Shown here in pieces: positions 1 through 64,000 of a DNA stretch of 64,000 nt. The DNA comes from an uncultured Lachnospiraceae bacterium (GTDB lineage Bacteria; Bacillota; Clostridia; Lachnospirales; Lachnospiraceae). The notes under the pieces are model-generated. The model saw nothing but the letters and a program-made list of their open reading frames with translations. It was not told the DNA's origin and made no database searches. Made by a program: the position numbers and the translations under genes. The DNA is taken from assembly GCA_905235745.1 (NCBI GenBank), contig CAJOMN010000001.1, positions 186,001-250,000 on the forward strand. Reading direction: 5' to 3'. The first letter of the stretch is position 1; the number at the start of each line of letters is the position of its first letter.

Positions 1-368
1 GCATGTTGGAAGAGGTTCTCTATATCTACATTGTCTTCAAGTGTTTGTCGGCCTGCTTCAGTTAATTCCTTAGTTTTAGGATCAATATGTCCATACGTGA
101 AGGCTTCTGTACGTAATATAGACCTTACCAGGCTTCGATCTATTCCAGTCAATGCACTAATTCCATTTGAGTTCGTTATTCCCGCATCAGCCAGTCTTAG
201 TACAAGCAATTCAACGCTATCATACTCATCGATAATGTACTCTTTAACATCGGCTTCTATGATAGAGACTGGGCACATAAAACTATGAAATATTTCTATT
301 TCATTGTTTTTTACTAATTCGGGACAGCATGTTTTAAACAGAGCAAGTTCATCCGTTTTGTTTTTCAT
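1..368 (-). CDS. Winged-helix-like protein, 3' end cut by window edge
   Basis: Reading leftward from an ATG at 366-368, an open frame of 122 codons runs off the window. It starts 2 nt after the helicase stop codon, so it is almost certainly the last visible gene of that operon. The first 40 residues are hydrophilic with a Cys pair (TCCPELV). Residues 48-100 (LLVLRLADAGITNSNGISAL, then a basic helix and a short beta-wing-like segment) resemble a winged helix-turn-helix DNA-binding domain. No catalytic motif is visible in the part present. The fold is inferred from the helix pattern only, and the missing C-terminus could carry the effector domain. Confidence 0.6.
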   Translation of the reverse strand, partial: MKNKTDELALFKTCCPELVKNNEIEIFHSFMCPVSIIEADVKEYIIDEYDSVELLVLRLADAGITNSNGISALTGIDRSLVRSILRTEAFTYGHIDPKTKELTEAGRQTLEDNVDIENLFQH

Positions 369-370
369 TT

Positions 371-3300
371 CTAGACCAATCCTTTAAGAAACTCGCCGGA
401 ATCGTAAATCTCACCTTTTCCGTTTTGTGCCTGTAATACCACTTTCCTGATAAACTCAGAGAATTTCTTCTCGCTTTGATTCGGTATTGGTTCTCCGGTA
501 ATCTCATCAATTCTTTCATACTCACAAGATGTCAGATAATCAAAATCCCCAATTATGACAAGCTGTATCTGACATCTGGTAAATGCAACATTTAAACGTC
601 TAAGCTCTTTTAAGAATCCCACTCGTGCTCTTGTCGGAGGAACTCTTCGCGGATCAGCACTCCTTGTGCAACTATATATTATCAACGGACGCTCCTGCCC
701 CTGAAAACTGTCAAGCGAAGCGACTATGCTACTTACGTTCTCCGGACTATATCCGAGCTTTGCCTCTTTTATCTTCTTTCTTATAAGTCTAACCTGTTTC
801 CCATAAGCAGAAATAATACCAACTCGAGGAGAAAACTCTCCACCTTCACTTGTTTTAAACACTTCGGAAGATATAGATTTAATTATCCTCGTTGATATAT
901 CAGCTTCAAGTTCATTTGAATATCCTCCACCCTGTTCCGCCTTTTCAAATCTTCTGTTTTCCTTACTTGTTGATATTAGAATTAATGGAGATTCTGTTCC
1001 TTTTATAATGGGGCTCCACTTACCCATATCGTATCTCGCATGATAATTGCCGTTATAAAACCACTCCGATATAACATCCGATATATTAGAAGGCATCCGA
1101 AACTGTTCATCTAATCTCGTTAAATTGGGAGTGTTCTCATCAAGCTTCTCAAATCTAGTAAACAGGTATTCGAAGAAGCTTTCTTCTAGCAGTTTTGTTT
1201 TGATTCCGTCATCATTACATAGCTTAACTACGGTTTCATTAGCAATTGGCGGGATCTGCAGATGGTCTCCAAGCATCAATGTCTTCGGTGCCCTCGTCAT
1301 AGGAACAATTGCATTATGAATCTGAATCTGACCACTCTCATCAATGATTGAAACATCAAAATCAAGATTACTAAATTGAGATCTTGTGTTTATACCAATA
1401 CATGTTGCGCCCACAATATTCGCATTCTGAATAAGAAGATTTGTTACAATTTCAGTACGATGCTTTTGGATGGAAATCTCCCAATCGTCCAATGCTTTAT
1501 TTACTTTATCAAGTTTCTCCTTAATGGCTAATAATTTCTCTTTATACTCATCAAGCAACTCTATAGGATCTGATTCAGGATCAATCATTCCACTTGTAGT
1601 CAAATACTCCGTTGTAAAAGGCCCTTCAAGATTAACCGCAAAAGAATACTTACCACATTTATCCATCATTTCTCTGTAGTCGTTCTTGGAAGCGACATAA
1701 TCCTGCCGATTAAAAAACTTATATAGTATATCAGCTTGATTATTGTAATCTTCTACTGCTTTGATAAGATCATCTGCCTGTATACTAAGTTGATTTATGA
1801 CTGAATTAAGCTCATTTTCAATTTTTTTTGTGACGCGCTTGAAAAGAATCCTCTCGATTCCAGTTTTCTTAGACAGCGACATCTTCGATATTTCCATATG
1901 GATTTTTGAAAGATTTGTTTTCCAATATTCGGTATATCTTGTTTGGACAGCGGCTTTTAATGAGTTTACATGCTCATATCTGGTCTTTAAATCCTCCGAA
2001 TACTTATTAAGGGCCTCTCTAGATGATACCAGCTTTTCAAAATCCGGTTTTACTGAGTCCAAAAAAGACAACCGTTCATCAACAGCAGATAAATCATGTA
2101 TAATCCATTGTTTGTTATCTTCAATCTTTTTTTTGTATTTCTCCGCAGCTTGTATTACTTGTTTTTCGGGGGCATATTGCTTACAATTATCCTGTATCTT
2201 CTCGATATCACCAATTCTGATTATTCGCGCATCTTTATCGCGACCAACTCTCTCTAGAACATTATCAACGGCTGAGTTATTCTGTGAAGATACAAGAACA
2301 CGTTTTCCATGTCTTATAAAGTACTTTACCCAATTGACTATAACTGTCGTTTTTCCTGTCCCAGGCGGCCCCAGTACAAGCTGAATATCCTTCGTTTTAA
2401 TGCCTCGCTCTATCGCTTCCATCTGTGAGGCATTAGGTCTGTGCTCAAGTTTTGATAGTTCTTCTTTAAACTCATCCCATCCTGGCGCGTCTTCTTCATC
2501 AGTGTCCGGACGCCCTTTCTTGCCAAACAGTCGATACATATATTTTGAATCAACTGTCCCGTTCTCAATACCTTGAACAACGCGTTCTCGAACACGCTTT
2601 TGTGTATCATTTACCTGTAAGTAGATGTGACCATTATTGGCAACAAGAATATCATTATCAAACTGTTCAATAATGTCTATTGTAAATGCTGTCCCATTTT
2701 CATCCTCAATCCGGTCTGATATTACACCTTTAAGTTTTCTATTCAGATCCTGGTTTATTCTCTCGCTTGTTTCAATAGCAACGCGATTACCGAGTTGGTA
2801 AAGCTCATTATCCGGGTCAAACGATGTTGAATAAAAACAGTATGTTTTCTTTCTAGCAGAACTTTTTACAAACTTATATGAATCATAGTTGATATAGTTT
2901 TCTCTATAGGCATCTAACTGTTCTGCCAGATCCTCATAATGTGTGAAATTCTTAATTGGTTGAATGATTTCCTTGTAGAACTTGTTATCAACTGTATAGT
3001 TGTTTATTTTTTCTGTGCTAAAGAAGTATTCATCTATCCCGTCACACAATTCTCTTAATCCTGAGGGAGACATTCCCCAATCTGTGGAAGTCCGTACGAG
3101 GGATGAATGTTTATACCCATCGGCAACAATAGATACTCCACCCCGAAGTATCATTAGTAAAACGCCTTGATTGTACATGTATTTCTTCTGTGTCTGGAAT
3201 TCTTTTGATGAGAAGATTCGTGTTATAGCAAAATTGTAGTTTTCAGATAGTTTAACATTAAACTTGTAGTTTCCAGTCATCATGACGTAGTAATCTCTGT

Positions 3301-3475
3301 CTTCTCGAACAATATGATTACATACGGTTATATATTCAGACCGGATTATCTCATTAACAAAACCGTCCCTTATTTCAGGATAATCCGAAGCAACTCTGCT
3401 CCCCATGTAGAAACAGAGTTCCTCGTTGATTTCATAGTAGTTAAGTGGCCGTAAATTAAGCGTTTTATTCTGCAT
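371..3475 (-). CDS. UPF1/DNA2-like superfamily 1 helicase
   Basis: A 1034-residue protein. The N-terminal 340 residues match nothing I recognise. An SF1 helicase core follows: Walker A GPPGTGKTT near residue 370, the Q/Ia-like segment VLVSSQNNSAVDNVLERVG, a long helical and probably coiled-coil insertion at about 450-690, Walker B as IIDESGQ near 712, motif III GDHLQIPP, motif V SFQGQERPLIIYS near 925 and motif VI LNVAFTR near 962. This is the UPF1/IGHMBP2/DNA2 clade, whose members unwind RNA or DNA with ATP. No nuclease motif is evident. GAGGAG lies just before the ATG. The start overlaps the end of the 53-codon gene and the stop abuts the winged-helix gene, so all are likely co-translated. 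The role is unknown; the neighbouring kinases suggest a regulated stress or antiphage function. Confidence 0.88.
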   Translation of the reverse strand: MQNKTLNLRPLNYYEINEELCFYMGSRVASDYPEIRDGFVNEIIRSEYITVCNHIVREDRDYYVMMTGNYKFNVKLSENYNFAITRIFSSKEFQTQKKYMYNQGVLLMILRGGVSIVADGYKHSSLVRTSTDWGMSPSGLRELCDGIDEYFFSTEKINNYTVDNKFYKEIIQPIKNFTHYEDLAEQLDAYRENYINYDSYKFVKSSARKKTYCFYSTSFDPDNELYQLGNRVAIETSERINQDLNRKLKGVISDRIEDENGTAFTIDIIEQFDNDILVANNGHIYLQVNDTQKRVRERVVQGIENGTVDSKYMYRLFGKKGRPDTDEEDAPGWDEFKEELSKLEHRPNASQMEAIERGIKTKDIQLVLGPPGTGKTTVIVNWVKYFIRHGKRVLVSSQNNSAVDNVLERVGRDKDARIIRIGDIEKIQDNCKQYAPEKQVIQAAEKYKKKIEDNKQWIIHDLSAVDERLSFLDSVKPDFEKLVSSREALNKYSEDLKTRYEHVNSLKAAVQTRYTEYWKTNLSKIHMEISKMSLSKKTGIERILFKRVTKKIENELNSVINQLSIQADDLIKAVEDYNNQADILYKFFNRQDYVASKNDYREMMDKCGKYSFAVNLEGPFTTEYLTTSGMIDPESDPIELLDEYKEKLLAIKEKLDKVNKALDDWEISIQKHRTEIVTNLLIQNANIVGATCIGINTRSQFSNLDFDVSIIDESGQIQIHNAIVPMTRAPKTLMLGDHLQIPPIANETVVKLCNDDGIKTKLLEESFFEYLFTRFEKLDENTPNLTRLDEQFRMPSNISDVISEWFYNGNYHARYDMGKWSPIIKGTESPLILISTSKENRRFEKAEQGGGYSNELEADISTRIIKSISSEVFKTSEGGEFSPRVGIISAYGKQVRLIRKKIKEAKLGYSPENVSSIVASLDSFQGQERPLIIYSCTRSADPRRVPPTRARVGFLKELRRLNVAFTRCQIQLVIIGDFDYLTSCEYERIDEITGEPIPNQSEKKFSEFIRKVVLQAQNGKGEIYDSGEFLKGLV

Positions 3476-3626
3476 ACGGACTCCTCAATAGTTGTTCTTT
3501 TGTTTGAACATCATATTGAACAGTGATGACAATATCTTCTTCCTCTGATAATCCAAGAATCTGCTTGTCAATATCATCTAAGACAATTTGGCTATTATCT
3601 TCTGTTTTCACTTCTGTATTTTCCAT
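3465..3626 (-). CDS. Small acidic protein between kinase and helicase
   Basis: A 53-codon frame from ATG 3624-3626 to TAA 3465-3467. It is preceded by AGAGGT nine bases upstream and overlaps the kinase gene by 32 nt and the helicase gene by 11 nt, the nested arrangement of a translationally coupled operon. The product begins MENTEVKTED and is rich in Asp and Glu, with a predicted amphipathic middle (QIVLDDIDKQILGLSEEED) and a short beta-like tail. There is no Cys, signal peptide or membrane segment. I recognise no family. It could be an adaptor, a kinase substrate or an antitoxin-like partner. Support is the ribosome-binding site plus perfect packing between two genes. Confidence 0.62.
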   Translation of the reverse strand: MENTEVKTEDNSQIVLDDIDKQILGLSEEEDIVITVQYDVQTKEQLLRSPYAE

Positions 3627-4488
3627 TGACTTTACCTCTATTATGAGCTCGATACACCATTTTTAATGCTTCGTATAGTTCTTTAGCATTCATATAACGG
3701 TCAGCCGGTTTTAATGATAATGCTTTTTCAAGTAGTTTCCCCAGTTCCGGATAATAGTCTAAGCCCACTCTCGAAATATCCTTCTTTTCCTCCCATTTTC
3801 CCCCCGTCTGATCCGGAATCAAATCCACACCATATCTCAATGGAGTAATATTGAATAGTTCAAGGCCTATCTGTGCAAGCGCAAACACATCCGATGATTG
3901 AATAACAAAATTAGTATTTGCTCCTCTTATCTGTTCTGGCGCCATATATTTTTCTGTACCAACACCCTTGTTGGTCATTCCGGGACCACTAATTCCATAG
4001 TCTAAAACATATACTTCATTTCTTCGATTTATAACTATGTTTTCCGGCTTTAAATCCTTATGAACAAATCCTTTCAAGCTATGGATATAAGAAACGGCTT
4101 TTACTATATTCATAAGTAGTTCGTACTGGTCCTTATACCACTTTTCTTCATTTTCATTCACTCCATGCGAATCATTAAGACGATCTCGGAGAGTTTTTCC
4201 TTCTATATTCTGCATCTCAATGACTATTGAAGATATCTTATTTTCAATATGATAACTATATATAGAGGGTATATATTCTGTGTATTGCTCTAAGGCAATT
4301 TGGTTGTTTATTTCTTCTAGAATACGACGTTTTTCCTCTTGGCTCTGATATTTTTGAATCTTTAAGACAACTCGTCTTTTCAACAAATCATCTATAGCAA
4401 CACATACTCTTGTTCCTGTGGCATCGTTTCTATGCAAATCACGTTCTATTGTAAAGCTCCTGTCATAAGAATAATTAATCTTCTCCAT
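3595..4488 (-). CDS. Hanks-type serine/threonine protein kinase (soluble)
   Basis: A 297-residue kinase domain with no membrane segment or extracellular part, unlike PrkC-type kinases. Visible elements: the VAIK-like Lys in VVLKIQK (K43), an alphaC Glu in ILEEI, catalytic loop HKDLKPEN (143-150), the metal-binding segment as DYG instead of DFG (163-165), activation-segment GTEKYMAPEQI and the SSDVFAL helix. The glycine-rich loop is poor (RNDATGTRV), but all phosphotransfer residues are present, so it should be active. Its start lies inside the end of the upstream pseudokinase gene (14-nt overlap, GAAGGAAT before the ATG). Substrates are probably its operon partners; this is inference. Confidence 0.9.
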   Translation of the reverse strand: MEKINYSYDRSFTIERDLHRNDATGTRVCVAIDDLLKRRVVLKIQKYQSQEEKRRILEEINNQIALEQYTEYIPSIYSYHIENKISSIVIEMQNIEGKTLRDRLNDSHGVNENEEKWYKDQYELLMNIVKAVSYIHSLKGFVHKDLKPENIVINRRNEVYVLDYGISGPGMTNKGVGTEKYMAPEQIRGANTNFVIQSSDVFALAQIGLELFNITPLRYGVDLIPDQTGGKWEEKKDISRVGLDYYPELGKLLEKALSLKPADRYMNAKELYEALKMVYRAHNRGKVNGKYRSENRR

Positions 4489-5776
4489 TTACCAATTCCT
4501 TCTTTAGCATTTCGTCAAACTCTCTTATGCTTGGTATCTGCTTTAGGGAAGCCGCCTGTGTAATGCGATCTAACTCGTCAATAAAATCATCCGAATAATA
4601 ATCATATAATGCTGATGTGTCGATGATGCCGGTTTTCTCTACCGTTGGATCCAAGCTTGATACCATAATAACTGCTAATGAATACACGTCCCCTGCTTCC
4701 CAATCATTTCCATCATATTCTCCGTCGCTTCTCAGTAGTGGGTGAGTATATATATTTTTTGATGCCGCTTGAGACACCCATGAGTATACGGTTTCCATGT
4801 TTTTTTCTGAATAATCAATCTTTGCCATTTCAAAACAACCGATTTTTGCTTCATATCCATCATCAAATGAAGTAACAAATATGCATGTCGGGCGGATTCC
4901 CCTATGATGAATACTAATCTTAGAAGAAGCTAGGTTGCTCAACCCATTAGTGATCTGTTCAATAATATCAAGCAATTCATATGGCTTAAGCTTTTCTGCT
5001 ATTTCGTCAAGAGTTCTTGTGTTTTCCTGAATCTCATATTTTAAATACTTAAGGTCACAGTACCTGCTTGTTCTTAACTCATCTCCTTTGATTATACTGT
5101 TTGATCCTCTCATATTCTTAAAGAACATCTGGGCTTCCATATCTCTATCATTAAATACCGTACGATCATCAGTATTAAGAAAAGGTCTTATATATGCGTA
5201 TGTTGAGATATTATCGTTTTTCTTTCGAACGATATATTTATAATCTCCTTCTATTGATTCATATGGCCTCTTCTCTATCTTATTTATTACTTCATATTCT
5301 CCAAAGGGAAGCATTGTTGGTTCAATCATCTTCGAATTGACCCTAAAAAGCTTCGCTAAAGAATCATATAGCTTAATCGTTAAGTGGCAAGCCATTTCAA
5401 CATTGGCATGTCTGTCTGTGATCTCATACTTTCTTACTCCCGATACCTCTTTGGAGATGTGTACAATTTCGTTGGCTTCTTTTTTTAATTCGTAGAACGG
5501 ATTGATATCCTTTCTTTCAACCCATAATCCGGGGATTCTTTTACATTCTCGCATTGTTGCTGATAATGTATCTGGAAGTTCTGTATTTCCGGCATCCAAA
5601 TATAATCCTGTAAATAGTATCTCCATAGCCTGCCTAATGTTTACTAAACACGTATCGGGATCAATACGTGTTGCCATTTCTGCTGCAATACACATACTGT
5701 GCAGTTCTTTCCATGCCCCAAAAACTTGACTCCTATTATTAGGCATCTTTACTTCTATCAAAAAATCGAAAAACAT
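4475..5776 (-). CDS. DUF4145/HEPN-like domain fused to a pseudokinase
   Basis: I take the ATG at 5774-5776, which has GGAG upstream, rather than an in-frame TTG seven codons earlier. The N-terminal 145 residues are helical and resemble the DUF4145 (HEPN-related) domain often joined to restriction or helicase proteins (IRQAMEILFTGLYLD, EANEIVHISKEV). Residues 155-430 look like a protein kinase fold that has lost catalysis: the HRD loop is HHRGIRPTC (290-298), DFG is replaced by GCFE (313-316), and the activation segment lacks APE, while the GDVYSLAVIMVSSL helix is kept. It is likely a regulatory or scaffold partner of the active kinase encoded next. First gene of the operon. Confidence 0.7.
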   Translation of the reverse strand: MFFDFLIEVKMPNNRSQVFGAWKELHSMCIAAEMATRIDPDTCLVNIRQAMEILFTGLYLDAGNTELPDTLSATMRECKRIPGLWVERKDINPFYELKKEANEIVHISKEVSGVRKYEITDRHANVEMACHLTIKLYDSLAKLFRVNSKMIEPTMLPFGEYEVINKIEKRPYESIEGDYKYIVRKKNDNISTYAYIRPFLNTDDRTVFNDRDMEAQMFFKNMRGSNSIIKGDELRTSRYCDLKYLKYEIQENTRTLDEIAEKLKPYELLDIIEQITNGLSNLASSKISIHHRGIRPTCIFVTSFDDGYEAKIGCFEMAKIDYSEKNMETVYSWVSQAASKNIYTHPLLRSDGEYDGNDWEAGDVYSLAVIMVSSLDPTVEKTGIIDTSALYDYYSDDFIDELDRITQAASLKQIPSIREFDEMLKKELVNGED

Positions 5777-5971
5777 CGTGTATTCTCTCCGTTCCAATCA
5801 TTATAAGATACACTTGTTTTTCTATCAATATGCTTCTCATTTCTGCTAGATATTTGTAAGTAGTAGATGATAATACATCAGAATTTTGGGAGACAACATA
5901 AACCATTAGTTTATAAAAAAGAAGCCTCTCATTTAAGAAAGACTTCCTCTCGTCACCATCTGTCGCGGATT
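5777..5971. promoter_or_regulatory. Intergenic region likely holding the kinase/helicase operon promoter
   Basis: A 195-nt A+T-rich gap between the DUF4145-pseudokinase start and the stop of the upstream lipoprotein gene. All genes from 5776 to 1 are packed without gaps, so their promoter must lie here or further upstream. I see no clean pair of consensus hexamers. A weak minus-strand open frame through the gap (GTG start near 5975) has no ribosome-binding site and I do not call it a gene. Confidence 0.3.
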
Positions 5972-6883
5972 TCACTCATATCTCCCTTTTCTATGTATCA
6001 CACCATCTGTAAGATTGGTTATGACATCGGGAGCGTTGATCTTTATCTGGGCATCATCGCCGTCTATGGTCATCTCAACGGTATATACAAATCCATCCAC
6101 GGGAACCCAACCTTCGCCTGGGGAGTCGATCTCACAATGATCGAAGGTTATGAGAACCGTATTGTCGCCGGTTATCTTGTATGTACCGGTATCATTGTTC
6201 CGGTATCCGAAACAGTTTGCAGATCCGTCCCGTCCAAGATCTATCCTATAACTGGTCGCCCAGTCATTGTACTCATCATATCCCTCCGTGTACCATATAC
6301 CTGAAGCAAGAGTTCCAAGGTCTTCTACACCCATTATCTCATGGTTCAGTTTTCTGTAATCGTCGTCAAAATCGTCCCAATAATACTCGTCTGCTTCCTC
6401 AAGTGTATCTCCCATACGGACAAATAATGTATCTTTCTCACCGAAAGATAAAACAAACACAGTCTCAAAGCCGTCATGGCTTCCATCAAACACAGCGGTA
6501 TAGTCCTCACCATGATATTCAAAACCGGCTTCCGGATCATCCACTACACCCCTGTCTTCAACAAAAACCTCATATTTGTTCTCGGAAATCTTTTTGACCT
6601 CTGCTATCTTCGCATCCGGCAGGATATCGGAACCGAACCATCCTCTTGTTATGGTAGTTCCCTCAAATTGCTCGAAGACTCCGCCGTCATTACCCCATAC
6701 TCCTGCTATTTTATCCGTAAATTCCTGTACGGGATCTATATCCTCTACATTATCTTCCGGTGCTTCCGTTGGCGTAGATGTAACCGTCTCATTTACTGTA
6801 TTATTATTCGAAAAGCTTTGATTTGCAGTACATCCAGCCAAAAAAAGCGACATAGATACCAGTATTACTGTAAGCTTATTCAT
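5972..6883 (-). CDS. Secreted lipoprotein with two lipocalin-like repeats
   Basis: A 303-residue protein starting at ATG 6883 (AGGGGG seven bases upstream; an earlier in-frame GTG is too close to that site). The signal peptide ends in lipobox LAGC, so the mature protein is lipid-anchored outside the membrane. A Thr/Asn/Pro-rich linker follows. Two similar segments then open with a G-[VI]-W motif (KIAGVWGNDGG and LASGIWYTEGYDE) and are predicted all-beta, the pattern of small lipocalin-like lipoproteins of Clostridia. The protein is very acidic. No catalytic residues are recognisable. It may pair with the short ORF upstream, whose stop overlaps this region. Confidence 0.75.
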   Translation of the reverse strand: MNKLTVILVSMSLFLAGCTANQSFSNNNTVNETVTSTPTEAPEDNVEDIDPVQEFTDKIAGVWGNDGGVFEQFEGTTITRGWFGSDILPDAKIAEVKKISENKYEVFVEDRGVVDDPEAGFEYHGEDYTAVFDGSHDGFETVFVLSFGEKDTLFVRMGDTLEEADEYYWDDFDDDYRKLNHEIMGVEDLGTLASGIWYTEGYDEYNDWATSYRIDLGRDGSANCFGYRNNDTGTYKITGDNTVLITFDHCEIDSPGEGWVPVDGFVYTVEMTIDGDDAQIKINAPDVITNLTDGVIHRKGRYE

Positions 6884-6885
6884 CT

Positions 6886-7032
6886 TCACGCCCCCTCTTC
6901 ATATCCTGCATCAAGCACATCTATTACCCTCTTCTTTCTTGCTGCGATCATGTATATCAGAATAGCTGCCGCATCATCGATCATTTCTCCCTCTTGTATT
7001 CCATGTTTACCTTCTGAGCTGCTGTAAAACAT
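6886..7032 (-). CDS. Possible 48-residue ORF upstream of the lipoprotein
   Basis: An ATG at 7030-7032 opens a 48-codon frame ending in a TGA just before the lipoprotein start. The product begins MFYSSSEGKHG and contains a hydrophobic helix (AAAILIYMIAARKKR) that could be a short membrane segment with a basic stop. No good ribosome-binding site precedes it, and a second frame with coding-like content overlaps its beginning. It could be a remnant or chance. Low confidence. Confidence 0.28.
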   Translation of the reverse strand: MFYSSSEGKHGIQEGEMIDDAAAILIYMIAARKKRVIDVLDAGYEEGA

Positions 7033-7108
7033 ATTCTACGCGCCTTATAGCCTCATCCACCTGTGCCCTGGCATTGTTAATCTTGGACTGAACATAAAAG
7101 TCAGCAAT

Positions 7109-7462
7109 TCAAAGATATTCATTCCAGCAGTCGTTATAATCTTCGACCGTTTTGATTCCAAAGAGCGTATAAATAACATCCCTTCGCGTATCTAATATCC
7201 GAATGATTTTTACAAAATCGCCATCCACACGATAAAATGCATAATTCTTGTGTGTAACAAGATATGCATAATCAGTATCGATACCGTATTTTCTGAACAT
7301 CTCCATACTTCCGGAATCGGGATACTCCTCAAGAATCCTCAGATCAGAAAAAATGCCCCTAAGAATCTTTTTCTCGAGCGCTTCACCGTAATTGGTGTCC
7401 AGATCCTCTTTTAAGATCTCCAAATCGTTTAAAGCTTCGGGAGACAGATCGATCTTCTTCAT
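7109..7462 (-). CDS. ParE/RelE-family toxin
   Basis: A 117-residue basic protein with the ParE/RelE pattern: an N-terminal beta-strand (KKIDLSPEALNDLEILKEDL), two helices, then the strand YAFYRVDGDFVKIIRILDTRRD, where the family has its conserved Tyr/Arg surface. Members either cleave mRNA on the ribosome (RelE) or poison gyrase (ParE); the sequence alone does not decide. It overlaps the upstream antitoxin gene by 4 nt (ATGA), the usual antitoxin-first order. The same frame stays open for 33 codons beyond the TGA; see findings. Confidence 0.85.
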   Translation of the reverse strand: MKKIDLSPEALNDLEILKEDLDTNYGEALEKKILRGIFSDLRILEEYPDSGSMEMFRKYGIDTDYAYLVTHKNYAFYRVDGDFVKIIRILDTRRDVIYTLFGIKTVEDYNDCWNEYL

Positions 7463-7704
7463 AATCCAAGTCTTTCTTCAGCATCATCAATAGAGATCCA
7501 ACCGTCCCTGCGGGCGGATTGTTCACCTTTTTCCAACTCTGAGAATAATCCTTTAAGAGCCTTCAGCTCATCCAGTTCATGGATGTCCACTATTGCATAA
7601 TCACCTCTCCCGTTCTTTGTCAGATAAACCGGGCTGCCGTATTTAACCTGACTGAGAACATTCTTATAATTTCTTAGATCGGATACGGGAACGATATTAG
7701 GCAT
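7459..7704 (-). CDS. Phd/YefM-family antitoxin
   Basis: An 81-residue protein. ATG 7702-7704 has a textbook AAGGAGGT site, so I choose it over a longer in-frame start at 7749. The N-terminal half (IVPVSDLRNY, SPVYLTKNGRGDYAIV) is the Phd/YefM DNA-binding fold that represses its own promoter. The C-terminal half is a charged helix that would mask the toxin. It is directly upstream of and coupled to the ParE/RelE-type toxin gene. Such pairs maintain plasmids or islands or act under stress; here the pair lies in the A+T-rich accessory region. Confidence 0.88.
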   Translation of the reverse strand: MPNIVPVSDLRNYKNVLSQVKYGSPVYLTKNGRGDYAIVDIHELDELKALKGLFSELEKGEQSARRDGWISIDDAEERLGL

Positions 7705-7893
7705 AAGCAACCTCCTTGCGTCTACTGATTTTCCGGTTGATAATATCATAACATTTTACGATTAATATGTCACGTAATTTGGCACATAATTATATTTATA
7801 AATGCGATTTTCAGAGGGATTTAGTTTCGCATTCTTAAGTAAGTATACCAACAAGAAAGCCACAGACAGATCCATGTCTGTTGCCAAGATCTC

Positions 7894-9108
7894 TCATATG
7901 GCTTTAATAGGAATCAATCTGTTTTTTGCATCCAGAGGAATTATCGAAGATGACATGCAAAGAACGGCACCCTCAGCTGTTTCTTCTTGGAGAGAGTCCA
8001 GTACCGAGAAATTCTTCAACGCATTTTTTCCGGGATCAGCATTCATTTTTATCTCCACGGGATATAGCTTTCCGTTCTCAATTATCATCAGATCAATTTC
8101 TTTCCCGTTATTGTCTCTGTAATAAGTCAACCTGCTTCTGGGTTCAATGCCATTATTTGCATAGCTCTTGTATATTTCGGAAATTACATAATTCTCGAAC
8201 ATTGCTCCGGCCATCGCCGATAACTCCAAAGCCCTTGCGTTATTCCACATGCTTAAATAACAAGACAGGCCGGTATCCATAAAATAAAGCTTGGGTCTTT
8301 TAACAATTCGCTTTATGGTATTACCGAAATATGGATTTAAAAGCACCACAATACCGGATGTTATCAGGATTGAAAGCCAACTGTCAGCTGTTTTTCGATC
8401 AATATCAACGTCCCTGGCAAGATCTGAGAGATTTACTTCCTGACCGGTTCTTGCCGCAACACAAGATATAAACTTAATGAATTTCCCCTCATTTTTGATA
8501 TTGACCAGATCACGTATATCTCTTTCGATATAGGTCTGCATATATGATCCATAGTAATCTTCCAAAGATAATCCGGGATCGCTTATGATCTGTGGCATTC
8601 CACCTCGCAGTATTTTGTCGAAAATATCAGATATAACGTCATTTGAAGTTAGATTCTTAGTAGTGGAAGGGTTAAAGGGAACACTATCCCTGCCTTCAAT
8701 CTCGGAGCGAGACAGGGAATACATGGATAATATGCCAACCCTGCCGGCTAAAGACTCGCTGACATTATTCATCATGTTAAACATCTGAGATCCTGTCAGA
8801 TAGTACTGTCCGCTTGTTCTTTGCTCATCAACCTTTATTTTGATAAATGGCAATAATTCAGGGGCATACTGAATCTCATCAATGATAACAGGAGCAGCAT
8901 ATTGCTGCAAAAACAGTTCCGGATCCGTTTTGGCAAGATTCCTGATTCTCGGATGATCCAGCGTTACATATTGGATATCTGACTTATGTTCAGCAATCTT
9001 TTTCAAAAGTGTTGTCTTTCCGACTTGTCTCGCTCCGCAAACCAGAACAACAGGGAAATGTTCTGCCATCTGCTTAACTCTTATCTCGAGACTTCTTTTT
9101 ATATACAT
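7894..9108 (-). CDS. AAA ATPase, DUF4143 family
   Basis: A 404-residue protein starting at ATG 9108, with AGGTGA upstream (an in-frame TTG one codon earlier is less likely). Walker A is GARQVGKTT (about residues 26-34), Walker B VIIDEIQYAPELL, and sensor-1 YYLTGSQM. The C-terminal half is the DUF4143 domain with a PD-(D/E)xK-like core: E...KEIDLMI then PVEIKMN. This abundant family of single-gene ATPases is often annotated as ATP-binding protein; its role is unresolved, with suggestions of selfish or defence functions because copies scatter in accessory DNA. It stands alone here, next to a toxin-antitoxin pair. Confidence 0.85.
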   Translation of the reverse strand: MYIKRSLEIRVKQMAEHFPVVLVCGARQVGKTTLLKKIAEHKSDIQYVTLDHPRIRNLAKTDPELFLQQYAAPVIIDEIQYAPELLPFIKIKVDEQRTSGQYYLTGSQMFNMMNNVSESLAGRVGILSMYSLSRSEIEGRDSVPFNPSTTKNLTSNDVISDIFDKILRGGMPQIISDPGLSLEDYYGSYMQTYIERDIRDLVNIKNEGKFIKFISCVAARTGQEVNLSDLARDVDIDRKTADSWLSILITSGIVVLLNPYFGNTIKRIVKRPKLYFMDTGLSCYLSMWNNARALELSAMAGAMFENYVISEIYKSYANNGIEPRSRLTYYRDNNGKEIDLMIIENGKLYPVEIKMNADPGKNALKNFSVLDSLQEETAEGAVLCMSSSIIPLDAKNRLIPIKAI

Positions 9109-9191
9109 CAAATCACCTCATACAAATAGGGAGTGCAATTCCTTATTTGTATTATATTCAAATGTATATCATTTTTCAACAAGTAAATATA

Positions 9192-10523
9192 CTAATACTC
9201 CGGTAAGCGGCAACCTGTATGCTTAACATATGCGTCCGAATATCCCTTGTTCTTAAGATTTTCCAGCGCTTTGTCCGCTTCACTCTTCTGTGTATATGTA
9301 CCGCAGGTAACGCAGTAATACGGATCTTTATTTAAGTTTTCCCATTCGGGCGAGTAATATACTCTTGCATCAAACCCTTCATCATTTAACTTACGGGCTG
9401 CCTCCACCGCAGCATTATAATCCTTTGATGACGCAATCCATACTCCGAAAAATCCTTCGCTAAGTGTATCTAATCCCCCGGGATCTCCGAACTCTTCATA
9501 ATCCGCAAAAGTTGATTCATCAAGTTTTATCTCGTTGACAGAGTAAACATGAATATCCTCCCTGACGGCTTTTCTAAGCTTGACCTCATCTCCCAGCACG
9601 GAAATCTCATCAACGTATTCGAACACAATGCTCAGCCTGTCTCCTTCAAGCTTATATCGTCCGCTCCACTCATACGGCTCATCGCCGCTTCCGAGGAAGT
9701 TCATCATGCATTCGATCTTCCCGTTTTGTGCCGCGTATCCGCCTGCTGCATAGACCACTTCACTGTCAGGCTTCTTCTGATATATACGTACATTACTTCC
9801 GTCAAAATCAACCCATACGCTTTCATCTTCACCGATTCCACGCCACAGCCCGTCAAGCTCATGGGCTGATTTTTTGCTCTCATCGTTCAGATAGACAAAA
9901 ACATCTTCCACACGCTCATCCCTAAGGTAAAGAGTACTCTCACCCGGATTTACACACAAAAAACCGTCGCCGAAACCTTCAAAGATTATCCCGTCATCGG
10001 ACGCCTCAACATAACCGTGAACAGGCTCACTCCAATATTTACCGAAATTACTCATTACGGAAAATTGAAGAAGATTAACTCCGACCCTCATCTTTCCGGT
10101 ATCGGACATATCGGAAGCGTTATCCGGCAAAAACTCCATTGCCCAGAAACTGTATGCCTCAAGAATATCCGGGTCTTCATTCCCGATAGCCTCTCCGGCA
10201 TAAGCATACAGATTATCTCCGAAAGATATGACATCTAATATATAATACTCATCTTCCTGCCCGTTACCGGCAACATGGTAACTGTATTTACCGCAAAGCC
10301 GGCTGGCAAGAGAAGGCTTGGTATTCCTGATATCTTCCTTCACGGGTTCTGCGGAATCCGCTGCTTCGGTTTGTACTTCAGATTGAACTTCGGTTTGTAC
10401 TTTATCCTGGGATTCTTCTACGGTGCCTGATGTGTCCCGACCGGTGTTTTTATCACACCCTGTCAGGAGGACACAGTACAAAGAAAAAAAGAGTATTGAT
10501 TTGAGAACGGGTGATTTTTTCAC
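9192..10523 (-). CDS. Lipoprotein with C-terminal SPOR domain
   Basis: Secreted lipoprotein with lipobox LLTGC. The longest frame starts at ATG 10559, but its first 12 codons (MKIGGAHGVEDP) lie in a duplicated intergenic repeat and give an acidic, atypical signal-peptide start. GTG 10523 gives MKKSPVLKSILFFSLYCVLL, a normal signal peptide, with GGAAG five bases upstream, so I prefer it. The middle 300 residues are acidic and beta-rich and resemble no family I know. Residues near the end (GVWIASSKDYNAAVEAARKL ... YYCVTCGTYTQKSEADKALE) form a SPOR fold, which in other proteins binds denuded peptidoglycan glycan strands. Probably cell-wall associated. Confidence 0.75.
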   Translation of the reverse strand: MKKSPVLKSILFFSLYCVLLTGCDKNTGRDTSGTVEESQDKVQTEVQSEVQTEAADSAEPVKEDIRNTKPSLASRLCGKYSYHVAGNGQEDEYYILDVISFGDNLYAYAGEAIGNEDPDILEAYSFWAMEFLPDNASDMSDTGKMRVGVNLLQFSVMSNFGKYWSEPVHGYVEASDDGIIFEGFGDGFLCVNPGESTLYLRDERVEDVFVYLNDESKKSAHELDGLWRGIGEDESVWVDFDGSNVRIYQKKPDSEVVYAAGGYAAQNGKIECMMNFLGSGDEPYEWSGRYKLEGDRLSIVFEYVDEISVLGDEVKLRKAVREDIHVYSVNEIKLDESTFADYEEFGDPGGLDTLSEGFFGVWIASSKDYNAAVEAARKLNDEGFDARVYYSPEWENLNKDPYYCVTCGTYTQKSEADKALENLKNKGYSDAYVKHTGCRLPEY

Positions 10524-10558
10524 AGGGTCTTCCACTCCATGGGCCCCTCCTATCTTCA
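10522..10558. repeat. Direct repeat, copy 1
   Basis: A 37-nt sequence starting acagggtcttcc and ending cctatcttca, nearly identical to 10613-10650. It contains the longest-frame start codon of the SPOR lipoprotein gene. The two copies flank a 54-nt segment with a TCGCTTCGCGA palindrome. Confidence 0.8.
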
Positions 10559-10612
10559 TAGTCTAAGGTCGCTCGGCATTTGGATCGCTTCGCGATGGGC
10601 CTCGCGGTGAAG

Positions 10613-10650
10613 ACAGGGTCTTCCCATTCCATGGGCCCTTCCTATCTTCA
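10613..10650. repeat. Direct repeat, copy 2
   Basis: The second copy, 38 nt, differs from 10522-10558 by three substitutions and one extra base. Its last three bases supply the TGA stop of the frameshifted transglutaminase-like gene. This looks like a local duplication or remnants of a small repeat element between two lipoprotein/wall genes. Confidence 0.8.
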
Positions 10651-11420
10651 GTTCATAAAAGGAGGATACAGGCGGACGTAGTATGTCTCTTCCATTACGT
10701 ATGGTGTCAGATAAGGATCAAGTGCGTATGATTTTCCGTTTATCGTTACACGGCACCACTGCTGCTTCCATTGATTCTCGTTAATAGGATCTGGAGCATG
10801 TTAAGGCACAGTCCCATTGCACGCGTTGAACCCGCGCAGTCGCCGCCATAAGGTATCCTTGTACCGTCCGGATATTTGTCAACATTTCCGAACACGCTGC
10901 ATGGATCATTGTAATGAGCGCCGCTTGTCTTGTACGGGACTCCGGGATTGTAATTGATCCGGTTATAGAGCACGTTCGCAACATATGCCATCTGTCCGTA
11001 CATATTGTTCGGCGCTGCAGCTCTCGCGGCAACAACGATCGGATATGCCTCATCATATGCATTGTAGAATTCGGCCTCGGAGCAGTTCTTGCGAAGTGAT
11101 TTTCTCTGGTATAAAAGCTCCTTCGGAGTAATATCGCCTATTCCGAGAGCATCCATGTTGTTAATGTAATACGCTGAAGGGATACGCCGCTCAAATATGC
11201 CGTAATTGATATAGTGATCAAGCAGCTTATGAGCATTGTATCCGTATTTGGCCTTCAGATCCGGATAATAGTTCGCGTAGAAATCCGAATCAAACCGTCT
11301 TCCGGTCTGAAGATAGAAAACTTCCGCATGAGCATCGACTGCCCCGAAAGGAATTGCAATACTAACTGCAAGCAGAAGACATACCGCTGTCTTTGCCGCA
11401 CATCTTTTATTGAATCTCAT
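10648..11420 (-). pseudogene. Secreted transglutaminase-like protein, frameshifted
   Basis: The uninterrupted frame (11420 to 10746, 224 codons) has a signal peptide ending AVDAHAE. Next comes one copy of a wall-associated repeat (DFYANYYPDLKAKYGYNAHK ... HYINYGIFERR), then a transglutaminase-like core with its Cys in GGDCAGSTRAMGLCLNML. That frame then reads nonsense to a stop. A shift near 10795-10800 continues the homology in another frame: DPINENQWKQQWCRVTING, then KSYALDPYL, a stretch of PYVMEETYYVRLYPPFMN and TGA at 10648-10650. The total length differs from a multiple of three by one base, so a single-base deletion explains it. The position where the family has its catalytic His (H-x-W) is Gln (QQW), so activity is doubtful even if the shift is a sequencing error. 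Confidence 0.72.
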
Positions 11421-11423
11421 ACC

Positions 11424-12554
11424 TCACCCTCCGGTCTTCCCAAACAACGGCTCCAAACAATAACTATTATTCAATATACATTCTGCGATTCTGCGTGACG
11501 CGAATCCATCCCCATAGGGATTTACTGCTTTTGACATTTTCATATAAACCTCTTCATCATTCAGTAATTCCGTAAAATCATGATATATGCTTTCCCTGCT
11601 GGTTCCGATAAGACGCAATGTTCCGGCTTCAATGCCTTCCGGGCGCTCAGTGGTGTTACGCATGACCAGAACAGGCTTCCCCAAAGACGGGGCTTCTTCT
11701 TGTATTCCGCCGCTATCGGTCAGTATGAGATATGACCTGTTCATGAAATTATGAAAATCCACTACATCGAGAGGAGGAATAAGCTTAATATTAGGTGTGT
11801 CCGCAAACACTTCATTGGCTGCTTCCTTAAGTTCGGGATTCAAATGAACCGGATATACGGCAACAACATCATCATGCTCATCCAATACCTGTTTAATCCC
11901 TTCGAATATTTCTTTCATACAGCTTCTGTTCTCACGTCTGTGGGCAGTTATAAGGACAATTCGTTTATCCTGTATTTCATCCAGAATCGGATGTCTGTAT
12001 TCCGGTCTTACGGTCGTTTTTAAAGCATCTATTACAGTATTCCCGGTAATAAATACGTCTTTTGGATCTTTTCCCTCGGATATCAGATTATTTGCGGCGG
12101 TTCTTGTGGGTGCAAAATGCAACTTTGTAATAAGTCCTGTTGCGGTTCTGTTGAACTCTTCCGGAAACGGTGAGTAGATATCATGGGTACGAAGCCCTGC
12201 CTCAACATGTCCGACGGGTATTTTCATATAAAAGCAGGCAAGACTTGTTGCAAATGTTGTCGTTGTATCCCCATGTACCAGAACTATGTCAGGTTTTTCC
12301 TGTTCCATAACATCTTTTATTCCCGCCAGAACTCTCTCCGTAATATCAAATAAAGTCTGGCTTTCCTGCATAATATCCAGATTATAATCCGGTTCTACAT
12401 TAAATACATCAAGCACCTGTTTTAACATTTCCCTGTGTTGCCCTGTAACACAGACTTTTGTAATAAGTTCATTATGCTTTTTTAACTCTTTTATAACCGG
12501 ACACATTTTTATCGCTTCCGGTCGTGTCCCGAAAACCGCCATTACTTTTTTCAT
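11424..12554 (-). CDS. wecB: UDP-N-acetylglucosamine 2-epimerase (non-hydrolysing)
   Basis: A 376-residue cytosolic enzyme interconverting UDP-GlcNAc and UDP-ManNAc. Family motifs are intact: FGTRPEAIKM at the N-terminus, the catalytic Asp in VHGDTTTTFA, Glu residues in HVEAGLRTHD and PFPEEFNR, His in ITAHRRENR, and the UDP-binding LTDSGGIQEEAPSLGKPVL. Length is typical. Its start overlaps the stop of the upstream glycosyltransferase gene by one base (TAATG), so the two are translationally coupled. That makes UDP-ManNAc the likely donor sugar of that glycosyltransferase. It also resembles MnaA of Gram-positive wall-polymer pathways; the coupling is the specific clue here. Confidence 0.93.
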   Translation of the reverse strand: MKKVMAVFGTRPEAIKMCPVIKELKKHNELITKVCVTGQHREMLKQVLDVFNVEPDYNLDIMQESQTLFDITERVLAGIKDVMEQEKPDIVLVHGDTTTTFATSLACFYMKIPVGHVEAGLRTHDIYSPFPEEFNRTATGLITKLHFAPTRTAANNLISEGKDPKDVFITGNTVIDALKTTVRPEYRHPILDEIQDKRIVLITAHRRENRSCMKEIFEGIKQVLDEHDDVVAVYPVHLNPELKEAANEVFADTPNIKLIPPLDVVDFHNFMNRSYLILTDSGGIQEEAPSLGKPVLVMRNTTERPEGIEAGTLRLIGTSRESIYHDFTELLNDEEVYMKMSKAVNPYGDGFASRRIAECILNNSYCLEPLFGKTGG

Positions 12555-14617
12555 TACACTGCCTCTCCGACCATTATTCCCATTTTGTTAAGTATAATAT
12601 TTTCTTTTTCTCCGTAGTATTCGGCATAAGTACCGGCAAGAATTACCTGTTCAAAACTTATAATACCTTTATCAAACCATTTAAGAGAGTCAAGTTTTAA
12701 CAGCTGTTCTGCAGAATCATGATAATTTGAATATGCCTCGGACATGCTGTTTTCCGTTATAAACATTTTCCTGCATACTTTACCGGTTTCTTCGGAAAAC
12801 GACCCGATATCATCATCATTTGTCAGTTCATCCACGCCAACATATATTGTGGTCTCATCCTCGGCAAGCGGTAAAATACGCCGGGATATAAGTTTCTTTG
12901 CATCATACTTATTTAGTGTTTTATAATAATCCAATTTAACCAGAACGTCATTTGGTATGTACTGGATATGCTTCACATGTCCCAACATCTTCAGAAAATC
13001 TTCATTTGTGATAGCACCGGTTCTTGTAAAATACTCGCCTATATATTCATTATTCTTTTGTGCCTCTGCCAGAGCGCTTTTAAACTGCTTGGGGGTTATA
13101 TAGCCCCAGGTGATCATATAATCACCCAGCATTCTTCTGTAGGATCTAAGCTGGTCACGTGTAAGAAACTCATGATCGGTTTTTGCCCATGCAACCTTTT
13201 TCTTTTTTCCCTCCCGGTTAACATCGACTTCCTCGACTTTTTTCCGGGCAGTTTTCTTCTTTGTCCCGAATATCCTGAGCTTATATGCTTTGAGTGTTGC
13301 AGTCAGATTTATTATATTTCCGTATACAAGCCTTATCGGGAATACAGGGGGAAACAATATCCCGTAAAACATCGAGCGAAAACCATATACCCGGAATAAA
13401 GCATATCCTCTGAATGCCTGACGGATAAGCATTGTCGTAAATACACATAACGCCATGTAATAAATAGGCGTTCCGTAATCGTATAAATGCGGAAGGTCAA
13501 AGAAATAAGTAAGGATGCAGTACACCAGAAATATATATCCCACAAGAGGAACCAGATTAACCATTTTAGTCTTTACATCTTTATAAAAAGAATACCTTCC
13601 CGCAAATGACACTTTACTGGTTGTAAATATATCCCTTATTCCCACTGACTGCATAGCTATTCCATATGTCCAGCGGGTTTTCTGTTTTACGGCAGCTTTA
13701 AATGTTGTGGGAAATAAAGACCTTGTGGTGATAAAATCCGTCTTTATTTTTCCGCTTTTTAATACACGTGGAAGCTTATTAAGAACATAATGCAGGGGCA
13801 TGCCGTTTTTATATAATGATATTGACAGCAGATAATCTTCTGTCAGCGCATCCATCGGAAAAACATCTTCCCCATTATAGCTATCGATCAGTTGCTTTGA
13901 CAGAGCGAATCCCGTTCCGGCGCACGGAACAAATGCTCCGGTTCTGTTACGATCAACAAGCGTTGTATAATGATTTTCCGCAAATTCATCAGCATACGTT
14001 GCCGTTGTCAACTGCCTGAAGAAATTCGACAACTTAGGCATCTCCAGTATGGGAAAGACCGGAAATTGCAGGGCGATATGCTTATCTATAAGATAATTGG
14101 TCGCCAGGAGTTCATATGTATGCACTACATCCTCGGAATCATGCACGGTCAATGAAGCAAAACTGACATGATTTTCCGCTTCATAGATCTTTATCTGTTT
14201 AATTACCCAGTTAAGGTTCTGCGCTTTTGTAGTCGGTCCTTCTATCTCGTTAATTACCGCATGAACATTAGGAAATGTCTGACTGATCCTGTTTACACAC
14301 TCTATTGTATCGGGATCATTAGGGTAAACACCCACAAATATGTGATACATGGATTTGGGATAATCTGTTGTGTTTATAAAGTTGGTAAGCACTCCCTCGA
14401 TTACGTTTGATTCGTGCCATGCCGCAATAGTTACCGCAAGCATTTTGGGAGGGATATTATACAGCTTTTTAAAATCAAGAACCGCATCAGGATCTTTAGG
14501 TTTGTACAGTTTCGATATCGTTGAGTAAAGATACCATATAATATCGTCTATACCGAAAAAAAGATAGACGATGATCATTATTGCTCCCGCTATTTTTACT
14601 GCTTTTTCGAAATCCAA
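12554..14617 (-). CDS. NfrB-like membrane glycosyltransferase with C-terminal MshEN-like domain
   Basis: A 687-residue protein starting at TTG 14617 with AGGAG eight bases upstream; no ATG precedes the first membrane helix. Order: TM helix 9-30; GT2 domain with acidic motif HDSED (159-163), TED (259-261) and the processive-synthase QKTRW (312-316); membrane helices at about 355-435; a Lys-rich linker; then at about 493-640 a domain like the N-terminus of GspE/MshE (MLGDYMITWGYIT ... SALAEAQ ... YIGEYFTRTGAIT). This architecture matches E. coli NfrB, in which the MshEN domain binds cyclic di-GMP. The Arg that usually opens each MshEN motif is not obvious here (MLG and YIG), so ligand binding is uncertain. 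The substrate is probably UDP-ManNAc from the coupled epimerase. Confidence 0.82.
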   Translation of the reverse strand: MDFEKAVKIAGAIMIIVYLFFGIDDIIWYLYSTISKLYKPKDPDAVLDFKKLYNIPPKMLAVTIAAWHESNVIEGVLTNFINTTDYPKSMYHIFVGVYPNDPDTIECVNRISQTFPNVHAVINEIEGPTTKAQNLNWVIKQIKIYEAENHVSFASLTVHDSEDVVHTYELLATNYLIDKHIALQFPVFPILEMPKLSNFFRQLTTATYADEFAENHYTTLVDRNRTGAFVPCAGTGFALSKQLIDSYNGEDVFPMDALTEDYLLSISLYKNGMPLHYVLNKLPRVLKSGKIKTDFITTRSLFPTTFKAAVKQKTRWTYGIAMQSVGIRDIFTTSKVSFAGRYSFYKDVKTKMVNLVPLVGYIFLVYCILTYFFDLPHLYDYGTPIYYMALCVFTTMLIRQAFRGYALFRVYGFRSMFYGILFPPVFPIRLVYGNIINLTATLKAYKLRIFGTKKKTARKKVEEVDVNREGKKKKVAWAKTDHEFLTRDQLRSYRRMLGDYMITWGYITPKQFKSALAEAQKNNEYIGEYFTRTGAITNEDFLKMLGHVKHIQYIPNDVLVKLDYYKTLNKYDAKKLISRRILPLAEDETTIYVGVDELTNDDDIGSFSEETGKVCRKMFITENSMSEAYSNYHDSAEQLLKLDSLKWFDKGIISFEQVILAGTYAEYYGEKENIILNKMGIMVGEAV

Positions 14618-14635
14618 CTCTCTTTCTCCTGTTTC

Positions 14636-15148
14636 CTACAAAGAATCGGGGGATTTGACATTCATATTCCGGTACTGCCTGAATGTATACTCGACGCTGA
14701 AATACGTCATCTCTTCCGACTCGGAAACCATTTGCCAGTTTTCATTCTCATCAAGATTCGGAAAATAAGCATCCGATTCATAATTCTGATCTATCTTTGT
14801 AATTATCGCGGTGTCGCAATAATCGACATATGCAGCATAAACGCTTTCCCCACCGATAATGTATATATCGTCGGTATCATAAGTTTTCAGAAGATCAAAC
14901 AATTCTTTGTCATCGTGCACGACGATTGCATCCTTCACTTCATAATCCTTATCATGGGACAGGATTATGTTGGTCCTGTTCTTAAGCGGGAGGCCCTGCG
15001 GAAATGTCTCAAGTGTCTTGCGTCCGAGGACTACAACCTTTCCGGACGTCTCATTTCTGAACATTTTCTGGTCGTTCGGTATTGAAACAAGAAGCTTTCC
15101 TTTATAACCGATCGCCCAGTTATTATCAACGGCTGCTATGCATTTCAT
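14636..15148 (-). CDS. folA: Dihydrofolate reductase
   Basis: A 170-residue enzyme reducing dihydrofolate with NADPH. ATG 15148 has GAGGTAAG upstream, and MKCIAAVDNNWAIGYKGKL is the canonical N-terminus; a start nine codons earlier is unlikely. Other motifs: VVVLGRKTLETFP (cofactor loop), YIIGGESVYAAYVDYCD and the C-terminal YTFRQYRN. Overall divergence is ordinary for Clostridia. It sits just downstream of thyA (10 nt between ORFs), the classic pairing: thymidylate synthase makes dihydrofolate and this enzyme recycles it. Confidence 0.93.
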   Translation of the reverse strand: MKCIAAVDNNWAIGYKGKLLVSIPNDQKMFRNETSGKVVVLGRKTLETFPQGLPLKNRTNIILSHDKDYEVKDAIVVHDDKELFDLLKTYDTDDIYIIGGESVYAAYVDYCDTAIITKIDQNYESDAYFPNLDENENWQMVSESEEMTYFSVEYTFRQYRNMNVKSPDSL

Positions 15149-15158
15149 ATATCTTACC

Positions 15159-16004
15159 TCATATACCCAGATCAAACTTTAACTGCGGATTCTTCTCTTT
15201 TATTTCCTCACGCGGATATCCTTCAACTTTAAAATCATCCACATCAAGTTCCCAGAATGATTTTCCGTGAGGGAGTGTAATAACAGGGCTGCATTCAACG
15301 CTTTCCCTCGCAAGCATCTGCCTTGCCTGCTCTATGTGCCTGTCATAGATCTGGATGTTTGCCACAAACCACGTAAATCTCCCGGGTCTGTATCCGAGGT
15401 GGTTAGCTATTGCTATTAGGAATGCCGTATACTGCAGCTGGTTGATGCATCCTGCCGTCATATAGTCGGAGCTGCGCTGGAATAAGCACATATCGAGATA
15501 GTCAGTTTCTCGTTCATGCCGTACATTCCAGACAGTCTGGTACGCGCATGGCTTGAGCCCGTGCTTCTGCTTGAAATCATCCTCCTGCCACATATTGATT
15601 ATATGGCGCCTTCCGTCCGGGTCGTTTTTGATATCGTTTATAAGATTCTCGGTCAGATTCCATTTTTTGACCGTAGCCCCATAGCACTGACCGATCGTGC
15701 GATCCCCGATATCCCAGTCATCCCACCATGTGATATTGTATTTGTCACGAAGCACATCAAGGTCATTGGACATATCCCTGTATATCCACAGCAATTCACC
15801 GATCGAAGACTTGATCGCTATCGGACGCAGTGTTATAAACGGCGACTCGCCCTTTGCAAGATCATAAGTGCACATTACATGATCGATCGAAAGAGTATGT
15901 GCCGGTGTTCCGTCAGCATAATGAGGCCGTGGATTAACATCCATCGAGCCCTCGTTCAATATGCGCTCAACAATTTCCCTGAAGTAAATATCACCTTTTG
16001 TCAT
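15159..16004 (-). CDS. thyA: Thymidylate synthase
   Basis: A 281-residue enzyme methylating dUMP with methylene-tetrahydrofolate. Visible: GQCYGATVKKW, the GRRHIINMWQ segment, catalytic Cys in LKPCAYQTVWNV, QRSSDYMTAG in the place of the QRS-D motif, and folate-proximal FVANIQIYDRHIEQA (usual NxHxYxNH region changed to NIQIYDRH). The common PCH is PCA and the usual GxPFN is altered to GCINQLQY. I believe this divergent form is a Clostridia subtype rather than a defect. It is coupled with folA downstream. Confidence 0.9.
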   Translation of the reverse strand: MTKGDIYFREIVERILNEGSMDVNPRPHYADGTPAHTLSIDHVMCTYDLAKGESPFITLRPIAIKSSIGELLWIYRDMSNDLDVLRDKYNITWWDDWDIGDRTIGQCYGATVKKWNLTENLINDIKNDPDGRRHIINMWQEDDFKQKHGLKPCAYQTVWNVRHERETDYLDMCLFQRSSDYMTAGCINQLQYTAFLIAIANHLGYRPGRFTWFVANIQIYDRHIEQARQMLARESVECSPVITLPHGKSFWELDVDDFKVEGYPREEIKEKNPQLKFDLGI

Positions 16005-16050
16005 AATGCAAATCCTTTATCATTAGCTTATCATCACCAAGCAAGTATAA

Positions 16051-16180
16051 GAATGATTAACCATTTGCGAGAAAACCTTGTGGAGACGCCGGTACTTAGT
16101 TGGTGTTTTTACCAACTTATGTACCGTTGCGTCCAGAACAGGAGCGCAAGCGCGTTTTCGAGCAAATGCGTTAATCATTC
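16051..16180. repeat. 130-bp near-palindrome (MITE-like or long hairpin)
   Basis: Between thyA and the metallo-beta-lactamase gene. Outer arms 16051-16075 (gaatgattaaccatttgcg...) and 16155-16180 are imperfect inverted repeats of 25-26 bp. Inner arms ggagacgccggtac (16082-16095) and gtaccgttgcgtcc (16121-16134) also pair, closing on ttagttggt/accaactta. The whole element can fold into one long hairpin on either strand. It may terminate the upstream gene or be a non-autonomous mobile repeat; no target duplication is obvious. Confidence 0.7.
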
Positions 16181-16197
16181 GAAGTTTATATCAAGAT

Positions 16198-17805
16198 TTA
16201 CCTGTCCCACTTATCACAAAGCGAATTGATCTGATCCGCGAACTTCGCCAGATCCTTGTTCGCGCCGCCTTCATTGTGACTGATGACCGCAAGCAGCCTC
16301 TGTCCTGCTGCAACGAGTCTGTCAAATACGGTCGATGCGGCTCTTGTTTTCTTCTTCGCGCCCTCGATCCTGATGCCTGCTGTCTCTTCGATAAACCCAT
16401 CCGCGATCAGATCATAGCTCGTGCCCGAGAACGGCGCGTATGTGTTGAATCCGTGCTCATCGTGAAGATACGCGGCAAAATCATCCGTCACGGTATCATC
16501 GCCGTGAACAATAAATACCATCTGCGGCTCATTCCTGAATCCGAGCATCCATCTGGTAAGTCCCGCCTTGTCGGCATGACCCGAGACTCCTTCAAGCTTC
16601 ATGATCCTGGCTCTTACTTCTATAGTCTCGCCAAACAGCCGGATTTCCTTCGCTCCATCGACTATCGAGCGTCCGAGCGTTCCTACGGCCTGATATCCGA
16701 CGAACAGTATCGTACATTCCTCACGCCACAGATTATGCTTCAAATGATGCCTGATACGTCCTGCCTCGCACATTCCCGATGCGGATATTATGACTTTCGG
16801 TTCGTTATCAAAGTTGATCTCTTTGGATTCATCACTTGTTATCGCCAGGTTCAGTCCCGGAAATGCGAGCGGGTTGATCCCGCGCTTTACAAGTTCAAGC
16901 GCTTCATCCGAGAAGCATTTGTATATGTTCTTGCTGAACACGCCGGTAGCCTCAACGGCAAGCGGCGAATCAACGTAGACCGGAAAATCGCCAAGATCGT
17001 CAAGCAGATGCTGCTCCTTGATCTGCCTGATATAATACAGTATCTCCTGTGTGCGTCCTACGGCAAACGAAGGAATGACAACATTTCCGCCCTTTGCGAA
17101 TGTGTCCCGTATAATGTATGCAAGTTCACCGGAATAGTCTATGCGTCCCATTTTATGAAGCCTGTCGCCGTAGGTTGATTCGCACAGCACATAATCGGCC
17201 TCGTCAATGGTCTGAAAGTTACGTATGAGCGGCTGATTGACATTGCCTATGTCACCGGAAAAGACGATCTTCCTGGTTGTCCCGTCCTCCGTCAGCCAGA
17301 CCTCAATTGCCGCTGATCCGAGCAGATGCCCTACATCCGTAAATCTTACCGACAGTTCATCGCATATATCGACTTTTGTCCCGTAGCCTACGGGAACGAG
17401 GCATCTGATCGCTCCGTCGGCATCCTCCATCGTATAGAGAGGAACGTATTCCGTTACATCCGACGAACGCTTTGCCTTACGGTTGCGCCATTCGGCCTCC
17501 TGCATCTGAATATGGGCACTGTCGCGAAGCATTATGCTGCACAGATCAACCGTCGCATCGGTCGCATATATCTGCCCCCGGAATCCCTTGGCATACAGAA
17601 GCGGCAATAGACCGGAGTGGTCAATATGCGCGTGGGTCAGGAGCACATAATCGATCTGCGCCGCATCCACAGGCAGCGGTGCGTTCTCATACAGGTTTAT
17701 CCCCTGCTCCATGCCATAATCCACAAGGATGTGCTTATCTCCTGCTTCGAGATAATGACAGCTTCCCGTTACCTCATGGGCAGCACCGATAAATGTTAAC
17801 TTCAT
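16198..17805 (-). CDS. Beta-CASP metallo-beta-lactamase protein (RNase-like)
   Basis: A 535-residue cytosolic protein. The N-terminal metallo-beta-lactamase fold has the HxHxDH motif as THAHIDHSG (about 58-65), the later His in FTDVGHLLGSAAIE and the Asp in VFSGDIGN. The beta-CASP insert contains the ESTYGDR and VIISASGMCEAGRI signatures, and a C-terminal Zn-dependent segment (GVSGHADKAGL, FIVHGDD) completes the fold. This matches the CPSF73/YsiA-like RNA hydrolases of bacteria. It is likely an endo- or exoribonuclease, but bacterial members of this length are poorly characterised. Single gene between the amidase gene and the palindromic repeat. Confidence 0.9.
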   Translation of the reverse strand: MKLTFIGAAHEVTGSCHYLEAGDKHILVDYGMEQGINLYENAPLPVDAAQIDYVLLTHAHIDHSGLLPLLYAKGFRGQIYATDATVDLCSIMLRDSAHIQMQEAEWRNRKAKRSSDVTEYVPLYTMEDADGAIRCLVPVGYGTKVDICDELSVRFTDVGHLLGSAAIEVWLTEDGTTRKIVFSGDIGNVNQPLIRNFQTIDEADYVLCESTYGDRLHKMGRIDYSGELAYIIRDTFAKGGNVVIPSFAVGRTQEILYYIRQIKEQHLLDDLGDFPVYVDSPLAVEATGVFSKNIYKCFSDEALELVKRGINPLAFPGLNLAITSDESKEINFDNEPKVIISASGMCEAGRIRHHLKHNLWREECTILFVGYQAVGTLGRSIVDGAKEIRLFGETIEVRARIMKLEGVSGHADKAGLTRWMLGFRNEPQMVFIVHGDDTVTDDFAAYLHDEHGFNTYAPFSGTSYDLIADGFIEETAGIRIEGAKKKTRAASTVFDRLVAAGQRLLAVISHNEGGANKDLAKFADQINSLCDKWDR

Positions 17806-17837
17806 ACTTTCCGCCTTTCTGTCGCTTTATCCTATGA

Positions 17838-19325
17838 TCAATACCTGTCATAATCGTCCGTCCGGCCGGGCACATCACGGTCTCGTTTCTTTTTCCTGTT
17901 CTTCCGCCGTCTTTTTGACGCGGCGGATATTCCGAGAACGACGGCAACCGCAAGGGTCATGCACCCTATCAGAACGGTCACTATCAGATAAGTATGAGAT
18001 CTTTTGACAGTGGATTTTGTATTCTTATCTATTGCATTTGCTATCGCCGACGTATCGACCTTAGGGACATCTCCTCCGAGCACCCATCCGTCGTCCGTAA
18101 CGGGCGTGTTATCCTCAGGCTCATCGGACTGCGGCTGCTCTTGTGCAACAAGCGCATTATCCTCTTCGTCATCGGGCGCTTCCTCGTCCGCAACAAGTGT
18201 AACGGGTTCGCTGATCCCGTCAAGCTGATATACATTGAATACCTTCGCGGTTATCTTGCCTTCATAACCGGGCTGGATATGAAAGGTCCCTGTAAGCTTT
18301 CCGTTTTTGCCGTCCCACGGCTCAAGCTCGGTAAAGACCGTATCCTTGCTGACATCTCCGGTCATAAGTCCGTAATACATCAGACGGCTCTCATCATCAT
18401 ACGCATACAACGTAAAATCAACATCGCCCTTATTGCTGTTATAGCCGTTGATCTCCAGCCTGACACCTTTCGGCTCCGTATCATCGGGCATGACCGGATC
18501 TTCCGGCTCTTCTATCTCTACAACCGGCCCGACCTCATCCTTTACAACATTCTTCTCAAGACCATAGAACTTCGCAACACCGGTTGCGTCGAGCACACCG
18601 AATCTTCTCCATGCGGCATCGTTCCTCATCCGCTGGTAATCCCTGTCATTATCAAGATATCCGTGTTCGAGTATTATCGTAGGGATACCGGCTGTTACCC
18701 CGTTTCTGATGATTCCGTAATAGTCGCCCTTCTGGCCTATACGTGTTTTGATATCCTTTTCTATGTTGCCGTCCGCCACCCACTCATCCATTATATAACC
18801 GGCAAGCGCGTGGCCTACACCGTAGCATCTTCCGTATGCGGAAGTAAATATCTCCGACCCGAAATAATTATGATGTTCGGACGCATTGTAGTGTATCGAG
18901 ATCAGAACATCGGCATCCACCTCGTCGGCATACTCGACACGCCGGGACAGGGACATCTCCTCATCCCCGTCTCTTGTCAGATACACGTTGACATTTCCGT
19001 ACTCGCTCAGCTCATCATACATGGCAAACGCGGTTATCAGCGTGATATTCTTCTCTTCAAGTCCATGGTAAGACGCGCCCGAATTGGTCTCATCACCGTC
19101 TTCGGATATACCTCCGTGTCCCGGATCGATAACGACAGTGATGCTGTCTTTTGCCATAACGCTGTACTGCGGGTGTACAGCAAACACACCGGTCATGATC
19201 AGAAGACCGATGATCTTCCCGGCACATATAACCGGTTTATGTTGTTTTATAATACCGGCAACCATACAACATATAGTATAACAGAATCGCAGCATATAGT
19301 AAATGTATAGACCATCTGCCCGCAT
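17838..19325 (-). CDS. N-acetylmuramoyl-L-alanine amidase, membrane anchored
   Basis: An Amidase_3 enzyme cutting the bond between MurNAc and the stem peptide. The catalytic domain follows a signal/anchor helix (IIGLLIMTGVFAVHP). Zn-binding residues: His in VVIDPGHGG, Glu in GLEEKNITL, His in VLISIHYNAS, and a catalytic Glu in TIILEHGYLDN. A beta-rich domain follows, then a Glu/Asp-rich linker and a C-terminal membrane helix (TYLIVTVLIGCMTLAVAVVL) with a basic cytosolic tail, so it is tethered at both ends. The start is uncertain: ATG at 19325, 19295 or 19262 are in frame with no clear ribosome-binding site, and a TATACT hexamer lies inside the longest form. Confidence 0.88.
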   Translation of the reverse strand: MRADGLYIYYMLRFCYTICCMVAGIIKQHKPVICAGKIIGLLIMTGVFAVHPQYSVMAKDSITVVIDPGHGGISEDGDETNSGASYHGLEEKNITLITAFAMYDELSEYGNVNVYLTRDGDEEMSLSRRVEYADEVDADVLISIHYNASEHHNYFGSEIFTSAYGRCYGVGHALAGYIMDEWVADGNIEKDIKTRIGQKGDYYGIIRNGVTAGIPTIILEHGYLDNDRDYQRMRNDAAWRRFGVLDATGVAKFYGLEKNVVKDEVGPVVEIEEPEDPVMPDDTEPKGVRLEINGYNSNKGDVDFTLYAYDDESRLMYYGLMTGDVSKDTVFTELEPWDGKNGKLTGTFHIQPGYEGKITAKVFNVYQLDGISEPVTLVADEEAPDDEEDNALVAQEQPQSDEPEDNTPVTDDGWVLGGDVPKVDTSAIANAIDKNTKSTVKRSHTYLIVTVLIGCMTLAVAVVLGISAASKRRRKNRKKKRDRDVPGRTDDYDRY

Positions 19326-19351
19326 ATATTGAGCAACATCAGTTTCCGTCC

Positions 19352-19382
19352 TATAGTGAACGAATCCTGCCCGTTCACTATA
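19352..19382. repeat. Inverted repeat, 11-bp arms
   Basis: tatagtgaacg and cgttcactata enclose a 9-nt loop between the amidase gene and the noncoding transcript's terminator. There is no U-tract, so it is not a standard terminator. Similar half-sites (cgttcactata near 32790, agtgaacgaatc near 58785) occur elsewhere in the window. Confidence 0.55.
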
Positions 19383-19400
19383 ACTATAACTCTAAATCCG

Positions 19401-19441
19401 AAAAAGTAAAAGCGGATGCCGATCATTCAACCTGCATCCGC
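19401..19441 (-). terminator. Intrinsic terminator of the noncoding RNA
   Basis: On the minus strand GCGGATGC (19434-19441) pairs with GCATCCGC (19412-19419), followed by TTTTACTTTTT. Stem, spacing and U-tract fit a Rho-independent terminator. Confidence 0.82.
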
Positions 19442-19729
19442 CTCTACTTCGAGACTGTATCCAATGGACTGTACCTCCGATCAATATCCCAAGTTCTACG
19501 ATACTTCACCTGACCCTTCATATCAGGTATTCATTGTATACTGTGTTACCTTATTCACTTGTCATTCTACCGGAACTGCATTGTCATGATGCATACTCTG
19601 TGTGCTCCCCGGCACCCGCATCTTCGCTTTACATCGCGCTTTCCTTGTCGTAGATATTCTCTATATCAATTCGTATCGTCTCTAAACCCGGGATTTCAAA
19701 TATCATACACTATGTGTTTCACTTGAAAT

Positions 19730-19804
19730 CTAAATCTTAGGTTTTAGGTGGTCCGTACCTCCTTTTCTCGGATTCGGATCCTGTCCTTCGCGGATCCTTG
19801 TCAT
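19730..19804 (-). CDS. Possible 24-residue leader peptide in the noncoding transcript
   Basis: ATG 19802-19804 opens 24 codons (MTRIREGQDPNPRKGG...) ending TAG at 19730-19732. AGAGG (19811-19815) is six bases upstream, correctly spaced, about 15 nt from the predicted transcript start. A second ATG four bases earlier opens a different 23-codon frame that is too close to the site. The product is very basic and not signal-like. It could be a regulatory leader peptide, a small protein, or chance within an RNA. Confidence 0.35.
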   Translation of the reverse strand: MTRIREGQDPNPRKGGTDHLKPKI

Positions 19805-19833
19805 TCATAACCTCTGTTTCTTTCTATGGTTGT

Positions 19834-19862
19834 ATTATATAATCGTATTCTCTAATTGTCAA
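19834..19862 (-). promoter_or_regulatory. Perfect sigma-A promoter for the noncoding RNA
   Basis: Minus-strand TTGACA (19857-19862), a 17-nt spacer, then TATAAT (19834-19839): exact consensus at ideal spacing, embedded in A+T-rich upstream DNA (a likely UP element). Expected start is near 19827. This is the strongest promoter visible in the window and implies an abundant transcript. Confidence 0.88.
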
Positions 19863-19943
19863 TACAATTTTTGAAAAAAATTATATTTTTTTAAAAAGAT
19901 TTTCTAAATGTTATGAATATTCTGACATTTATAGCCTGATATC

Positions 19944-20408
19944 TTACATATATCCGGCTATTATACTGCCCGCATCATCGGGAGAGGCTGATACGGACAA
20001 TACCGCATACCTTCCGTTTACCTTGATAACGGCAGAATTAAGCTTCGTAAGCTCTTCGGGAACATAGTCGGTAAAGCTTTCGATCTGTTCGGCAACCCTT
20101 GTCCTGAGCGCTTCCGCTGCCTTTTGCGCGTCTTCTTCGGTAGCGCATTCCATAACGACGATCTCTTCCGCGGTAGCTCCACTCCCTTCATAGATCGCGG
20201 CCTTCGTGATATCTATCCCCGACAGGTTGAGGAACATCCCGGCAGTATCAATGTCGAGCGGCATGAGCGTATCTTCATACGTTATCTTATCATTAAGATC
20301 CGATGCCAGCGCATCAACATCAAAATCCGCCGCCTTTTTGCCGCATGCACCGAGCACCAATGCAGCCGTAGCGGCTGCGATCACAAACAGTCCATTCTTT
20401 CTCATCAT
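19944..20408 (-). CDS. DUF4358 lipoprotein
   Basis: A 154-residue lipoprotein with lipobox LGAC; ATG 20408 has AGGAG upstream (an overlapping earlier ATG is less likely). The mature part (FDVDALASDLNDKITYEDTL ... GIDITKAAIYEGSGATAEEI ... ECATEEDAQKAAEALRTRV) fits DUF4358, a family of secreted lipoproteins of unknown function in Clostridia. It is the last gene of the glyA/MBOAT/DHHW/SGNH operon. In my knowledge DUF4358 proteins often accompany MBOAT acyltransferases, suggesting a role in exported glycan or wall acylation. Confidence 0.82.
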   Translation of the reverse strand: MMRKNGLFVIAAATAALVLGACGKKAADFDVDALASDLNDKITYEDTLMPLDIDTAGMFLNLSGIDITKAAIYEGSGATAEEIVVMECATEEDAQKAAEALRTRVAEQIESFTDYVPEELTKLNSAVIKVNGRYAVLSVSASPDDAGSIIAGYM

Positions 20409-20419
20409 CTTATCTCCTC

Positions 20420-21532
20420 TCATTCTATTACAATTCCGTGTTCAAACAGATATTCTTTCCACAGCTTCATATACTCGGGCTTCAGGTGTATGCCGTCGCC
20501 CGTCATCTCCGGCCGGAGGTTCCCGTCAGCGTCCGAAAGGAACGGCCCGGCATCAAGAAAATACGCTTTCTGCTCCCGGGCAAACTGCTCGAGTGCAGCG
20601 TTTCTTGCCGCTATGTTGGCATTGTTATGGGCGCTGTCCGTGTTTGATTTTTCCAGCGTAACCGGAAGTATCGCATGAACAAATATTATCGCTCTCGGCT
20701 CATACTCGCGGATCCTGGCGATAAGATCCGCATAGGTCTTCTCGAAGTTCTCCTCGGTGCCGTATCCAAGCTCATTGAGCCCGACCTTGATATACACTTT
20801 TGTAAAAGCGTCATAAGGCATGGCGTCAAATATCGGAACCTTACCGTTCTCGGTCTGAACCACATCCGTAGTCTCGTATTTGTATACATGGAAGCCCGTT
20901 GCGCAGTAATACGTTGCCGGAATACCGGACCAGAATCCGAACCCCTGCAGCCTCGAATCTCCTATGAAGAGTGCATCCGTAAAATAGCTTTCGTCCACAG
21001 TCGTAAACGGCAGCGGATAATCGGCAAGAGGATCTATGACGACGGGAGCCGTATCATCGGCAACATCGATGACATCTTCGCTTCCGGCCTTTGCGATCGA
21101 TCCCGCGCCTTCGTAACCGGAATCTATTGTCTGTCCGTAATCTCCCGGATCATCCTCCGGCTCTTCCTGCTCCGGGGGTACAGCATCTTCACCATCGGCG
21201 GTATCTTCATCCGCGATCTCGATTGCGGACTCTCCGGGCTCCTCATTCTGTGCAACGGCAACATCCATTTCCCTGGCAAATACTATCGCACCAAGCTCCC
21301 CGAGCGTTCTTCCTTCATCCCAGAGAGCCAGCCCGATACCGCCTGCCATGGCAAGGATAACAGACACGATCATCACAACCGCAACGGATACAATCCTTAT
21401 CGCGACAGTCTTCTCCGACGGCTCCTCTCTTCCTTGTTCCGGCACCTTTATGCCTTCATCGTCTTGCGGATATATCTGTCTGATCCTGCGCGGATCGTCT
21501 TTTTTATTATTGCCTTTATTCTGTCTGCTCAT
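20420..21532 (-). CDS. Membrane-anchored SGNH/GDSL hydrolase
   Basis: A 370-residue protein: basic cytosolic N-terminus, one membrane helix (VAIRIVSVAVVMIVSVILAM), an acidic extracellular linker of about 100 residues, then an SGNH domain. Catalytic blocks are complete: Ser in FIGDSRLQGFG, Asn in VGLNELGYG, and Asp/His in GDGIHLKPEY. Members hydrolyse or transfer acyl esters. It overlaps the DHHW gene by 4 nt and follows an MBOAT acyltransferase, the usual pairing for O-acetylation of an extracellular polymer (compare PatA/PatB and AlgI/AlgJ/AlgX). The target polymer is unknown. Confidence 0.88.
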   Translation of the reverse strand: MSRQNKGNNKKDDPRRIRQIYPQDDEGIKVPEQGREEPSEKTVAIRIVSVAVVMIVSVILAMAGGIGLALWDEGRTLGELGAIVFAREMDVAVAQNEEPGESAIEIADEDTADGEDAVPPEQEEPEDDPGDYGQTIDSGYEGAGSIAKAGSEDVIDVADDTAPVVIDPLADYPLPFTTVDESYFTDALFIGDSRLQGFGFWSGIPATYYCATGFHVYKYETTDVVQTENGKVPIFDAMPYDAFTKVYIKVGLNELGYGTEENFEKTYADLIARIREYEPRAIIFVHAILPVTLEKSNTDSAHNNANIAARNAALEQFAREQKAYFLDAGPFLSDADGNLRPEMTGDGIHLKPEYMKLWKEYLFEHGIVIE

Positions 21533-22656
21533 CTGCTTACCAGCTTGTAAAAGTGATTATCGTCGTTAATAAACGACATGTTATACACGAGAAGTATGTC
21601 CGCATCCTCATCCCCGGCGATCTCTTCCGATACGCTTCCTCCGAAATACCGCAGATCTATCACGGTAATATTATCATAATTCATCACGAGATAGGGAATC
21701 AAGCAGTTTGCGTAAGAATCTTTGAAAATATACAGATTCTTTCCGATGCCCTTGTCGGCGTGCACGACGCACTTCCCGTCGTTTCCGTACATAAACGCCC
21801 CGTATTTGTCAAATCCGCCGAACCCGGCCGTATCGATAAGATCATGCTCCGACCGGTCGGAAAGCTCAAGCTCATCTACCGGTACATCATAATACTCTAT
21901 CGTATCCGCAAGTACAAACGGCCCCTTATATCTGGCATAAAACGTCCCGAGAAAATCATACACCTCGTGTCTCTCATACCTGCCAATGTCCTGCCTGTCA
22001 AGACCCATGCTTTCCGCTATAGCCGCATAAGCATATCCCGCGCCTCTTGTTGTCCAGTGATGATCGGTCCGGTAATATATATTATCGGACCTGTTTTCCG
22101 ATAATATGTCATACATATCTATGATATGCGCGTTTTTACTGCCCGCAAGCGCTGCCCCCAGTTCATCCGCAAGCGCTGCCTCGTCAAGTACCGGCATGCC
22201 AACAGGAAGGTCTTCGGCATTGACCCAAACGGAAGTCGGCGCAACGGCTATATACACGTCCCTTCCGGCACCTGCCGCAAAATCGCCTATCGCGGCAATG
22301 TTCTTATGTGCGTTGGCTGATACCGCCATTGTTTTATCAAAGAGCAGACCCCTCTGTCCTCTTGCTATCCCGTTATTCTCGGAAGATCCGGTCGCCCACA
22401 CGAAGGCGGCCTTGCATCTGACAAGAATGTCGCGAAACGGTACCTGTTCGTTCGTATACGTTTCAAAGCTCTCCATATACGATCCGTCGGCAACGGAAGG
22501 TGCCGAAACAGCAGGGCGCTGCTGCAGGAATCTGTTTTCCATCTGCGAATACTCATTATCCGGGCAAATGAGATATCCCGCAAACATTGCGGCGCATATC
22601 CCGAAGAACAGCACCACGACCGGATATTCAATTATGTATCGTAACGTCTTATTCAT
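21529..22656 (-). CDS. DHHW family protein (AlgJ/AlgX-like)
   Basis: A 375-residue protein with an N-terminal signal-anchor (IIEYPVVVLFFGICAAMFAGY) and an extracellular domain of the DHHW/ALGX SGNH-like type. The naming motif is present as RTDHHWTTRGAGYAY. A GxxGLLF-like segment (RGQRGLLFDKTM) and the late Ser in IFKDSYANCLIPYLV, where AlgJ/AlgX have their nucleophile, are also visible. It likely accepts acyl groups from the MBOAT partner encoded 12 nt upstream and passes them to a surface polymer. Its stop overlaps the next hydrolase start. Confidence 0.88.
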   Translation of the reverse strand: MNKTLRYIIEYPVVVLFFGICAAMFAGYLICPDNEYSQMENRFLQQRPAVSAPSVADGSYMESFETYTNEQVPFRDILVRCKAAFVWATGSSENNGIARGQRGLLFDKTMAVSANAHKNIAAIGDFAAGAGRDVYIAVAPTSVWVNAEDLPVGMPVLDEAALADELGAALAGSKNAHIIDMYDILSENRSDNIYYRTDHHWTTRGAGYAYAAIAESMGLDRQDIGRYERHEVYDFLGTFYARYKGPFVLADTIEYYDVPVDELELSDRSEHDLIDTAGFGGFDKYGAFMYGNDGKCVVHADKGIGKNLYIFKDSYANCLIPYLVMNYDNITVIDLRYFGGSVSEEIAGDEDADILLVYNMSFINDDNHFYKLVSR

Positions 22657-22668
22657 GACCGGACATCC

Positions 22669-24063
22669 TTAAAAGCGGAAATATAAAAATGGGTTATATG
22701 CGGCATCCGCAAGAAAGCAGACGCTTGCAAACAGCAGTATCAATACGATGCCGCACCTTGCCGTCTTCGACTCCAGTCCGTCAAACCACCTCGAAGCGGA
22801 AGGCGTAGAGAATATACACCCCAGCACTATGACCGTGCCGTAGTTTCTGAGATAATACACCGCGTCCCGGCAATCGGCCGCCGCCTGCGGCGAAAACAGT
22901 CTTGTCATATATACTCCGAGCTGCGTAAAATCCGTGATCGCAAAAATCATCCATGACAGGCCGATAAGCAAAAGAGAATATATCCTTGAGAACACGGTAT
23001 GCCTTTCAAGAAAACCCGAAAGAAATGATTTTTCCAGAGTAAGGAAGACGAAGAAGAACATTCCCCAGCATATAAAATTCCAGCCGGCCCCGTGCCAGAA
23101 TCCTGTCAGGAACCAGACTATGAACAGGTTAACATAAGTCCTGATCTTTCCTTTCCGGTTTCCGCCGAGCGGGATATAGACATACTCCCGGAACCATCCC
23201 GACAGTGTAATATGCCATCTCCTCCAGAACTCGGTGAGAGATCTCGATATATACGGGTGGTCAAAATTGCGCGGGATCGTAAAACCGAGCATCGAGCCAA
23301 GACCGATCGCCATGAGCGAATAACCGTTAAAATCAAAATAGATCTGGAGCGTATAGGCGATCACGCCGAGCCATGCAAGCGGCATCGATATATTCGCGTA
23401 TCCGATCGCTTCCAGATCATTCCACAGCGCCCCCGCGTTATTGGCGATGAGCACCTTCGAAGCGAGCCCGAACACAAATATCGTGATGCCGTCCGAGACT
23501 GCCTGCCACGTTATCCTGCGCTCATGAAGCTTTTCGCTTACCTGCGAATATACAACTATCGGTCCCGCGATAAGCTGTGGGAACATTACAAGATAAGTCC
23601 CGAGAGTCAGTATGTTCTTCTCGGCATCTATCCTGCCCCTGTACAGATCTATTATATAGGATGCTATCTGGAACGTGTAAAAACTGATGCCGAGAGGAAG
23701 CGTAAATCCCGGATCACGCAGTATGTTTCCGAATACGGCATTGATGTTTGCCACAAAGAATCCCGTGTACTTGAATACAAAGAGCATTCCGAAATCATAG
23801 ATGAGCGCCGCCGCAAAGATCAGCTTCCTGACGCGGGGCATATCATGCCTGTCGGAGCACGACCACGCCATCATCACTCCCGCGCCCCAGTTGACGATTA
23901 TCGACGCAAAGATAAGGAGAAGATACGACGGCTCTCCCCACGCATAAAAAACAATACTGCCCAGAAAAAGCGCAGTATTGCGTAATCTTGCCGGAACAAG
24001 ATAATATACGGTAAAAAATACCGGTATGAACCAGAACAGAAACAAAAGGCTCGAAAAGACCAT
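22669..24063 (-). CDS. MBOAT O-acyltransferase (AlgI/DltB-like)
   Basis: A 464-residue integral membrane protein with about 10-12 helices. Typical AlgI motifs: FYAWGEPSYLLLI near the N-terminus, GISFYTFQIASYIIDLYRG, PQLIAGPIVVY, YFDFNGYSLMAIGLG, a WRRWHITLSGWFREYVYIPL block, and catalytic His in FLTGFWHGAGWNF. The family moves acyl groups from a cytosolic donor across the membrane to an exported acceptor. It starts 8 nt after the glyA stop with no clear ribosome-binding site, so it probably relies on translational coupling. Partners follow: DHHW, SGNH and DUF4358 proteins. Confidence 0.93.
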   Translation of the reverse strand: MVFSSLLFLFWFIPVFFTVYYLVPARLRNTALFLGSIVFYAWGEPSYLLLIFASIIVNWGAGVMMAWSCSDRHDMPRVRKLIFAAALIYDFGMLFVFKYTGFFVANINAVFGNILRDPGFTLPLGISFYTFQIASYIIDLYRGRIDAEKNILTLGTYLVMFPQLIAGPIVVYSQVSEKLHERRITWQAVSDGITIFVFGLASKVLIANNAGALWNDLEAIGYANISMPLAWLGVIAYTLQIYFDFNGYSLMAIGLGSMLGFTIPRNFDHPYISRSLTEFWRRWHITLSGWFREYVYIPLGGNRKGKIRTYVNLFIVWFLTGFWHGAGWNFICWGMFFFVFLTLEKSFLSGFLERHTVFSRIYSLLLIGLSWMIFAITDFTQLGVYMTRLFSPQAAADCRDAVYYLRNYGTVIVLGCIFSTPSASRWFDGLESKTARCGIVLILLFASVCFLADAAYNPFLYFRF

Positions 24064-24071
24064 ATTATTAA

Positions 24072-25313
24072 TTACATGCAGAGAGGATATTTCGCAGTGA
24101 TATCATCTACGATCGCGCGTGCAGGCGCAACTCCCGCTTCCTTGTCATTAACGACATATGCTATAGCTTCGGCGATCCGGTCCATGTCACCGGTATTAAG
24201 TCCGCGTGACGTAACCGCAGGAGTACCGAGCCTGATCCCGCTTGTGACAAAAGGCTTCTGCGGATCATTCGGAACAGTGTTCTTATTGGCGGTAATATGA
24301 GCCTCGTCAAGGAGCTTTTCGATCTCCTTGCCTGTAAGGTTCTGGGGGCGCAGATCAAGAAGCATCAAATGGTTATCGGTTCCCCCCGATACGATCGACA
24401 AGCCTCTCTTCTGCAGTCCTTCGCAAAGCGCCTTGGCATTCGCGACAATGTTCCTGCCGTACTCTTTGAACTCCGGAGAAAGAGCCTCCTTGAAGCAGAC
24501 GGCCTTTGCCGCTATTACATGCATGAGGGGTCCTCCCTGAATGCCGGGGAATATGGCCTTATTGAAATTGAACTTGTCGGCTGCCTCCTGATTGCACATG
24601 ATCATGCCTCCGCGGGGTCCGCGGAGCGTCTTGTGAGTCGTCGTTGTTACAACATCCGCGATCCCTATCGGGGTTTCATGCATCCCCGTCGCTACCAGTC
24701 CCGCGATATGGGCTATATCGACCATCATGTAGGCGCCGACCTTATCGCATATCTGTCTGATGCGGGCAAAATCAATCGTTCTCGCATATGCGCTCGCCCC
24801 CGCAAGGATCATCTTCGGCTTGCATTCGATGGCTATTCTCTCCATCTCGTCATAATCTATAAATCCGTCATCATTTACACCGTAATGAACGCAGTTAAAG
24901 TATTTACCCGAAATGTTCACGGGTGATCCGTGCGACAGGTGACCGCCGTGGTCAAGATTCATTCCCATATAGGTGTCTCCCGGCTCAAGCATTGCAAAGA
25001 ATGCCGCGAGATTAGCCTGCGCTCCGGAATGCGGCTGAACATTGACATAATCGCATCCGAACAGCTTCTTTGCTCTTTCCCTTGCAAGGTCTTCAACAAC
25101 GTCGACACATTCGCAGCCGCCGTAATATCTCTTTCCCGGATAACCTTCCGCGTACTTGTTCGTAAGCGGCGAACCCATTGCCGCCATAACCACACGGCTT
25201 ACCCAGTTTTCCGATGCGATAAGTTCAATGTGACTGTTCTGTCTTGCCATTTCGGCTTCGATCGCTTCTGCTATCTCCGGATCAGCTGCCCTGACTTCAT
25301 CGAGTGAATACAT
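24072..25313 (-). CDS. glyA: Serine hydroxymethyltransferase
   Basis: A 413-residue PLP enzyme converting serine plus tetrahydrofolate to glycine and methylene-tetrahydrofolate, the one-carbon donor used by ThyA. ATG 25313 ([18 protein letters not shown]) follows AAAGGACGG; a start 10 codons earlier is unlikely. Motifs: [42 protein letters not shown] and the PLP lysine in [14 protein letters not shown]. Length and sequence are normal. It leads the acyltransferase operon, probably through co-transcription rather than shared function. Confidence 0.96.
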
Positions 25314-25361
25314 ATTATTTCCGTCCTTTCCATTAATAAGCACAATTATATAGAAAAACTC

Positions 25362-25595
25362 CTATCCGCGCAACCTGTTGGTCTCATATTTCTCTCTTGC
25401 AAGCAGTGTGCGAAGTATCTTCGAACTTATCTCTTCTGCGTCCCCCGCTGTATCAAGGTCAAGAGATGCCGCCGCAAACTTGAGTGTTTCAGTATCCGCA
25501 GTTTTCTTCATATCATAGAATATATCAAGCTTTTCCGATATGGAGCCGGCATCAAGAAACGCCTCAAGGAGCGGATCGATATCATACTCTCTCAT
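25362..25595 (-). CDS. Hypothetical 77-residue protein
   Basis: A small acidic helical protein (starts MREYDIDPLLEAFLDA) with GGGAG before the ATG. It lies 48 nt upstream of the glyA start and just after the chemoreceptor terminator, so it is probably the first gene of the glyA operon. No signal peptide, Cys or known motif. I do not recognise the family. Confidence 0.65.
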   Translation of the reverse strand: MREYDIDPLLEAFLDAGSISEKLDIFYDMKKTADTETLKFAAASLDLDTAGDAEEISSKILRTLLAREKYETNRLRG

Positions 25596-25606
25596 GATTT
25601 TCTCCC

Positions 25607-25633
25607 TAAAAAGGCAGCGGCGATGCCGCTGCC
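25607..25633 (-). terminator. Intrinsic terminator of the chemoreceptor gene
   Basis: On the minus strand GGCAGCGGC (25625-25633), a 3-nt loop and GCCGCTGCC (25613-25621) form a perfect 9-bp stem followed by TTTTTA. It lies 26 nt after the chemoreceptor stop and 12 nt before the next start. Confidence 0.88.
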
Positions 25634-25658
25634 TTTACCTTTAATATGACCGTTATGA

Positions 25659-27335
25659 TCAGAATGTGAACTTTCCGACCGCTTCAACAAGACTATCCGC
25701 AATACCGTTCATTCCTTCGGAGTCGTCGCTGATCAGTCTGATATTGCCGGCAATGCTCTCCATCGAAGCCGTAACTTCCTCGGTGCTTGCAGCGTTCTCC
25801 TGGGAAATGGCCGACAGGTCGCTGACATTTTCGACGATGACCGACTTGATATTCTCAAGGCTCTCCGTCTGCGATGAGATCCCTCTGATATCCTCAACGG
25901 AATTGGTGATCTCCGTATTAAGTATATCGAATCTCTTCTTCGTCTCCGACAGTATCTCCTGTTCCTCATTGATCGCCGTTTCAACCGATTCGGAAGCGGC
26001 TACGCTCTGCTCGGACTGCCTTGTAAGTTCATCTATTATCGATCTGATCTCAGCCGTTGACTCGGCAGACTGATTGGCAAGATTTCCTATGCTCTCGGCA
26101 ACTACCGCAAATCCCTTGCCCATCTCACCGGCACGGGCCGCTTCTATGGAAGCATTGAGGGCGAGAAGGTTAGTCTGGTTCGCAATATCGGATATCATTC
26201 CTACAGCGCCGGTAATACGGTTGATAGCTTCATTGGTATCGACAACCTGCGACTTGATCCCGACAACGGCTTCCTTTGTCGTATCCGACGATCTTTCAAG
26301 ATTGTTGATATATCCGTACGCTTCATTATTGGCCTGCTGCATGGCTGATGCGGAATTGGACAGAAGGTCAACAGACTCTACGACGCTGTTGATAAGTCCG
26401 CCCATCTCGATAACCTGTTCATTGATATTCTGAACATTCTGCGCCATTGAAGTTGCACCGTCGGCAAGCTCGGCGATCGCCGAATTGATCTGTTCCGTCG
26501 ACGAATTGCTCTGCTCCGAAAGCTCGGCAACATCTTTGACTCTCTGTGCAAGATCATTTGTATTGGTTCTGATGTTCTCAAGCGTTCTGCGGATGTTCTG
26601 CCTCAGGCTCTTATATGATTCGATAAGGCTGGATGTCTCCGCAAGCGCAGATGCCGTTTCGGAAGATGTGGCAAAATCACCGTTCGCGATAGTCTCAAGG
26701 CTGCTCGCGGTCGCTCTTAACGGAGCGGACACCTTCTTGGCCAGGAGAATGACTATCACTGTAAATAATACCAGAAGTACAGCAGCCATTATTATCGAAA
26801 CCATTATGATTCTGTTCCTTGCCGATGCCAGATCCTCTCTCGGTGTTCCGGCAAACGACATTCCTATCACATTATTGCTACCGTCAACAAGGGGCAGATA
26901 TACAACATAATAGTCTCTTCCCGCCACCTGCGTATTGTCGTTGATATAATTGTTCCCCGCACTGACCGTCTGCCATATTCCGTCCGCTGCCTGGGTGCCT
27001 TCGTTACGCTCTCCCTTATCGTTGAGAACGGATGTGCAGAATCTCGTATCACCTATGAATACCGTCAGGTCTACATTGTTAACCTTCTGGCTGTCAATGT
27101 AATCAGGATCGTATGTTACCTCCGTTGCACCCTCCTTAAGTTCGTACTCAGAGTAGAACTTCAGTCCCTGGGCTGCGACCATCAGCTCGTCCTCGATCTT
27201 TCCTTCAAGGCTGTTCGTCACAAGAATGATCGAAGTGATCGCCATTGCAACAAGACCGATAGCAAGCGGAATCAGGCTGAGCATCAGCATCATCCTGTTC
27301 ATATTCAATGCTTTTTTCTTATTACTACTCTCCAT
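25659..27335 (-). CDS. Methyl-accepting chemotaxis protein
   Basis: A 558-residue transmembrane chemoreceptor. TM1 lies at about 14-42, followed by an extracellular Cache-type sensor at about 43-170 ([20 protein letters not shown] ... [15 protein letters not shown] ... [18 protein letters not shown]). TM2 ([20 protein letters not shown]), a HAMP linker, a long methylation coiled coil and the conserved signalling tip ([26 protein letters not shown]) follow. The sensor resembles single-Cache domains for small ligands. Its ligand is unknown, and no che or flagellar genes are nearby. It has its own promoter and terminator. Confidence 0.94.
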
Positions 27336-27396
27336 ATTAGTCCCTTTCCGTGCGTTTGCGGACGCACCCCCCCTCTGTAAATATCTATACTTAATT

Positions 27397-27426
27397 ATAA
27401 TATAGATAAATATAAAATTATGTCAA
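27397..27426 (-). promoter_or_regulatory. Sigma-A-like promoter of the chemoreceptor gene
   Basis: Minus-strand TTGACA (27421-27426), an 18-nt spacer, TATTAT (27397-27402) in a strongly A+T-rich region. A 60-nt leader follows with a small hairpin (GTGCGT/ACGCAC) and a run of Gs before the start codon. Such A+T tracts are also common before motility genes, but no sigma-D elements are apparent. Confidence 0.7.
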
Positions 27427-27603
27427 TTATTTTATCATATATATACATTTTTTTGTATATTTTATGTATTTTTTATTAGAAAAATTTTTTCACTTCTTTT
27501 CCGGTTTAAGTGCGGCCGCTGTGATCATATGATATACTGTAGTGCAGGGCAAGCGACTATCGTAAATGACGTTTGCGATAATAAAATAAAGCACAATATA
27601 ATT

Positions 27604-28587
27604 ATGAAATCACTCGAATCCGACATCAAGAATAAAATATACAAAAACCTTTACGTCCTGTATGGCCCCCAGAGCTACAACAGAAAACGTTACGTGAAGG
27701 CTCTCGTCGATCTGTTCGCTCCGGGCGCAGACTCAATGAATCTCACATATTACTATGGCCCGAAGATTGATATAAGGGAGGTCATCGACCTGGCAGAGAC
27801 GATGCCGTTTATGTCCGACAAAAGAGTCATCGTCCTGGAAGATACAGGCCTGTTTACGGTCTCATGTGATGAGCTTGCGGACTATATACCGGATATTTGC
27901 GAGACCTGCTGCATGATTTTTTCTGAAGATAAGATAGATATGCGTCTCAAACAGACTAAGGCCGCAAAAGCAAAGGGCACCGTCGCGGAGTTTGCGGATC
28001 TGTCCGAAGCGCAGCTGCGTGATCACATAATGAAGAGACTCGGACGTGAGCACCGGCCTATCACCGCAAATGCGCTTGAACTGTTCATGCAAAGATGCGG
28101 TGACGATCTGTGGCAGGTATCCAATGAACTGGAGAAGGTCATCTCATATACTTTCAAAAAAGACGGGATACGTCCGGAGGATGTCGAGGCGGTAATGCCC
28201 CCGCTTCCGGAAGATAAGATATTTGTCATGATAGACGCGATCCTTGCGCACGATACTCATAAGGCAGTCCGCCTCTATGCCGATCTTCTGTCACTTCGAA
28301 ACGAACCGGTCGCAATGTTATCTCTTCTGCGTGAACAGCTTCGCCTTACCCTTCACGCGAAAGAACTTGCCGACGAGGGAGTATCGGCAAAAGATGCCGC
28401 ACAACTGCTCGGCATGAGGGAGACGCGTGTCAAAATGGCATTGCCCGCCGCGCGAAAGAGTAGTAAAATCGATCTGGAAAACAGGATCAGGATGTGTGCC
28501 GATACGGACGAGCGGATCAAAAGCGGACTCATTGACGCAAAGATCGGTGTCGAAACGCTGATAGTCGAACTGTGTAGGAGGGAATGA
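27604..28587 (+). CDS. holA: DNA polymerase III delta subunit
   Basis: A 327-residue clamp-loader subunit opening the beta clamp. I choose ATG 27604 (MKSLESDIKNKIYKNLYVLY) because family members begin close to the LYVLYGPQSYNRKRY motif. Further family features: MPFMSDKRVIVLED, LKQTKAAKAKGTVAEF, GDDLWQVSNELEKVISY, and the C-terminal helical collar (EPVAMLSLLREQLRLTLHA ... LIDAKIGVETLIVEL). Plus strand, opposite to most of the window. It is probably transcribed from the short region upstream, where a TATACT hexamer lies near 27533. Confidence 0.9.
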   Translation: MKSLESDIKNKIYKNLYVLYGPQSYNRKRYVKALVDLFAPGADSMNLTYYYGPKIDIREVIDLAETMPFMSDKRVIVLEDTGLFTVSCDELADYIPDICETCCMIFSEDKIDMRLKQTKAAKAKGTVAEFADLSEAQLRDHIMKRLGREHRPITANALELFMQRCGDDLWQVSNELEKVISYTFKKDGIRPEDVEAVMPPLPEDKIFVMIDAILAHDTHKAVRLYADLLSLRNEPVAMLSLLREQLRLTLHAKELADEGVSAKDAAQLLGMRETRVKMALPAARKSSKIDLENRIRMCADTDERIKSGLIDAKIGVETLIVELCRRE

Positions 28588-28588
28588 A

Positions 28589-28930
28589 ATGGCTGATTTT
28601 ACGGAAAAAGTAAGCGAAGTGATAACGAAAGTTGCCGACAAGGCAAGCGAGTACGGTGAGATTGCCCGGCTTCAGGCACTTATCAAGACCGAAGAAGCAA
28701 AAAAACAGGAATATTATTACAAGCTCGGTAAACTGTATTATGAGCTGTACAAGGACGCACCGGCTTCGGATCTGATGGAGTATATGGCAAAGCTTGTCGC
28801 CTCCGACGAGAAGATAGCGGATTACAGGGAGGATCTGAAGGTTGCTTCATCCGGGGAATCCACAGAAGACACTTATGAAGATGTTGATGCGGATCCCGCT
28901 GATACCGCTCACCTTGATGAGACGGTATAA
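28589..28930 (+). CDS. Hypothetical helical protein (113 aa)
   Basis: It starts 1 nt after the holA stop with GTAGGAGGGAATGAA upstream, clearly co-translated with holA. The first 75 residues are amphipathic helices (EKVSEVITKVADKASEYGEI ... KKQEYYYKLGKLYYELYKDAP) and the last 35 are acidic and disordered. It resembles short proteins annotated as hypothetical or zinc-ribbon-less YvlB-like in Clostridia, but I cannot name it. Its 3' end overlaps the convergent SGNH gene by 22 nt. Confidence 0.75.
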   Translation: MADFTEKVSEVITKVADKASEYGEIARLQALIKTEEAKKQEYYYKLGKLYYELYKDAPASDLMEYMAKLVASDEKIADYREDLKVASSGESTEDTYEDVDADPADTAHLDETV

Positions 28931-29889
28931 CTGAATATATTGTTATATTTCTGTTCGGAACGGCTGGCGGTAATGCTGCGCATGAGCGTAACCTCATCCG
29001 GGACGTTCAGCAGTTCGTATTTTTTCTGTTCTTCGAGAGCGGCAGCAGCCTGTCGCTCTTTTTCTATCTGCTCCTCCTGCATTTTCCGCTTCTGTATGTT
29101 CATCTCGGCCATTCTCCTGTCATGCCCGGCGCGCTCTGCCACTCTTTCCAGTTCGGCCTGCTCTGCCCTTAATACATCCTGCGCCGCTATAAAGCCCGAT
29201 ATAAATGTCCTTACCGTATCCGCCCATATCCCGTATGCACTGTTTGTAAGATGACAGCTTCCGTCCGAGCAGTATCCGGAGGCAAGATATCCGTCCGCGT
29301 CCTTGAGCGGGGATGAGATATCGAGATAAAACATATTGGGAAAGAGTGCGCAGTAGCTTTCCGTGTATGCATTAAAGTCATTTATCTTGTCATTGTTAAC
29401 ATTGCTTGACGGTCTTGACGGCGGACAGCTTTCTATGAATATCGTGACCGACGGATTATCGGCGATAATTCCCTCAATATATGCCTGGTATTGTCCGAAG
29501 GCAGACTCGGCGGATGCCGAACCGACAAGGTCGTTCGTTCCCATGCATATGAACACATACTCGGCGCCGCACTCCTTTATCGCATCCTTTGCCCGCATCG
29601 GAACCCCGTTCAGCTTCGGAATGAACTTCCCGGTTCCCTTTTCATCGGCGTGGAACGAATAGCTCACTCTTGTAAGCATCGTCGCATCGCCAAGAGGCTC
29701 TTTTTCTTTGTATTCATTATATAAGGCCAGTCCATCCCCGACCGAATTGCCGATAAAGGCACTCCTCGCCCAAAAATCATCAAGCGGCTCCGCGCAATAG
29801 GCCGGAACCGGATGTATGCAATATATAATAAAGGTCATTACCGCGCAGGCGATGATGAGTGCTGATTTCGTGACTTTTCCCGATCTCAT
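28909..29889 (-). CDS. Secreted SGNH/GDSL hydrolase with coiled-coil tail
   Basis: A 326-residue protein with signal peptide (ALIIACAVMTFIIYC ... AYCAE). SGNH blocks: Ser as GNS in AFIGNSVGDGLALY, Asn in ICMGTNDLVG, and the C-terminal Asp/His in SDGSCHLTNSAYG. After the domain, about 60 residues form a highly charged coiled coil (LRAEQAELERVAERAGHDRR ... QEEQIEKERQAAAALEEQKK). Exported esterase or transacylase; substrate unknown. Its 3' end overlaps the holA-operon gene convergently, and upstream is the AmmeMemoRadiSam pair, 3 nt away. Confidence 0.85.
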   Translation of the reverse strand: MRSGKVTKSALIIACAVMTFIIYCIHPVPAYCAEPLDDFWARSAFIGNSVGDGLALYNEYKEKEPLGDATMLTRVSYSFHADEKGTGKFIPKLNGVPMRAKDAIKECGAEYVFICMGTNDLVGSASAESAFGQYQAYIEGIIADNPSVTIFIESCPPSRPSSNVNNDKINDFNAYTESYCALFPNMFYLDISSPLKDADGYLASGYCSDGSCHLTNSAYGIWADTVRTFISGFIAAQDVLRAEQAELERVAERAGHDRRMAEMNIQKRKMQEEQIEKERQAAAALEEQKKYELLNVPDEVTLMRSITASRSEQKYNNIFSYTVSSR

Positions 29890-29892
29890 GAT

Positions 29893-30708
29893 CTACACAT
29901 TTCCCAGATATACATATTGAAGCGCGTCCTGTGCAATCTCCTTAAAAGCATATAACGTATCAAGTGCGGTAGGCGGCGTATCCTTCATGGTGCCTGCCGG
30001 GAAGAACCTTGTAATATGAAGGACGATGGAAGGGTCAACCGATGATATAAAATCAACGATACGCCTGAAATCATCCTCCACGTCATTAAATCCCGGAACG
30101 ACAAGCGTGGTGATCTCAACGTGCCTTCCGTATCCTGCCGCGCTTTTGATATTGTCCTTAATAACGCCGATATCGCCGCCGATCGATTCGTATTGTGCGG
30201 CAATGCCGGTCTTCAGATCGATGTTGTACGCATCGATATACTCAAGAAGAGTGCGAAAACGATCCGGCGACAGCATCCCGTTCGTCACCATGACATTAAC
30301 GAGGCCTCTTCCGGCAGCAAGTTCTGCACAGTCCCTGACATATTCATAACCTACCGAAGGCTCGTTATACGTATAGGCGATCCCGATATTACCGCGATCC
30401 TTCGTCTCAAGCGCAATGTCAATAAGTTCCCCGGGAGTCAGTACATCCGCCTCGACAACTCCGCGTGAAATGGAATCGTTCTGACACCACATGCAGTGCA
30501 TGTTGCATCCGTACGAGCCTGCGGACAAAATCATCGAGCCCGGGTGAAAATGCGCCAGCGGCTTCTTCTCGACAGGATCAAGGGCAAGTGACGTGATGCG
30601 CCCGTAATTGCCGCATTCCACCTTTCCGTCCCGGCAGCTCCTGGCATGACATATTCCGGTCGCTCCCCCGGAAAGTTCGCAGTTATGGGGGCAGTTATTA
30701 CATATCAT
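29893..30708 (-). CDS. amrS: AmmeMemoRadiSam system radical SAM enzyme
   Basis: A 271-residue radical SAM protein. The N-terminus has a Cys cluster (MICNNCPHNCELS ... GICHARSC), and the SAM-binding [4Fe-4S] motif is CNMHCMWC in SYGCNMHCMWCQND. AYTYNEPSVGYEYV and MVTNGMLSP are typical of the AmmeMemoRadiSam/PflA-like enzymes. It overlaps the Memo-AMMECR1 fusion by 4 nt. The system is widespread in anaerobes and archaea; no substrate or product is established to my knowledge, though a radical-generated modification is expected. Confidence 0.92.
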   Translation of the reverse strand: MICNNCPHNCELSGGATGICHARSCRDGKVECGNYGRITSLALDPVEKKPLAHFHPGSMILSAGSYGCNMHCMWCQNDSISRGVVEADVLTPGELIDIALETKDRGNIGIAYTYNEPSVGYEYVRDCAELAAGRGLVNVMVTNGMLSPDRFRTLLEYIDAYNIDLKTGIAAQYESIGGDIGVIKDNIKSAAGYGRHVEITTLVVPGFNDVEDDFRRIVDFISSVDPSIVLHITRFFPAGTMKDTPPTALDTLYAFKEIAQDALQYVYLGNV

Positions 30709-32018
30709 GTGTGCCTCTCCACAGTGAACCTTTCAATATCGATATCCTCCGCCGGACCTATTCCGCCTTTACGGCGGGCGATATCGATCTGTTCGGCTAC
30801 CGAATCCACTCCTTCCAGATTCGGCAGCAGCAGCCCGCGCCGTCTTCCACAAGACACTATGACACCGTATCTCTTCTCGTCAAGCTGCGAAATATCGGCT
30901 GCCGAAGGCTCGCCCATGACATCTACGGTATATTCGAGTTCCCCGAGCTCTTCCGCCGTTACCGGAGAAAATCTCGGATCGCATGTCCCCGCGCTTATCG
31001 CAAGGGCGCACGTTTCCCTGAACGTATCCTCATATGAGGGAAGTATCGTCCCTATGCAGCCCCTCAGTTCCCCTCTCTTCTTGATGCAGACGAACACTCC
31101 GGCCTTTTCTTTCGTAAAGAAGGCGGGAAAGCCCACAGAATCCTTGTCACTTAATTCTCTGCCTTCTGTAATGTACGTTTCAAGCGAGGTCTTCGCCAGC
31201 CTGACGTACCAGTTCTCGCATCCGAATATACAGATGGCGTATCCTACTCCGAACACGCCTTCATATGATTGAAAATCAGGTGTTATCTTATAATCCTGCA
31301 GCGCTCCAGCAAGCATCACAAAGCCGGGGTAACCGCAATTGGCCGAAAGATCATTGATCTTCTTGTCGATATGGGTGAAATCCTCAAGCTTTCCGCTTTT
31401 CATAACATCTGTTACTAATCTGTCGAATTCCGGCCCTTCCTTGATATATCCGTAAGGTCCGTCCTCCCTGAGCTTATGGGACAGATCTCCGCTCGCGATG
31501 ATCACCGCCCGCCTTCCGACATGCGCTATTGCTCTCTCGATCAGATACCCCATGTCATAGAGCGTATCATCCGGCAGGAGCGACGGAGCTATGCGTACTA
31601 TTTTATACGGAGCGGTACCGTCAACGCCAAGCTTTTGGTTGACATAATATAACGGTACGACCGTTCCGTGGTCGATATTATCCGCGCCCTCTTCCGTATA
31701 GGCGGCAGGAATGCCAAACTGCACGCATAGTCCGGCTATCTCATCGGCAAGCTCCGTATCATACCGGTAATATACGCTTGGCTGCGGCGCGCCAAACTGT
31801 GCAAGGTTTCCGGTGCCTCCCTGACCCTTTGCGATGTAGAAAGCATCGCTGTACATCGGATTATGCGGGGATATTACAACTATCGTCTCCGGATCATATC
31901 CGGCGATATCTTCCGCTGCCTTTGCGAAAGCCTTCTCCGTTGCCTCTATCCTGCGTGTTTCATCTCCTCCGACCTCCGGAACAGCTATCGGCGGATGTGG
32001 AAGTATATATGCTCTCAT
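30705..32018 (-). CDS. Memo-like / AMMECR1 fusion protein
   Basis: A 437-residue fusion. Residues 1-265 are the class III extradiol-dioxygenase/Memo fold (ILPHPPIAVPEVG, VVISPHNPMYSDA, DNIDHGTVVPLYY, IIASGDLSHKL), with His residues placed as possible metal ligands. Residues 275-437 are AMMECR1 (PAFFTKEKAGVFVCI, signature RGELRGCIGTILP, ISAGTCDPRFSPV, SCGRRRGLLLPN). In many genomes these are separate proteins (AmrB and AmrA); here the fusion is translationally coupled to the radical SAM gene, giving the entire system in two genes. ATG 32018 follows GGAGATGA. Confidence 0.92.
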   Translation of the reverse strand: MRAYILPHPPIAVPEVGGDETRRIEATEKAFAKAAEDIAGYDPETIVVISPHNPMYSDAFYIAKGQGGTGNLAQFGAPQPSVYYRYDTELADEIAGLCVQFGIPAAYTEEGADNIDHGTVVPLYYVNQKLGVDGTAPYKIVRIAPSLLPDDTLYDMGYLIERAIAHVGRRAVIIASGDLSHKLREDGPYGYIKEGPEFDRLVTDVMKSGKLEDFTHIDKKINDLSANCGYPGFVMLAGALQDYKITPDFQSYEGVFGVGYAICIFGCENWYVRLAKTSLETYITEGRELSDKDSVGFPAFFTKEKAGVFVCIKKRGELRGCIGTILPSYEDTFRETCALAISAGTCDPRFSPVTAEELGELEYTVDVMGEPSAADISQLDEKRYGVIVSCGRRRGLLLPNLEGVDSVAEQIDIARRKGGIGPAEDIDIERFTVERHT

Positions 32019-32060
32019 ATTCTCATCTCCTGCATATCATTGTACAAAGAAGGCGCCCCG

Positions 32061-32627
32061 TCAGGCGCGCCTTCTCTTTCCGTATGCATCACATTCATTG
32101 ATCAGCCTGTCATATGACTTGTTAAGTGCCTTCACCATTTCGGTGTCACCGCCCGGGCAGTCCGGATGGAACATCTTCAGAAGATCCTTGTACCGTTTCT
32201 TCAGGAGGAGAATGTTATCGGCGCCCTTAAACATAATGTCGCATGCTTCGTCGGAATTAAGCATGTAGCTGTCTGCTGCCATCTCCCGAAGGCGCATCTC
32301 CTGATCCCTTACGGCGTTTTCCCTCGCGGCAAGAGCCTGCCTGTCGCGGTCAAGCTCCTCAAAACCCCGCTTTATCACATCATGCTTCTGGGCGATCAGC
32401 TCCTCTTCCCTCCGAAGCTGTTTGCCCCTGACCGCCAGATGCTCTTCATACCTGCGGTTTTCCTCGCGGGTGTTCTCCCGGTCGTTCTCAAAATCCCTCT
32501 GTTCCATCTCAAGCTCATGCCTCTCGTCGCGAAGCCTTATGCTCTCTTTGAACAGCCACAGCTTGAGCTCCTTAAGTTCACCTTCATCGGCACCCTCAAG
32601 CCGTTCGAGTAATTCATCTGTATTCAT
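32061..32627 (-). CDS. Coiled-coil protein with C-terminal J-like domain
   Basis: A 188-residue, very charged protein. Residues 10-115 form a long coiled coil (EGELKELKLWLFKESIRLRD ... EELDRDRQALAARENAVRDQ). Residues 135-180 look like a short J domain, with helix LLLKKRYKDLLKMF, the HPD tripeptide in MFHPDCPGG and a following helix (ALNKSYDRLINE). J domains stimulate DnaK ATPase. Here the order is reversed compared with DnaJ and no Zn-finger or client domain is seen, so the coiled coil probably supplies targeting or oligomerisation. Upstream is a structured intergenic region. Confidence 0.78.
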   Translation of the reverse strand: MNTDELLERLEGADEGELKELKLWLFKESIRLRDERHELEMEQRDFENDRENTREENRRYEEHLAVRGKQLRREEELIAQKHDVIKRGFEELDRDRQALAARENAVRDQEMRLREMAADSYMLNSDEACDIMFKGADNILLLKKRYKDLLKMFHPDCPGGDTEMVKALNKSYDRLINECDAYGKRRRA

Positions 32628-32655
32628 TTATATTCCCTCACTATCCTTCTTGAGA

Positions 32656-32724
32656 GCCACGCCATTAAAAGCTCGCTTCGCTCGGGCGTGGCCTACGTGC
32701 TGCAAAGTTTTCATAGAAAACTTT
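32656..32724. repeat. Two adjacent intergenic hairpins
   Basis: First hairpin: gccacgcc (32656-32663) with ggcgtggc (32685-32692), enclosing gctcgcttcgctcgg. Second: aaagttttc (32704-32712) with gaaaacttt (32716-32724). They lie in the 248-nt gap 32628-32875. A 61-codon minus-strand frame crosses both, but its composition follows the palindromes and I do not call it a gene. Repetitive-element character is likely. Confidence 0.6.
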
Positions 32725-32875
32725 ACACCACCAATTGCGAACACGTTCCCCGTGACCGTTTTCGTCCGAACAGTAAACGCATTATATCCGTTCACTATAA
32801 TAAGTACGCTCACAAATAATAAGATACCATATATTGTGCAAAAATCATATACCTAATTTTATTTTTTCTTTCACT

Positions 32876-35317
32876 TTAGTGTCTCCTGTCCAGATAATTC
32901 GTCACCTGTATCCTTCCGGGCTTCGCATATACTATGACCTCACCGCCGGTATCGGTCCGGAATATCATGCTGTCTACGCTCTTTAACCTTTCAAGGGTCT
33001 CCGGGGCCGGGTGTCCGTAATTATTGTCCTCGCCGACCGATATGACCGAAAGCGTCGGGGATGCTGCCCGAAGAAAGGCATCGGATGACGAGGTACGGCT
33101 TCCGTGATGGGCTACCTTAAGGTACGTTACATTGCCCACAAGATCCGCGATGCGTCTTTCCGCATCTTCGCTTATATCTCCCGTAAAGACACCCGAAAGA
33201 TCTCCGTAATCGACCCTCAGTACAAGAGAAGCGTCATTCGTATCAAAAGTGCCTTCCCGTGTGCCATCCGGAGCAATGACCGTAACACTCATATCTCCGA
33301 TCCTGAACTCATCTCCCGCCGAGGCAGTGGATACGGCACATCTTCCTTTGCGGGCAAGTCCTATGAGCCGCTGCATATTCTCATTATCACGGTCACAAAC
33401 GTATGAGATTTCCGATATCACGACATTTCTAATACTGATCCCGCAGCCCTCATCTTCGAGTATTTCCAGTATGCCGCTTACATGGTCGCTGTCCATGTGG
33501 GAGAGAAAACAGTATTCTATGACAGTTGCCCTGTTCGCTTTGAGAACGGGAACTATCCTGTACTTTCCGACCCCGTTAATGTCCGTACTTCCGCCGTCTA
33601 TCATGACCGCCGGTATATTCTTCCCCCATAGAAGAGCACAGTCGCCCTGGCCTACATCGACATTTCTTATCTCCAGTCCGCAGCGTTCTGTCGTAATGAG
33701 AATGAGGATGGCACATGCCGACAATATTGCAGCCAGTGCAAGGAATGCTGTTTTGTGCTTCTTGTGCCGCCCCAACTGCTGTGCCGTTTTGATAATGTAT
33801 GTTATTTTATCGGCGCTGCCACTTCGATATCTAATGTTATCTTTTGACAGATGCCGACCAGTCCGGTCAATGATTTTTGACAGCGGCGTTATTTTATTGT
33901 CCGCGGAAATCGCGATATTTCCGACTATTACAGCCGTTATCGTAATAATCACATATGCTATTAATTGACCCTTTCCGGGTTTTCCGGTAACGAGCATATT
34001 CCTGCGATTTTTTTCAAAAATTGCTGCGAGCCTCTCGAAAAACAGTAAAATATAATGTGTTATTTTAAAAATAAGTGACGGATCAAGGCCGCACAGTCCG
34101 ATTATGATGCCGCAGAATCCGGTCACAAGCACTACTCCCATGAGAGGTATCACAAACAGGTTGATGATCACCGACCCGACGGACACCTGCATGAAGCTGT
34201 TTGCCATTACCGGAAACGTGGCAAGCATAACCGCAATACTGACGCACATTCCCTGCCAGACCTTACGCACCGGGGAAGGACACGTTATCTTCCTGCCTGC
34301 AAAGGGGTTGCCGCCGGCAAGCACGGTGCGCGGAATATATTCGAGCACCGGGGTAATAAATGCGATACCGATTATGGCAAGGAAAGAGAGCAGAAACCCC
34401 GTGTCATACACATAATACGGATTGACTGCCGGTATTATGACAGCCGACAGCGCAGCCGCGGATATGAGGTCATATGTCCTTCCCGCCAGTATCGCGCCTA
34501 CCGACAGCAGGAACATTATGAGTGCTCTTGCCGTTGATACCGACATCCCGGTCATTATCGCATACAGTATGATCAATGTGCCCGACATGACGGCTGCCAG
34601 CCTGTCCCTTATCCCGACCCTTCGAAGAATGCCAAGAAGGGCCAGTCCCACAGATGCGATATGCAGGCCGGAAAGCGCCAGTACATGACTGATCCCGGCG
34701 TTCTGATACAGTTCCCTTATGTCGGGATCAAGATCGCTCTTATCCCCCAGAGTCATTGCTGCCACGAGTCCCGCGTCACTTTCGCTCATGTTATCCTGCA
34801 GTACCGATACCGAAGCATCCCTCAGGACGCGAAGCTTTTCCTTTAATATCCCGTAATCCCCCGACGCGCCGAGCAGCCGGGCGCGTTTTAACTGACCCTC
34901 ATATCCACGTACCAGATAATATGTCCTCGAGTCGAACATACCCTCGCACCTCGGCCTGTCAAAGGGCGCAAATACCCCTTTGAACCTTACCCGGGCGCCT
35001 ATCCTTATATATTCCGCGTACTCTGCGCCGCCGGACATCTTTACCACTATTCCTTTTATTCCTTCCGGAAAGTATGTCTGATCTGATTTGATCGAATCTG
35101 ATATGTTCCGGGATTCGTCCGAAATTCGGACGTCTGTCAGATAAACCTGAAATGTTCCTGCCTTTTCCTGCCTGTCGGCGACTGTACCTGTAACCGTGAC
35201 GGTTTTTCCGTCCGCCTCGTCAACATCCCATGAAGGTTTTGGCGGACCACCCGTTACAACATATATCCCCAGCAGGAAAAGGAGGCAGATAAGACATACC
35301 GGTCTTCTTACCGGCAT
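32876..35317 (-). CDS. comEC: ComEC/Rec2 DNA-uptake channel with metallo-beta-lactamase domain
   Basis: An 813-residue protein. N-terminal membrane helix and OB-like DUF4131 region, then the Competence domain helices (LVAAMTLGDKSDLDPDIREL ... SHVLALSGLHIASVGLALL, the signature ALSGLH) through about residue 480. A third part at about 560-800 is a metallo-beta-lactamase domain (VDVGQGDCALLWG, FLSHMDSDHVSGILEIL, LKVAHHGSRTSSSDAFL). ComEC carries single-stranded DNA across the membrane during transformation; the hydrolase domain may degrade the non-transported strand. The gene is followed by no other com gene, but comEA lies 3 kb upstream in the same unit. Full length and intact. Confidence 0.94.
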   Translation of the reverse strand: MPVRRPVCLICLLFLLGIYVVTGGPPKPSWDVDEADGKTVTVTGTVADRQEKAGTFQVYLTDVRISDESRNISDSIKSDQTYFPEGIKGIVVKMSGGAEYAEYIRIGARVRFKGVFAPFDRPRCEGMFDSRTYYLVRGYEGQLKRARLLGASGDYGILKEKLRVLRDASVSVLQDNMSESDAGLVAAMTLGDKSDLDPDIRELYQNAGISHVLALSGLHIASVGLALLGILRRVGIRDRLAAVMSGTLIILYAIMTGMSVSTARALIMFLLSVGAILAGRTYDLISAAALSAVIIPAVNPYYVYDTGFLLSFLAIIGIAFITPVLEYIPRTVLAGGNPFAGRKITCPSPVRKVWQGMCVSIAVMLATFPVMANSFMQVSVGSVIINLFVIPLMGVVLVTGFCGIIIGLCGLDPSLIFKITHYILLFFERLAAIFEKNRRNMLVTGKPGKGQLIAYVIITITAVIVGNIAISADNKITPLSKIIDRTGRHLSKDNIRYRSGSADKITYIIKTAQQLGRHKKHKTAFLALAAILSACAILILITTERCGLEIRNVDVGQGDCALLWGKNIPAVMIDGGSTDINGVGKYRIVPVLKANRATVIEYCFLSHMDSDHVSGILEILEDEGCGISIRNVVISEISYVCDRDNENMQRLIGLARKGRCAVSTASAGDEFRIGDMSVTVIAPDGTREGTFDTNDASLVLRVDYGDLSGVFTGDISEDAERRIADLVGNVTYLKVAHHGSRTSSSDAFLRAASPTLSVISVGEDNNYGHPAPETLERLKSVDSMIFRTDTGGEVIVYAKPGRIQVTNYLDRRH

Positions 35318-35353
35318 TTTCAGCCCTCCTCTCCTGATTCAGGTGCTTCTTAC

Positions 35354-36277
35354 TTATTGTTTTATCAGTTCAAGGTTCCTTTCAAATGGGGATGCAAGAT
35401 CCATTACGCCAAGTCTTTCGTCCTTGCTGCCGTCGATCAGTATCTGGACTTTATTGACGTTTCCAAGCTCGGTAAGAGAATTGACGAGAGAATAGATTAT
35501 GACCTCGTCCGATACATTGGATGTCTTGTTGAGAAAAACCCTGCTTAAGTTTACATAACATATCCCGTCCTGTGTTGTTACCGATATGACGGAAGTCGCC
35601 GGATCTATCGTCGCAAAAGCATCCGTGCTGTCAGGACCGGATAAGATATTATCAACGACCAGTCTGTCAGTGGGTATATTGCCGTTATATGTAATGTTCT
35701 GTGTCTTTTCCACGAGCATCTGCCCGTCCTCGTCGGCAAAATACAGAGTAAGCGTTGTTCTTTCATACGCGTTTATCATTGCCCCGTCATTCTCGACAAA
35801 TGAATCCGGAGTAAGCAGCCCTATGGGAACGTTCCCGGAATCGCACAGCGGAACCGAATCGACCGAAAAACTGACCGCATAGACGTCGTCAAGCTGACAC
35901 AGGGTTCTTACGACGGCCGCCTCGCACAGAACCTTCCGCAGCTGCGGCACATCAAGGAATGCCGCATCAAAATCAACATTGACGGTCTGCGCTCCCACTC
36001 TGTAGGTAACACTTGTTATTTCCTGTGGAACGGCTGACATGGCACGCCCTCCCGAAGGTCCGTCGATCAGTCTCTGTAACAGGTCTCCCACCCGTTCCGA
36101 CAGGTCCTCATCTTCGGACAGGTGGTATTCACATTTTTCTATATATGACGGATCTTCTGCCAGATCGTACACATATGCATTGGCATCCTCGATGCCGCCT
36201 CTCCCGGAGCAGGCGCACATGATTAGGCACACAAGCGCGGTTGCCGCAGTCTTTGTAATTATAGGCATTCTATTCAT
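35354..36277 (-). CDS. Lipoprotein with two GerMN domains
   Basis: A 307-residue lipoprotein with lipobox MCAC. ATG 36277 overlaps the histidine-kinase stop (GATGAATAG), and the first residues (MNRMPIITKTAATALV) give a normal signal peptide. Two GerMN-type domains are visible: residues about 50-150 (LLQRLIDGPSGGRAMSAVP) and about 185-290 (TDRLVVDNILSGPDSTDAFA), each with the family's P-x-G pattern. GerMN lipoproteins (GerM, LpqB) work with sensor kinases or sporulation/wall complexes. Being encoded right after a WalK-like kinase, as in the LpqB-MtrB case, suggests it modulates that kinase. Confidence 0.85.
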   Translation of the reverse strand: MNRMPIITKTAATALVCLIMCACSGRGGIEDANAYVYDLAEDPSYIEKCEYHLSEDEDLSERVGDLLQRLIDGPSGGRAMSAVPQEITSVTYRVGAQTVNVDFDAAFLDVPQLRKVLCEAAVVRTLCQLDDVYAVSFSVDSVPLCDSGNVPIGLLTPDSFVENDGAMINAYERTTLTLYFADEDGQMLVEKTQNITYNGNIPTDRLVVDNILSGPDSTDAFATIDPATSVISVTTQDGICYVNLSRVFLNKTSNVSDEVIIYSLVNSLTELGNVNKVQILIDGSKDERLGVMDLASPFERNLELIKQ

Positions 36278-37751
36278 CGTTCCTGCTCTCCCGGCGCTCC
36301 GCTGCCGCATCCGTCTGCACGATATAGCTTATCGGTATCCTTATCTCAAATTCGGTACCCTCTCCGACACGGCTTTCTGCCTTTATTGTTCCTTTATGCA
36401 TCTGGACCGATCCTTTTGTGATGGCAAGTCCGAGTCCGGTTCCTCCGATGCTCCTTGAATGCGATTTATCCACTCTGTAGAATCTTTCGAATATATTCGG
36501 CAGATCTTCCTCCGGTATCCCCATTCCGGTATCCGCAACCGTAACTATAAACATCATCGGGGCACTGTCGAGCGTTACCGTGACGCTTCCGCCTTCGTGA
36601 TTATATTTGATCCCGTTTTCTATTATATTGGTAAATGCCAGCGAAAGCTTTGTCTCATCGACCTCGGCCTCCACATGCCTTATAACCTCATATTTAATAC
36701 TGACTCCCTCTTTGTCGGCGATCGGAGTCAGCCGCTTTATGACTTTCTCAAGAAGCGCTTCGATATCGCATTTTTCTATATTAAGACCGGCTCCCGCCCT
36801 GTCCATTTTGACGAGTTCGAGCAGGTCATTGATTATCTTGTCCTCCCTGTCAACCTCGGTTATGATGTCCTCCATGAATTCCCTGTATATCTCATTCGGA
36901 ACTTCGGGCTGCGCTACAAGGGATTCGGCAAGCACCTTTACCGAGGTGATCGGGGTTTTGAGCTCATGCGACACATTTGCGACAAACTCGCTCCTTGAAT
37001 CATCAAGGTTCTGCATACGCGCAAGAACCTGTCTGAATGATCTGTTTATCTGCTCTGTCTCACGGTACGGCAGCGTCTTTATCTCGTCTTCGGTTCCGAT
37101 CCCCTCTTTGATGCTCTCCACCGATGCGGAGAGGCGTCTGAACTGCCCCGTGATCCTGAGCGATACGAAAAATGCGGCACCTACAATGACAGCACCCATT
37201 GCGGCAATAGCGATCGTGCACAGTCTCCCCAGGCTTCCGACAGTATTGTCGATCTCGGAAGTAGAGACACTGGTTAACATAACTCCGACAACGGCGGAAT
37301 CCCTGCCTGTTATCGGTGTAACGGTTTCGATATAATGATCGTCTTTATCGTATTTGGATGTACTTTCACCCGCAAGACCCGCGGCGACCTCGGGGGAGAT
37401 CATATATCTGCCCTCCCCGAGTCCGTATGTATCCCTGACTATCCGAAGATCCGAATCGATTATAATGACACGGCCTTCATACAGATTTGACAGTTGCGAC
37501 AGTTCCGAATTCGCTGTCTCATTCCCGGTTTCGGCAGGATACCCCGCCGAATAGAGATGATCGGCTATGACAAGACACTGACTCTGAACGAGCTTGATCC
37601 TTGAATTAACGGCCCGGCGCTCATAGCTGTGCAGATACAGCCTGCTTAAGATAACGCATGGTACTATACCTGCAAGGCATATTATGATGAACAGATCCGC
37701 ACGGAGACTCCTTGCGAACTTCCGTTTAATTCTCCTGATCCTTTCCAGCAC
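36270..37751 (-). CDS. Membrane sensor histidine kinase (WalK/PhoR type)
   Basis: A 493-residue kinase: TM1 about 22-41, an extracellular sensor of about 125 residues (Cache-like, GLGEGRYMISPEVAAGLAGE), TM2 at about 178-202, HAMP, then H-box VANVSHELKTPITSVKVLAE with the phospho-accepting His, N-box FTNIIENGIKYN, G1 DTGMGIPEEDL, F-box IFERFYRVDK and G2 GGTGLGLAITK. It autophosphorylates and passes the phosphate to the response regulator encoded 3 nt upstream. Its gene overlaps the GerMN lipoprotein gene. It may control envelope or competence functions in this operon; inference. Confidence 0.94.
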   Translation of the reverse strand: MLERIRRIKRKFARSLRADLFIIICLAGIVPCVILSRLYLHSYERRAVNSRIKLVQSQCLVIADHLYSAGYPAETGNETANSELSQLSNLYEGRVIIIDSDLRIVRDTYGLGEGRYMISPEVAAGLAGESTSKYDKDDHYIETVTPITGRDSAVVGVMLTSVSTSEIDNTVGSLGRLCTIAIAAMGAVIVGAAFFVSLRITGQFRRLSASVESIKEGIGTEDEIKTLPYRETEQINRSFRQVLARMQNLDDSRSEFVANVSHELKTPITSVKVLAESLVAQPEVPNEIYREFMEDIITEVDREDKIINDLLELVKMDRAGAGLNIEKCDIEALLEKVIKRLTPIADKEGVSIKYEVIRHVEAEVDETKLSLAFTNIIENGIKYNHEGGSVTVTLDSAPMMFIVTVADTGMGIPEEDLPNIFERFYRVDKSHSRSIGGTGLGLAITKGSVQMHKGTIKAESRVGEGTEFEIRIPISYIVQTDAAAERRESRNDE

Positions 37752-37754
37752 GCA

Positions 37755-38453
37755 TTACTCTCCGTAAAAATAACCGACGCCCCATTTGGTATGCACATAG
37801 GACGGCTCCCCGGGATTCGGTTCTATCTTCTCGCGAAGCCGCCTTACATGAACGTCCACCGTTCTGACATCACCGGGATATTCACTGCCCCAGACAATAT
37901 TCAGCAGCTTCTCCCTCGAAAAGATCGTGTTGGGATTGCTGCATAGCAGCGCTAATATATCAAACTCCTTGGATGTAAGGTTGTATTCCCTGCCGGATAT
38001 AAAACAACGCCTGTTATTCGTATCGAGCTTGATGCTTCCTATCGCGATCACTCCGGTGTCGCCCGTACCTGCGCCAGCCTTATCGGTCGTATAGGACACT
38101 CTTCGCATGACCGCCTTCATCCTTGCTTTCAGCTCCAGAATGTTAAACGGTTTGGTCAGATAATCATCGGCTCCGTATTCAAGTCCCATGATTTTATCAT
38201 CGTCCTCGCTCTTGGCAGTCAGCATGATTATCGGAACCCGTGAAAATTCACGAACTGCCGAACATACTTCATATCCGTTCATTTCGGGAAGCATCAGGTC
38301 GAGGATCACTATATCATAGTCGTTATCCCTGATCTTCTGCAACGCTTCCTTTCCGTCAAATGCGCAGTCAACAGTATTACCGTCCTGCTCAAGCGAAAAC
38401 GCCAGACCTTTTACAATGAGTTTTTCGTCGTCCACAACAAAGATATTCATCAT
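37755..38453 (-). CDS. OmpR-family response regulator
   Basis: A 232-residue regulator. Receiver domain with acidic pocket VVDDE, phospho-acceptor Asp in VILDLMLPEMNG, Thr in IIMLTAKSED and Lys in DDYLTKPF. A C-terminal winged helix ends LLNIVWGSEYPGDVRTVDVH, VRRLREKI. Partner of the histidine kinase encoded immediately downstream (3 nt gap). It begins right after comEA, with GGAG across the comEA stop as ribosome-binding site. Confidence 0.95.
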   Translation of the reverse strand: MMNIFVVDDEKLIVKGLAFSLEQDGNTVDCAFDGKEALQKIRDNDYDIVILDLMLPEMNGYEVCSAVREFSRVPIIMLTAKSEDDDKIMGLEYGADDYLTKPFNILELKARMKAVMRRVSYTTDKAGAGTGDTGVIAIGSIKLDTNNRRCFISGREYNLTSKEFDILALLCSNPNTIFSREKLLNIVWGSEYPGDVRTVDVHVRRLREKIEPNPGEPSYVHTKWGVGYFYGE

Positions 38454-38454
38454 T

Positions 38455-39117
38455 TTACTCCGTACATATCAGTTCTTTGATCTTATTATACATCCCTTCT
38501 TTGATCCCTGCGACAAGCATTATATCCTCGGGAGAGGAAAAGCCGCCGTTTTGCTGTCTGTAATCGATTATCTTGTCTGCCTTTGATTCTCCTACGCCGG
38601 GAAGTGTCATAAGCTTTGCCTTGTCCGCGGTATTAATATTAACCTTCCCGCTTTGTTCCGGCACACTCTCCTGACCGGACTGCACAAGTCCCGCGGCAAA
38701 AGCCTCCTCGACCTCATCATTGGTGGGAATGTATATCTTCTGCCCGTCCTCAAGCTTTGACGCAAGGTTGATATAATCCCCGGCAGCATCGTACCGGAAA
38801 CCACCGGCCGCCTTCACCGCATCGATCATCCTCATGTCACTGTCGAGAGAATACACATCCGGATACATGACAGCGCCGCATACATACACTCTGACAGTCC
38901 CTGCGGAAGCACTGCTCTTCTCACCCGGTGCCGCGCTGCGATCCGGCTCCTCCTTCTCCGCACCTTCCGGCGCTGCTCCTTTTGCTGTTACTTCGGGAGA
39001 GCCGCCTGTTGCGGATATCTCAATGATCCCGGCATCCTTGTCCCCGCAGCCACAAAAAGCCGCAGCAATCCACAGGATTGCCACGGCAACACAATATTTA
39101 ATTGTTATTTTATTCAT
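38455..39117 (-). CDS. comEA: ComEA-like DNA receptor, lipoprotein form
   Basis: A 220-residue protein with an SLBB domain (VRVYVCGAVMYPDVYSLD ... GQKIYIPTNDEV) and a C-terminal helix-hairpin-helix DNA-binding domain (VNINTADKAKLMTLPGVG, ADKIIDYRQQNGGF, LMLVAGIKEGMYNKIKEL-like). ComEA binds incoming double-stranded DNA outside the cell and hands it to ComEC. The N-terminus has a signal peptide ending FCGC, read as a lipobox, so this ComEA would be lipid-anchored rather than held by a membrane helix as in Bacillus. It leads the regulator/kinase/GerMN/comEC series. Confidence 0.88.
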   Translation of the reverse strand: MNKITIKYCVAVAILWIAAAFCGCGDKDAGIIEISATGGSPEVTAKGAAPEGAEKEEPDRSAAPGEKSSASAGTVRVYVCGAVMYPDVYSLDSDMRMIDAVKAAGGFRYDAAGDYINLASKLEDGQKIYIPTNDEVEEAFAAGLVQSGQESVPEQSGKVNINTADKAKLMTLPGVGESKADKIIDYRQQNGGFSSPEDIMLVAGIKEGMYNKIKELICTE

Positions 39118-39157
39118 AAGGTCAACTCTTTCCGAGTTTCCCGATACCGTCTGTTAC

Positions 39158-40582
39158 TTATCTTCCGAAGCCGAAGAAGAATTCTCTCAGATCGTCCGGA
39201 AGCGAATTGTAAAGGTCTTCCGAAGGATCCCGGTCTTCCTTACGGCCGCTGTCATCGCTGTCTGTATCATTTTCGCCGGAAGGTGCGGAATCAACGGCAC
39301 TTCTTGTTGTTAAAGTAACCTCTACCGTTCTGTCGGTATATTCCCCGTTCTCCTGACGGCATATGACAAGTTCGACCTCTTCGCCTGCTTCGTAATAATC
39401 CAGCTTACTGCGCAGATCGGCTATTGATGTTACCGAAACGCCGTCAAACTTCTTGATTATATCACCCTTATGGATTCCGGCCTTGTCGGCAGGTCCGTCC
39501 TCTACTACCTGCTGAAGATATATGCCTTCGGGGATCCCGTACATTGAAGATGTCTGTGCGTCCACGGATACTCCCGTTATCCCGAGATAACCCGCTTTGT
39601 CATCGCCAACCTTGTCTCTCGTCTTGCGGTTCATTAATACTTCTATAGTTGAATTGGCTTCATTCATCGGAATGGCATAGCCCATTCCTTCCACATATGT
39701 TGACATGATCTTAGCGGAATTGATCCCTACAAGCTCTCCATTCAGATTGAAGAGCGCCCCTCCGGAATTACCCGGGTTGATCGCGGCATCTGTCTGGATA
39801 TAGCATACATCGGAGCCGTCGTCGGGTATGTCACGCTCAAGAGCCGACACGATACCGGTCGTAACCGACTGTCCGTATCCGATGGCATTTCCTATGGCCA
39901 CAACCTGCTCGCCTACCTCGAGCTTATCCGAATCGCCTATTACGGCTACTTTTATCCGGTCAACCGTATCTGATTTTAGATCTGACATCTTAACGCCTAT
40001 CACGGCAAGATCCAGATCGGTATCCTCGCCTTTTATTGATGCATCATATATCTCCGAATCGATAAAACCTACCGTTATGGAGTCTGCACCGTTTACAACG
40101 TGGCTGTTCGTTGCGATCAGCAGTTCCTCATCCGTCTGACCGACTATGATGCCGCTTCCTCTTGAAACATTCTCATACTCGTGCACGCCGTTTCCCCACA
40201 TATCACGCAGCTGTTTAACGGAAGTGTTGGTGATCGATACGACTGACGGAAGATTGTTTTTGACAAGCTGTGTGACGCTCATTCCGGTCTCGGATGACGC
40301 CGCCGGTTCTGTCTCATCGACCGTTTTGGTCAGCTTCGCGGTCTGTATCTTCTCTTTTTTGGCGCTTTCGCCCTTACTTTCGGATTCTTTCGTTATGTTA
40401 TCAACAGATTCCTCCCCGGCACTATCCTCTGCCTTTTTCCCCGCAATTGTAAGGGAAGCCGCTCTTTCCGGGAAAAACCTGTTAATTGTTCTTGTTACTC
40501 CTATAAACGAAGACGCGGCAAGAAGACCGAATATGATACCAACCGCTGCTCCCGTTCCTACTTTTTTCCAAAATTTACTCAT
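39158..40582 (-). CDS. htrA: HtrA/DegP-type serine protease with PDZ domain
   Basis: A 474-residue membrane-anchored protease starting at ATG 40582, where AGAGG is better placed than for the in-frame ATG two codons earlier. N-terminal TM helix (AAVGIIFGLLAASSFIGV), a charged linker, a trypsin-like domain with His in ATNSHVVNG, Asp in EDTDLDLAVIG and Ser in NPGNSGGALFN, then one PDZ domain (YLGITGVSVDAQTSSMYG ... AGIHKGDIIKKFDGVSV) and an acidic tail. It degrades misfolded extracellular proteins. A 14-bp palindrome lies about 60 nt upstream. Confidence 0.94.
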   Translation of the reverse strand: MSKFWKKVGTGAAVGIIFGLLAASSFIGVTRTINRFFPERAASLTIAGKKAEDSAGEESVDNITKESESKGESAKKEKIQTAKLTKTVDETEPAASSETGMSVTQLVKNNLPSVVSITNTSVKQLRDMWGNGVHEYENVSRGSGIIVGQTDEELLIATNSHVVNGADSITVGFIDSEIYDASIKGEDTDLDLAVIGVKMSDLKSDTVDRIKVAVIGDSDKLEVGEQVVAIGNAIGYGQSVTTGIVSALERDIPDDGSDVCYIQTDAAINPGNSGGALFNLNGELVGINSAKIMSTYVEGMGYAIPMNEANSTIEVLMNRKTRDKVGDDKAGYLGITGVSVDAQTSSMYGIPEGIYLQQVVEDGPADKAGIHKGDIIKKFDGVSVTSIADLRSKLDYYEAGEEVELVICRQENGEYTDRTVEVTLTTRSAVDSAPSGENDTDSDDSGRKEDRDPSEDLYNSLPDDLREFFFGFGR

Positions 40583-40644
40583 GATCATTCACCTCTTTTT
40601 TGATCTCACAGTAATCGACAAAGATTTCGTTTAGCACGTTACCA

Positions 40645-40658
40645 TAGTTGTCCAACTA
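40645..40658. promoter_or_regulatory. 14-bp palindrome upstream of htrA
   Basis: tagttgtccaacta is a perfect dyad with no spacer, located 63 nt before the htrA start in the 139-nt gap separating it from the solute-binding protein gene. It could be an operator for a dimeric repressor. No consensus hexamers flank it clearly. Confidence 0.35.
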
Positions 40659-40721
40659 CGTTTATTGTCATTGAAAACAATTATGAATATGTGATGAAAA
40701 TGTGTATATTTTATGAAACGG

Positions 40722-42293
40722 TCAATAAACAAAATTTCCCGCGCCGGCGTTAAACGACTCCTGCGTCGGCAGATTCGCCCTGATCTGTTCTATCTGGGCA
40801 CCGATAGTATCCGAAAGCTCCCTGAGCGTTTCATCCGGATCGGCTCCGTTCCATACTTTTGTAAATGCTATCTCGAGCTGCACCCAGTAATTGGCCGCCT
40901 CGACCATTTTGGGGAGCGGTACCGACTTCTCGTATTCGTCCATTACATTTGATATTTCCGCATCCTCGTATTCCACGCCCTTAGAGCATGAAACCTTACC
41001 CGATTTCATATACAGGTCGGATGCCTTGTAGTTGACGATATAGGTTGCAAGCCTGTTGGCGTCGGCTTTATGCTCCGAATACCCGTTAACGGCAACGGCA
41101 TTCGTAACCGACAGCCCCCGTGCCTTTAAAAGCGATGATACGTCCGGAAGTGTGCTGACACCGTATTCAAAATCAAATTCACCCGCTTTTTGCGCCTCGT
41201 GTATCCGCCTTATGGCGTCGGTCGTGGCAACGGTGAATACCATCTTTCCGTCGATGAAGTCCTGAAGTATCCTGTCATAATTATCAACCTTGGTATCTAT
41301 CGAGAAGAACCGGTTCATCTCCTGATACTCGCGAAGACTCTCAACAGCCTGGCTGTTGTATATGTTGAAAACGGCTGCGTTATCGCCGTGCGGTCCTCCG
41401 ACATCCATATAGTTGCCGACAAAGAAATAATTATAGAAGATATCCGATACATCCCACTTGAACACGGACTCGACCGCTTCGGGGGCATCGTAGTTATTGG
41501 CAAATGTCTTGATATCCTCAAGCGACGACGGGATCATGGTCGCAAGCTTTTCAAGCACCTCGGGATCGGCTGTCGCATCCTCTTCCCCCATCGGGTCGGA
41601 CATCATGTCTTCCTCTCCGGTATCGGAATCCCCGGCGGCATCTTCCACGTCTCCGGCTTCTATCTCGGCAGCAGCCTCTTCCGGCTCCCCGTTTTCCAGA
41701 AGCTCCTGTATGGCTTCCTCACCCTCGATCATATCGGCATCTGCCTCTATCTTGTTCTGTGCTATGCTCGCCATGTATGTCTTGTTATACAACAGGAAAT
41801 TGGTCTCGTAATAAAACGGATACGCAACATAATGGTCATAACACGTGATCGCGTCAAGCGCCGTCTGTGGGTACATTTCAGGAACGACGACTCCCGACGG
41901 GTCGGTTATCGGGCTTGCAAGTCCGGCAAGATATGCCCTCAGCAGATTATCGTGACTCGTGATGTACAGATCAGGCAGCGCCTCATCCCTTTCGGGAGGC
42001 GTACTTACCGAGCACGAGTTAATGGCCTCAAGGAACCGGACTCCGTCCTTTAATACGATATTTACTTTTATTCCCTGATCCTGCTGGAAAGAAAGCGCGA
42101 CCGAGGACAGATATTCGGTAAGCGTATCATCCGAATACCAAAGCGTGAGGCTTCCGTCGCTGTAAGTATTTACAGCAGCTTCTTCCTCACCGGAGGATGG
42201 CGCATATTCCGGATCATCGGCCGTAAACGCCGTATACCATAGAGCGCCGGCAAACAGCAGAACAATGCCGGCGCATATCCATCTTTTTAACAT
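40722..42293 (-). CDS. Extracellular solute-binding protein with acidic insert
   Basis: A 523-residue family-1-type binding protein of ABC transporters. The N-terminus is a signal/anchor (ICAGIVLLFAGALWYTAFTA) without a lipobox Cys. The fold is visible as SLTLWYSDDTLTEYLSSVAL, LPDLYITSHDNLLRAYLAGL, YPFYYETNFLLYNKTYM and VDNYDRILQDFIDGKMVFTV. A stretch of about 65 residues (about 185-250), extremely rich in Glu, Asp and Ala, interrupts the domain right after the NKTYM motif, where homologues have a short loop. Its start overlaps argD by 7 nt, and no permease or ATPase gene is adjacent. It probably serves transporters encoded elsewhere; the ligand is unknown. Confidence 0.82.
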   Translation of the reverse strand: MLKRWICAGIVLLFAGALWYTAFTADDPEYAPSSGEEEAAVNTYSDGSLTLWYSDDTLTEYLSSVALSFQQDQGIKVNIVLKDGVRFLEAINSCSVSTPPERDEALPDLYITSHDNLLRAYLAGLASPITDPSGVVVPEMYPQTALDAITCYDHYVAYPFYYETNFLLYNKTYMASIAQNKIEADADMIEGEEAIQELLENGEPEEAAAEIEAGDVEDAAGDSDTGEEDMMSDPMGEEDATADPEVLEKLATMIPSSLEDIKTFANNYDAPEAVESVFKWDVSDIFYNYFFVGNYMDVGGPHGDNAAVFNIYNSQAVESLREYQEMNRFFSIDTKVDNYDRILQDFIDGKMVFTVATTDAIRRIHEAQKAGEFDFEYGVSTLPDVSSLLKARGLSVTNAVAVNGYSEHKADANRLATYIVNYKASDLYMKSGKVSCSKGVEYEDAEISNVMDEYEKSVPLPKMVEAANYWVQLEIAFTKVWNGADPDETLRELSDTIGAQIEQIRANLPTQESFNAGAGNFVY

Positions 42294-43501
42294 GTCTGCT
42301 CCGCAAATGAAGCCTCCAGCTTATCGATCATTTCATCAACATCCTGTTTTGATATGATAAGCGGAGGAAGAAAACGTATTACATTGCTGCCGGCAGTGAT
42401 CAGGACGAGACCGTTTGAAAGAGCGGCTTTTACGACATCCGCGGGCGACTTCTTATCCGTATCAAATACTATACCGCGCATCAGCCCGAGCCCGCGTTCC
42501 TGAAGGAGAAAATCATGTGACGCGACTACGTCCCGAAGCCTTTTCTCAAGGTAGGGAGCCACTTTTGCAGCATTTTCGATTATCCTGTCCTCTTCAAATA
42601 TCTCAAGTACGCTCTTTACGGCCGCACAGGAAAGCGGATTGCCTCCGAACGTCGTTCCGTGATCACCCGGGACAAGCGACGCCGCCGCGACCTTCTCATT
42701 GACAAGAAATGCTCCGACAGGAATACCGCCTCCGATCGCCTTGGCGCACGTCATAATGTCGGGCTTGACACCGTACTGCATGTAAGCGAACATGCTGCCG
42801 CTTCTCCCCATTCCGCACTGTATCTCATCGAGTATCAGGAGGATATCCCTGTCATCGCACAGTTTCCTGACCTTCGTGATAAAATCCCTGTCGGCGGGAT
42901 ATATTCCTCCCTCGCCCTGGACAGTCTCCATTATTATGGCGCATGTCCTGTCATTTACCAGCCTCTCGACACTTTCATAGTCGTTGAACCGCGCAAACCT
43001 GACATTTCCTATCATCGGCTCAAAAGGCTCGCGGTAATGGCTGTTCCCGGTCACGGAAAGCGCTCCGAACGTCCTGCCGTGGAACGAGTTCTCCATGGCA
43101 ATGATCTCATGGTCGCACTTGCGATCCTTCAGATATGCATATTTTCTGGCCGCCTTTACGGCACCCTCGACCGCTTCGGCTCCGCTGTTCACGAAGAAAA
43201 CCTTCGGAAGTGCTGCGGCAGCTGTCAGGGCAGCACTTGCCCCGGCAAGCGGTTCGCTGTAGTAGTAATTGGATGTATGCGTGATCTTCCGGATCTGCTC
43301 GCTCAGCGCCTCTTCGAATCTCTTGTTGCCGTAACCGAGGGCATATACAGCAATACCGGCGCAAAAATCAAGATACTCCTTTCCGTCGGTATCATACAGC
43401 CTTACCCCTTCTCCGTGATCGAATACGACCGGATAGCGGTTATATGTATGCAGCAGATGTTCTTCCGCTTCATCTATTATTGTTTTTGTATTCATATTCA
43501 T
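42287..43501 (-). CDS. argD: Acetylornithine aminotransferase
   Basis: A 404-residue PLP enzyme of arginine synthesis converting N-acetylglutamate semialdehyde to N-acetylornithine with glutamate. Motifs: [68 protein letters not shown], and PLP lysine in [16 protein letters not shown], then [16 protein letters not shown]. Overlaps argB by 4 nt and the solute-binding protein gene by 7 nt. Length and motifs are normal. Confidence 0.95.
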
Positions 43502-44385
43502 AAGCTGTCATCATCCTTAAAAAACATTGTTCCGATACCCGTATCGGTAAATATCTCCAGCAGAAGGCTGTGCGGCCGTCTTCCGTCAAGAATATGCACA
43601 CGGTTCACTCCGCTTTTTATGGCGTCCGTGCAGTTGGCGATCTTCGGAAGCATACCGCCTCCGATATATCCTTTCGCTACAAGCTCATCGGCCTGTGAGA
43701 CGGTCAGTCTTGATATAAATGTCGCGGGATCATTCGGATCCTTGTAGACGCCCTCAATATCGGTCAGGAATGCAAGCTTATCGGCCTTCATCGCCTTGGC
43801 GATGGCGCATGCCGCATCATCTGCATTAATGTTATATGTGTTAAAATCCCTGTCAAGTCCAATCGGCGCGACTATCGGGAGAAAATCCTTCTCGAGCAGA
43901 TCGTCAAGTATCTTGGTATTTACGCTGCTGACTTCTCCTACAAGTCCTATGTCCTGCCCGTTGGCATACTTCTTTTCGACTGTGAGAAGGCCCCCGTCCT
44001 TGCCCGAGATGCCGACTGCCCTGACACCGAGCTCTCCAACCATAGTGACAAGTGATTTGTTGACCTTGCCCAGTACCATCTCGGCTATCTCCATCGTCTC
44101 CTCGTCGGTAACGCGAAGACCGCCCGCAAACTCACTCTTTTTACCGACCTTATCAAGCCATGCGGAAATATCCTTACCGCCTCCGTGAACGACGATCGGC
44201 TTGAATCCGACAAGCTTCAGAAGAGTGACATCCTTTATGACGTTTCTCTTAAGCTCTTCATCAGCCATCGCACTGCCGCCGTACTTGACGACAATGACTT
44301 TCCGGTTGAAGCGCTGTATGTACGGAAGCGCTTCTATCAGGACTTCCGCCTTATGAAGATATTTCTCTTTGTAGATTTCTTCCAT
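43498..44385 (-). CDS. argB: Acetylglutamate kinase
   Basis: A 295-residue enzyme phosphorylating N-acetylglutamate, the second arginine step and usual feedback target. Motifs: [14 protein letters not shown], the [16 protein letters not shown] segment, [19 protein letters not shown] (as FAGGLRV) and [29 protein letters not shown]. Extra N-terminal residues ahead of the kinase core ([13 protein letters not shown]) form the helix seen in arginine-sensitive hexameric enzymes, so feedback inhibition is likely. Between argJ (33 nt upstream) and argD (overlap). Confidence 0.95.
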
Positions 44386-44418
44386 ATTGAATAATGACCC
44401 TCCTATATGAACAGTTCC

Positions 44419-45666
44419 TCAGCTTCTGTAATCCGCGTTTATCTTAACATAGTCATACGACAGGTCGCATCCCCATGCGGTAGCCGTCTGATCGCCGGCG
44501 TTCATATCTATAACAACTGTTATTTCATCCTCGGACAGTATCTTCGTCGCCTCCTCCTCGGAATAATCGGCTTTCAGTCCGCTGTCAAACACGGTCACGC
44601 TTCCCGCGCGGCTCCTGTATCCTATGCTCACCTTATCCGGGTCAAAGCTTACGCCGCTGTATCCGATCGCGCACAGGAACCTTCCGAAATTGGAATCGTG
44701 TCCGTATATTGCGGCTTTACACAGGGACGAACCTACAACGGAGCGTGCGAGCTTCTTCGCGTTCTCCCTCGTATCCGCATTAACAACCATTGCTTCAAAA
44801 AGCGCAGTTGCACCCTCTCCGTCCTTCGCCATATGCCTTGCAAGATATTCGTCCACATAATGAAGGGCAGCGAGAAACGCGTCATAATCATCCCCTTCGC
44901 TTACTATCTTCGGATTACGGGCAAGTCCGTTTGCCATCACGATGTATGTATCGTTCGTTGACGTGTCTCCGTCCACCGTTATCATATTGAAAGTGTCCGG
45001 TATATCGCTCTTTACCGCTTTATCAAGCATTTCCTTCGAAATATCGCAGTCGGTGCATATATACGCGAGCATCGTGCACATATTCGGATGGATCATGCCG
45101 CTTCCCTTGCTCATGCCGCCTATCGTGACGACTGTCCCGCCGATGTTTACCCTGACCGCAACCTCCTTCGGCACGGTATCCGTCGTCATAATAGCCGACT
45201 CGGCATCTGCCGCGGCCTCCCTTGACGGGGAAAGTCTGCCGGCAAGATCGTCTATTCCCGCAACCATCCTGTCAATCGGAAGCTGTTCGCCGATAACGCC
45301 GGTCGATCCTACAAGGACGGATTCTTCCGGTATGCCGAGCGCCTTGGCGGCAGCCTTTGCGGTGTCTTCGCATATGCTCATGCCCGGCCGTCCGGTTGCT
45401 GCGTTTGCTATCCCCGAGTTGACAACGACCGCCTTCACATACGGCGAATCCTTCACGATCTTCATATCATACAGAACCGGGGCCGCCTTGACGGCATTTG
45501 ATGTAAACGCCGCGGCAACAACCGCATCGCTGTCGGAATAGATCATAGCCATGTCATTTCTTCCGGTATATTTAATACCCGCTGCAACGCCCGCTGCCTT
45601 ATATCCTTTTGCCGCCGTAACTCCGCCGTCGATCTGTTCGATCTTTATTTCGCTTTTACTCATCAT
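44419..45666 (-). CDS. argJ: Bifunctional ornithine acetyltransferase / N-acetylglutamate synthase
   Basis: A 415-residue enzyme that recycles the acetyl group from N-acetylornithine to glutamate. It self-cleaves before a conserved Thr, visible in the KGSGMIHPNMCTMLAYICTD region (MCTML). Other motifs: GVAAGIKYTGRNDMAMIYSD, GSTGVIGEQLPI, ITVDGDTSTNDTYIVMANG and the C-terminal region with GDQTATAWGCDLSYDYVKIN. It overlaps the upstream GNAT gene by 4 nt. Whether it also has the acetyl-CoA-dependent synthase activity cannot be told from sequence; the adjacent GNAT gene could supply that step. Confidence 0.95.
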   Translation of the reverse strand: MMSKSEIKIEQIDGGVTAAKGYKAAGVAAGIKYTGRNDMAMIYSDSDAVVAAAFTSNAVKAAPVLYDMKIVKDSPYVKAVVVNSGIANAATGRPGMSICEDTAKAAAKALGIPEESVLVGSTGVIGEQLPIDRMVAGIDDLAGRLSPSREAAADAESAIMTTDTVPKEVAVRVNIGGTVVTIGGMSKGSGMIHPNMCTMLAYICTDCDISKEMLDKAVKSDIPDTFNMITVDGDTSTNDTYIVMANGLARNPKIVSEGDDYDAFLAALHYVDEYLARHMAKDGEGATALFEAMVVNADTRENAKKLARSVVGSSLCKAAIYGHDSNFGRFLCAIGYSGVSFDPDKVSIGYRSRAGSVTVFDSGLKADYSEEEATKILSEDEITVVIDMNAGDQTATAWGCDLSYDYVKINADYRS

Positions 45667-46109
45667 CCGTTAAATCTCACTATATTCTCACTGTTTAACA
45701 CAAAATCATAATAATTAAGATCTTCCCGCTGCGTCCAGCCTATCGTCTTCCAGAAAGCGTTTCCTATATCATTCTTCGTAAACGCGATAAGGCTGACCTT
45801 GCTGATGCTCTCCGCCTTCAGGGCATTCATGCAGAAGACGACCATTGCCCTTCCGATACCCTCCCGTCTTCTGTCGGGATGCACGCACACATGATACAGG
45901 CAGCCTCTCCTGCCGTCGTGTCCGCACAATATCGCTCCGATTATCCGTCCGTCCTCTTCGGCGACAACGCTTGTGGTGGGATTGCGCCGCAGGAATCTTT
46001 CAACCCCTTCCTTCGAATCGTCTACCGACCTTATGGCAAACCCTTTTATGGTCATCCAGAGCGCATGTACGTTCTCATAGTCATCGACGTTCATCAATCT
46101 AATCCGCAT
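45663..46109 (-). CDS. GNAT-family N-acetyltransferase
   Basis: A 148-residue acetyltransferase. Acetyl-CoA loop: HVCVHPDRRREGIGRAMVV (R-R-x-G-I/G-x-A). The N-terminus (IRLMNVDDYENVHALWMTIK) and C-terminus (AFWKTIGWTQREDLNYYDF) fit the family. It is the first gene of the argJBD operon, so it may act on glutamate as an alternative ArgA, though most GNATs of this size acetylate other amines; the substrate is unresolved. Divergent from argG across a regulatory region. Confidence 0.85.
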   Translation of the reverse strand: MRIRLMNVDDYENVHALWMTIKGFAIRSVDDSKEGVERFLRRNPTTSVVAEEDGRIIGAILCGHDGRRGCLYHVCVHPDRRREGIGRAMVVFCMNALKAESISKVSLIAFTKNDIGNAFWKTIGWTQREDLNYYDFVLNSENIVRFNG

Positions 46110-46232
46110 AACAGGTCATTTCCTTCATATATTCTCTGCTCATCTGTTTCCATATAAACGGTTTCCAGATGATATTACAACAACCGCGGTAATAACACAA
46201 ATATGATTTTATGCATATCAGCCGCCGAAAAA

Positions 46233-46245
46233 TGTATATTATGCA
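46233..46245. promoter_or_regulatory. Putative ArgR operator 1
   Basis: TGTATATTATGCA: dyad TGNAT-N3-ATNCA, resembling arginine-repressor (ArgR/AhrC) boxes, which usually read TGNAT-N4-ATNCA. It lies in the 330-nt divergent region between the GNAT-argJBD operon and argG. Confidence 0.6.
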
Positions 46246-46253
46246 TTTATATG

Positions 46254-46266
46254 TGCATATTATTCA
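46254..46266. promoter_or_regulatory. Putative ArgR operator 2
   Basis: TGCATATTATTCA, the same dyad as 46233-46245, placed 21 bp from it start to start. That is the spacing of tandem ARG boxes bound by one hexamer. Together the two sites sit between the divergent promoters. Confidence 0.6.
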
Positions 46267-46342
46267 TTATTTCATTTTATCCATTTTTACATATATGTCA
46301 ACAAATTTTCGTGATTTTCCAGATTTTTATCAAAAAGCGCTA

Positions 46343-46371
46343 TTGCATTTTATGCACGGTTAATATATGAT
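46343..46371 (+). promoter_or_regulatory. argG promoter overlapping a third ArgR-like operator
   Basis: TTGCAT (46343-46348), a 17-nt spacer and TATGAT (46366-46371) form a good sigma-A promoter about 70 nt before argG. The palindrome TGCATTTTATGCA (46344-46356) covers the -35 hexamer, so a bound repressor would block polymerase. Rest of 46110-46439: A+T-rich, one further partial site (TGATTTTATGCA, 46204-46215), nothing else recognised. Confidence 0.68.
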
Positions 46372-46439
46372 GATATGGATTCAAACACGAAACGGGACTT
46401 ACGGGTCCTGCTGCAAATATTATCCCGGAGGATTGTGTA

Positions 46440-47660
46440 ATGAAAGAAAAGGTTATACTGGCATACTCGGGCGGGCTTGATACAACTGCTATCATCCCCT
46501 GGCTCAAGGAAAACTATGACTACGAAGTAATATGCTGCTGCGTTGACTGCGGTCAGGGTAACGAACTTGACGGACTGGAGGAGCGCGCGCTTGCAAGCGG
46601 CGCGTCGAAGCTCTACATCGAAGACGTTACCGATGAATTCTGCGACGAGTACATTGTTCCGTGCGTACAGGGCTGTGCGGTATACGAGAACAAATATCTT
46701 CTCGGAACATCAATGGCAAGACCGGTCATCGCGAAGCGTCTTGTCGGGATCGCGCGCAAGGAAGGCGCGTCGGCGATATGCCACGGCGCAACCGGCAAAG
46801 GCAACGACCAGATAAGGTTTGAACTGGCGATCAAGGCGCTTGCACCCGACCTTAGGATAATCGCCGCATGGCGCGACGACAAATGGACGATGGATTCGAG
46901 AGAATCCGAGATCAAATACTGCAACGACCACGGTATCAATCTTCCGTTCTCCGCGGATAACAGCTACAGCCGCGACAGGAACCTCTGGCACATCAGCCAT
47001 GAGGGGCTCGAGCTTGAAGATCCCGCAAACGAGCCGGATTACAACCATCTTCTTGTTCTCGGAACGACACCCGAGAAAGCTCCCGATGAGGGTGAATACG
47101 TTACCATGACCTTTAAGGCCGGAGTTCCGACAAGCATCAACGGCAAAGAGATGAAAGTGTCGGATATCATCCGTGAGCTTAACAGGCTCGGCGGCAAGCA
47201 CGGCATCGGGATAATCGACATCGTCGAAAACCGTGTGGTAGGCATGAAATCCCGCGGCGTATACGAAACACCCGGCGGAACCATCCTCATGGAAGCCCAC
47301 CAGCAGCTCGAAGAGCTCATCCTTGACCGCGATACATATGCTCTCAAGAAGGATATGGGAAACCGTCTCGCACAGATAGTATACGAAGGAAAGTGGTTCA
47401 CTCCGCTTCGCGAAGCTGTCTGCGCATTCATCGAAAGCACCCAGAAATATGTGACCGGTGAAGTCAAATTTAAGCTTTACAAGGGAAATATCATCAAGGC
47501 GGGAACGACCTCACCGTATTCACTCTATAACGAAAGCATCGCAAGCTTCAAGACAGGCGACCTTTACGACCACCACGATGCGACCGGATTTATCAACCTG
47601 TTCGGACTGTCATGCAAGGTCCGCGCAATGAAGATGCAGGAAGCCTCTAAACAGAACTGA
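46440..47660 (+). CDS. argG: Argininosuccinate synthase
   Basis: A 406-residue ATP-dependent enzyme joining citrulline and aspartate. P-loop-type motif ILAYSGGLDTTAIIPWL at the N-terminus, then CCCVDCGQGNELDGLEERAL, the ICHGATGKGNDQIRFELAI signature and RDRNLWHISHEGLELEDPAN. GGAGG is well placed before ATG 46440. Normal length. It stands alone from the argJBD operon but shares its regulatory region; argH is not in this window. Confidence 0.96.
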   Translation: MKEKVILAYSGGLDTTAIIPWLKENYDYEVICCCVDCGQGNELDGLEERALASGASKLYIEDVTDEFCDEYIVPCVQGCAVYENKYLLGTSMARPVIAKRLVGIARKEGASAICHGATGKGNDQIRFELAIKALAPDLRIIAAWRDDKWTMDSRESEIKYCNDHGINLPFSADNSYSRDRNLWHISHEGLELEDPANEPDYNHLLVLGTTPEKAPDEGEYVTMTFKAGVPTSINGKEMKVSDIIRELNRLGGKHGIGIIDIVENRVVGMKSRGVYETPGGTILMEAHQQLEELILDRDTYALKKDMGNRLAQIVYEGKWFTPLREAVCAFIESTQKYVTGEVKFKLYKGNIIKAGTTSPYSLYNESIASFKTGDLYDHHDATGFINLFGLSCKVRAMKMQEASKQN

Positions 47661-47664
47661 CTAC

Positions 47665-47961
47665 ATGAACGTTATATCATACATCGCAATTTATCTTGCG
47701 GCGATCAACCTTGCCGGTTTTCTGGCTTTCGGTATTGACAAGAGCAGAGCCCGGCGCAACAGGTGGCGCATACCCGAGGCAACCCTTTTTCTGTTCGCCA
47801 TATCCGGCGGCAGCATAGGGTGCCTTCTGGGAATGCGCGTATTCCGGCATAAAACGCAGAAGATCAAATTCTATGCCGGGATTCCCGCCATCCTGATCAT
47901 CCAGTTACTGATAGTCATATATCTCATCTTCCTCTCTCCGCTGTCTTTCAGGATATTGTAA
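47665..47961 (+). CDS. DUF1294 membrane protein
   Basis: A 98-residue protein with two to three membrane helices and the DUF1294 signature: FGIDKSRARRNRWRIPEATL followed by GGSIGCLLGMRVFRHKTQKI. Function is unknown in this family. It starts 4 nt after the argG stop and is probably co-transcribed. It ends 26 nt before the convergent lipase-like gene. Confidence 0.88.
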   Translation: MNVISYIAIYLAAINLAGFLAFGIDKSRARRNRWRIPEATLFLFAISGGSIGCLLGMRVFRHKTQKIKFYAGIPAILIIQLLIVIYLIFLSPLSFRIL

Positions 47962-47987
47962 TTCCATTCCCGATACGGCGTCTGATA

Positions 47988-49298
47988 TCATAAGACCGCT
48001 ATACTTGCAGCCTCCGTTTCGCACATCTCATACATTCCGAGTATTCTTGAGACCGTCCCCGAATATGTGTCAATCACCTTTTCCAGCCGCAGGATATCAT
48101 CGCAGATGCTGTCTAATCTGTGTTCCGCACATATCTTTGATGATATCGTATATGCAAGGCTCCTTCTGACCGAATCGATCCGGCAGGCTGTCTGATCCAT
48201 GGCAGACACCTGATCCGACAATGTCCTGACCGCGCTTTTGCAGGCGTCAATATCGATCCCGGCATATCTTGCCGCGATCCTCTGCTCCGCGATCGGAACG
48301 CTTGCCGCAGCAGTTACGGTCTTAATGAATTCTCCGGCACATACACCGAGAAGCGGCGCCGCCACATCAGTCATCATCCGGTCGGAGGGAGTGCAGAGCA
48401 TGCCCGATATCGTGCTTCCCGCCGCACGGGCAAGCTTTTCCTTCTCCCTTATATCAAGCGGCTCCAGTTTATCGCACATCCTATCCGTAAAGGCGTCAAG
48501 TATCGCTGATACCGCGCCTCTTTGCCTTATGCTCGCAAAGTTCCCGTACCGGTCAAATGTGTTTTCGGTAAGGAGTGTCACCGAAGAATGCGCTGCCTTC
48601 GCGGACGGTTCATTCTCAACGTATATGCATGTGCCCGCGATCCCGGTCAGAAGTATATTCACAAAATCATTATATGCGGATACCGATTTGATCCTGGGTG
48701 CGGCGGCAGCGATAGCTTCGCTGTTTTCGGCAATAAAATCATCCCCGAAGCCCTGACCGTCGAATGATACGCACGAGCTGATCATTTCCCGGTTCTTCAC
48801 GGTCACGTACTGCGCCATATTGCCGCCTTTGGAATGTCCCGTAACGACTATGCCGTCATATATACCGCACTCGTATTTAACAAAATCATCCGCAACCTTC
48901 TGTATCCTCGTATCTTCAACATACGCTCCTTCAAAGTTATCACTCCATGCTTCCGGAGTCCCTCCGGTCCCGCGAAATACGACGACCGGCTTCTTATCCT
49001 TCGGATCCGTATAGCATATCGCCCTGACATCCGCTTCCTCAAGCCTGCGGCTTGCCGAAAGCTCCCCGAACTGCGGATTTTCCTGTATTCTCTTATCCAT
49101 TTCCCCGAAGACTGCCGCCACCTCCTGCGTACTCATGCCACCGCCCGCGGCGGCAGCATATACGCTTCTTTCGGTAAATCCTCCGTCCGCTTCCCTGTAC
49201 GAATCTATGATCTTTCCGATAGGTTCGTCCGAAAGGCATGCCGGAATATACGCAAAATTAGAAAGCAGCAGGAGTTCCTGTTCAGTATAGTTTCCCAT
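47988..49298 (-). CDS. Mbeg1-like (DUF2974) alpha/beta hydrolase; candidate type VII effector
   Basis: A 436-residue protein. N-terminal half: alpha/beta-hydrolase with VVVFRGTGGTPEAWSDNF (oxyanion-hole region) and nucleophile elbow GIVVTGHSKGGNMAQYV; DUF2974 family, often annotated lipase or Mbeg1-like. The last 170 residues are helical with no signal peptide (IDACKSAVRTLSDQVSAMDQ ... RLDSICDDILRLEKVIDTYS) and end in YEMCE, a YxxxE motif like that of type VII substrates. It overlaps the vWA-FHA gene by one base (TAATG) and is the last gene of the secretion operon. A secreted lipase/esterase effector is the simplest reading; a cytosolic role is possible. Confidence 0.8.
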   Translation of the reverse strand: MGNYTEQELLLLSNFAYIPACLSDEPIGKIIDSYREADGGFTERSVYAAAAGGGMSTQEVAAVFGEMDKRIQENPQFGELSASRRLEEADVRAICYTDPKDKKPVVVFRGTGGTPEAWSDNFEGAYVEDTRIQKVADDFVKYECGIYDGIVVTGHSKGGNMAQYVTVKNREMISSCVSFDGQGFGDDFIAENSEAIAAAAPRIKSVSAYNDFVNILLTGIAGTCIYVENEPSAKAAHSSVTLLTENTFDRYGNFASIRQRGAVSAILDAFTDRMCDKLEPLDIREKEKLARAAGSTISGMLCTPSDRMMTDVAAPLLGVCAGEFIKTVTAAASVPIAEQRIAARYAGIDIDACKSAVRTLSDQVSAMDQTACRIDSVRRSLAYTISSKICAEHRLDSICDDILRLEKVIDTYSGTVSRILGMYEMCETEAASIAVL

Positions 49299-50578
49299 TA
49301 TTCAATCTCCACGGCATATGTTCTCGCTCCGAGCGAAATGCTGTCCGAATCCCGAAGCAGCGAGGTACTTATCCGCTTACCGTTTACCTTTGTTCCGTTT
49401 GAAGACTCAAGATCGCGCACATAGACTTCGCCTCCTTCTTCATACAGTTCGCAGTGGCGCTTGGAAAGCGCATCATCTCCTGTAATGTTGATATCACAGC
49501 CTCCCCTTCCGACACTCATGCGTCCTGCCAGCGCTATCCGGTATGTCCTCGCGCTGTCGCAGTCGGTCAGTGTTACGATACGGGTATTGTCTCCGAGCAG
49601 CCGCGTTCCGCGGTCATCATCAAGCATTACCGTCTCACTTGTATCATTTCCCATGCATTTCAGATCGTAATCCTCGAAATAATCATCCTCATCGGGAACG
49701 AAAGGCTCTCTTGCCGTGTATTCCTTTCTTCTTACCTTCATTATGACAAAGCCGCCGACAATGCCGACTATAAGGCCTGCCGCTATCAGTACGGCAGCAA
49801 GTACGAGGGCGCCGGTGCTCTCCATAAACCCCGGGGTCTCGTCATATTCATATATTACATCCGCCGAAAGGTCTTCACCCGCATACTCCATTTCCTCTTC
49901 GGTCTTCTCGAATACTTCCTCCGTTTCGTTATCCGTATCCGTTTCATCTGCCGCTTCATCCGCCGCATCCTCTTCCTCATACTCTTCCTCGTATTTCTTC
50001 CAGTGGGAAAGCGCATACTCATCCATAGCCGAGAAGATCATTTCGGTAAGCTGCCTGTCGACCTCCGCATCCGAACCCTTAAAGTCCGTCTCAAACAGTT
50101 TTCCGCCGCTCGTGGTGGCGATCGCGGACAGGCTCTTGCGCTCGGACGCGTTGTTTTCCTGATCGAGCATGACAACATAGACCGGATATTCCGAGTTTTC
50201 GAGCAGGTAATACAGCTCCTCTTTCTCATGTCCGGTTGCCGCTCCCTCAAGCCCGTCCGTAAAGACCAGAATGTCCCTGCAGGCAAAATCAGCCTCTTTC
50301 CATCTTATGACCACCTCCGAGAGCGTGTCGCACAGATTGGAATCCTTCGCGGAAAACTCAAGCTTATCGATCTCGCATACAAGATCGTTTACATTGTCCG
50401 TATATTCCTCGCCGGATACGATATCGTGCCCGTAAGTATTAAAACAGAACGTCCTGTCATCCTGTTTATGATAAAAAAGGTACTTGAGCGTGGTCTTTAC
50501 TATCTTTTGGTTGACATCACTGACTGTTGCGTCATTATCGACAAGCACAAGCGTCTGTCCGCACACATGGATACTCAA
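49298..50578 (-). CDS. vWA domain, membrane helix and FHA domain protein
   Basis: A 426-residue protein starting at TTG 50578, with GGAGG seven bases upstream; no alternative start exists before the domain. vWA-like domain at about 1-190 (TLVLVDNDATVSDVNQKIV, RDILVFTDGLEGA); its MIDAS DxSxS is altered to DNDAT. A very acidic linker is followed by a membrane helix (ALVLAAVLIAAGLIVGIVGG), and a cytosolic FHA domain at about 340-426 (MSVGRGGCDINI, SKRHCELY, SSNGTKVNG) has intact phosphothreonine-binding residues. It sits in the type VII operon and may link kinase signalling to the apparatus, replacing missing subunits; role inferred. Confidence 0.8.
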   Translation of the reverse strand: MSIHVCGQTLVLVDNDATVSDVNQKIVKTTLKYLFYHKQDDRTFCFNTYGHDIVSGEEYTDNVNDLVCEIDKLEFSAKDSNLCDTLSEVVIRWKEADFACRDILVFTDGLEGAATGHEKEELYYLLENSEYPVYVVMLDQENNASERKSLSAIATTSGGKLFETDFKGSDAEVDRQLTEMIFSAMDEYALSHWKKYEEEYEEEDAADEAADETDTDNETEEVFEKTEEEMEYAGEDLSADVIYEYDETPGFMESTGALVLAAVLIAAGLIVGIVGGFVIMKVRRKEYTAREPFVPDEDDYFEDYDLKCMGNDTSETVMLDDDRGTRLLGDNTRIVTLTDCDSARTYRIALAGRMSVGRGGCDINITGDDALSKRHCELYEEGGEVYVRDLESSNGTKVNGKRISTSLLRDSDSISLGARTYAVEIE

Positions 50579-50889
50579 ATTACCGCCTCCGTAACAAGAT
50601 TGGCGGAAAGATCCCTGCTGTCAGCCTCTGCCTGCATGTATTCGTTCGCGATCTCCGTCAGCGAGTCCGAATGCTTCCTGATAAGCGCATAGAGCTTATT
50701 CATGTCATCGGAGAGCGCCGCGAACCTGTTGGCAAATCCGGTTGCCGCCTCGCCCTGCCATACGGGCTTTAACCCGTCAACGATAGCTATCATCTCCTCC
50801 GTAAGACTCCTTACATTAGCCTCGGTATTCTGAAAATCACCCGCCGCCTCGATCAGCTTTTCGGGCGTAACTTTAAGCATTGTATTCAT
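50575..50889 (-). CDS. WXG100-family protein 1
   Basis: A 104-residue helical hairpin protein with WxG as VWQGEAATGFANRF mid-chain and a C-terminal YMQAE, fitting the YxxxD/E export motif. ATG 50889 follows GGGAGGG. Likely a small substrate or partner of the EssC-type translocase. The start of the vWA-FHA gene overlaps its end. WXG100 proteins are exported as dimers; a hetero- or homodimer with the next product is possible. Confidence 0.88.
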   Translation of the reverse strand: MNTMLKVTPEKLIEAAGDFQNTEANVRSLTEEMIAIVDGLKPVWQGEAATGFANRFAALSDDMNKLYALIRKHSDSLTEIANEYMQAEADSRDLSANLVTEAVI

Positions 50890-51176
50890 CACATAACCCT
50901 CCCAAGATTCTTTTCTTCCGCAAGATCGTACCGTGAAGCGATGGATTCTATCGCGTTCAGATAACGTATTATCGTATCCGCAAACGTATCCATCTGCCCG
51001 GAACTTCTCATGAACTCACCGTGAAACTTTTCATTTGCCTCTCCTTCCCACATTGACTTGAGCGCCGCCTCCTTGGAGCACAGATTCTCCTTTTCCTGTC
51101 TGAACCTTTGCACGAGACTTAAAAGCTCCTCCTTTTTTGCCCGCAGCTGTCTGCTGTCCACCTGATAGAATGACAT
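50889..51176 (-). CDS. WXG100-family protein 2
   Basis: A 95-residue helical hairpin with SMWEGEANEKFHGEF in the turn and YDLAE near the C-terminus (YxxxE). Adjacent to and overlapping the WXG100-1 start, so coupled. Size and motif are classical for ESAT-6-like proteins. It is preceded by a 46-nt gap from WXG100-like protein 3. Confidence 0.88.
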   Translation of the reverse strand: MSFYQVDSRQLRAKKEELLSLVQRFRQEKENLCSKEAALKSMWEGEANEKFHGEFMRSSGQMDTFADTIIRYLNAIESIASRYDLAEEKNLGRVM

Positions 51177-51222
51177 GTGTTATTCAACTCCTTTCTGTTT
51201 ACATAACTATCGACCAGTAGGG

Positions 51223-51528
51223 TCAATATATCATATTTATGGCTGATTTTTCAGCCCGGTACACTATATTTGCAGTTGTTCTGATGCTCCTGGCCGTATC
51301 GACCAAATCCTCTGCAGTCCTGTAAATATCGGCTGTCGTATTCCTCCCGGCAAGCTCTATTGACTCACCTGCTTCACCCCTCCAGTTATTCTTCAGGACG
51401 AGAAGCGCGGACTCGACTCCGCTGTTGGCGATCCGGCTCAGATTATCCGCCAGACGGTCAAGCTCTCTTGCCTGTTCCATTGCCCGAAGAAAATCCATCT
51501 CGATCTCATACTTTGTTCTTTCTTTCAT
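51223..51528 (-). CDS. WXG100-like protein 3
   Basis: A 101-residue helical protein with turn NNWRGEAGESIELAG in WXG100 position. Unlike its neighbours it has no YxxxD/E near the C-terminus (ends NIVYRAEKSAINMIY), so it may be a partner rather than the signal-bearing subunit. Its start lies inside the end of the preceding gene (23-nt overlap). Confidence 0.75.
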   Translation of the reverse strand: MKERTKYEIEMDFLRAMEQARELDRLADNLSRIANSGVESALLVLKNNWRGEAGESIELAGRNTTADIYRTAEDLVDTARSIRTTANIVYRAEKSAINMIY

Positions 51529-51823
51529 GTAATAATTCTCCTATCATTCTTTGTACTTCGTTCTCATTGTTGATATAAAGCTCCACTGTTTTACGCATCG
51601 CCTTTACCGAATCGTCGATCCTTCCGAGGAACAGCCCCATATCGGTGATATCATGTATTACCGCGGCCATAAACGCTTCATCAGCGTCACCGTCCCAGAA
51701 AATGTCTGTATTCTTCGTATATTCCGCTATCTTTCCGATCTCTTCATTAAGCTTCAGATTAAGCTCGGACAGGCGGACCGACCGGTCGCGAAGCTGCCTA
51801 TAATCTATTTCAATCCTCTCCAT
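51506..51823 (-). CDS. WXG100-like protein 4
   Basis: A 105-residue helical protein with turn IFWDGDADEAFMAAV and a C-terminal YINNE (YxxxE). Sits between the YukD-like gene (14-nt overlap) and WXG100-like protein 3 (23-nt overlap). Divergent from proteins 1 and 2, so probably a dedicated partner set rather than a recent duplicate. Confidence 0.75.
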   Translation of the reverse strand: MERIEIDYRQLRDRSVRLSELNLKLNEEIGKIAEYTKNTDIFWDGDADEAFMAAVIHDITDMGLFLGRIDDSVKAMRKTVELYINNENEVQRMIGELLHERKNKV

Positions 51824-52040
51824 TGTCTATGATCACCCCGCTCCCTGTATACATTCCCGCCTCCGCCAGACTCATGTCATCCGATACGTGATTAACCGAT
51901 GTGAGCATCAGGATCCTGTCATATTTTACATTGTAATAACGTGACAGAAAGCATTTAAATTCCTTTACCGTCATATCTTCCCCGACTCTTACGCAGAGCC
52001 TTTTATCTTCATCCGGTATTATCAGTTCTATAGATATCAT
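51810..52040 (-). CDS. YukD/EsaB-like ubiquitin-fold protein
   Basis: A 76-residue beta-grasp protein (ISIELIIPDEDKRLCVRVGE ... MTVKEFKCFLSRYY ... GSGVIIDNGED). YukD/EsaB proteins accompany Firmicutes type VII systems and are required for secretion, though not as a covalent modifier. It starts 44 nt after the essC stop and overlaps the WXG100-like protein 4 gene. Confidence 0.85.
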   Translation of the reverse strand: MISIELIIPDEDKRLCVRVGEDMTVKEFKCFLSRYYNVKYDRILMLTSVNHVSDDMSLAEAGMYTGSGVIIDNGED

Positions 52041-52084
52041 GTGTTACTTAACCTCTGTTTTACGGCTGTTTTGAGTTATCCACA

Positions 52085-55000
52085 TTATTTTCCGGCAGGG
52101 AATACAATATCCCCGAAATACTGCTCGTCGTCAAATTTCAGCACTGTTGCACATCCTCTACATTGTGATTTTTGCATTTGTGAAAATGGCATGTACGAGA
52201 AATCAAATATCCTGTTTTCATCAAGATTTCCTCCGAGACTGATGCCGTATATATGTCTGCACAGCTCTTCAAAAACTTTTCTTCCAGCAAATCTGATCCT
52301 TGCTTCGTTGTCGATTATGCCGACCGTCATCCTCCGGCTACAGTCTTTCGTTACACCGACGGGATTGGCAAGGTACGAGATAAGCTCTTCTTCCTCTGCG
52401 GCATCCCTGTCCGTGCTGTAGTAATCATCCAGTACCGCTGTCATGCTCTCTATCGTAACAATGAGCGGTCCTGCCGCGTGGCGGAATGCTTCGGTAAGCT
52501 CTGCGTAAGATGTGGCACCGGTACAGGTGATTCCGGCGTTTTCGGCCGCGGCTTTAATATTGGCCATAAGTGTATGTCTGCCGCTGTATGTCCTGCCGTA
52601 TATGAGCGCACAGTTCACCTTTCCGAAAGGGAGAAGGCATATCCTCCCGCTCCTGTGCTCATATCCGACCGGAATACCTCTTATTCCCTGCTTTTTCGCT
52701 CCGCCAAGCAGTTCTTCAAGAGTAACGTGCTGCGGCACATGAGGGTATGCTGCCGCTTCGACCTCGCAGGGCCCTGATCCGCCCTCATGATCCGCTGTTA
52801 TGACAGTCTGGAATTCAAGAGGCATTCCGTCCCACAGACCGACCCCTCGGCCGGGCATGCCCTTTATCGCCGGTATATCCCGCGAGGGCACTTTAAGATA
52901 TTGTGATATCATGTACGGATCTTCTTCCCCGAGAAACAGGTATGTGTCAAACAGCCTTGATACCTTTCCCGGCGGCATCTGGCCCGAAGACGCTATTACC
53001 GTGATGCCTGCCATCCTTCCGCCGGTCAGTATCCCGGCGAGCAGTTCATATACATCTTCCGATGCTTTTTCTATAGCGTTACAGTCGTCAAGCACAAGCA
53101 CTACCGGGGGTTCGACGTCCTTTGTCTCTTTCTTTCTCCTGCCGGATAACATTCCGTCAATAAACAGCAGAAGCCTTACCGCATCATCATTGTCGCCTTC
53201 GGGAACATAACCACCGCAGCGCTTCCTGTGTGCCTGATCCCGTAGCCTCCCCCCTCCAAAATCAATTATGTAAACCGATGCATTCGCTCCCAGACGCTCG
53301 ATGAGCGTATGTATCAGCTCACTCTTGCCGCTTCCTCCCTTTCCGGTAATGAGAATGTGCCCTGTCTGTTCCGGGTCAAATACAGCCTTTTCATATGACT
53401 GCATATACGGGTTGTCATATAGAGCATACGCACTGTCATCCGCACATTCCGGCGGAAGAGGCGGAAGATACAGCCTCGCGCACGGTGGTATGTCAAGACG
53501 CTCAACCGCCGCCCGGATCGCCACCAGCGCCACATCAAGCCACGTATTGCTGCCGCCGGAGCCCTCTTTGTCATACTGCCCGGTACATGTAACCTCTTCT
53601 TCCAGCCAAAAATCATCAAATATACGGGGACGCTCTACGGAGTCTGCTGCCGCGCACATGGCGTAACCGCTCTGAAAGCATGAGAATATCTCATCATTTC
53701 CGACCTGAAGATATGCCCTGCCGCGCTCTTTTAACGTAACCGCATCCTCCCTTCTGAGCATATCCATCGAATCTGCGCGGTCTACGAGGCGGAGCGCTAT
53801 CCGAAACCCCGAATTTGCGCGTATCCTGTCATCCACTACTCCGGCAGGCTTTTGCGTCGCCAGTATCAGGTGCATCCCAAGGCTCCTCCCGACCTGCGAC
53901 ACACTTATCAGCCTGTCCATAAAATCGGGTTCTTCCCTGCGAAGCTCGGCAAACTCGTCAACAATGATAAATACGTGAGGAAGTGGTCTGGTAACCTTTC
54001 CGGCGTCATACAGCCTTGTGTAGTCGTTGATATTGTTCACGCCTTCTTCGGCAAATATCCTCTGCCTTCGTATATTTTCGCTCTTGAGGGAGATCTCGGC
54101 TCTTTTCGATTCGCTCTTTGACAGATTGGATATGCTCCCGATAAGGTGCGGCAGATCCGCGAACAGATTCGACATTCCGCCACCCTTATAGTCTATGAGA
54201 AAGAAAGCCGCCTTATCCGGCGGGAACCTTACCGCCAGGGATAATATGAGCGTCGTCAGAAGCTCGCTCTTTCCGCTTCCCGTCGTGCCGGCGATAAGGC
54301 CGTGGGAACCGGCCGATCTTTCATGAAGGTCAAGCACCAGCTTCTCTTTGCCTTCCGTCATCCCGACAGGAGCCCCTATCCCGGTGGTTATATCGTTGTT
54401 CCCGTAGTTACGGATCACCCCGCGCACACACGCTTCCGTATCCCCTGCGCTCAGTTCGGGAAACAGCGTACCAAACGGCACCACATCCGGCAGCTTATGA
54501 TCTGCCTCGCCCATCCCCCACAATTCCGACATCCTTCCGGCATATGACCAGCACAGTTCCGGAGACAATACATCGTATCTTACCTCGCGGCCTCCCATAT
54601 CACGATTTATAACAGCACCTACCCCTGCCGGAAAATCATCATCATACCTTACAAGTATCACCATGTCAGAGAATGCCGTACGGTCAAGGGCTTCTTTGGC
54701 GCTGTCCGTGACAACAAGACGAAATGTGCCCTCTTTATCATCAGCGTAATCACTGCGGTAATGCGGAAGAACGGCTGTCCACATATAATAACGCATGGTA
54801 TTTTTATTAGCTCTGACAGTAATGCTCATGCTGTCCGGCGAATATGTTGCCGCAATGCGGAGCAGTATCGCGGCGAACACTCTCCTGTCCTTCTCGCCTT
54901 CAAGCCTCACCCCCGATATGTTCCCTGCCTCTATCGGTACCAATACCGGCGCCGGGCATATATACTCATATTTCTTTACGAGGTCGTTCGGCATTTCTCT

Positions 55001-55792
55001 CAGTGAATCGTCGATCTGGGCAAATCTTTCCTTCGGTACGGCAATACAGAGCGGATTAGTGATCCTGCCCGTTCCGATCCGTACGCTTATGCTTCCGTCT
55101 CCGGCTGCCCTGCCGCTCCATAATGTAAACGGGTCACCTCCTTCCCTGAATATGGAGCTTATGGGGGGATTACGGGATTCGAGAGAATCCGCAGCCTGCC
55201 TGATACCGCTTCTTATCTGCTCTTCGCACTCCGAAAGATACGCCAGATACGAGCTTCGCCTGCGCCGCTCATCCATGCGGCTTCTTCTCACCCTTGCAAG
55301 CACATTCGCCGCTGCCCATGCGGCTGCAAATACGGACGACAGTACTGCGATCGATCTTCCGGCGCCGAGGAGCACCGGCAAAGCCATTGTAAGTGCCGGG
55401 CCTACGGCAAGCATCAGCGAAGGCTTCTCCGGGATCTTTCTCGGCGGCGGAGCTTCGATCTCAACTGTTCCGGGCTCCGGATACGGCTTATGCGGCGGAC
55501 ATTTTATATAGTCTCCTCTCTCATACCTGTCACCTATCCACACAAGAACTTTTTTACCGATCTGAACCCGGTCTCCCGCTCTTACATGACACCTGTACCC
55601 TTTACAGACATGTATTCCCTTTACGACCGCCCCATTGCTGCCGCAGACCGTCAGACGTGCAACGTCAGGTGTCAGAGGTTCGAATTGCAGATGGATCCTT
55701 GATATAAACGGATCCGGAATTACAAGATCACATCCCTTATCCCTTCCGACCGTATACAGCGGCAAACGGGCGGAAACATATAATAACTCCAT
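52085..55792 (-). CDS. essC: EssC-type FtsK/SpoIIIE secretion ATPase
   Basis: A 1235-residue motor of type VII secretion. ATG 55792 has GGAG upstream; an in-frame TTG lies two codons earlier. An FHA domain at about 1-90 (YTVGRDKGCDLVIPDPFISR) is followed by two membrane helices at about 125-165 (SLMLAVGPALTMALPVLLGA), then three ATPase domains. Domain 1: Walker A GTTGSGKSELL near 505, Walker B VFIIVDEFAELR, ATQKPAGVVDDRI. Domain 2: GKGGSGKSELIHT near 820, VLVLDDCNAI. Domain 3: degenerate GRTYSGRHT near 1070, lacking the Lys. First gene of the operon behind a hairpin-rich leader. In Firmicutes EssC recognises substrates through domain 3 and is driven mainly by domain 1. Confidence 0.93.
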   Translation of the reverse strand: MELLYVSARLPLYTVGRDKGCDLVIPDPFISRIHLQFEPLTPDVARLTVCGSNGAVVKGIHVCKGYRCHVRAGDRVQIGKKVLVWIGDRYERGDYIKCPPHKPYPEPGTVEIEAPPPRKIPEKPSLMLAVGPALTMALPVLLGAGRSIAVLSSVFAAAWAAANVLARVRRSRMDERRRRSSYLAYLSECEEQIRSGIRQAADSLESRNPPISSIFREGGDPFTLWSGRAAGDGSISVRIGTGRITNPLCIAVPKERFAQIDDSLREMPNDLVKKYEYICPAPVLVPIEAGNISGVRLEGEKDRRVFAAILLRIAATYSPDSMSITVRANKNTMRYYMWTAVLPHYRSDYADDKEGTFRLVVTDSAKEALDRTAFSDMVILVRYDDDFPAGVGAVINRDMGGREVRYDVLSPELCWSYAGRMSELWGMGEADHKLPDVVPFGTLFPELSAGDTEACVRGVIRNYGNNDITTGIGAPVGMTEGKEKLVLDLHERSAGSHGLIAGTTGSGKSELLTTLILSLAVRFPPDKAAFFLIDYKGGGMSNLFADLPHLIGSISNLSKSESKRAEISLKSENIRRQRIFAEEGVNNINDYTRLYDAGKVTRPLPHVFIIVDEFAELRREEPDFMDRLISVSQVGRSLGMHLILATQKPAGVVDDRIRANSGFRIALRLVDRADSMDMLRREDAVTLKERGRAYLQVGNDEIFSCFQSGYAMCAAADSVERPRIFDDFWLEEEVTCTGQYDKEGSGGSNTWLDVALVAIRAAVERLDIPPCARLYLPPLPPECADDSAYALYDNPYMQSYEKAVFDPEQTGHILITGKGGSGKSELIHTLIERLGANASVYIIDFGGGRLRDQAHRKRCGGYVPEGDNDDAVRLLLFIDGMLSGRRKKETKDVEPPVVLVLDDCNAIEKASEDVYELLAGILTGGRMAGITVIASSGQMPPGKVSRLFDTYLFLGEEDPYMISQYLKVPSRDIPAIKGMPGRGVGLWDGMPLEFQTVITADHEGGSGPCEVEAAAYPHVPQHVTLEELLGGAKKQGIRGIPVGYEHRSGRICLLPFGKVNCALIYGRTYSGRHTLMANIKAAAENAGITCTGATSYAELTEAFRHAAGPLIVTIESMTAVLDDYYSTDRDAAEEEELISYLANPVGVTKDCSRRMTVGIIDNEARIRFAGRKVFEELCRHIYGISLGGNLDENRIFDFSYMPFSQMQKSQCRGCATVLKFDDEQYFGDIVFPAGK

Positions 55793-55837
55793 TAACAAGC
55801 TCCAAAAAACAAATTGAAAATTTCAGGAATCATTGCG

Positions 55838-55922
55838 ATGCGTCCAACGCATGAAACGAAATCAGTCGGGACAAGTCCCGGTGAACTCCCCGAACGGGAG
55901 TCGAATAGAACCTTACCGGTTC
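55838..55922 (-). other. Four tandem hairpins in the type VII operon leader
   Basis: Reading on the minus strand from the predicted start: GAACC/GGTTC (55908-55922), CTCCC/GGGAG (55886-55900), CGGGA/TCCCG (55867-55880) and ATGCGT/ACGCAT (55838-55852), then about 45 nt to essC. A longer pairing, ATGCGTC with GACGCAT (55837-55843 and 55927-55933), would close the whole, but half of it overlaps the -10 hexamer and may not be transcribed. No known riboswitch core is recognised. A repeat element is an alternative. Confidence 0.55.
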
Positions 55923-55931
55923 GTATGACGC

Positions 55932-55960
55932 ATAATATCATACAAGCCGGCAAGGTGCAA
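55932..55960 (-). promoter_or_regulatory. Promoter of the type VII operon
   Basis: Minus-strand TTGCAC (55955-55960), a 17-nt spacer, TATTAT (55932-55937). Predicted start near 55925, about 130 nt before essC. All eight downstream genes to 47988 are closely packed, so this could drive the whole operon. Confidence 0.68.
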
Positions 55961-56015
55961 TATCTGAATAATAGACAAACAGAACGATGAATTTTCTGTA
56001 AATTTGAACAAAGGG

Positions 56016-56561
56016 TCAGGCTACGACCGAGGCGCGTATCTCATCCGATCTTTCCTTGCCGAGAAGAAGCGTGATGAGTTCGCATGCAAAATCAACAGCA
56101 GTCCCCAAACCCCTGGAAGTAGTGATATTCCCATCGGTAACAACTGTTTCGATAACAGGTGTTGCTCCACTGAGCATGTCCTCCATGCCGGGATAGCATG
56201 TTGCCCTTCTGCCCTCTAACATGCCTTTTGCTCCGAGTATCCTCGCCGGGGCAGCGCATATGGCCGCAATGCGTTTTCCCTTTGCATTTTGTGTATCAAC
56301 CATGTCCATAAGCGTTTTGCACTCAAGCAGGTTGACTGTTCCCGGCATTCCGCCCGGAAGCACGAGGATCTCTGCCTTGTCAATGCCGGCTCCGTCGATC
56401 GTTATATCGGCATTTACTTCTATGCCTCTTGCTCCCGTAACCGTTTTCCTTCCGGGATAGATGGAGACGGTCTCCACATCCGCTCCGGCACGCCTCAGAA
56501 GATCGACCGGCGTAAGCGCTTCTATTTCCTCAAATCCATCTGCCAAAAATACATATACCAT
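56016..56561 (-). CDS. DJ-1/PfpI-family protein
   Basis: A 181-residue protein starting at ATG 56561 with GGAGG upstream (an earlier start 37 codons away has no site). DJ-1 fold: MVYVFLADGFEEIEALTPVD, LVLPGGMPGTVNL, and nucleophilic Cys in IAAICAAPARIL with Glu in FEE. This matches YajL/ThiJ-type proteins with roles in oxidative stress or proposed deglycase activity; the activity is debated. It lies upstream of the type VII operon with 217 nt between, containing that operon's promoter. Confidence 0.9.
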   Translation of the reverse strand: MVYVFLADGFEEIEALTPVDLLRRAGADVETVSIYPGRKTVTGARGIEVNADITIDGAGIDKAEILVLPGGMPGTVNLLECKTLMDMVDTQNAKGKRIAAICAAPARILGAKGMLEGRRATCYPGMEDMLSGATPVIETVVTDGNITTSRGLGTAVDFACELITLLLGKERSDEIRASVVA

Positions 56562-56748
56562 AGCATTTCCTCCTATACATTTTTGTATATCGCTGCGTAC
56601 TCTTCCTAGATTATACAATATATATTCCTTATGATCATCAAAAAAACAGCTTGCTATTCCGTATTTTCGCATTTACTTAATGCTTCTACTATAGTAGTAT
56701 TATTGACAGCGGCATAAGCAGAAAGGGCTGTGTCGCTCCTGTATACAT

Positions 56749-57216
56749 ATGGGTATGGAAATAGAGAGAAAATTTACGGTAAAGCGGATTCCGGATGATA
56801 TCGAATCGTATGAATATCATACGATCGAACAGGCTTACCTTACAACAGAGCCCGTGATCCGCGTCCGCCGCGAAGACGACCGGTATTATATGACGTATAA
56901 GGGAGTGGGAGGGGACAATACTTCACTGGCACATGAAGAGTATAATCTGCCGCTTACTGCCGAATCCTATGACGTACTATCCCGCAAGGCAGACGGCAAT
57001 GTGATCGGTAAGCGCCGCTATCTGATACCGTATCTTTCCCATACGATCGAACTGGACATATTTGATGAGCCTTTCCGGCCCCTTGTGATCGCGGAAGTGG
57101 AATTTTCCTCGGAAGCTGAGGCAAATGATTTTGTCCCGCCGGAATGGTTCGACAAGGACGTTACCGATTGCAGGCAGTACCGGAATGCGTATCTGTCACG
57201 CATGACATTCGACTGA
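56749..57216 (+). CDS. CYTH-domain phosphohydrolase
   Basis: A 155-residue protein with the ExExK signature as MEIERKFTVK at the N-terminus, and alternating charged strands (VIRVRREDDRYYMTYKGVGG ... HTIELDIFDEP ... VIAEVEFSSEAEA). CYTH proteins form a tunnel that binds inorganic triphosphate or adenylate with Mg; most bacterial ones hydrolyse triphosphate. ATG 56749 or 56755 are both possible; no strong ribosome-binding site is visible. It ends 2 nt before the convergent transporter gene. Confidence 0.88.
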   Translation: MGMEIERKFTVKRIPDDIESYEYHTIEQAYLTTEPVIRVRREDDRYYMTYKGVGGDNTSLAHEEYNLPLTAESYDVLSRKADGNVIGKRRYLIPYLSHTIELDIFDEPFRPLVIAEVEFSSEAEANDFVPPEWFDKDVTDCRQYRNAYLSRMTFD

Positions 57217-57218
57217 TA

Positions 57219-58055
57219 TCATACATGTCTTACGGCACCTATCGCGCAGCATATCCCGAATGCCGCCGCATCCGCCGCTACTACCGTTGAGCCCGTCGGG
57301 GTTCCGGCCAGTATCGAGACCGTTATCCCGATAACGGCGCAGATGACCGAGAGCGCCGCCGAAAACAGCGTGACCGCCCTGAAGCTGTTAAACAGCCTCA
57401 TTGACGACAGTGCGGGGAATATAACAAGCGCCGATATCAGAAGCGACCCCACGAGATTCATTCCCATGACGATTATGACTGCCGTGATGACCGCTATAAG
57501 CGTATTGTAGCCGTCAGCGTGCACTCCGGTTGCTTTTGAGAAATCCTCGTCAAACGTGACCGCGAATATCTTGTTGTAAAACAGCACAAAGACCGCGACC
57601 GTCAGGGCCGAGGCAACAACGCACAGTATAACCTCGCGGACTGTAAGCGTAAGTATCGAGGCGGATCCGAACAGAGTCGAGCATACATCCCCCGACAGAT
57701 TGGATGACGCCGGGAACATATTCATGAGAAGATAGCCGAAAGCAAGCGCGGTGACGGATATCATCGCAATGGCGGCATCCCCTTTGATCCTTGCATTCCC
57801 GCCGCTTTTAAGGAGAAGCACCGCGCATACAACAGTAACGGGAAGGACAATGATCATTTTGTTCGTAAGACCGAGAAGTGTTGCAACAGCGATCGCTCCG
57901 AACGCCACATGGGACAGCCCGTCGCCTATATACGAGAAACGCTTCAGGACAAGCGTAACGCCGAGAAGGGATGCGCAAAGTGCTGTGAGCACTCCGACTA
58001 TAAAAGCGTAGCGGACAAAAGGATACTCCAGATACATCATAAGCGTGGCGATCAT
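57219..58055 (-). CDS. Zn/Mn-type ABC transporter permease
   Basis: A 278-residue integral membrane protein of the ABC-3 (ZnuB/TroC) family: 7-8 helices, beginning FVRYAFIVGVLTALCASLLG, with family motif GDGLSHVAFGAIAVATLLGL and a second block GMNLVGSLLISALVIFPALS. It forms the membrane channel with the ATPase encoded upstream (overlap 4 nt) and the binding protein. Confidence 0.92.
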   Translation of the reverse strand: MIATLMMYLEYPFVRYAFIVGVLTALCASLLGVTLVLKRFSYIGDGLSHVAFGAIAVATLLGLTNKMIIVLPVTVVCAVLLLKSGGNARIKGDAAIAMISVTALAFGYLLMNMFPASSNLSGDVCSTLFGSASILTLTVREVILCVVASALTVAVFVLFYNKIFAVTFDEDFSKATGVHADGYNTLIAVITAVIIVMGMNLVGSLLISALVIFPALSSMRLFNSFRAVTLFSAALSVICAVIGITVSILAGTPTGSTVVAADAAAFGICCAIGAVRHV

Positions 58056-58765
58056 GCAGTCACCCCCTTCCGACTCTGCAGCATCGTATATGCGGCTCCT
58101 CCGGCATTTATGTATTCTTCCCGTGTTCCGAAGAACACCCTGTCGCCGATATGCAGTATATGGCTTGCATATTCTCTTGCGGCATCGATATCATGAGATA
58201 TCATTATTATCGTTATCCCTTCCTTGTTAAGCTGCGCTATGAGCTCATACATCTGCGCCGTAACTACCGGGTCCAGTCCCGCAACAGGCTCGTCAAGGAG
58301 CAGTACTTTGCCTGTCGCACACAGCGCTCTTGCAAGCAGTACTCTTTGCTGCTGTCCGCCCGACAGTTTTCTGTAGCATGACCCGGCAAGATCCGATATT
58401 CCCATCCTTGCGAGGTTTTCTTCGGCCAGCTTCTTCTCTTTGCGGCTGTAGAACGGGCGAAGCCCCGTCCGGTTCTGGCATCCCGACAGCACTATTTCCA
58501 TGACCGATGCGGGAAAATCCCTCTGCGTGAGCGTTTGCTGCGGAAGATAACCTATCTCGTTCCTTGCCAGTCCTTCACCGATCACGATCTGTCCGGCAAG
58601 CGGCTCGCACAGACCGAGAAGGGTCTTCATAAGCGTTGTCTTACCGGAGCCGTTCTCTCCGACAACATACAGATAATCACCCGCATTAACCGTAAAATTC
58701 AGATTTTCAACGATAGTCGATCTGTCATATCCGAGTGACAGATCCGATACTGTTATCAATGCCAT
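58052..58765 (-). CDS. Zn/Mn-type ABC transporter ATP-binding protein
   Basis: A 237-residue ATPase. Walker A VVGENGSGKTTLMKTLL, signature KLSGGQQQRVLLARAL, Walker B VLLLDEPVAGLDPV and the switch His in IIMISHDIDAA. Members of the ZnuC/TroB family pair with ABC-3 permeases. The gene is 28 nt downstream of the binding protein gene and overlaps the permease gene. Confidence 0.93.
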   Translation of the reverse strand: MALITVSDLSLGYDRSTIVENLNFTVNAGDYLYVVGENGSGKTTLMKTLLGLCEPLAGQIVIGEGLARNEIGYLPQQTLTQRDFPASVMEIVLSGCQNRTGLRPFYSRKEKKLAEENLARMGISDLAGSCYRKLSGGQQQRVLLARALCATGKVLLLDEPVAGLDPVVTAQMYELIAQLNKEGITIIMISHDIDAAREYASHILHIGDRVFFGTREEYINAGGAAYTMLQSRKGVTA

Positions 58766-58793
58766 CTGTAGTCTCCGATCACAGTGAACGAAT

Positions 58794-59795
58794 CTATTTC
58801 GTTCCGAGCGCCTCCTGCAGGGCGTTCAGATTATTCTCCATTACGGACAGATATGTTACGTTGTCTTCGATATCCTTTGCGGATACCGACTGCATGGAAT
58901 CCATCGTGACAATGTGTATATCCGGAACGTTTGAACATCCGGCTATCGTGTCCGCAAGCCGGATGTCGCCACCCTCAAGCGTTATCACATGATGCAGCCC
59001 CAGTTCATTGATCCTGTCCGCCAAAAAGGTTATCGTCCCCGGTCCCGCGTCTGTCTCTGCCGAACACCCCGGGAAGGCGGCATAATAGTCAAGTCCGTAA
59101 TCATTCACAAGATACACGAACGGAAAGCGGTCAGCAAACAGCAGTGTTGAGCTTCCCGCCTGCGAGACAGCCTTTTCATACCTTCCGTCAAGATCTTCTG
59201 TTTTTCCGATATAATCTGCCGCGTTTGCGCGGTAGATCGCGGCATTATCAGGGTCGGCAAGCGCTATCGCATCCGCAATATCCGATACCATTATCCCCGC
59301 GCATCTGAGTGACAGCCATACATGCTCGTCATATTCCGGCTCATCGTCGCTTACGGAAGCCTTCATGCCTTCAACGGTCTCCTCGAGCCTCAGGGAATCT
59401 TCGAGTGTATCAAACAGGCGTACAACGATCATATCCTTGTTGACAGCCTCTTGTAAGGCGTCATCCGCCCAGCTGTCGGATTCTCCCCCGACATATACAA
59501 AGACATCGCATTCCGATATATCCGCGATATCCCTTACATTCGGCATAAAACTGTGCGGATCGACGCCGTTGTCATAAAGCATCGATACTTTCGCACGTGC
59601 CGGATTATCTCCGAGGATATTCATTACCCAGTCATATTCGGGAAAACCGGTTGTCACGATCTTAAGCGTATCCGCTTTGGCAGTATCTGACCCGACTATC
59701 GAACATCCCGCAAGAGCCGTAAGCCCAAGCAGGACGATCGTAAATAATGATATGCATTTTATCATGCAGGTTATGCATGCTTTATTAACTGACAT
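58794..59795 (-). CDS. Metal-binding ABC transporter lipoprotein (ZnuA-like)
   Basis: A 333-residue lipoprotein with lipobox LAGC (mature part from SIVGSDTAKADTLKIV). Metal ligands of cluster A-I proteins: His in GVDPHSFMPNVRDI, His in EYDEHVWLSLRCAG. The third His seen in ZnuA is absent, replaced in the region LLFADRFPFVYLVNDYGLDY, and the C-terminal acidic ligand may be the Glu/Asp of LEGGDIRLAD. No His-rich loop. Metal specificity (Zn or Mn) cannot be read off. It lies 12 nt after argC in an operon. Confidence 0.88.
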   Translation of the reverse strand: MSVNKACITCMIKCISLFTIVLLGLTALAGCSIVGSDTAKADTLKIVTTGFPEYDWVMNILGDNPARAKVSMLYDNGVDPHSFMPNVRDIADISECDVFVYVGGESDSWADDALQEAVNKDMIVVRLFDTLEDSLRLEETVEGMKASVSDDEPEYDEHVWLSLRCAGIMVSDIADAIALADPDNAAIYRANAADYIGKTEDLDGRYEKAVSQAGSSTLLFADRFPFVYLVNDYGLDYYAAFPGCSAETDAGPGTITFLADRINELGLHHVITLEGGDIRLADTIAGCSNVPDIHIVTMDSMQSVSAKDIEDNVTYLSVMENNLNALQEALGTK

Positions 59796-59807
59796 TACAT
59801 TTATTCT

Positions 59808-60776
59808 TTATATGACAAGTCCCGTTGCGGGATCTATCCCCATAGATATGTTCATGCACTCGACAGCAGCCCCGCTCGCGCCTTTCCCGAGGTTGTCAAA
59901 CAGGGCGGTCACAACGATCCTGTCATCATTTCCGGTTACAAGTATATTGGCATAATCAAGACCTGCCATGTTATTGGCTGCAAGAAAGCCGTTCATGCCG
60001 GCCTCGGCGCCGTATTCGCACACCCTGATCAGCTTCTGCCCTTTATAATGATCGGCGTATACGTCACGGAGCACATCCGGCGTCATGCGCTGCTTCATAA
60101 GATCCGCATGAATGGGCAGGTTGACTATCATGCCGCAGTAATAATCATCCACGACCGGGATAAATACAGGCTCGCGCGTAAGTCCCGCTATCTTTTTCAT
60201 TTCCGGAAGGTGCTTATGCATCTGGGAAAGCGCATACTGCCGCGGTGCATTCAGATCTTCCGTCTTATCGGGCGACTCATACAGCGCGATCGCCTTTTTC
60301 CCCGCTCCGGAATATCCGGAAAGCGCAGGTACCGTAAACGGATAATCCGCCCCGAGAATACCATTTGCGACAAGCGGGTACGCCAGCATGATAAATCCTG
60401 ACGCATAGCAGCCGGGAACCGCGATACGCTTTGAGCTTCTGACCTTGTCATAATGCTTGGCGGAAAGCTCCGGAAGCCCGTACGCCCAGTCGTCTCTCGT
60501 TCTGTGGGCGGTCGATGCATCAATGATAACCGTATCGGGATTATCGACAAGGCTTACAGCCTCGATTGCGGCTTCATCCGGAAGGCACAGAACCGTGTAA
60601 TCCGACATATTGATGAGCCTCTTTCTCTCATCCGGATCCTTCCTGAGTCCGGGATCGATCACAAGAACCTCTATATCGTCCCTGGTTTCAAACCTTTCGT
60701 TAATACGAAGCCCGGTAGTGCCCTCGGCTCCGTCTATGAATACTTTTGTCTTTGCCGTCTTATTACCGTTAATCAT
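59808..60776 (-). CDS. argC: N-acetyl-gamma-glutamyl-phosphate reductase (short type)
   Basis: A 322-residue NADPH enzyme reducing N-acetylglutamyl phosphate, the third arginine step. The N-terminus VFIDGAEGTTGLRINERF is the type-2 (short) ArgC signature, catalytic Cys is in IAVPGCYASGF, and SAHR-like IIDASTAHRTRDDWAYGLPE is present. It overlaps malQ by 8 nt and is followed by the metal transporter genes, so it is separate from argJBD although all are needed together; no operator of the ARG type is visible before the operon. Confidence 0.93.
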   Translation of the reverse strand: MINGNKTAKTKVFIDGAEGTTGLRINERFETRDDIEVLVIDPGLRKDPDERKRLINMSDYTVLCLPDEAAIEAVSLVDNPDTVIIDASTAHRTRDDWAYGLPELSAKHYDKVRSSKRIAVPGCYASGFIMLAYPLVANGILGADYPFTVPALSGYSGAGKKAIALYESPDKTEDLNAPRQYALSQMHKHLPEMKKIAGLTREPVFIPVVDDYYCGMIVNLPIHADLMKQRMTPDVLRDVYADHYKGQKLIRVCEYGAEAGMNGFLAANNMAGLDYANILVTGNDDRIVVTALFDNLGKGASGAAVECMNISMGIDPATGLVI

Positions 60777-62268
60777 TGCATCGTCCGTATACAGTTGTGA
60801 TCCTGCGTATTCTACCTGCGAGCGTCTTTGAAAACGCCCCGCTCTTCATGCGCCACATCCAGTTTCCCCCGAGAGTTGACGGAGTATTGATCCTTGCCCG
60901 CGAGTCAAGCCCGAGCCAGTCCTGCATCGGAATGATGCACATCCCGGACACGGAACCCATTGCAAGCCTGATAAATGAATACGCCAGATCCCTGTCCGAT
61001 GAAAAATCAGTCCTGTCCAGATAATCGAGCGCCAGCTTACGGTCTTTACCTTTGAGTGTCCCAAACCAGCCCACGATCGTGTCATTATCGTGAGTTCCCG
61101 TATAGCAGACCGAATTGGAAGTATAGTTATGCGGCAGATAATCGGATTCCTCTCTGGAATCAAATGCAAACTGCAGCACCTTCATTCCCGGATATCCGGT
61201 CCTGGCAACAAGCTTTATGACGGAATCCGTCAGATATCCGAGATCCTCCGCGATAATATCAACATCCCCGAGTTCCTCCCGTATAGCTTTAAAGAGACCG
61301 AATCCGGGACCCTTTTTCCACTTTCCGAATTCTGCTGTCGGATCACCGTATGGTATCGAGTAATACTCGTCAAAACCCCTGAAGTGGTCAACCCTTACAA
61401 TATCATACAGACTGAAGCAGTGCCTGATGCGGTTTATCCACCACCTGTAACCTGTCTGCTTATGATAATCCCAGTCGTACAGCGGATTGCCCCAAAGCTG
61501 TCCCGTTGCCGAAAAAGCATCGGGAGGACATCCCGCAACAGCGGTCGGATATCCGTTCTCATCAAATTGGAACAGTTCCGGACCCGCCCATGTATCCGCA
61601 CTGTCAAATGCGACATATATAGGAATATCACCTATTATTTTAATGCCCTTGTTGTTGGCATACTCTTTCAATGCCTTCCACTGGACTATAAACTTATACT
61701 GGAGGAATTTGTAGAACTCAATGTCTTCGGCATACTTCTCTTTATAAATAACAAGTGCTTTCTTATCTCTTTTCCTTATATCCTCATCCCATCCGGTAAA
61801 ACCGGCTCCCCCGAATGAATCCTTGACAGCCATGTAGAGTGCATAGTCATCCAGCCAGAACGCGTTGCTGCGGGCAAACTTCGCATATCCCCTGTCTGAT
61901 GCAAGATCACAGCGCTTATATGCCTTTCTGAGCATTTGATAACGTGCGTTATATATCTTTTCGTAATCGATCACGTCCGTCTTCTTGCCAAAATCATATG
62001 CATCGGCTTCACCCCTTGTCAGAAGCCCTTCATCTATCAGCATTTCCGGATCTATAAAGTACGGATTCCCTGCAAATGTCGAGAACGATTGATAAGGCGA
62101 ATCACCGTAGCTTGTAGGTCCGAGGGGCAGTATCTGCCATAAGCTCTGACCTGACAGGCTCAGCATATCGACAAATCTGTAGCTTTCTTTTCCGAAAGTC
62201 CCTATGCCGTATTTACCCGGGAGCGATGCGACCGGCATAAGGATCCCGCTTTTTCTGTCTGTTTTCAT
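60769..62268 (-). CDS. malQ: 4-alpha-glucanotransferase (amylomaltase)
   Basis: A 499-residue GH77 enzyme that transfers alpha-1,4-glucan segments between maltodextrins. Start ATG 62268 (MKTDRKSGILMPVASLPGKY) overlaps the binding protein's last codons; a start eight codons earlier is less likely. Motifs: SLSGQSLWQILPLGPTSYGD, the catalytic region DIVRVDHFRGFDEYYSIP (nucleophile Asp), IIAEDLGYLTDSV (acid Glu) and YTGTHDNDTIVGWF. Works with a maltodextrin-type uptake system consistent with the preceding binding protein. Confidence 0.94.
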   Translation of the reverse strand: MKTDRKSGILMPVASLPGKYGIGTFGKESYRFVDMLSLSGQSLWQILPLGPTSYGDSPYQSFSTFAGNPYFIDPEMLIDEGLLTRGEADAYDFGKKTDVIDYEKIYNARYQMLRKAYKRCDLASDRGYAKFARSNAFWLDDYALYMAVKDSFGGAGFTGWDEDIRKRDKKALVIYKEKYAEDIEFYKFLQYKFIVQWKALKEYANNKGIKIIGDIPIYVAFDSADTWAGPELFQFDENGYPTAVAGCPPDAFSATGQLWGNPLYDWDYHKQTGYRWWINRIRHCFSLYDIVRVDHFRGFDEYYSIPYGDPTAEFGKWKKGPGFGLFKAIREELGDVDIIAEDLGYLTDSVIKLVARTGYPGMKVLQFAFDSREESDYLPHNYTSNSVCYTGTHDNDTIVGWFGTLKGKDRKLALDYLDRTDFSSDRDLAYSFIRLAMGSVSGMCIIPMQDWLGLDSRARINTPSTLGGNWMWRMKSGAFSKTLAGRIRRITTVYGRCND

Positions 62269-63581
62269 TTCAGTGCGTACTCTGAAGCCCATCCGTCAAC
62301 AAAGGCGGATACGACAGCATCCCATTTTTCCGTACCGGCTGCATAGGCCGTAAGAGCGGAGCCAACGCCGTTCTTCCACTCTTCGGAAGGCATTGTTGTA
62401 AAGTTCCAGGCTACCGGAACCTTTCCGTCTGCCGTGTACTGTCTGTCATTGAGAACGAACAGGTTAGTTGAGTCGACAGCGTTCCTGAAAGGTATAACGC
62501 CGATAGTGTCGGCAAGCATCGTGCAGCCCTCGGATGATGTTACCATCCATGTGAGGAAATCAATGGTTGCCTTAATGTCCGCTTTGGAAGATTCATTGTT
62601 AACGCACCAGTAATTCTCCGTACCCGTGCATAACCCCTGATTGGCTTCATCACCCACTCCGATATAGATGGGGATCATCGCGAGCTGATCATCCGTCATG
62701 CCCTTACCTGTAAGGTTTGCGTACTCCCATGAACCGTTCTGGTAAAATACCGCTTCCCCGTTCGCAAATTCGGTCTCGGCATCGTCGCCTGTTTTGTCAG
62801 CAAGCTCCCCGGGGTCGCATGTAGCATTGTTGATGTACAGATCCCAGATGTTCCTGTAGTTATCAAGATATGTTCCCTTGATCGCGGTCGTCGTATTGAT
62901 ATTATCCGTCTGATACTCGAAATAGATCGGAACGTTGGCAAGGTGGGTCTTGAATCTCCAGTCGGATGACGGATCCATTCCGGCGGATGCGAATGCCGAA
63001 AAGCCCAGCTCATCCTTATGTGCGGTAATATCCTCGGCAGCCTTTTTCAGATCCGCAAACGACCTGATGTCGTCGACCTTGTATCCTGCTTTGCCGAGGA
63101 GCTCGGTATTGGTGATTATCCCGTATGACTCGATCACATAGGCGATACCCGCTACCGCCTCGCCGTCCTTAAGCGTATATGCGTCGCTTGTAAGTTCATT
63201 ATACAAAGAAGAGCCGTTAAGGTCATAGCAGTAATCAGACCAGTTGGCAAGACCTACCGGACCGTTTACCTGGAAAAGAGTAGGTGCCTTGTCTCCGGTG
63301 ATCTCTTCCGAAAGCGTCTCCTCATATGTGCCGGATGCGGCCGTTACAACAGTTACGGCAACCCCCGTCTGCTCCGTATAGGTATTGGCGATCTGCTGCC
63401 ATGCTTCATCCGCTTCGGGTCTGGAGTTGAGGTAGTAGACCTGTCCGCCTTCGAGAGATTCCTCTTCCTGCGTCTCCTCTACGGTGACCTCGGCAGCCTC
63501 TTTCTTGGACTTGGAACACCCTGCGAGTACCGCTGCTGCCATTGCCGCAGCCAGCAGAACGCTTACTGTTTTCTTCTTCAT
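62265..63581 (-). CDS. Sugar (maltodextrin-type) ABC transporter substrate-binding lipoprotein
   Basis: A 438-residue lipoprotein starting at ATG 63581 with AAAGGAGG upstream. Signal peptide with lipobox LAGC, a short Glu-rich linker, then a family-1 binding protein fold (GQVYYLNSRPEADEAWQQIA, PTLFQVNGPVGLANWSDYCY, NGEAVFYQNGSWEYANLTG). The coupled malQ gene suggests maltose or maltodextrin as ligand. Permease genes are not in the window between this gene and argC, so they must be elsewhere. Confidence 0.88.
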   Translation of the reverse strand: MKKKTVSVLLAAAMAAAVLAGCSKSKKEAAEVTVEETQEEESLEGGQVYYLNSRPEADEAWQQIANTYTEQTGVAVTVVTAASGTYEETLSEEITGDKAPTLFQVNGPVGLANWSDYCYDLNGSSLYNELTSDAYTLKDGEAVAGIAYVIESYGIITNTELLGKAGYKVDDIRSFADLKKAAEDITAHKDELGFSAFASAGMDPSSDWRFKTHLANVPIYFEYQTDNINTTTAIKGTYLDNYRNIWDLYINNATCDPGELADKTGDDAETEFANGEAVFYQNGSWEYANLTGKGMTDDQLAMIPIYIGVGDEANQGLCTGTENYWCVNNESSKADIKATIDFLTWMVTSSEGCTMLADTIGVIPFRNAVDSTNLFVLNDRQYTADGKVPVAWNFTTMPSEEWKNGVGSALTAYAAGTEKWDAVVSAFVDGWASEYALK

Positions 63582-63618
63582 AGACATCCTCCTTTAATAT
63601 ATGCTGTGATGGGTGGAT

Positions 63619-64000
63619 CTACACATACGGTCTGTCTACTTCAATAACCGCATAGTGATTTCCCGGCAGGCTTTCTACCTTTGCGCAGATCGTGTTGCGT
63701 ATCTCCTCCTCGGAAAGCCTGCAGTCAAAAGGTGCAACAACATCGAATATCAGATTGGTATGGGACGGACCCTTGACCATGCGAAAATCATGTATCGTAA
63801 AGCTCTCATCCACGCTTTGGGCGATAAGCTGGCACAGCCTCTTCATCCTGTCTGTCGCCTCATCATTGACAAGAACAGGGTCCATATGTATCACGCACTG
63901 GCATCCGAGCTTTTCGTTTATACGGCGTTCTATATTATCTATTGTATCATGAACATCCATGATATTGCGATCTGCCGGAACTTCCGCATGAAGTGAGATC
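63619..64000 (-). CDS. Cation diffusion facilitator transporter, C-terminal part
   Basis: The open frame reaches the window edge, so only the last 127 residues are present. They form the cytosolic metallochaperone-like domain of CDF exporters: ISLHAEVPADRNIMDVHDTI (the H-x-E and following H of the family), IERRINEKLGCQCVIHMDPV. CDF proteins export Zn, Mn or Fe in exchange for protons. A shorter internal ATG start at 63960 is not needed. Ends 31 nt before the sugar-binding protein leader; whether it is co-transcribed is unclear. Confidence 0.82.
   Translation of the reverse strand, partial: ISLHAEVPADRNIMDVHDTIDNIERRINEKLGCQCVIHMDPVLVNDEATDRMKRLCQLIAQSVDESFTIHDFRMVKGPSHTNLIFDVVAPFDCRLSEEEIRNTICAKVESLPGNHYAVIEVDRPYV

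Follow-up and report, generated by a model that had tools for sequence, protein, structure and literature searches.

We found that a pseudokinase, an active Ser/Thr kinase, a UPF1-like helicase and a winged-helix protein are encoded together on one strand at the edge of the window (the whole stretch of DNA that was analysed, 64,000 nucleotides), and that this gene set recurs in the same order across phyla. We lean modestly towards viewing the operon as an unnamed antiphage system related to Mokosh but split into separate genes. A helicase would serve as the sensor, kinase and pseudokinase would form a switch, and in this version the two would act on a membrane effector. The case for a role in defence is built on homology, patchy distribution and modular swapping of parts.

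Gene layout and sequence setting

The operon covers positions 371-5776 of the minus strand plus the start of gene 5 at position 368 (Table 1). From gene 1 to gene 5, successive genes overlap by 14, 32 and 11 nt and are then separated by a 2-nt gap. The five genes, their shared strand and their order are those given in the initial annotation, but the run is longer than it described, with two membrane-protein genes following at short gaps beyond the window edge. The start of gene 1 (ATG at 5776) is backed by an MFFDF start common to its relatives at L014 and L015. The promoter-like site upstream of gene 1 is to be read as a consensus match only, because the scan gave 47 sites, compared with 38.3 (sd 7.9) in shuffled sequences.

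Table 1. Features of the operon and of its continuation past the window edge (L002 coordinates where marked)
Feature	Position	Strand	Remarks
Gene 1: DUF4145/HEPN-like N-terminal region and C-terminal pseudokinase	4475..5776	-	433 aa
Gene 2: Ser/Thr protein kinase, motifs intact	3595..4488	-	297 aa
Gene 3: small acidic ORF between kinase and helicase	3465..3626	-	53 aa, net charge -10
Gene 4: UPF1/IGHMBP2-like SF1 helicase, MkoA-helicase-like	371..3475	-	1034 aa
Gene 5: winged-helix protein, first part	1..368	-	Truncated by the window edge; complete gene 339 aa (L002:9349-10368)
Zn-ribbon protein, 4 predicted TM segments	L002:8817-9335, past window edge		13-nt gap after gene 5
CorA-like protein, 2 C-terminal TM segments	L002:7521-8798, past window edge		18-nt gap
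Coiled-coil/1-TM protein	L002:6291-7286, past window edge		234 nt after CorA-like gene
Promoter-like site TTGATA-17-TATAAT	5800..5828	-	Directly 5' of gene 1; 11/12 consensus positions, top minus-strand score

The A+T-rich setting noted earlier was confirmed, with a GC content of 0.35-0.38 over positions 1-6000 versus 0.46-0.52 beyond 20 kb. The toxin-antitoxin pair and the DUF4143 ATPase said to lie nearby were both found: a ParE-type toxin (7109-7462, minus strand; 2.2e-7) with a Phd/YefM-type antitoxin (7459-7749, minus strand) that scored 4.8e-5, below the Pfam cut-off, the pair lying some 1.3 kb from the operon on its upstream side, and an AAA_14/DUF4143 ATPase beside the operon (7894-9111, minus strand). 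On the other flank, a protein resembling an AAA_14/DUF4143 ATPase in sequence appearance is encoded at L002:1332-2588 (minus strand). Also downstream of the operon, one gene encodes a CdiA_C-domain protein of 127 aa (L002:5302-5685, minus strand; 5.3e-16) and another an HTH_3 protein (L002:5754-6020, minus strand), and small ORFs at L002:618-1145 and L002:4670-5244 have the appearance of toxin-antitoxin pairs.

The 53-residue acidic protein of the initial annotation is present as gene 3. An ORF of 44-76 aa lies between kinase and helicase in 23 of the 43 loci with a readable gap, and its net charge is negative in 18 of 22 such ORFs that were aligned. A profile of gene 3 recovered the window copy and that of L014 alone.

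Recurrence across genomes

Scanning 84,980 species genomes with an alignment of two helicases gave at least 55 loci in several phyla, a lower bound because exact short peptides were required. These loci were chosen by the helicase alone, and the neighbouring genes had no role in the choice; together with the window's own locus and one from Azospirillum, 57 were examined. Two kinase genes lie upstream of the helicase in 37 of the 45 loci with room for them (>3.5 kb), at least one in 40 and none in 5, and a winged-helix gene adjoins the helicase in 49 of the 55 loci with room downstream (>1.5 kb). These counts stand as computed: L010 was scored as a miss in the kinase tally though both kinases are present, and in ORF calling the Azospirillum kinase was overlooked and L059 read wrongly. 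Since the same order recurs across phyla, the association of these genes goes beyond chance. The initial annotation's grouping of pseudokinase, kinase, helicase and winged-helix genes extends as a conserved unit to many other genomes. Of three genomes found later, one (G517) has the full core, and two (G1015 and G1084) have the helicase and winged-helix gene with no kinase; five loci of the class-level search were taken as already in the set and left out of this new tally. A scan of genome contigs with P0004 as the single query gave no relatives, none were found in viral contigs, and the five matches in phage records span just 28-29% of the query.

The Azospirillum lipoferum copy, on plasmid AZO_p1, was reached by tblastn against plasmids. 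Its genes follow one another in the order gene 1 (product of 683 aa), active kinase, helicase, winged-helix gene (419 aa) and CorA-like gene (423 aa). The helicase is 31% identical to that of the window and matches the PADLOC model of MkoA at 9.9e-96, and the winged-helix protein matches MkoB at 9.2e-8. The gene 1 product has phosphatase-like, NERD-like and pseudokinase regions, with a weak SpoIIE-phosphatase match (0.0026) and a match to PglW over model positions 14-440. Two adjoining genes on the opposite strand, from reading their ORFs, are presumably BrxL and PglZ. On a Sinorhizobium plasmid (L069), an annotated PP2C-type phosphatase (9133-9918) directly follows a Mokosh-like kinase-helicase and its partner. 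Systems like these two may contain a kinase/phosphatase switch.

Among close relatives the genes are rare. The window's own genome has one copy of the helicase, and the pseudokinase was found in 1 of 61 related genomes, namely its own, with 36 others of the genus among those searched. At order level, 6 of 392 genomes had a helicase match at E ≤ 1e-20; the five other than its own matched over the C-terminal third only, at 32-34% identity. With the own genome counted, the two-helicase profile at E ≤ 1e-60 had matches in 2 of 398 genomes at phylum level and in 8 of 391 at class level.

This rare and patchy occurrence of the pseudokinase and the helicase clade, together with the A+T-rich block beside a toxin-antitoxin pair, argues against a host operon for stress or RNA surveillance with no defence role. 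UPF1-like helicases do function in RNA quality control, and such a role would fit the neighbouring genes, among which defence genes are not clearly enriched; we nevertheless consider it very improbable. From 349 neighbours 114 were drawn at random, and 113 were scanned after L036:7298-12511 was left out. They matched 18 PADLOC families at 1e-25, including mad3 (three members), JetC, AbiLi, Csx1, Cas6 and AriA, although several of the 18 are likely to be matched by one protein. As a control, 37 ORFs elsewhere in the window matched three families with one member each. The 113 neighbours thus show no clear excess over these 37 ORFs, and we claim no enrichment because tallies of families and of proteins differ and the control is a single genome.

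Relation to Mokosh

Gene 4 carries AAA_11 (3.3e-40) and AAA_12 (2.1e-38) domains, and its relatives of solved structure, by sequence, are DNA2, SMUBP-2, SEN1 and NAM7/UPF1, in agreement with its earlier description as a UPF1-like helicase. It also matches PADLOC MkoA (PDLC03920) at 6.5e-103 over model positions 326-1086 of 1112. Gene 5, taken whole, matches MkoB at 1.7e-9 over positions 11-198 of 610, the N-terminal third of the model, and PF24409 at 6.3e-5, below the cut-off; the winged-helix profile in turn recovers the canonical MkoB of L012. Mokosh is outlined as a COG1112 RNA helicase with a PLD nuclease, which in type I are separate genes accompanied by a kinase domain (PMC11672841). The window operon shares with type I this UPF1-like (COG1112) helicase, a Ser/Thr kinase that is part of the system (gene 2) and a partner with an MkoB-type N-terminal region. 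By contrast, the kinase and helicase that are fused in MkoA are separate genes in the window, neither a PLD motif nor a PLD family of Pfam was found in the window partner, and the operon adds a pseudokinase gene and, where Mokosh has its nuclease, membrane-protein genes. The operon is thus related to Mokosh yet, as tested, lacks two defining features of type I, the fusion and the PLD nuclease, and for now we do not class it as Mokosh.

The PLD motif HxKx4D is absent from gene 5 and from 50 of 51 winged-helix partners, the sole case (L020) having it at the extreme C terminus. Pfam found no PLD family in gene 5 or, at E ≤ 0.1, in 37 long relatives, and in the C-terminal part of these long proteins its matches showed nothing consistent. 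Canonical MkoA proteins from plasmids comprise six short ones (1136-1184 aa), each with one kinase fused to the helicase, and five of their six partners have the motif. In two long plasmid MkoA proteins (L074 and L075; 1607 and 1678 aa) a pair of kinase-like regions precedes the helicase, and neither of their partners (496 and 479 aa) has HxKx4D. As in the window operon, two kinase-like regions and a helicase belong to one system here, but they form a single polypeptide, with a NERD-like N terminus by reading, and the partner is not matched by the winged-helix profile. In a separate observation, helicase and winged-helix protein appear to be fused in a single 1397-aa ORF in the region of L024:9001-11424.

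These long proteins bear on whether the operon is no more than a Mokosh type I system whose MkoA has come apart into several genes and whose PLD nuclease is too diverged for its motif to be detected. They already have two kinase-like regions, and, because their partners also lack HxKx4D, a PLD nuclease need not show the motif; the MkoA and MkoB matches in both the window and Azospirillum point the same way. Even so, we think this unlikely. HxKx4D occurs in 1 of 51 winged-helix partners, at the end of the L020 protein, against 5 of 6 for short MkoA, and the match of gene 5 to MkoB is confined to the segment given above. Furthermore, in a tree of 66 helicases (ORFs of ≥900 aa; L059 and one outgroup outlier dropped), 50 of this set form one clade apart from eight MkoA (UFboot 99), although this monophyly is partly favoured by sampling, because the loci were gathered with helicase patterns.

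The initial annotation had called the operon a candidate undescribed system. In the full sense 'undescribed' does not hold: Mokosh models are matched by both the helicase and the winged-helix protein, and a pair of inactive and active kinases has already been published for PglW and DndF (PMC12839542, PMC10853773). The refuting condition named in the initial annotation, a match of the set to a known system, applies by half. Parts of the set match Mokosh, whereas the complete set does not, since no PLD nuclease was found and kinase and helicase are not fused. In searches covering chiefly open-access literature we found no publication describing this gene set, and no published case of the kinase pair combined with this helicase as separate genes.

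Kinase pair, membrane partners and a proposed mechanism

In the kinase domain of gene 1, HRD is replaced by HRG and the DFG position reads GCFE, whereas gene 2 has intact HKDLKPEN and LDYG motifs and a Pkinase match of 1.5e-24, bearing out its description as an active Ser/Thr kinase. This division holds across the set. The DFG aspartate is missing from all 42 pseudokinase sequences and the HRD aspartate from 39, while 47 of 49 other kinase sequences keep both; the two exceptions are fragments at contig ends. The best PADLOC match of gene 2 is PD-T4-6 (3.1e-33), followed by MkoA (3.7e-25; model positions 9-282). Gene 1 matches the kinase region of MkoA (1.2e-9), PglW (0.0027) and the MADS6 kinase (2e-12, below that model's cut-off). 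A relation of the parts to antiphage proteins thus holds up, through MkoA and MkoB of Mokosh and, for the pseudokinase, PglW and MADS6.

The lost motifs uphold the pseudokinase half of the initial description of gene 1. The DUF4145-like half stands through relatives: DUF4145 was detected in 9 of 23 scanned relatives of the window-type gene 1 (E ≤ 0.01), and the window protein itself matched no Pfam family at that cut-off. DUF4145 is a member of the HEPN superfamily (PMC3710099). The region in the window protein reads K-x3-N-x3-H and does not fit the HEPN RNase motif R-x4-6-H. Across 23 proteins of this type the asparagine and histidine are invariant, and the arginine position holds R in 18 of them and K in the other 5. 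Because the arginine is missing in the window protein, there is less reason to think that this HEPN-like region, joined to a pseudokinase, might act in the manner of RNase L or IRE1, and a catalytic role of that kind is set back. In the proteobacterial type of gene 1, the corresponding part is a NERD region whose D, E and K residues are the same in all 13 proteins; no NERD region was found in window gene 1.

PglW is described as combining NERD with inactive and active kinases and DndF as having them in tandem, and in both the kinases have been proposed as suicidal co-effectors (PMC12839542 and PMC10853773). PglW, of BREX type 2, and DndF share with the operon the unit of an inactive and an active kinase, along with NERD in the proteobacterial form of gene 1, but each of them is one polypeptide whose C-terminal half is different. 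Compared with PglW, the window has two kinase genes and a DUF4145-like rather than a NERD N-terminal region. By analogy, the kinase could itself be the toxic effector, held back by the pseudokinase as a brake and released by the helicase as a trigger. The proposed suicidal role in PglW and DndF, the invariant NERD residues of the proteobacterial proteins and the PglW match of the Azospirillum gene 1 product are consistent with this. It leaves the recurrent membrane genes and a winged-helix/membrane fusion unexplained, however, and the DUF4145 version in the window is without NERD; we regard it as doubtful, indeed quite unlikely.

A simple hydropathy test predicted, for 26 of 51 loci, a TM segment in the product of the gene that follows the winged-helix gene (11 Zn-ribbon TM, 9 CorA-like and 6 other proteins). 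A membrane partner is not universal, because in 9 of the 51 the co-directional next gene is without a TM segment and in 16 no co-directional gene directly follows. The type of partner goes with the length of the winged-helix protein. Where a Zn-ribbon TM protein is encoded, the winged-helix protein is short in all 11 loci (309-381 aa); in the 41 loci without one it has at least 407 aa in 37 and is shorter in 4. In G517 the winged-helix protein (733 aa) itself has four predicted TM segments. The clearest hint of cooperation between winged-helix and membrane proteins comes from this length split and the G517 fusion, and a membrane output is probable.

We propose that the helicase, with the winged-helix protein, is a likely sensor of abnormal nucleic acid in infection. 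The gene 2 kinase would be the signalling enzyme, regulated by the gene 1 product, which joins a DUF4145-like N terminus to the pseudokinase. Through phosphorylation, activation could then reach the winged-helix protein and the membrane proteins that go with it, and the Zn-ribbon TM and CorA-like proteins, once activated, might stop growth or disturb the membrane, protecting against phage. The active kinase may also phosphorylate the helicase or the pseudokinase, as the initial annotation proposed. Weighing against this proposal are the loci with no kinase upstream, those with no membrane partner, the weak CorA likeness, the better match of gene 2 to PD-T4-6 than to MkoA and the lack of clear defence enrichment among the neighbours. 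As far as can be inferred, the operon would work like a Mokosh-type sensor system, a mechanism that we found described in outline alone.

The swapping of parts would also fit a separate defence family with exchangeable ends, which we put forward tentatively as a possible reading. Its constant core would be pseudokinase, kinase, helicase and winged-helix protein. The gene 1 N terminus would be exchanged, as a NERD nuclease in Proteobacteria and a DUF4145/HEPN-like region in most Bacillota. The output would lie in the long winged-helix proteins or in the membrane proteins, with a phosphorylation relay running from helicase to membrane.

In the favoured Mokosh-related split form, active kinase, pseudokinase, helicase and output each reside in a protein of their own, so each step could be removed singly and the role of the kinase tested directly. 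This makes testable the question of what kinases do in helicase-based and PglW-type defence. If the membrane link is true, protein phosphorylation would connect nucleic-acid sensing by a UPF1-like helicase with an effector in the membrane.

By reading, the genes that follow the winged-helix gene at L028:12897-14435 and L029:12860-14374 encode proteins with an Hsp70/DnaK-like beginning. The CorA-like protein P0011 has no GMN motif. The CorA-like proteins resemble those of PADLOC in their two C-terminal TM segments and in weak matches to the CorA profile (9e-6 and 3.8e-7), but differ in the long, unrelated N-terminal part of P0011 as well as in the motif. All seven matches listed at E ≤ 1 for their family profile against solved sequences were CorA (best E 0.019).
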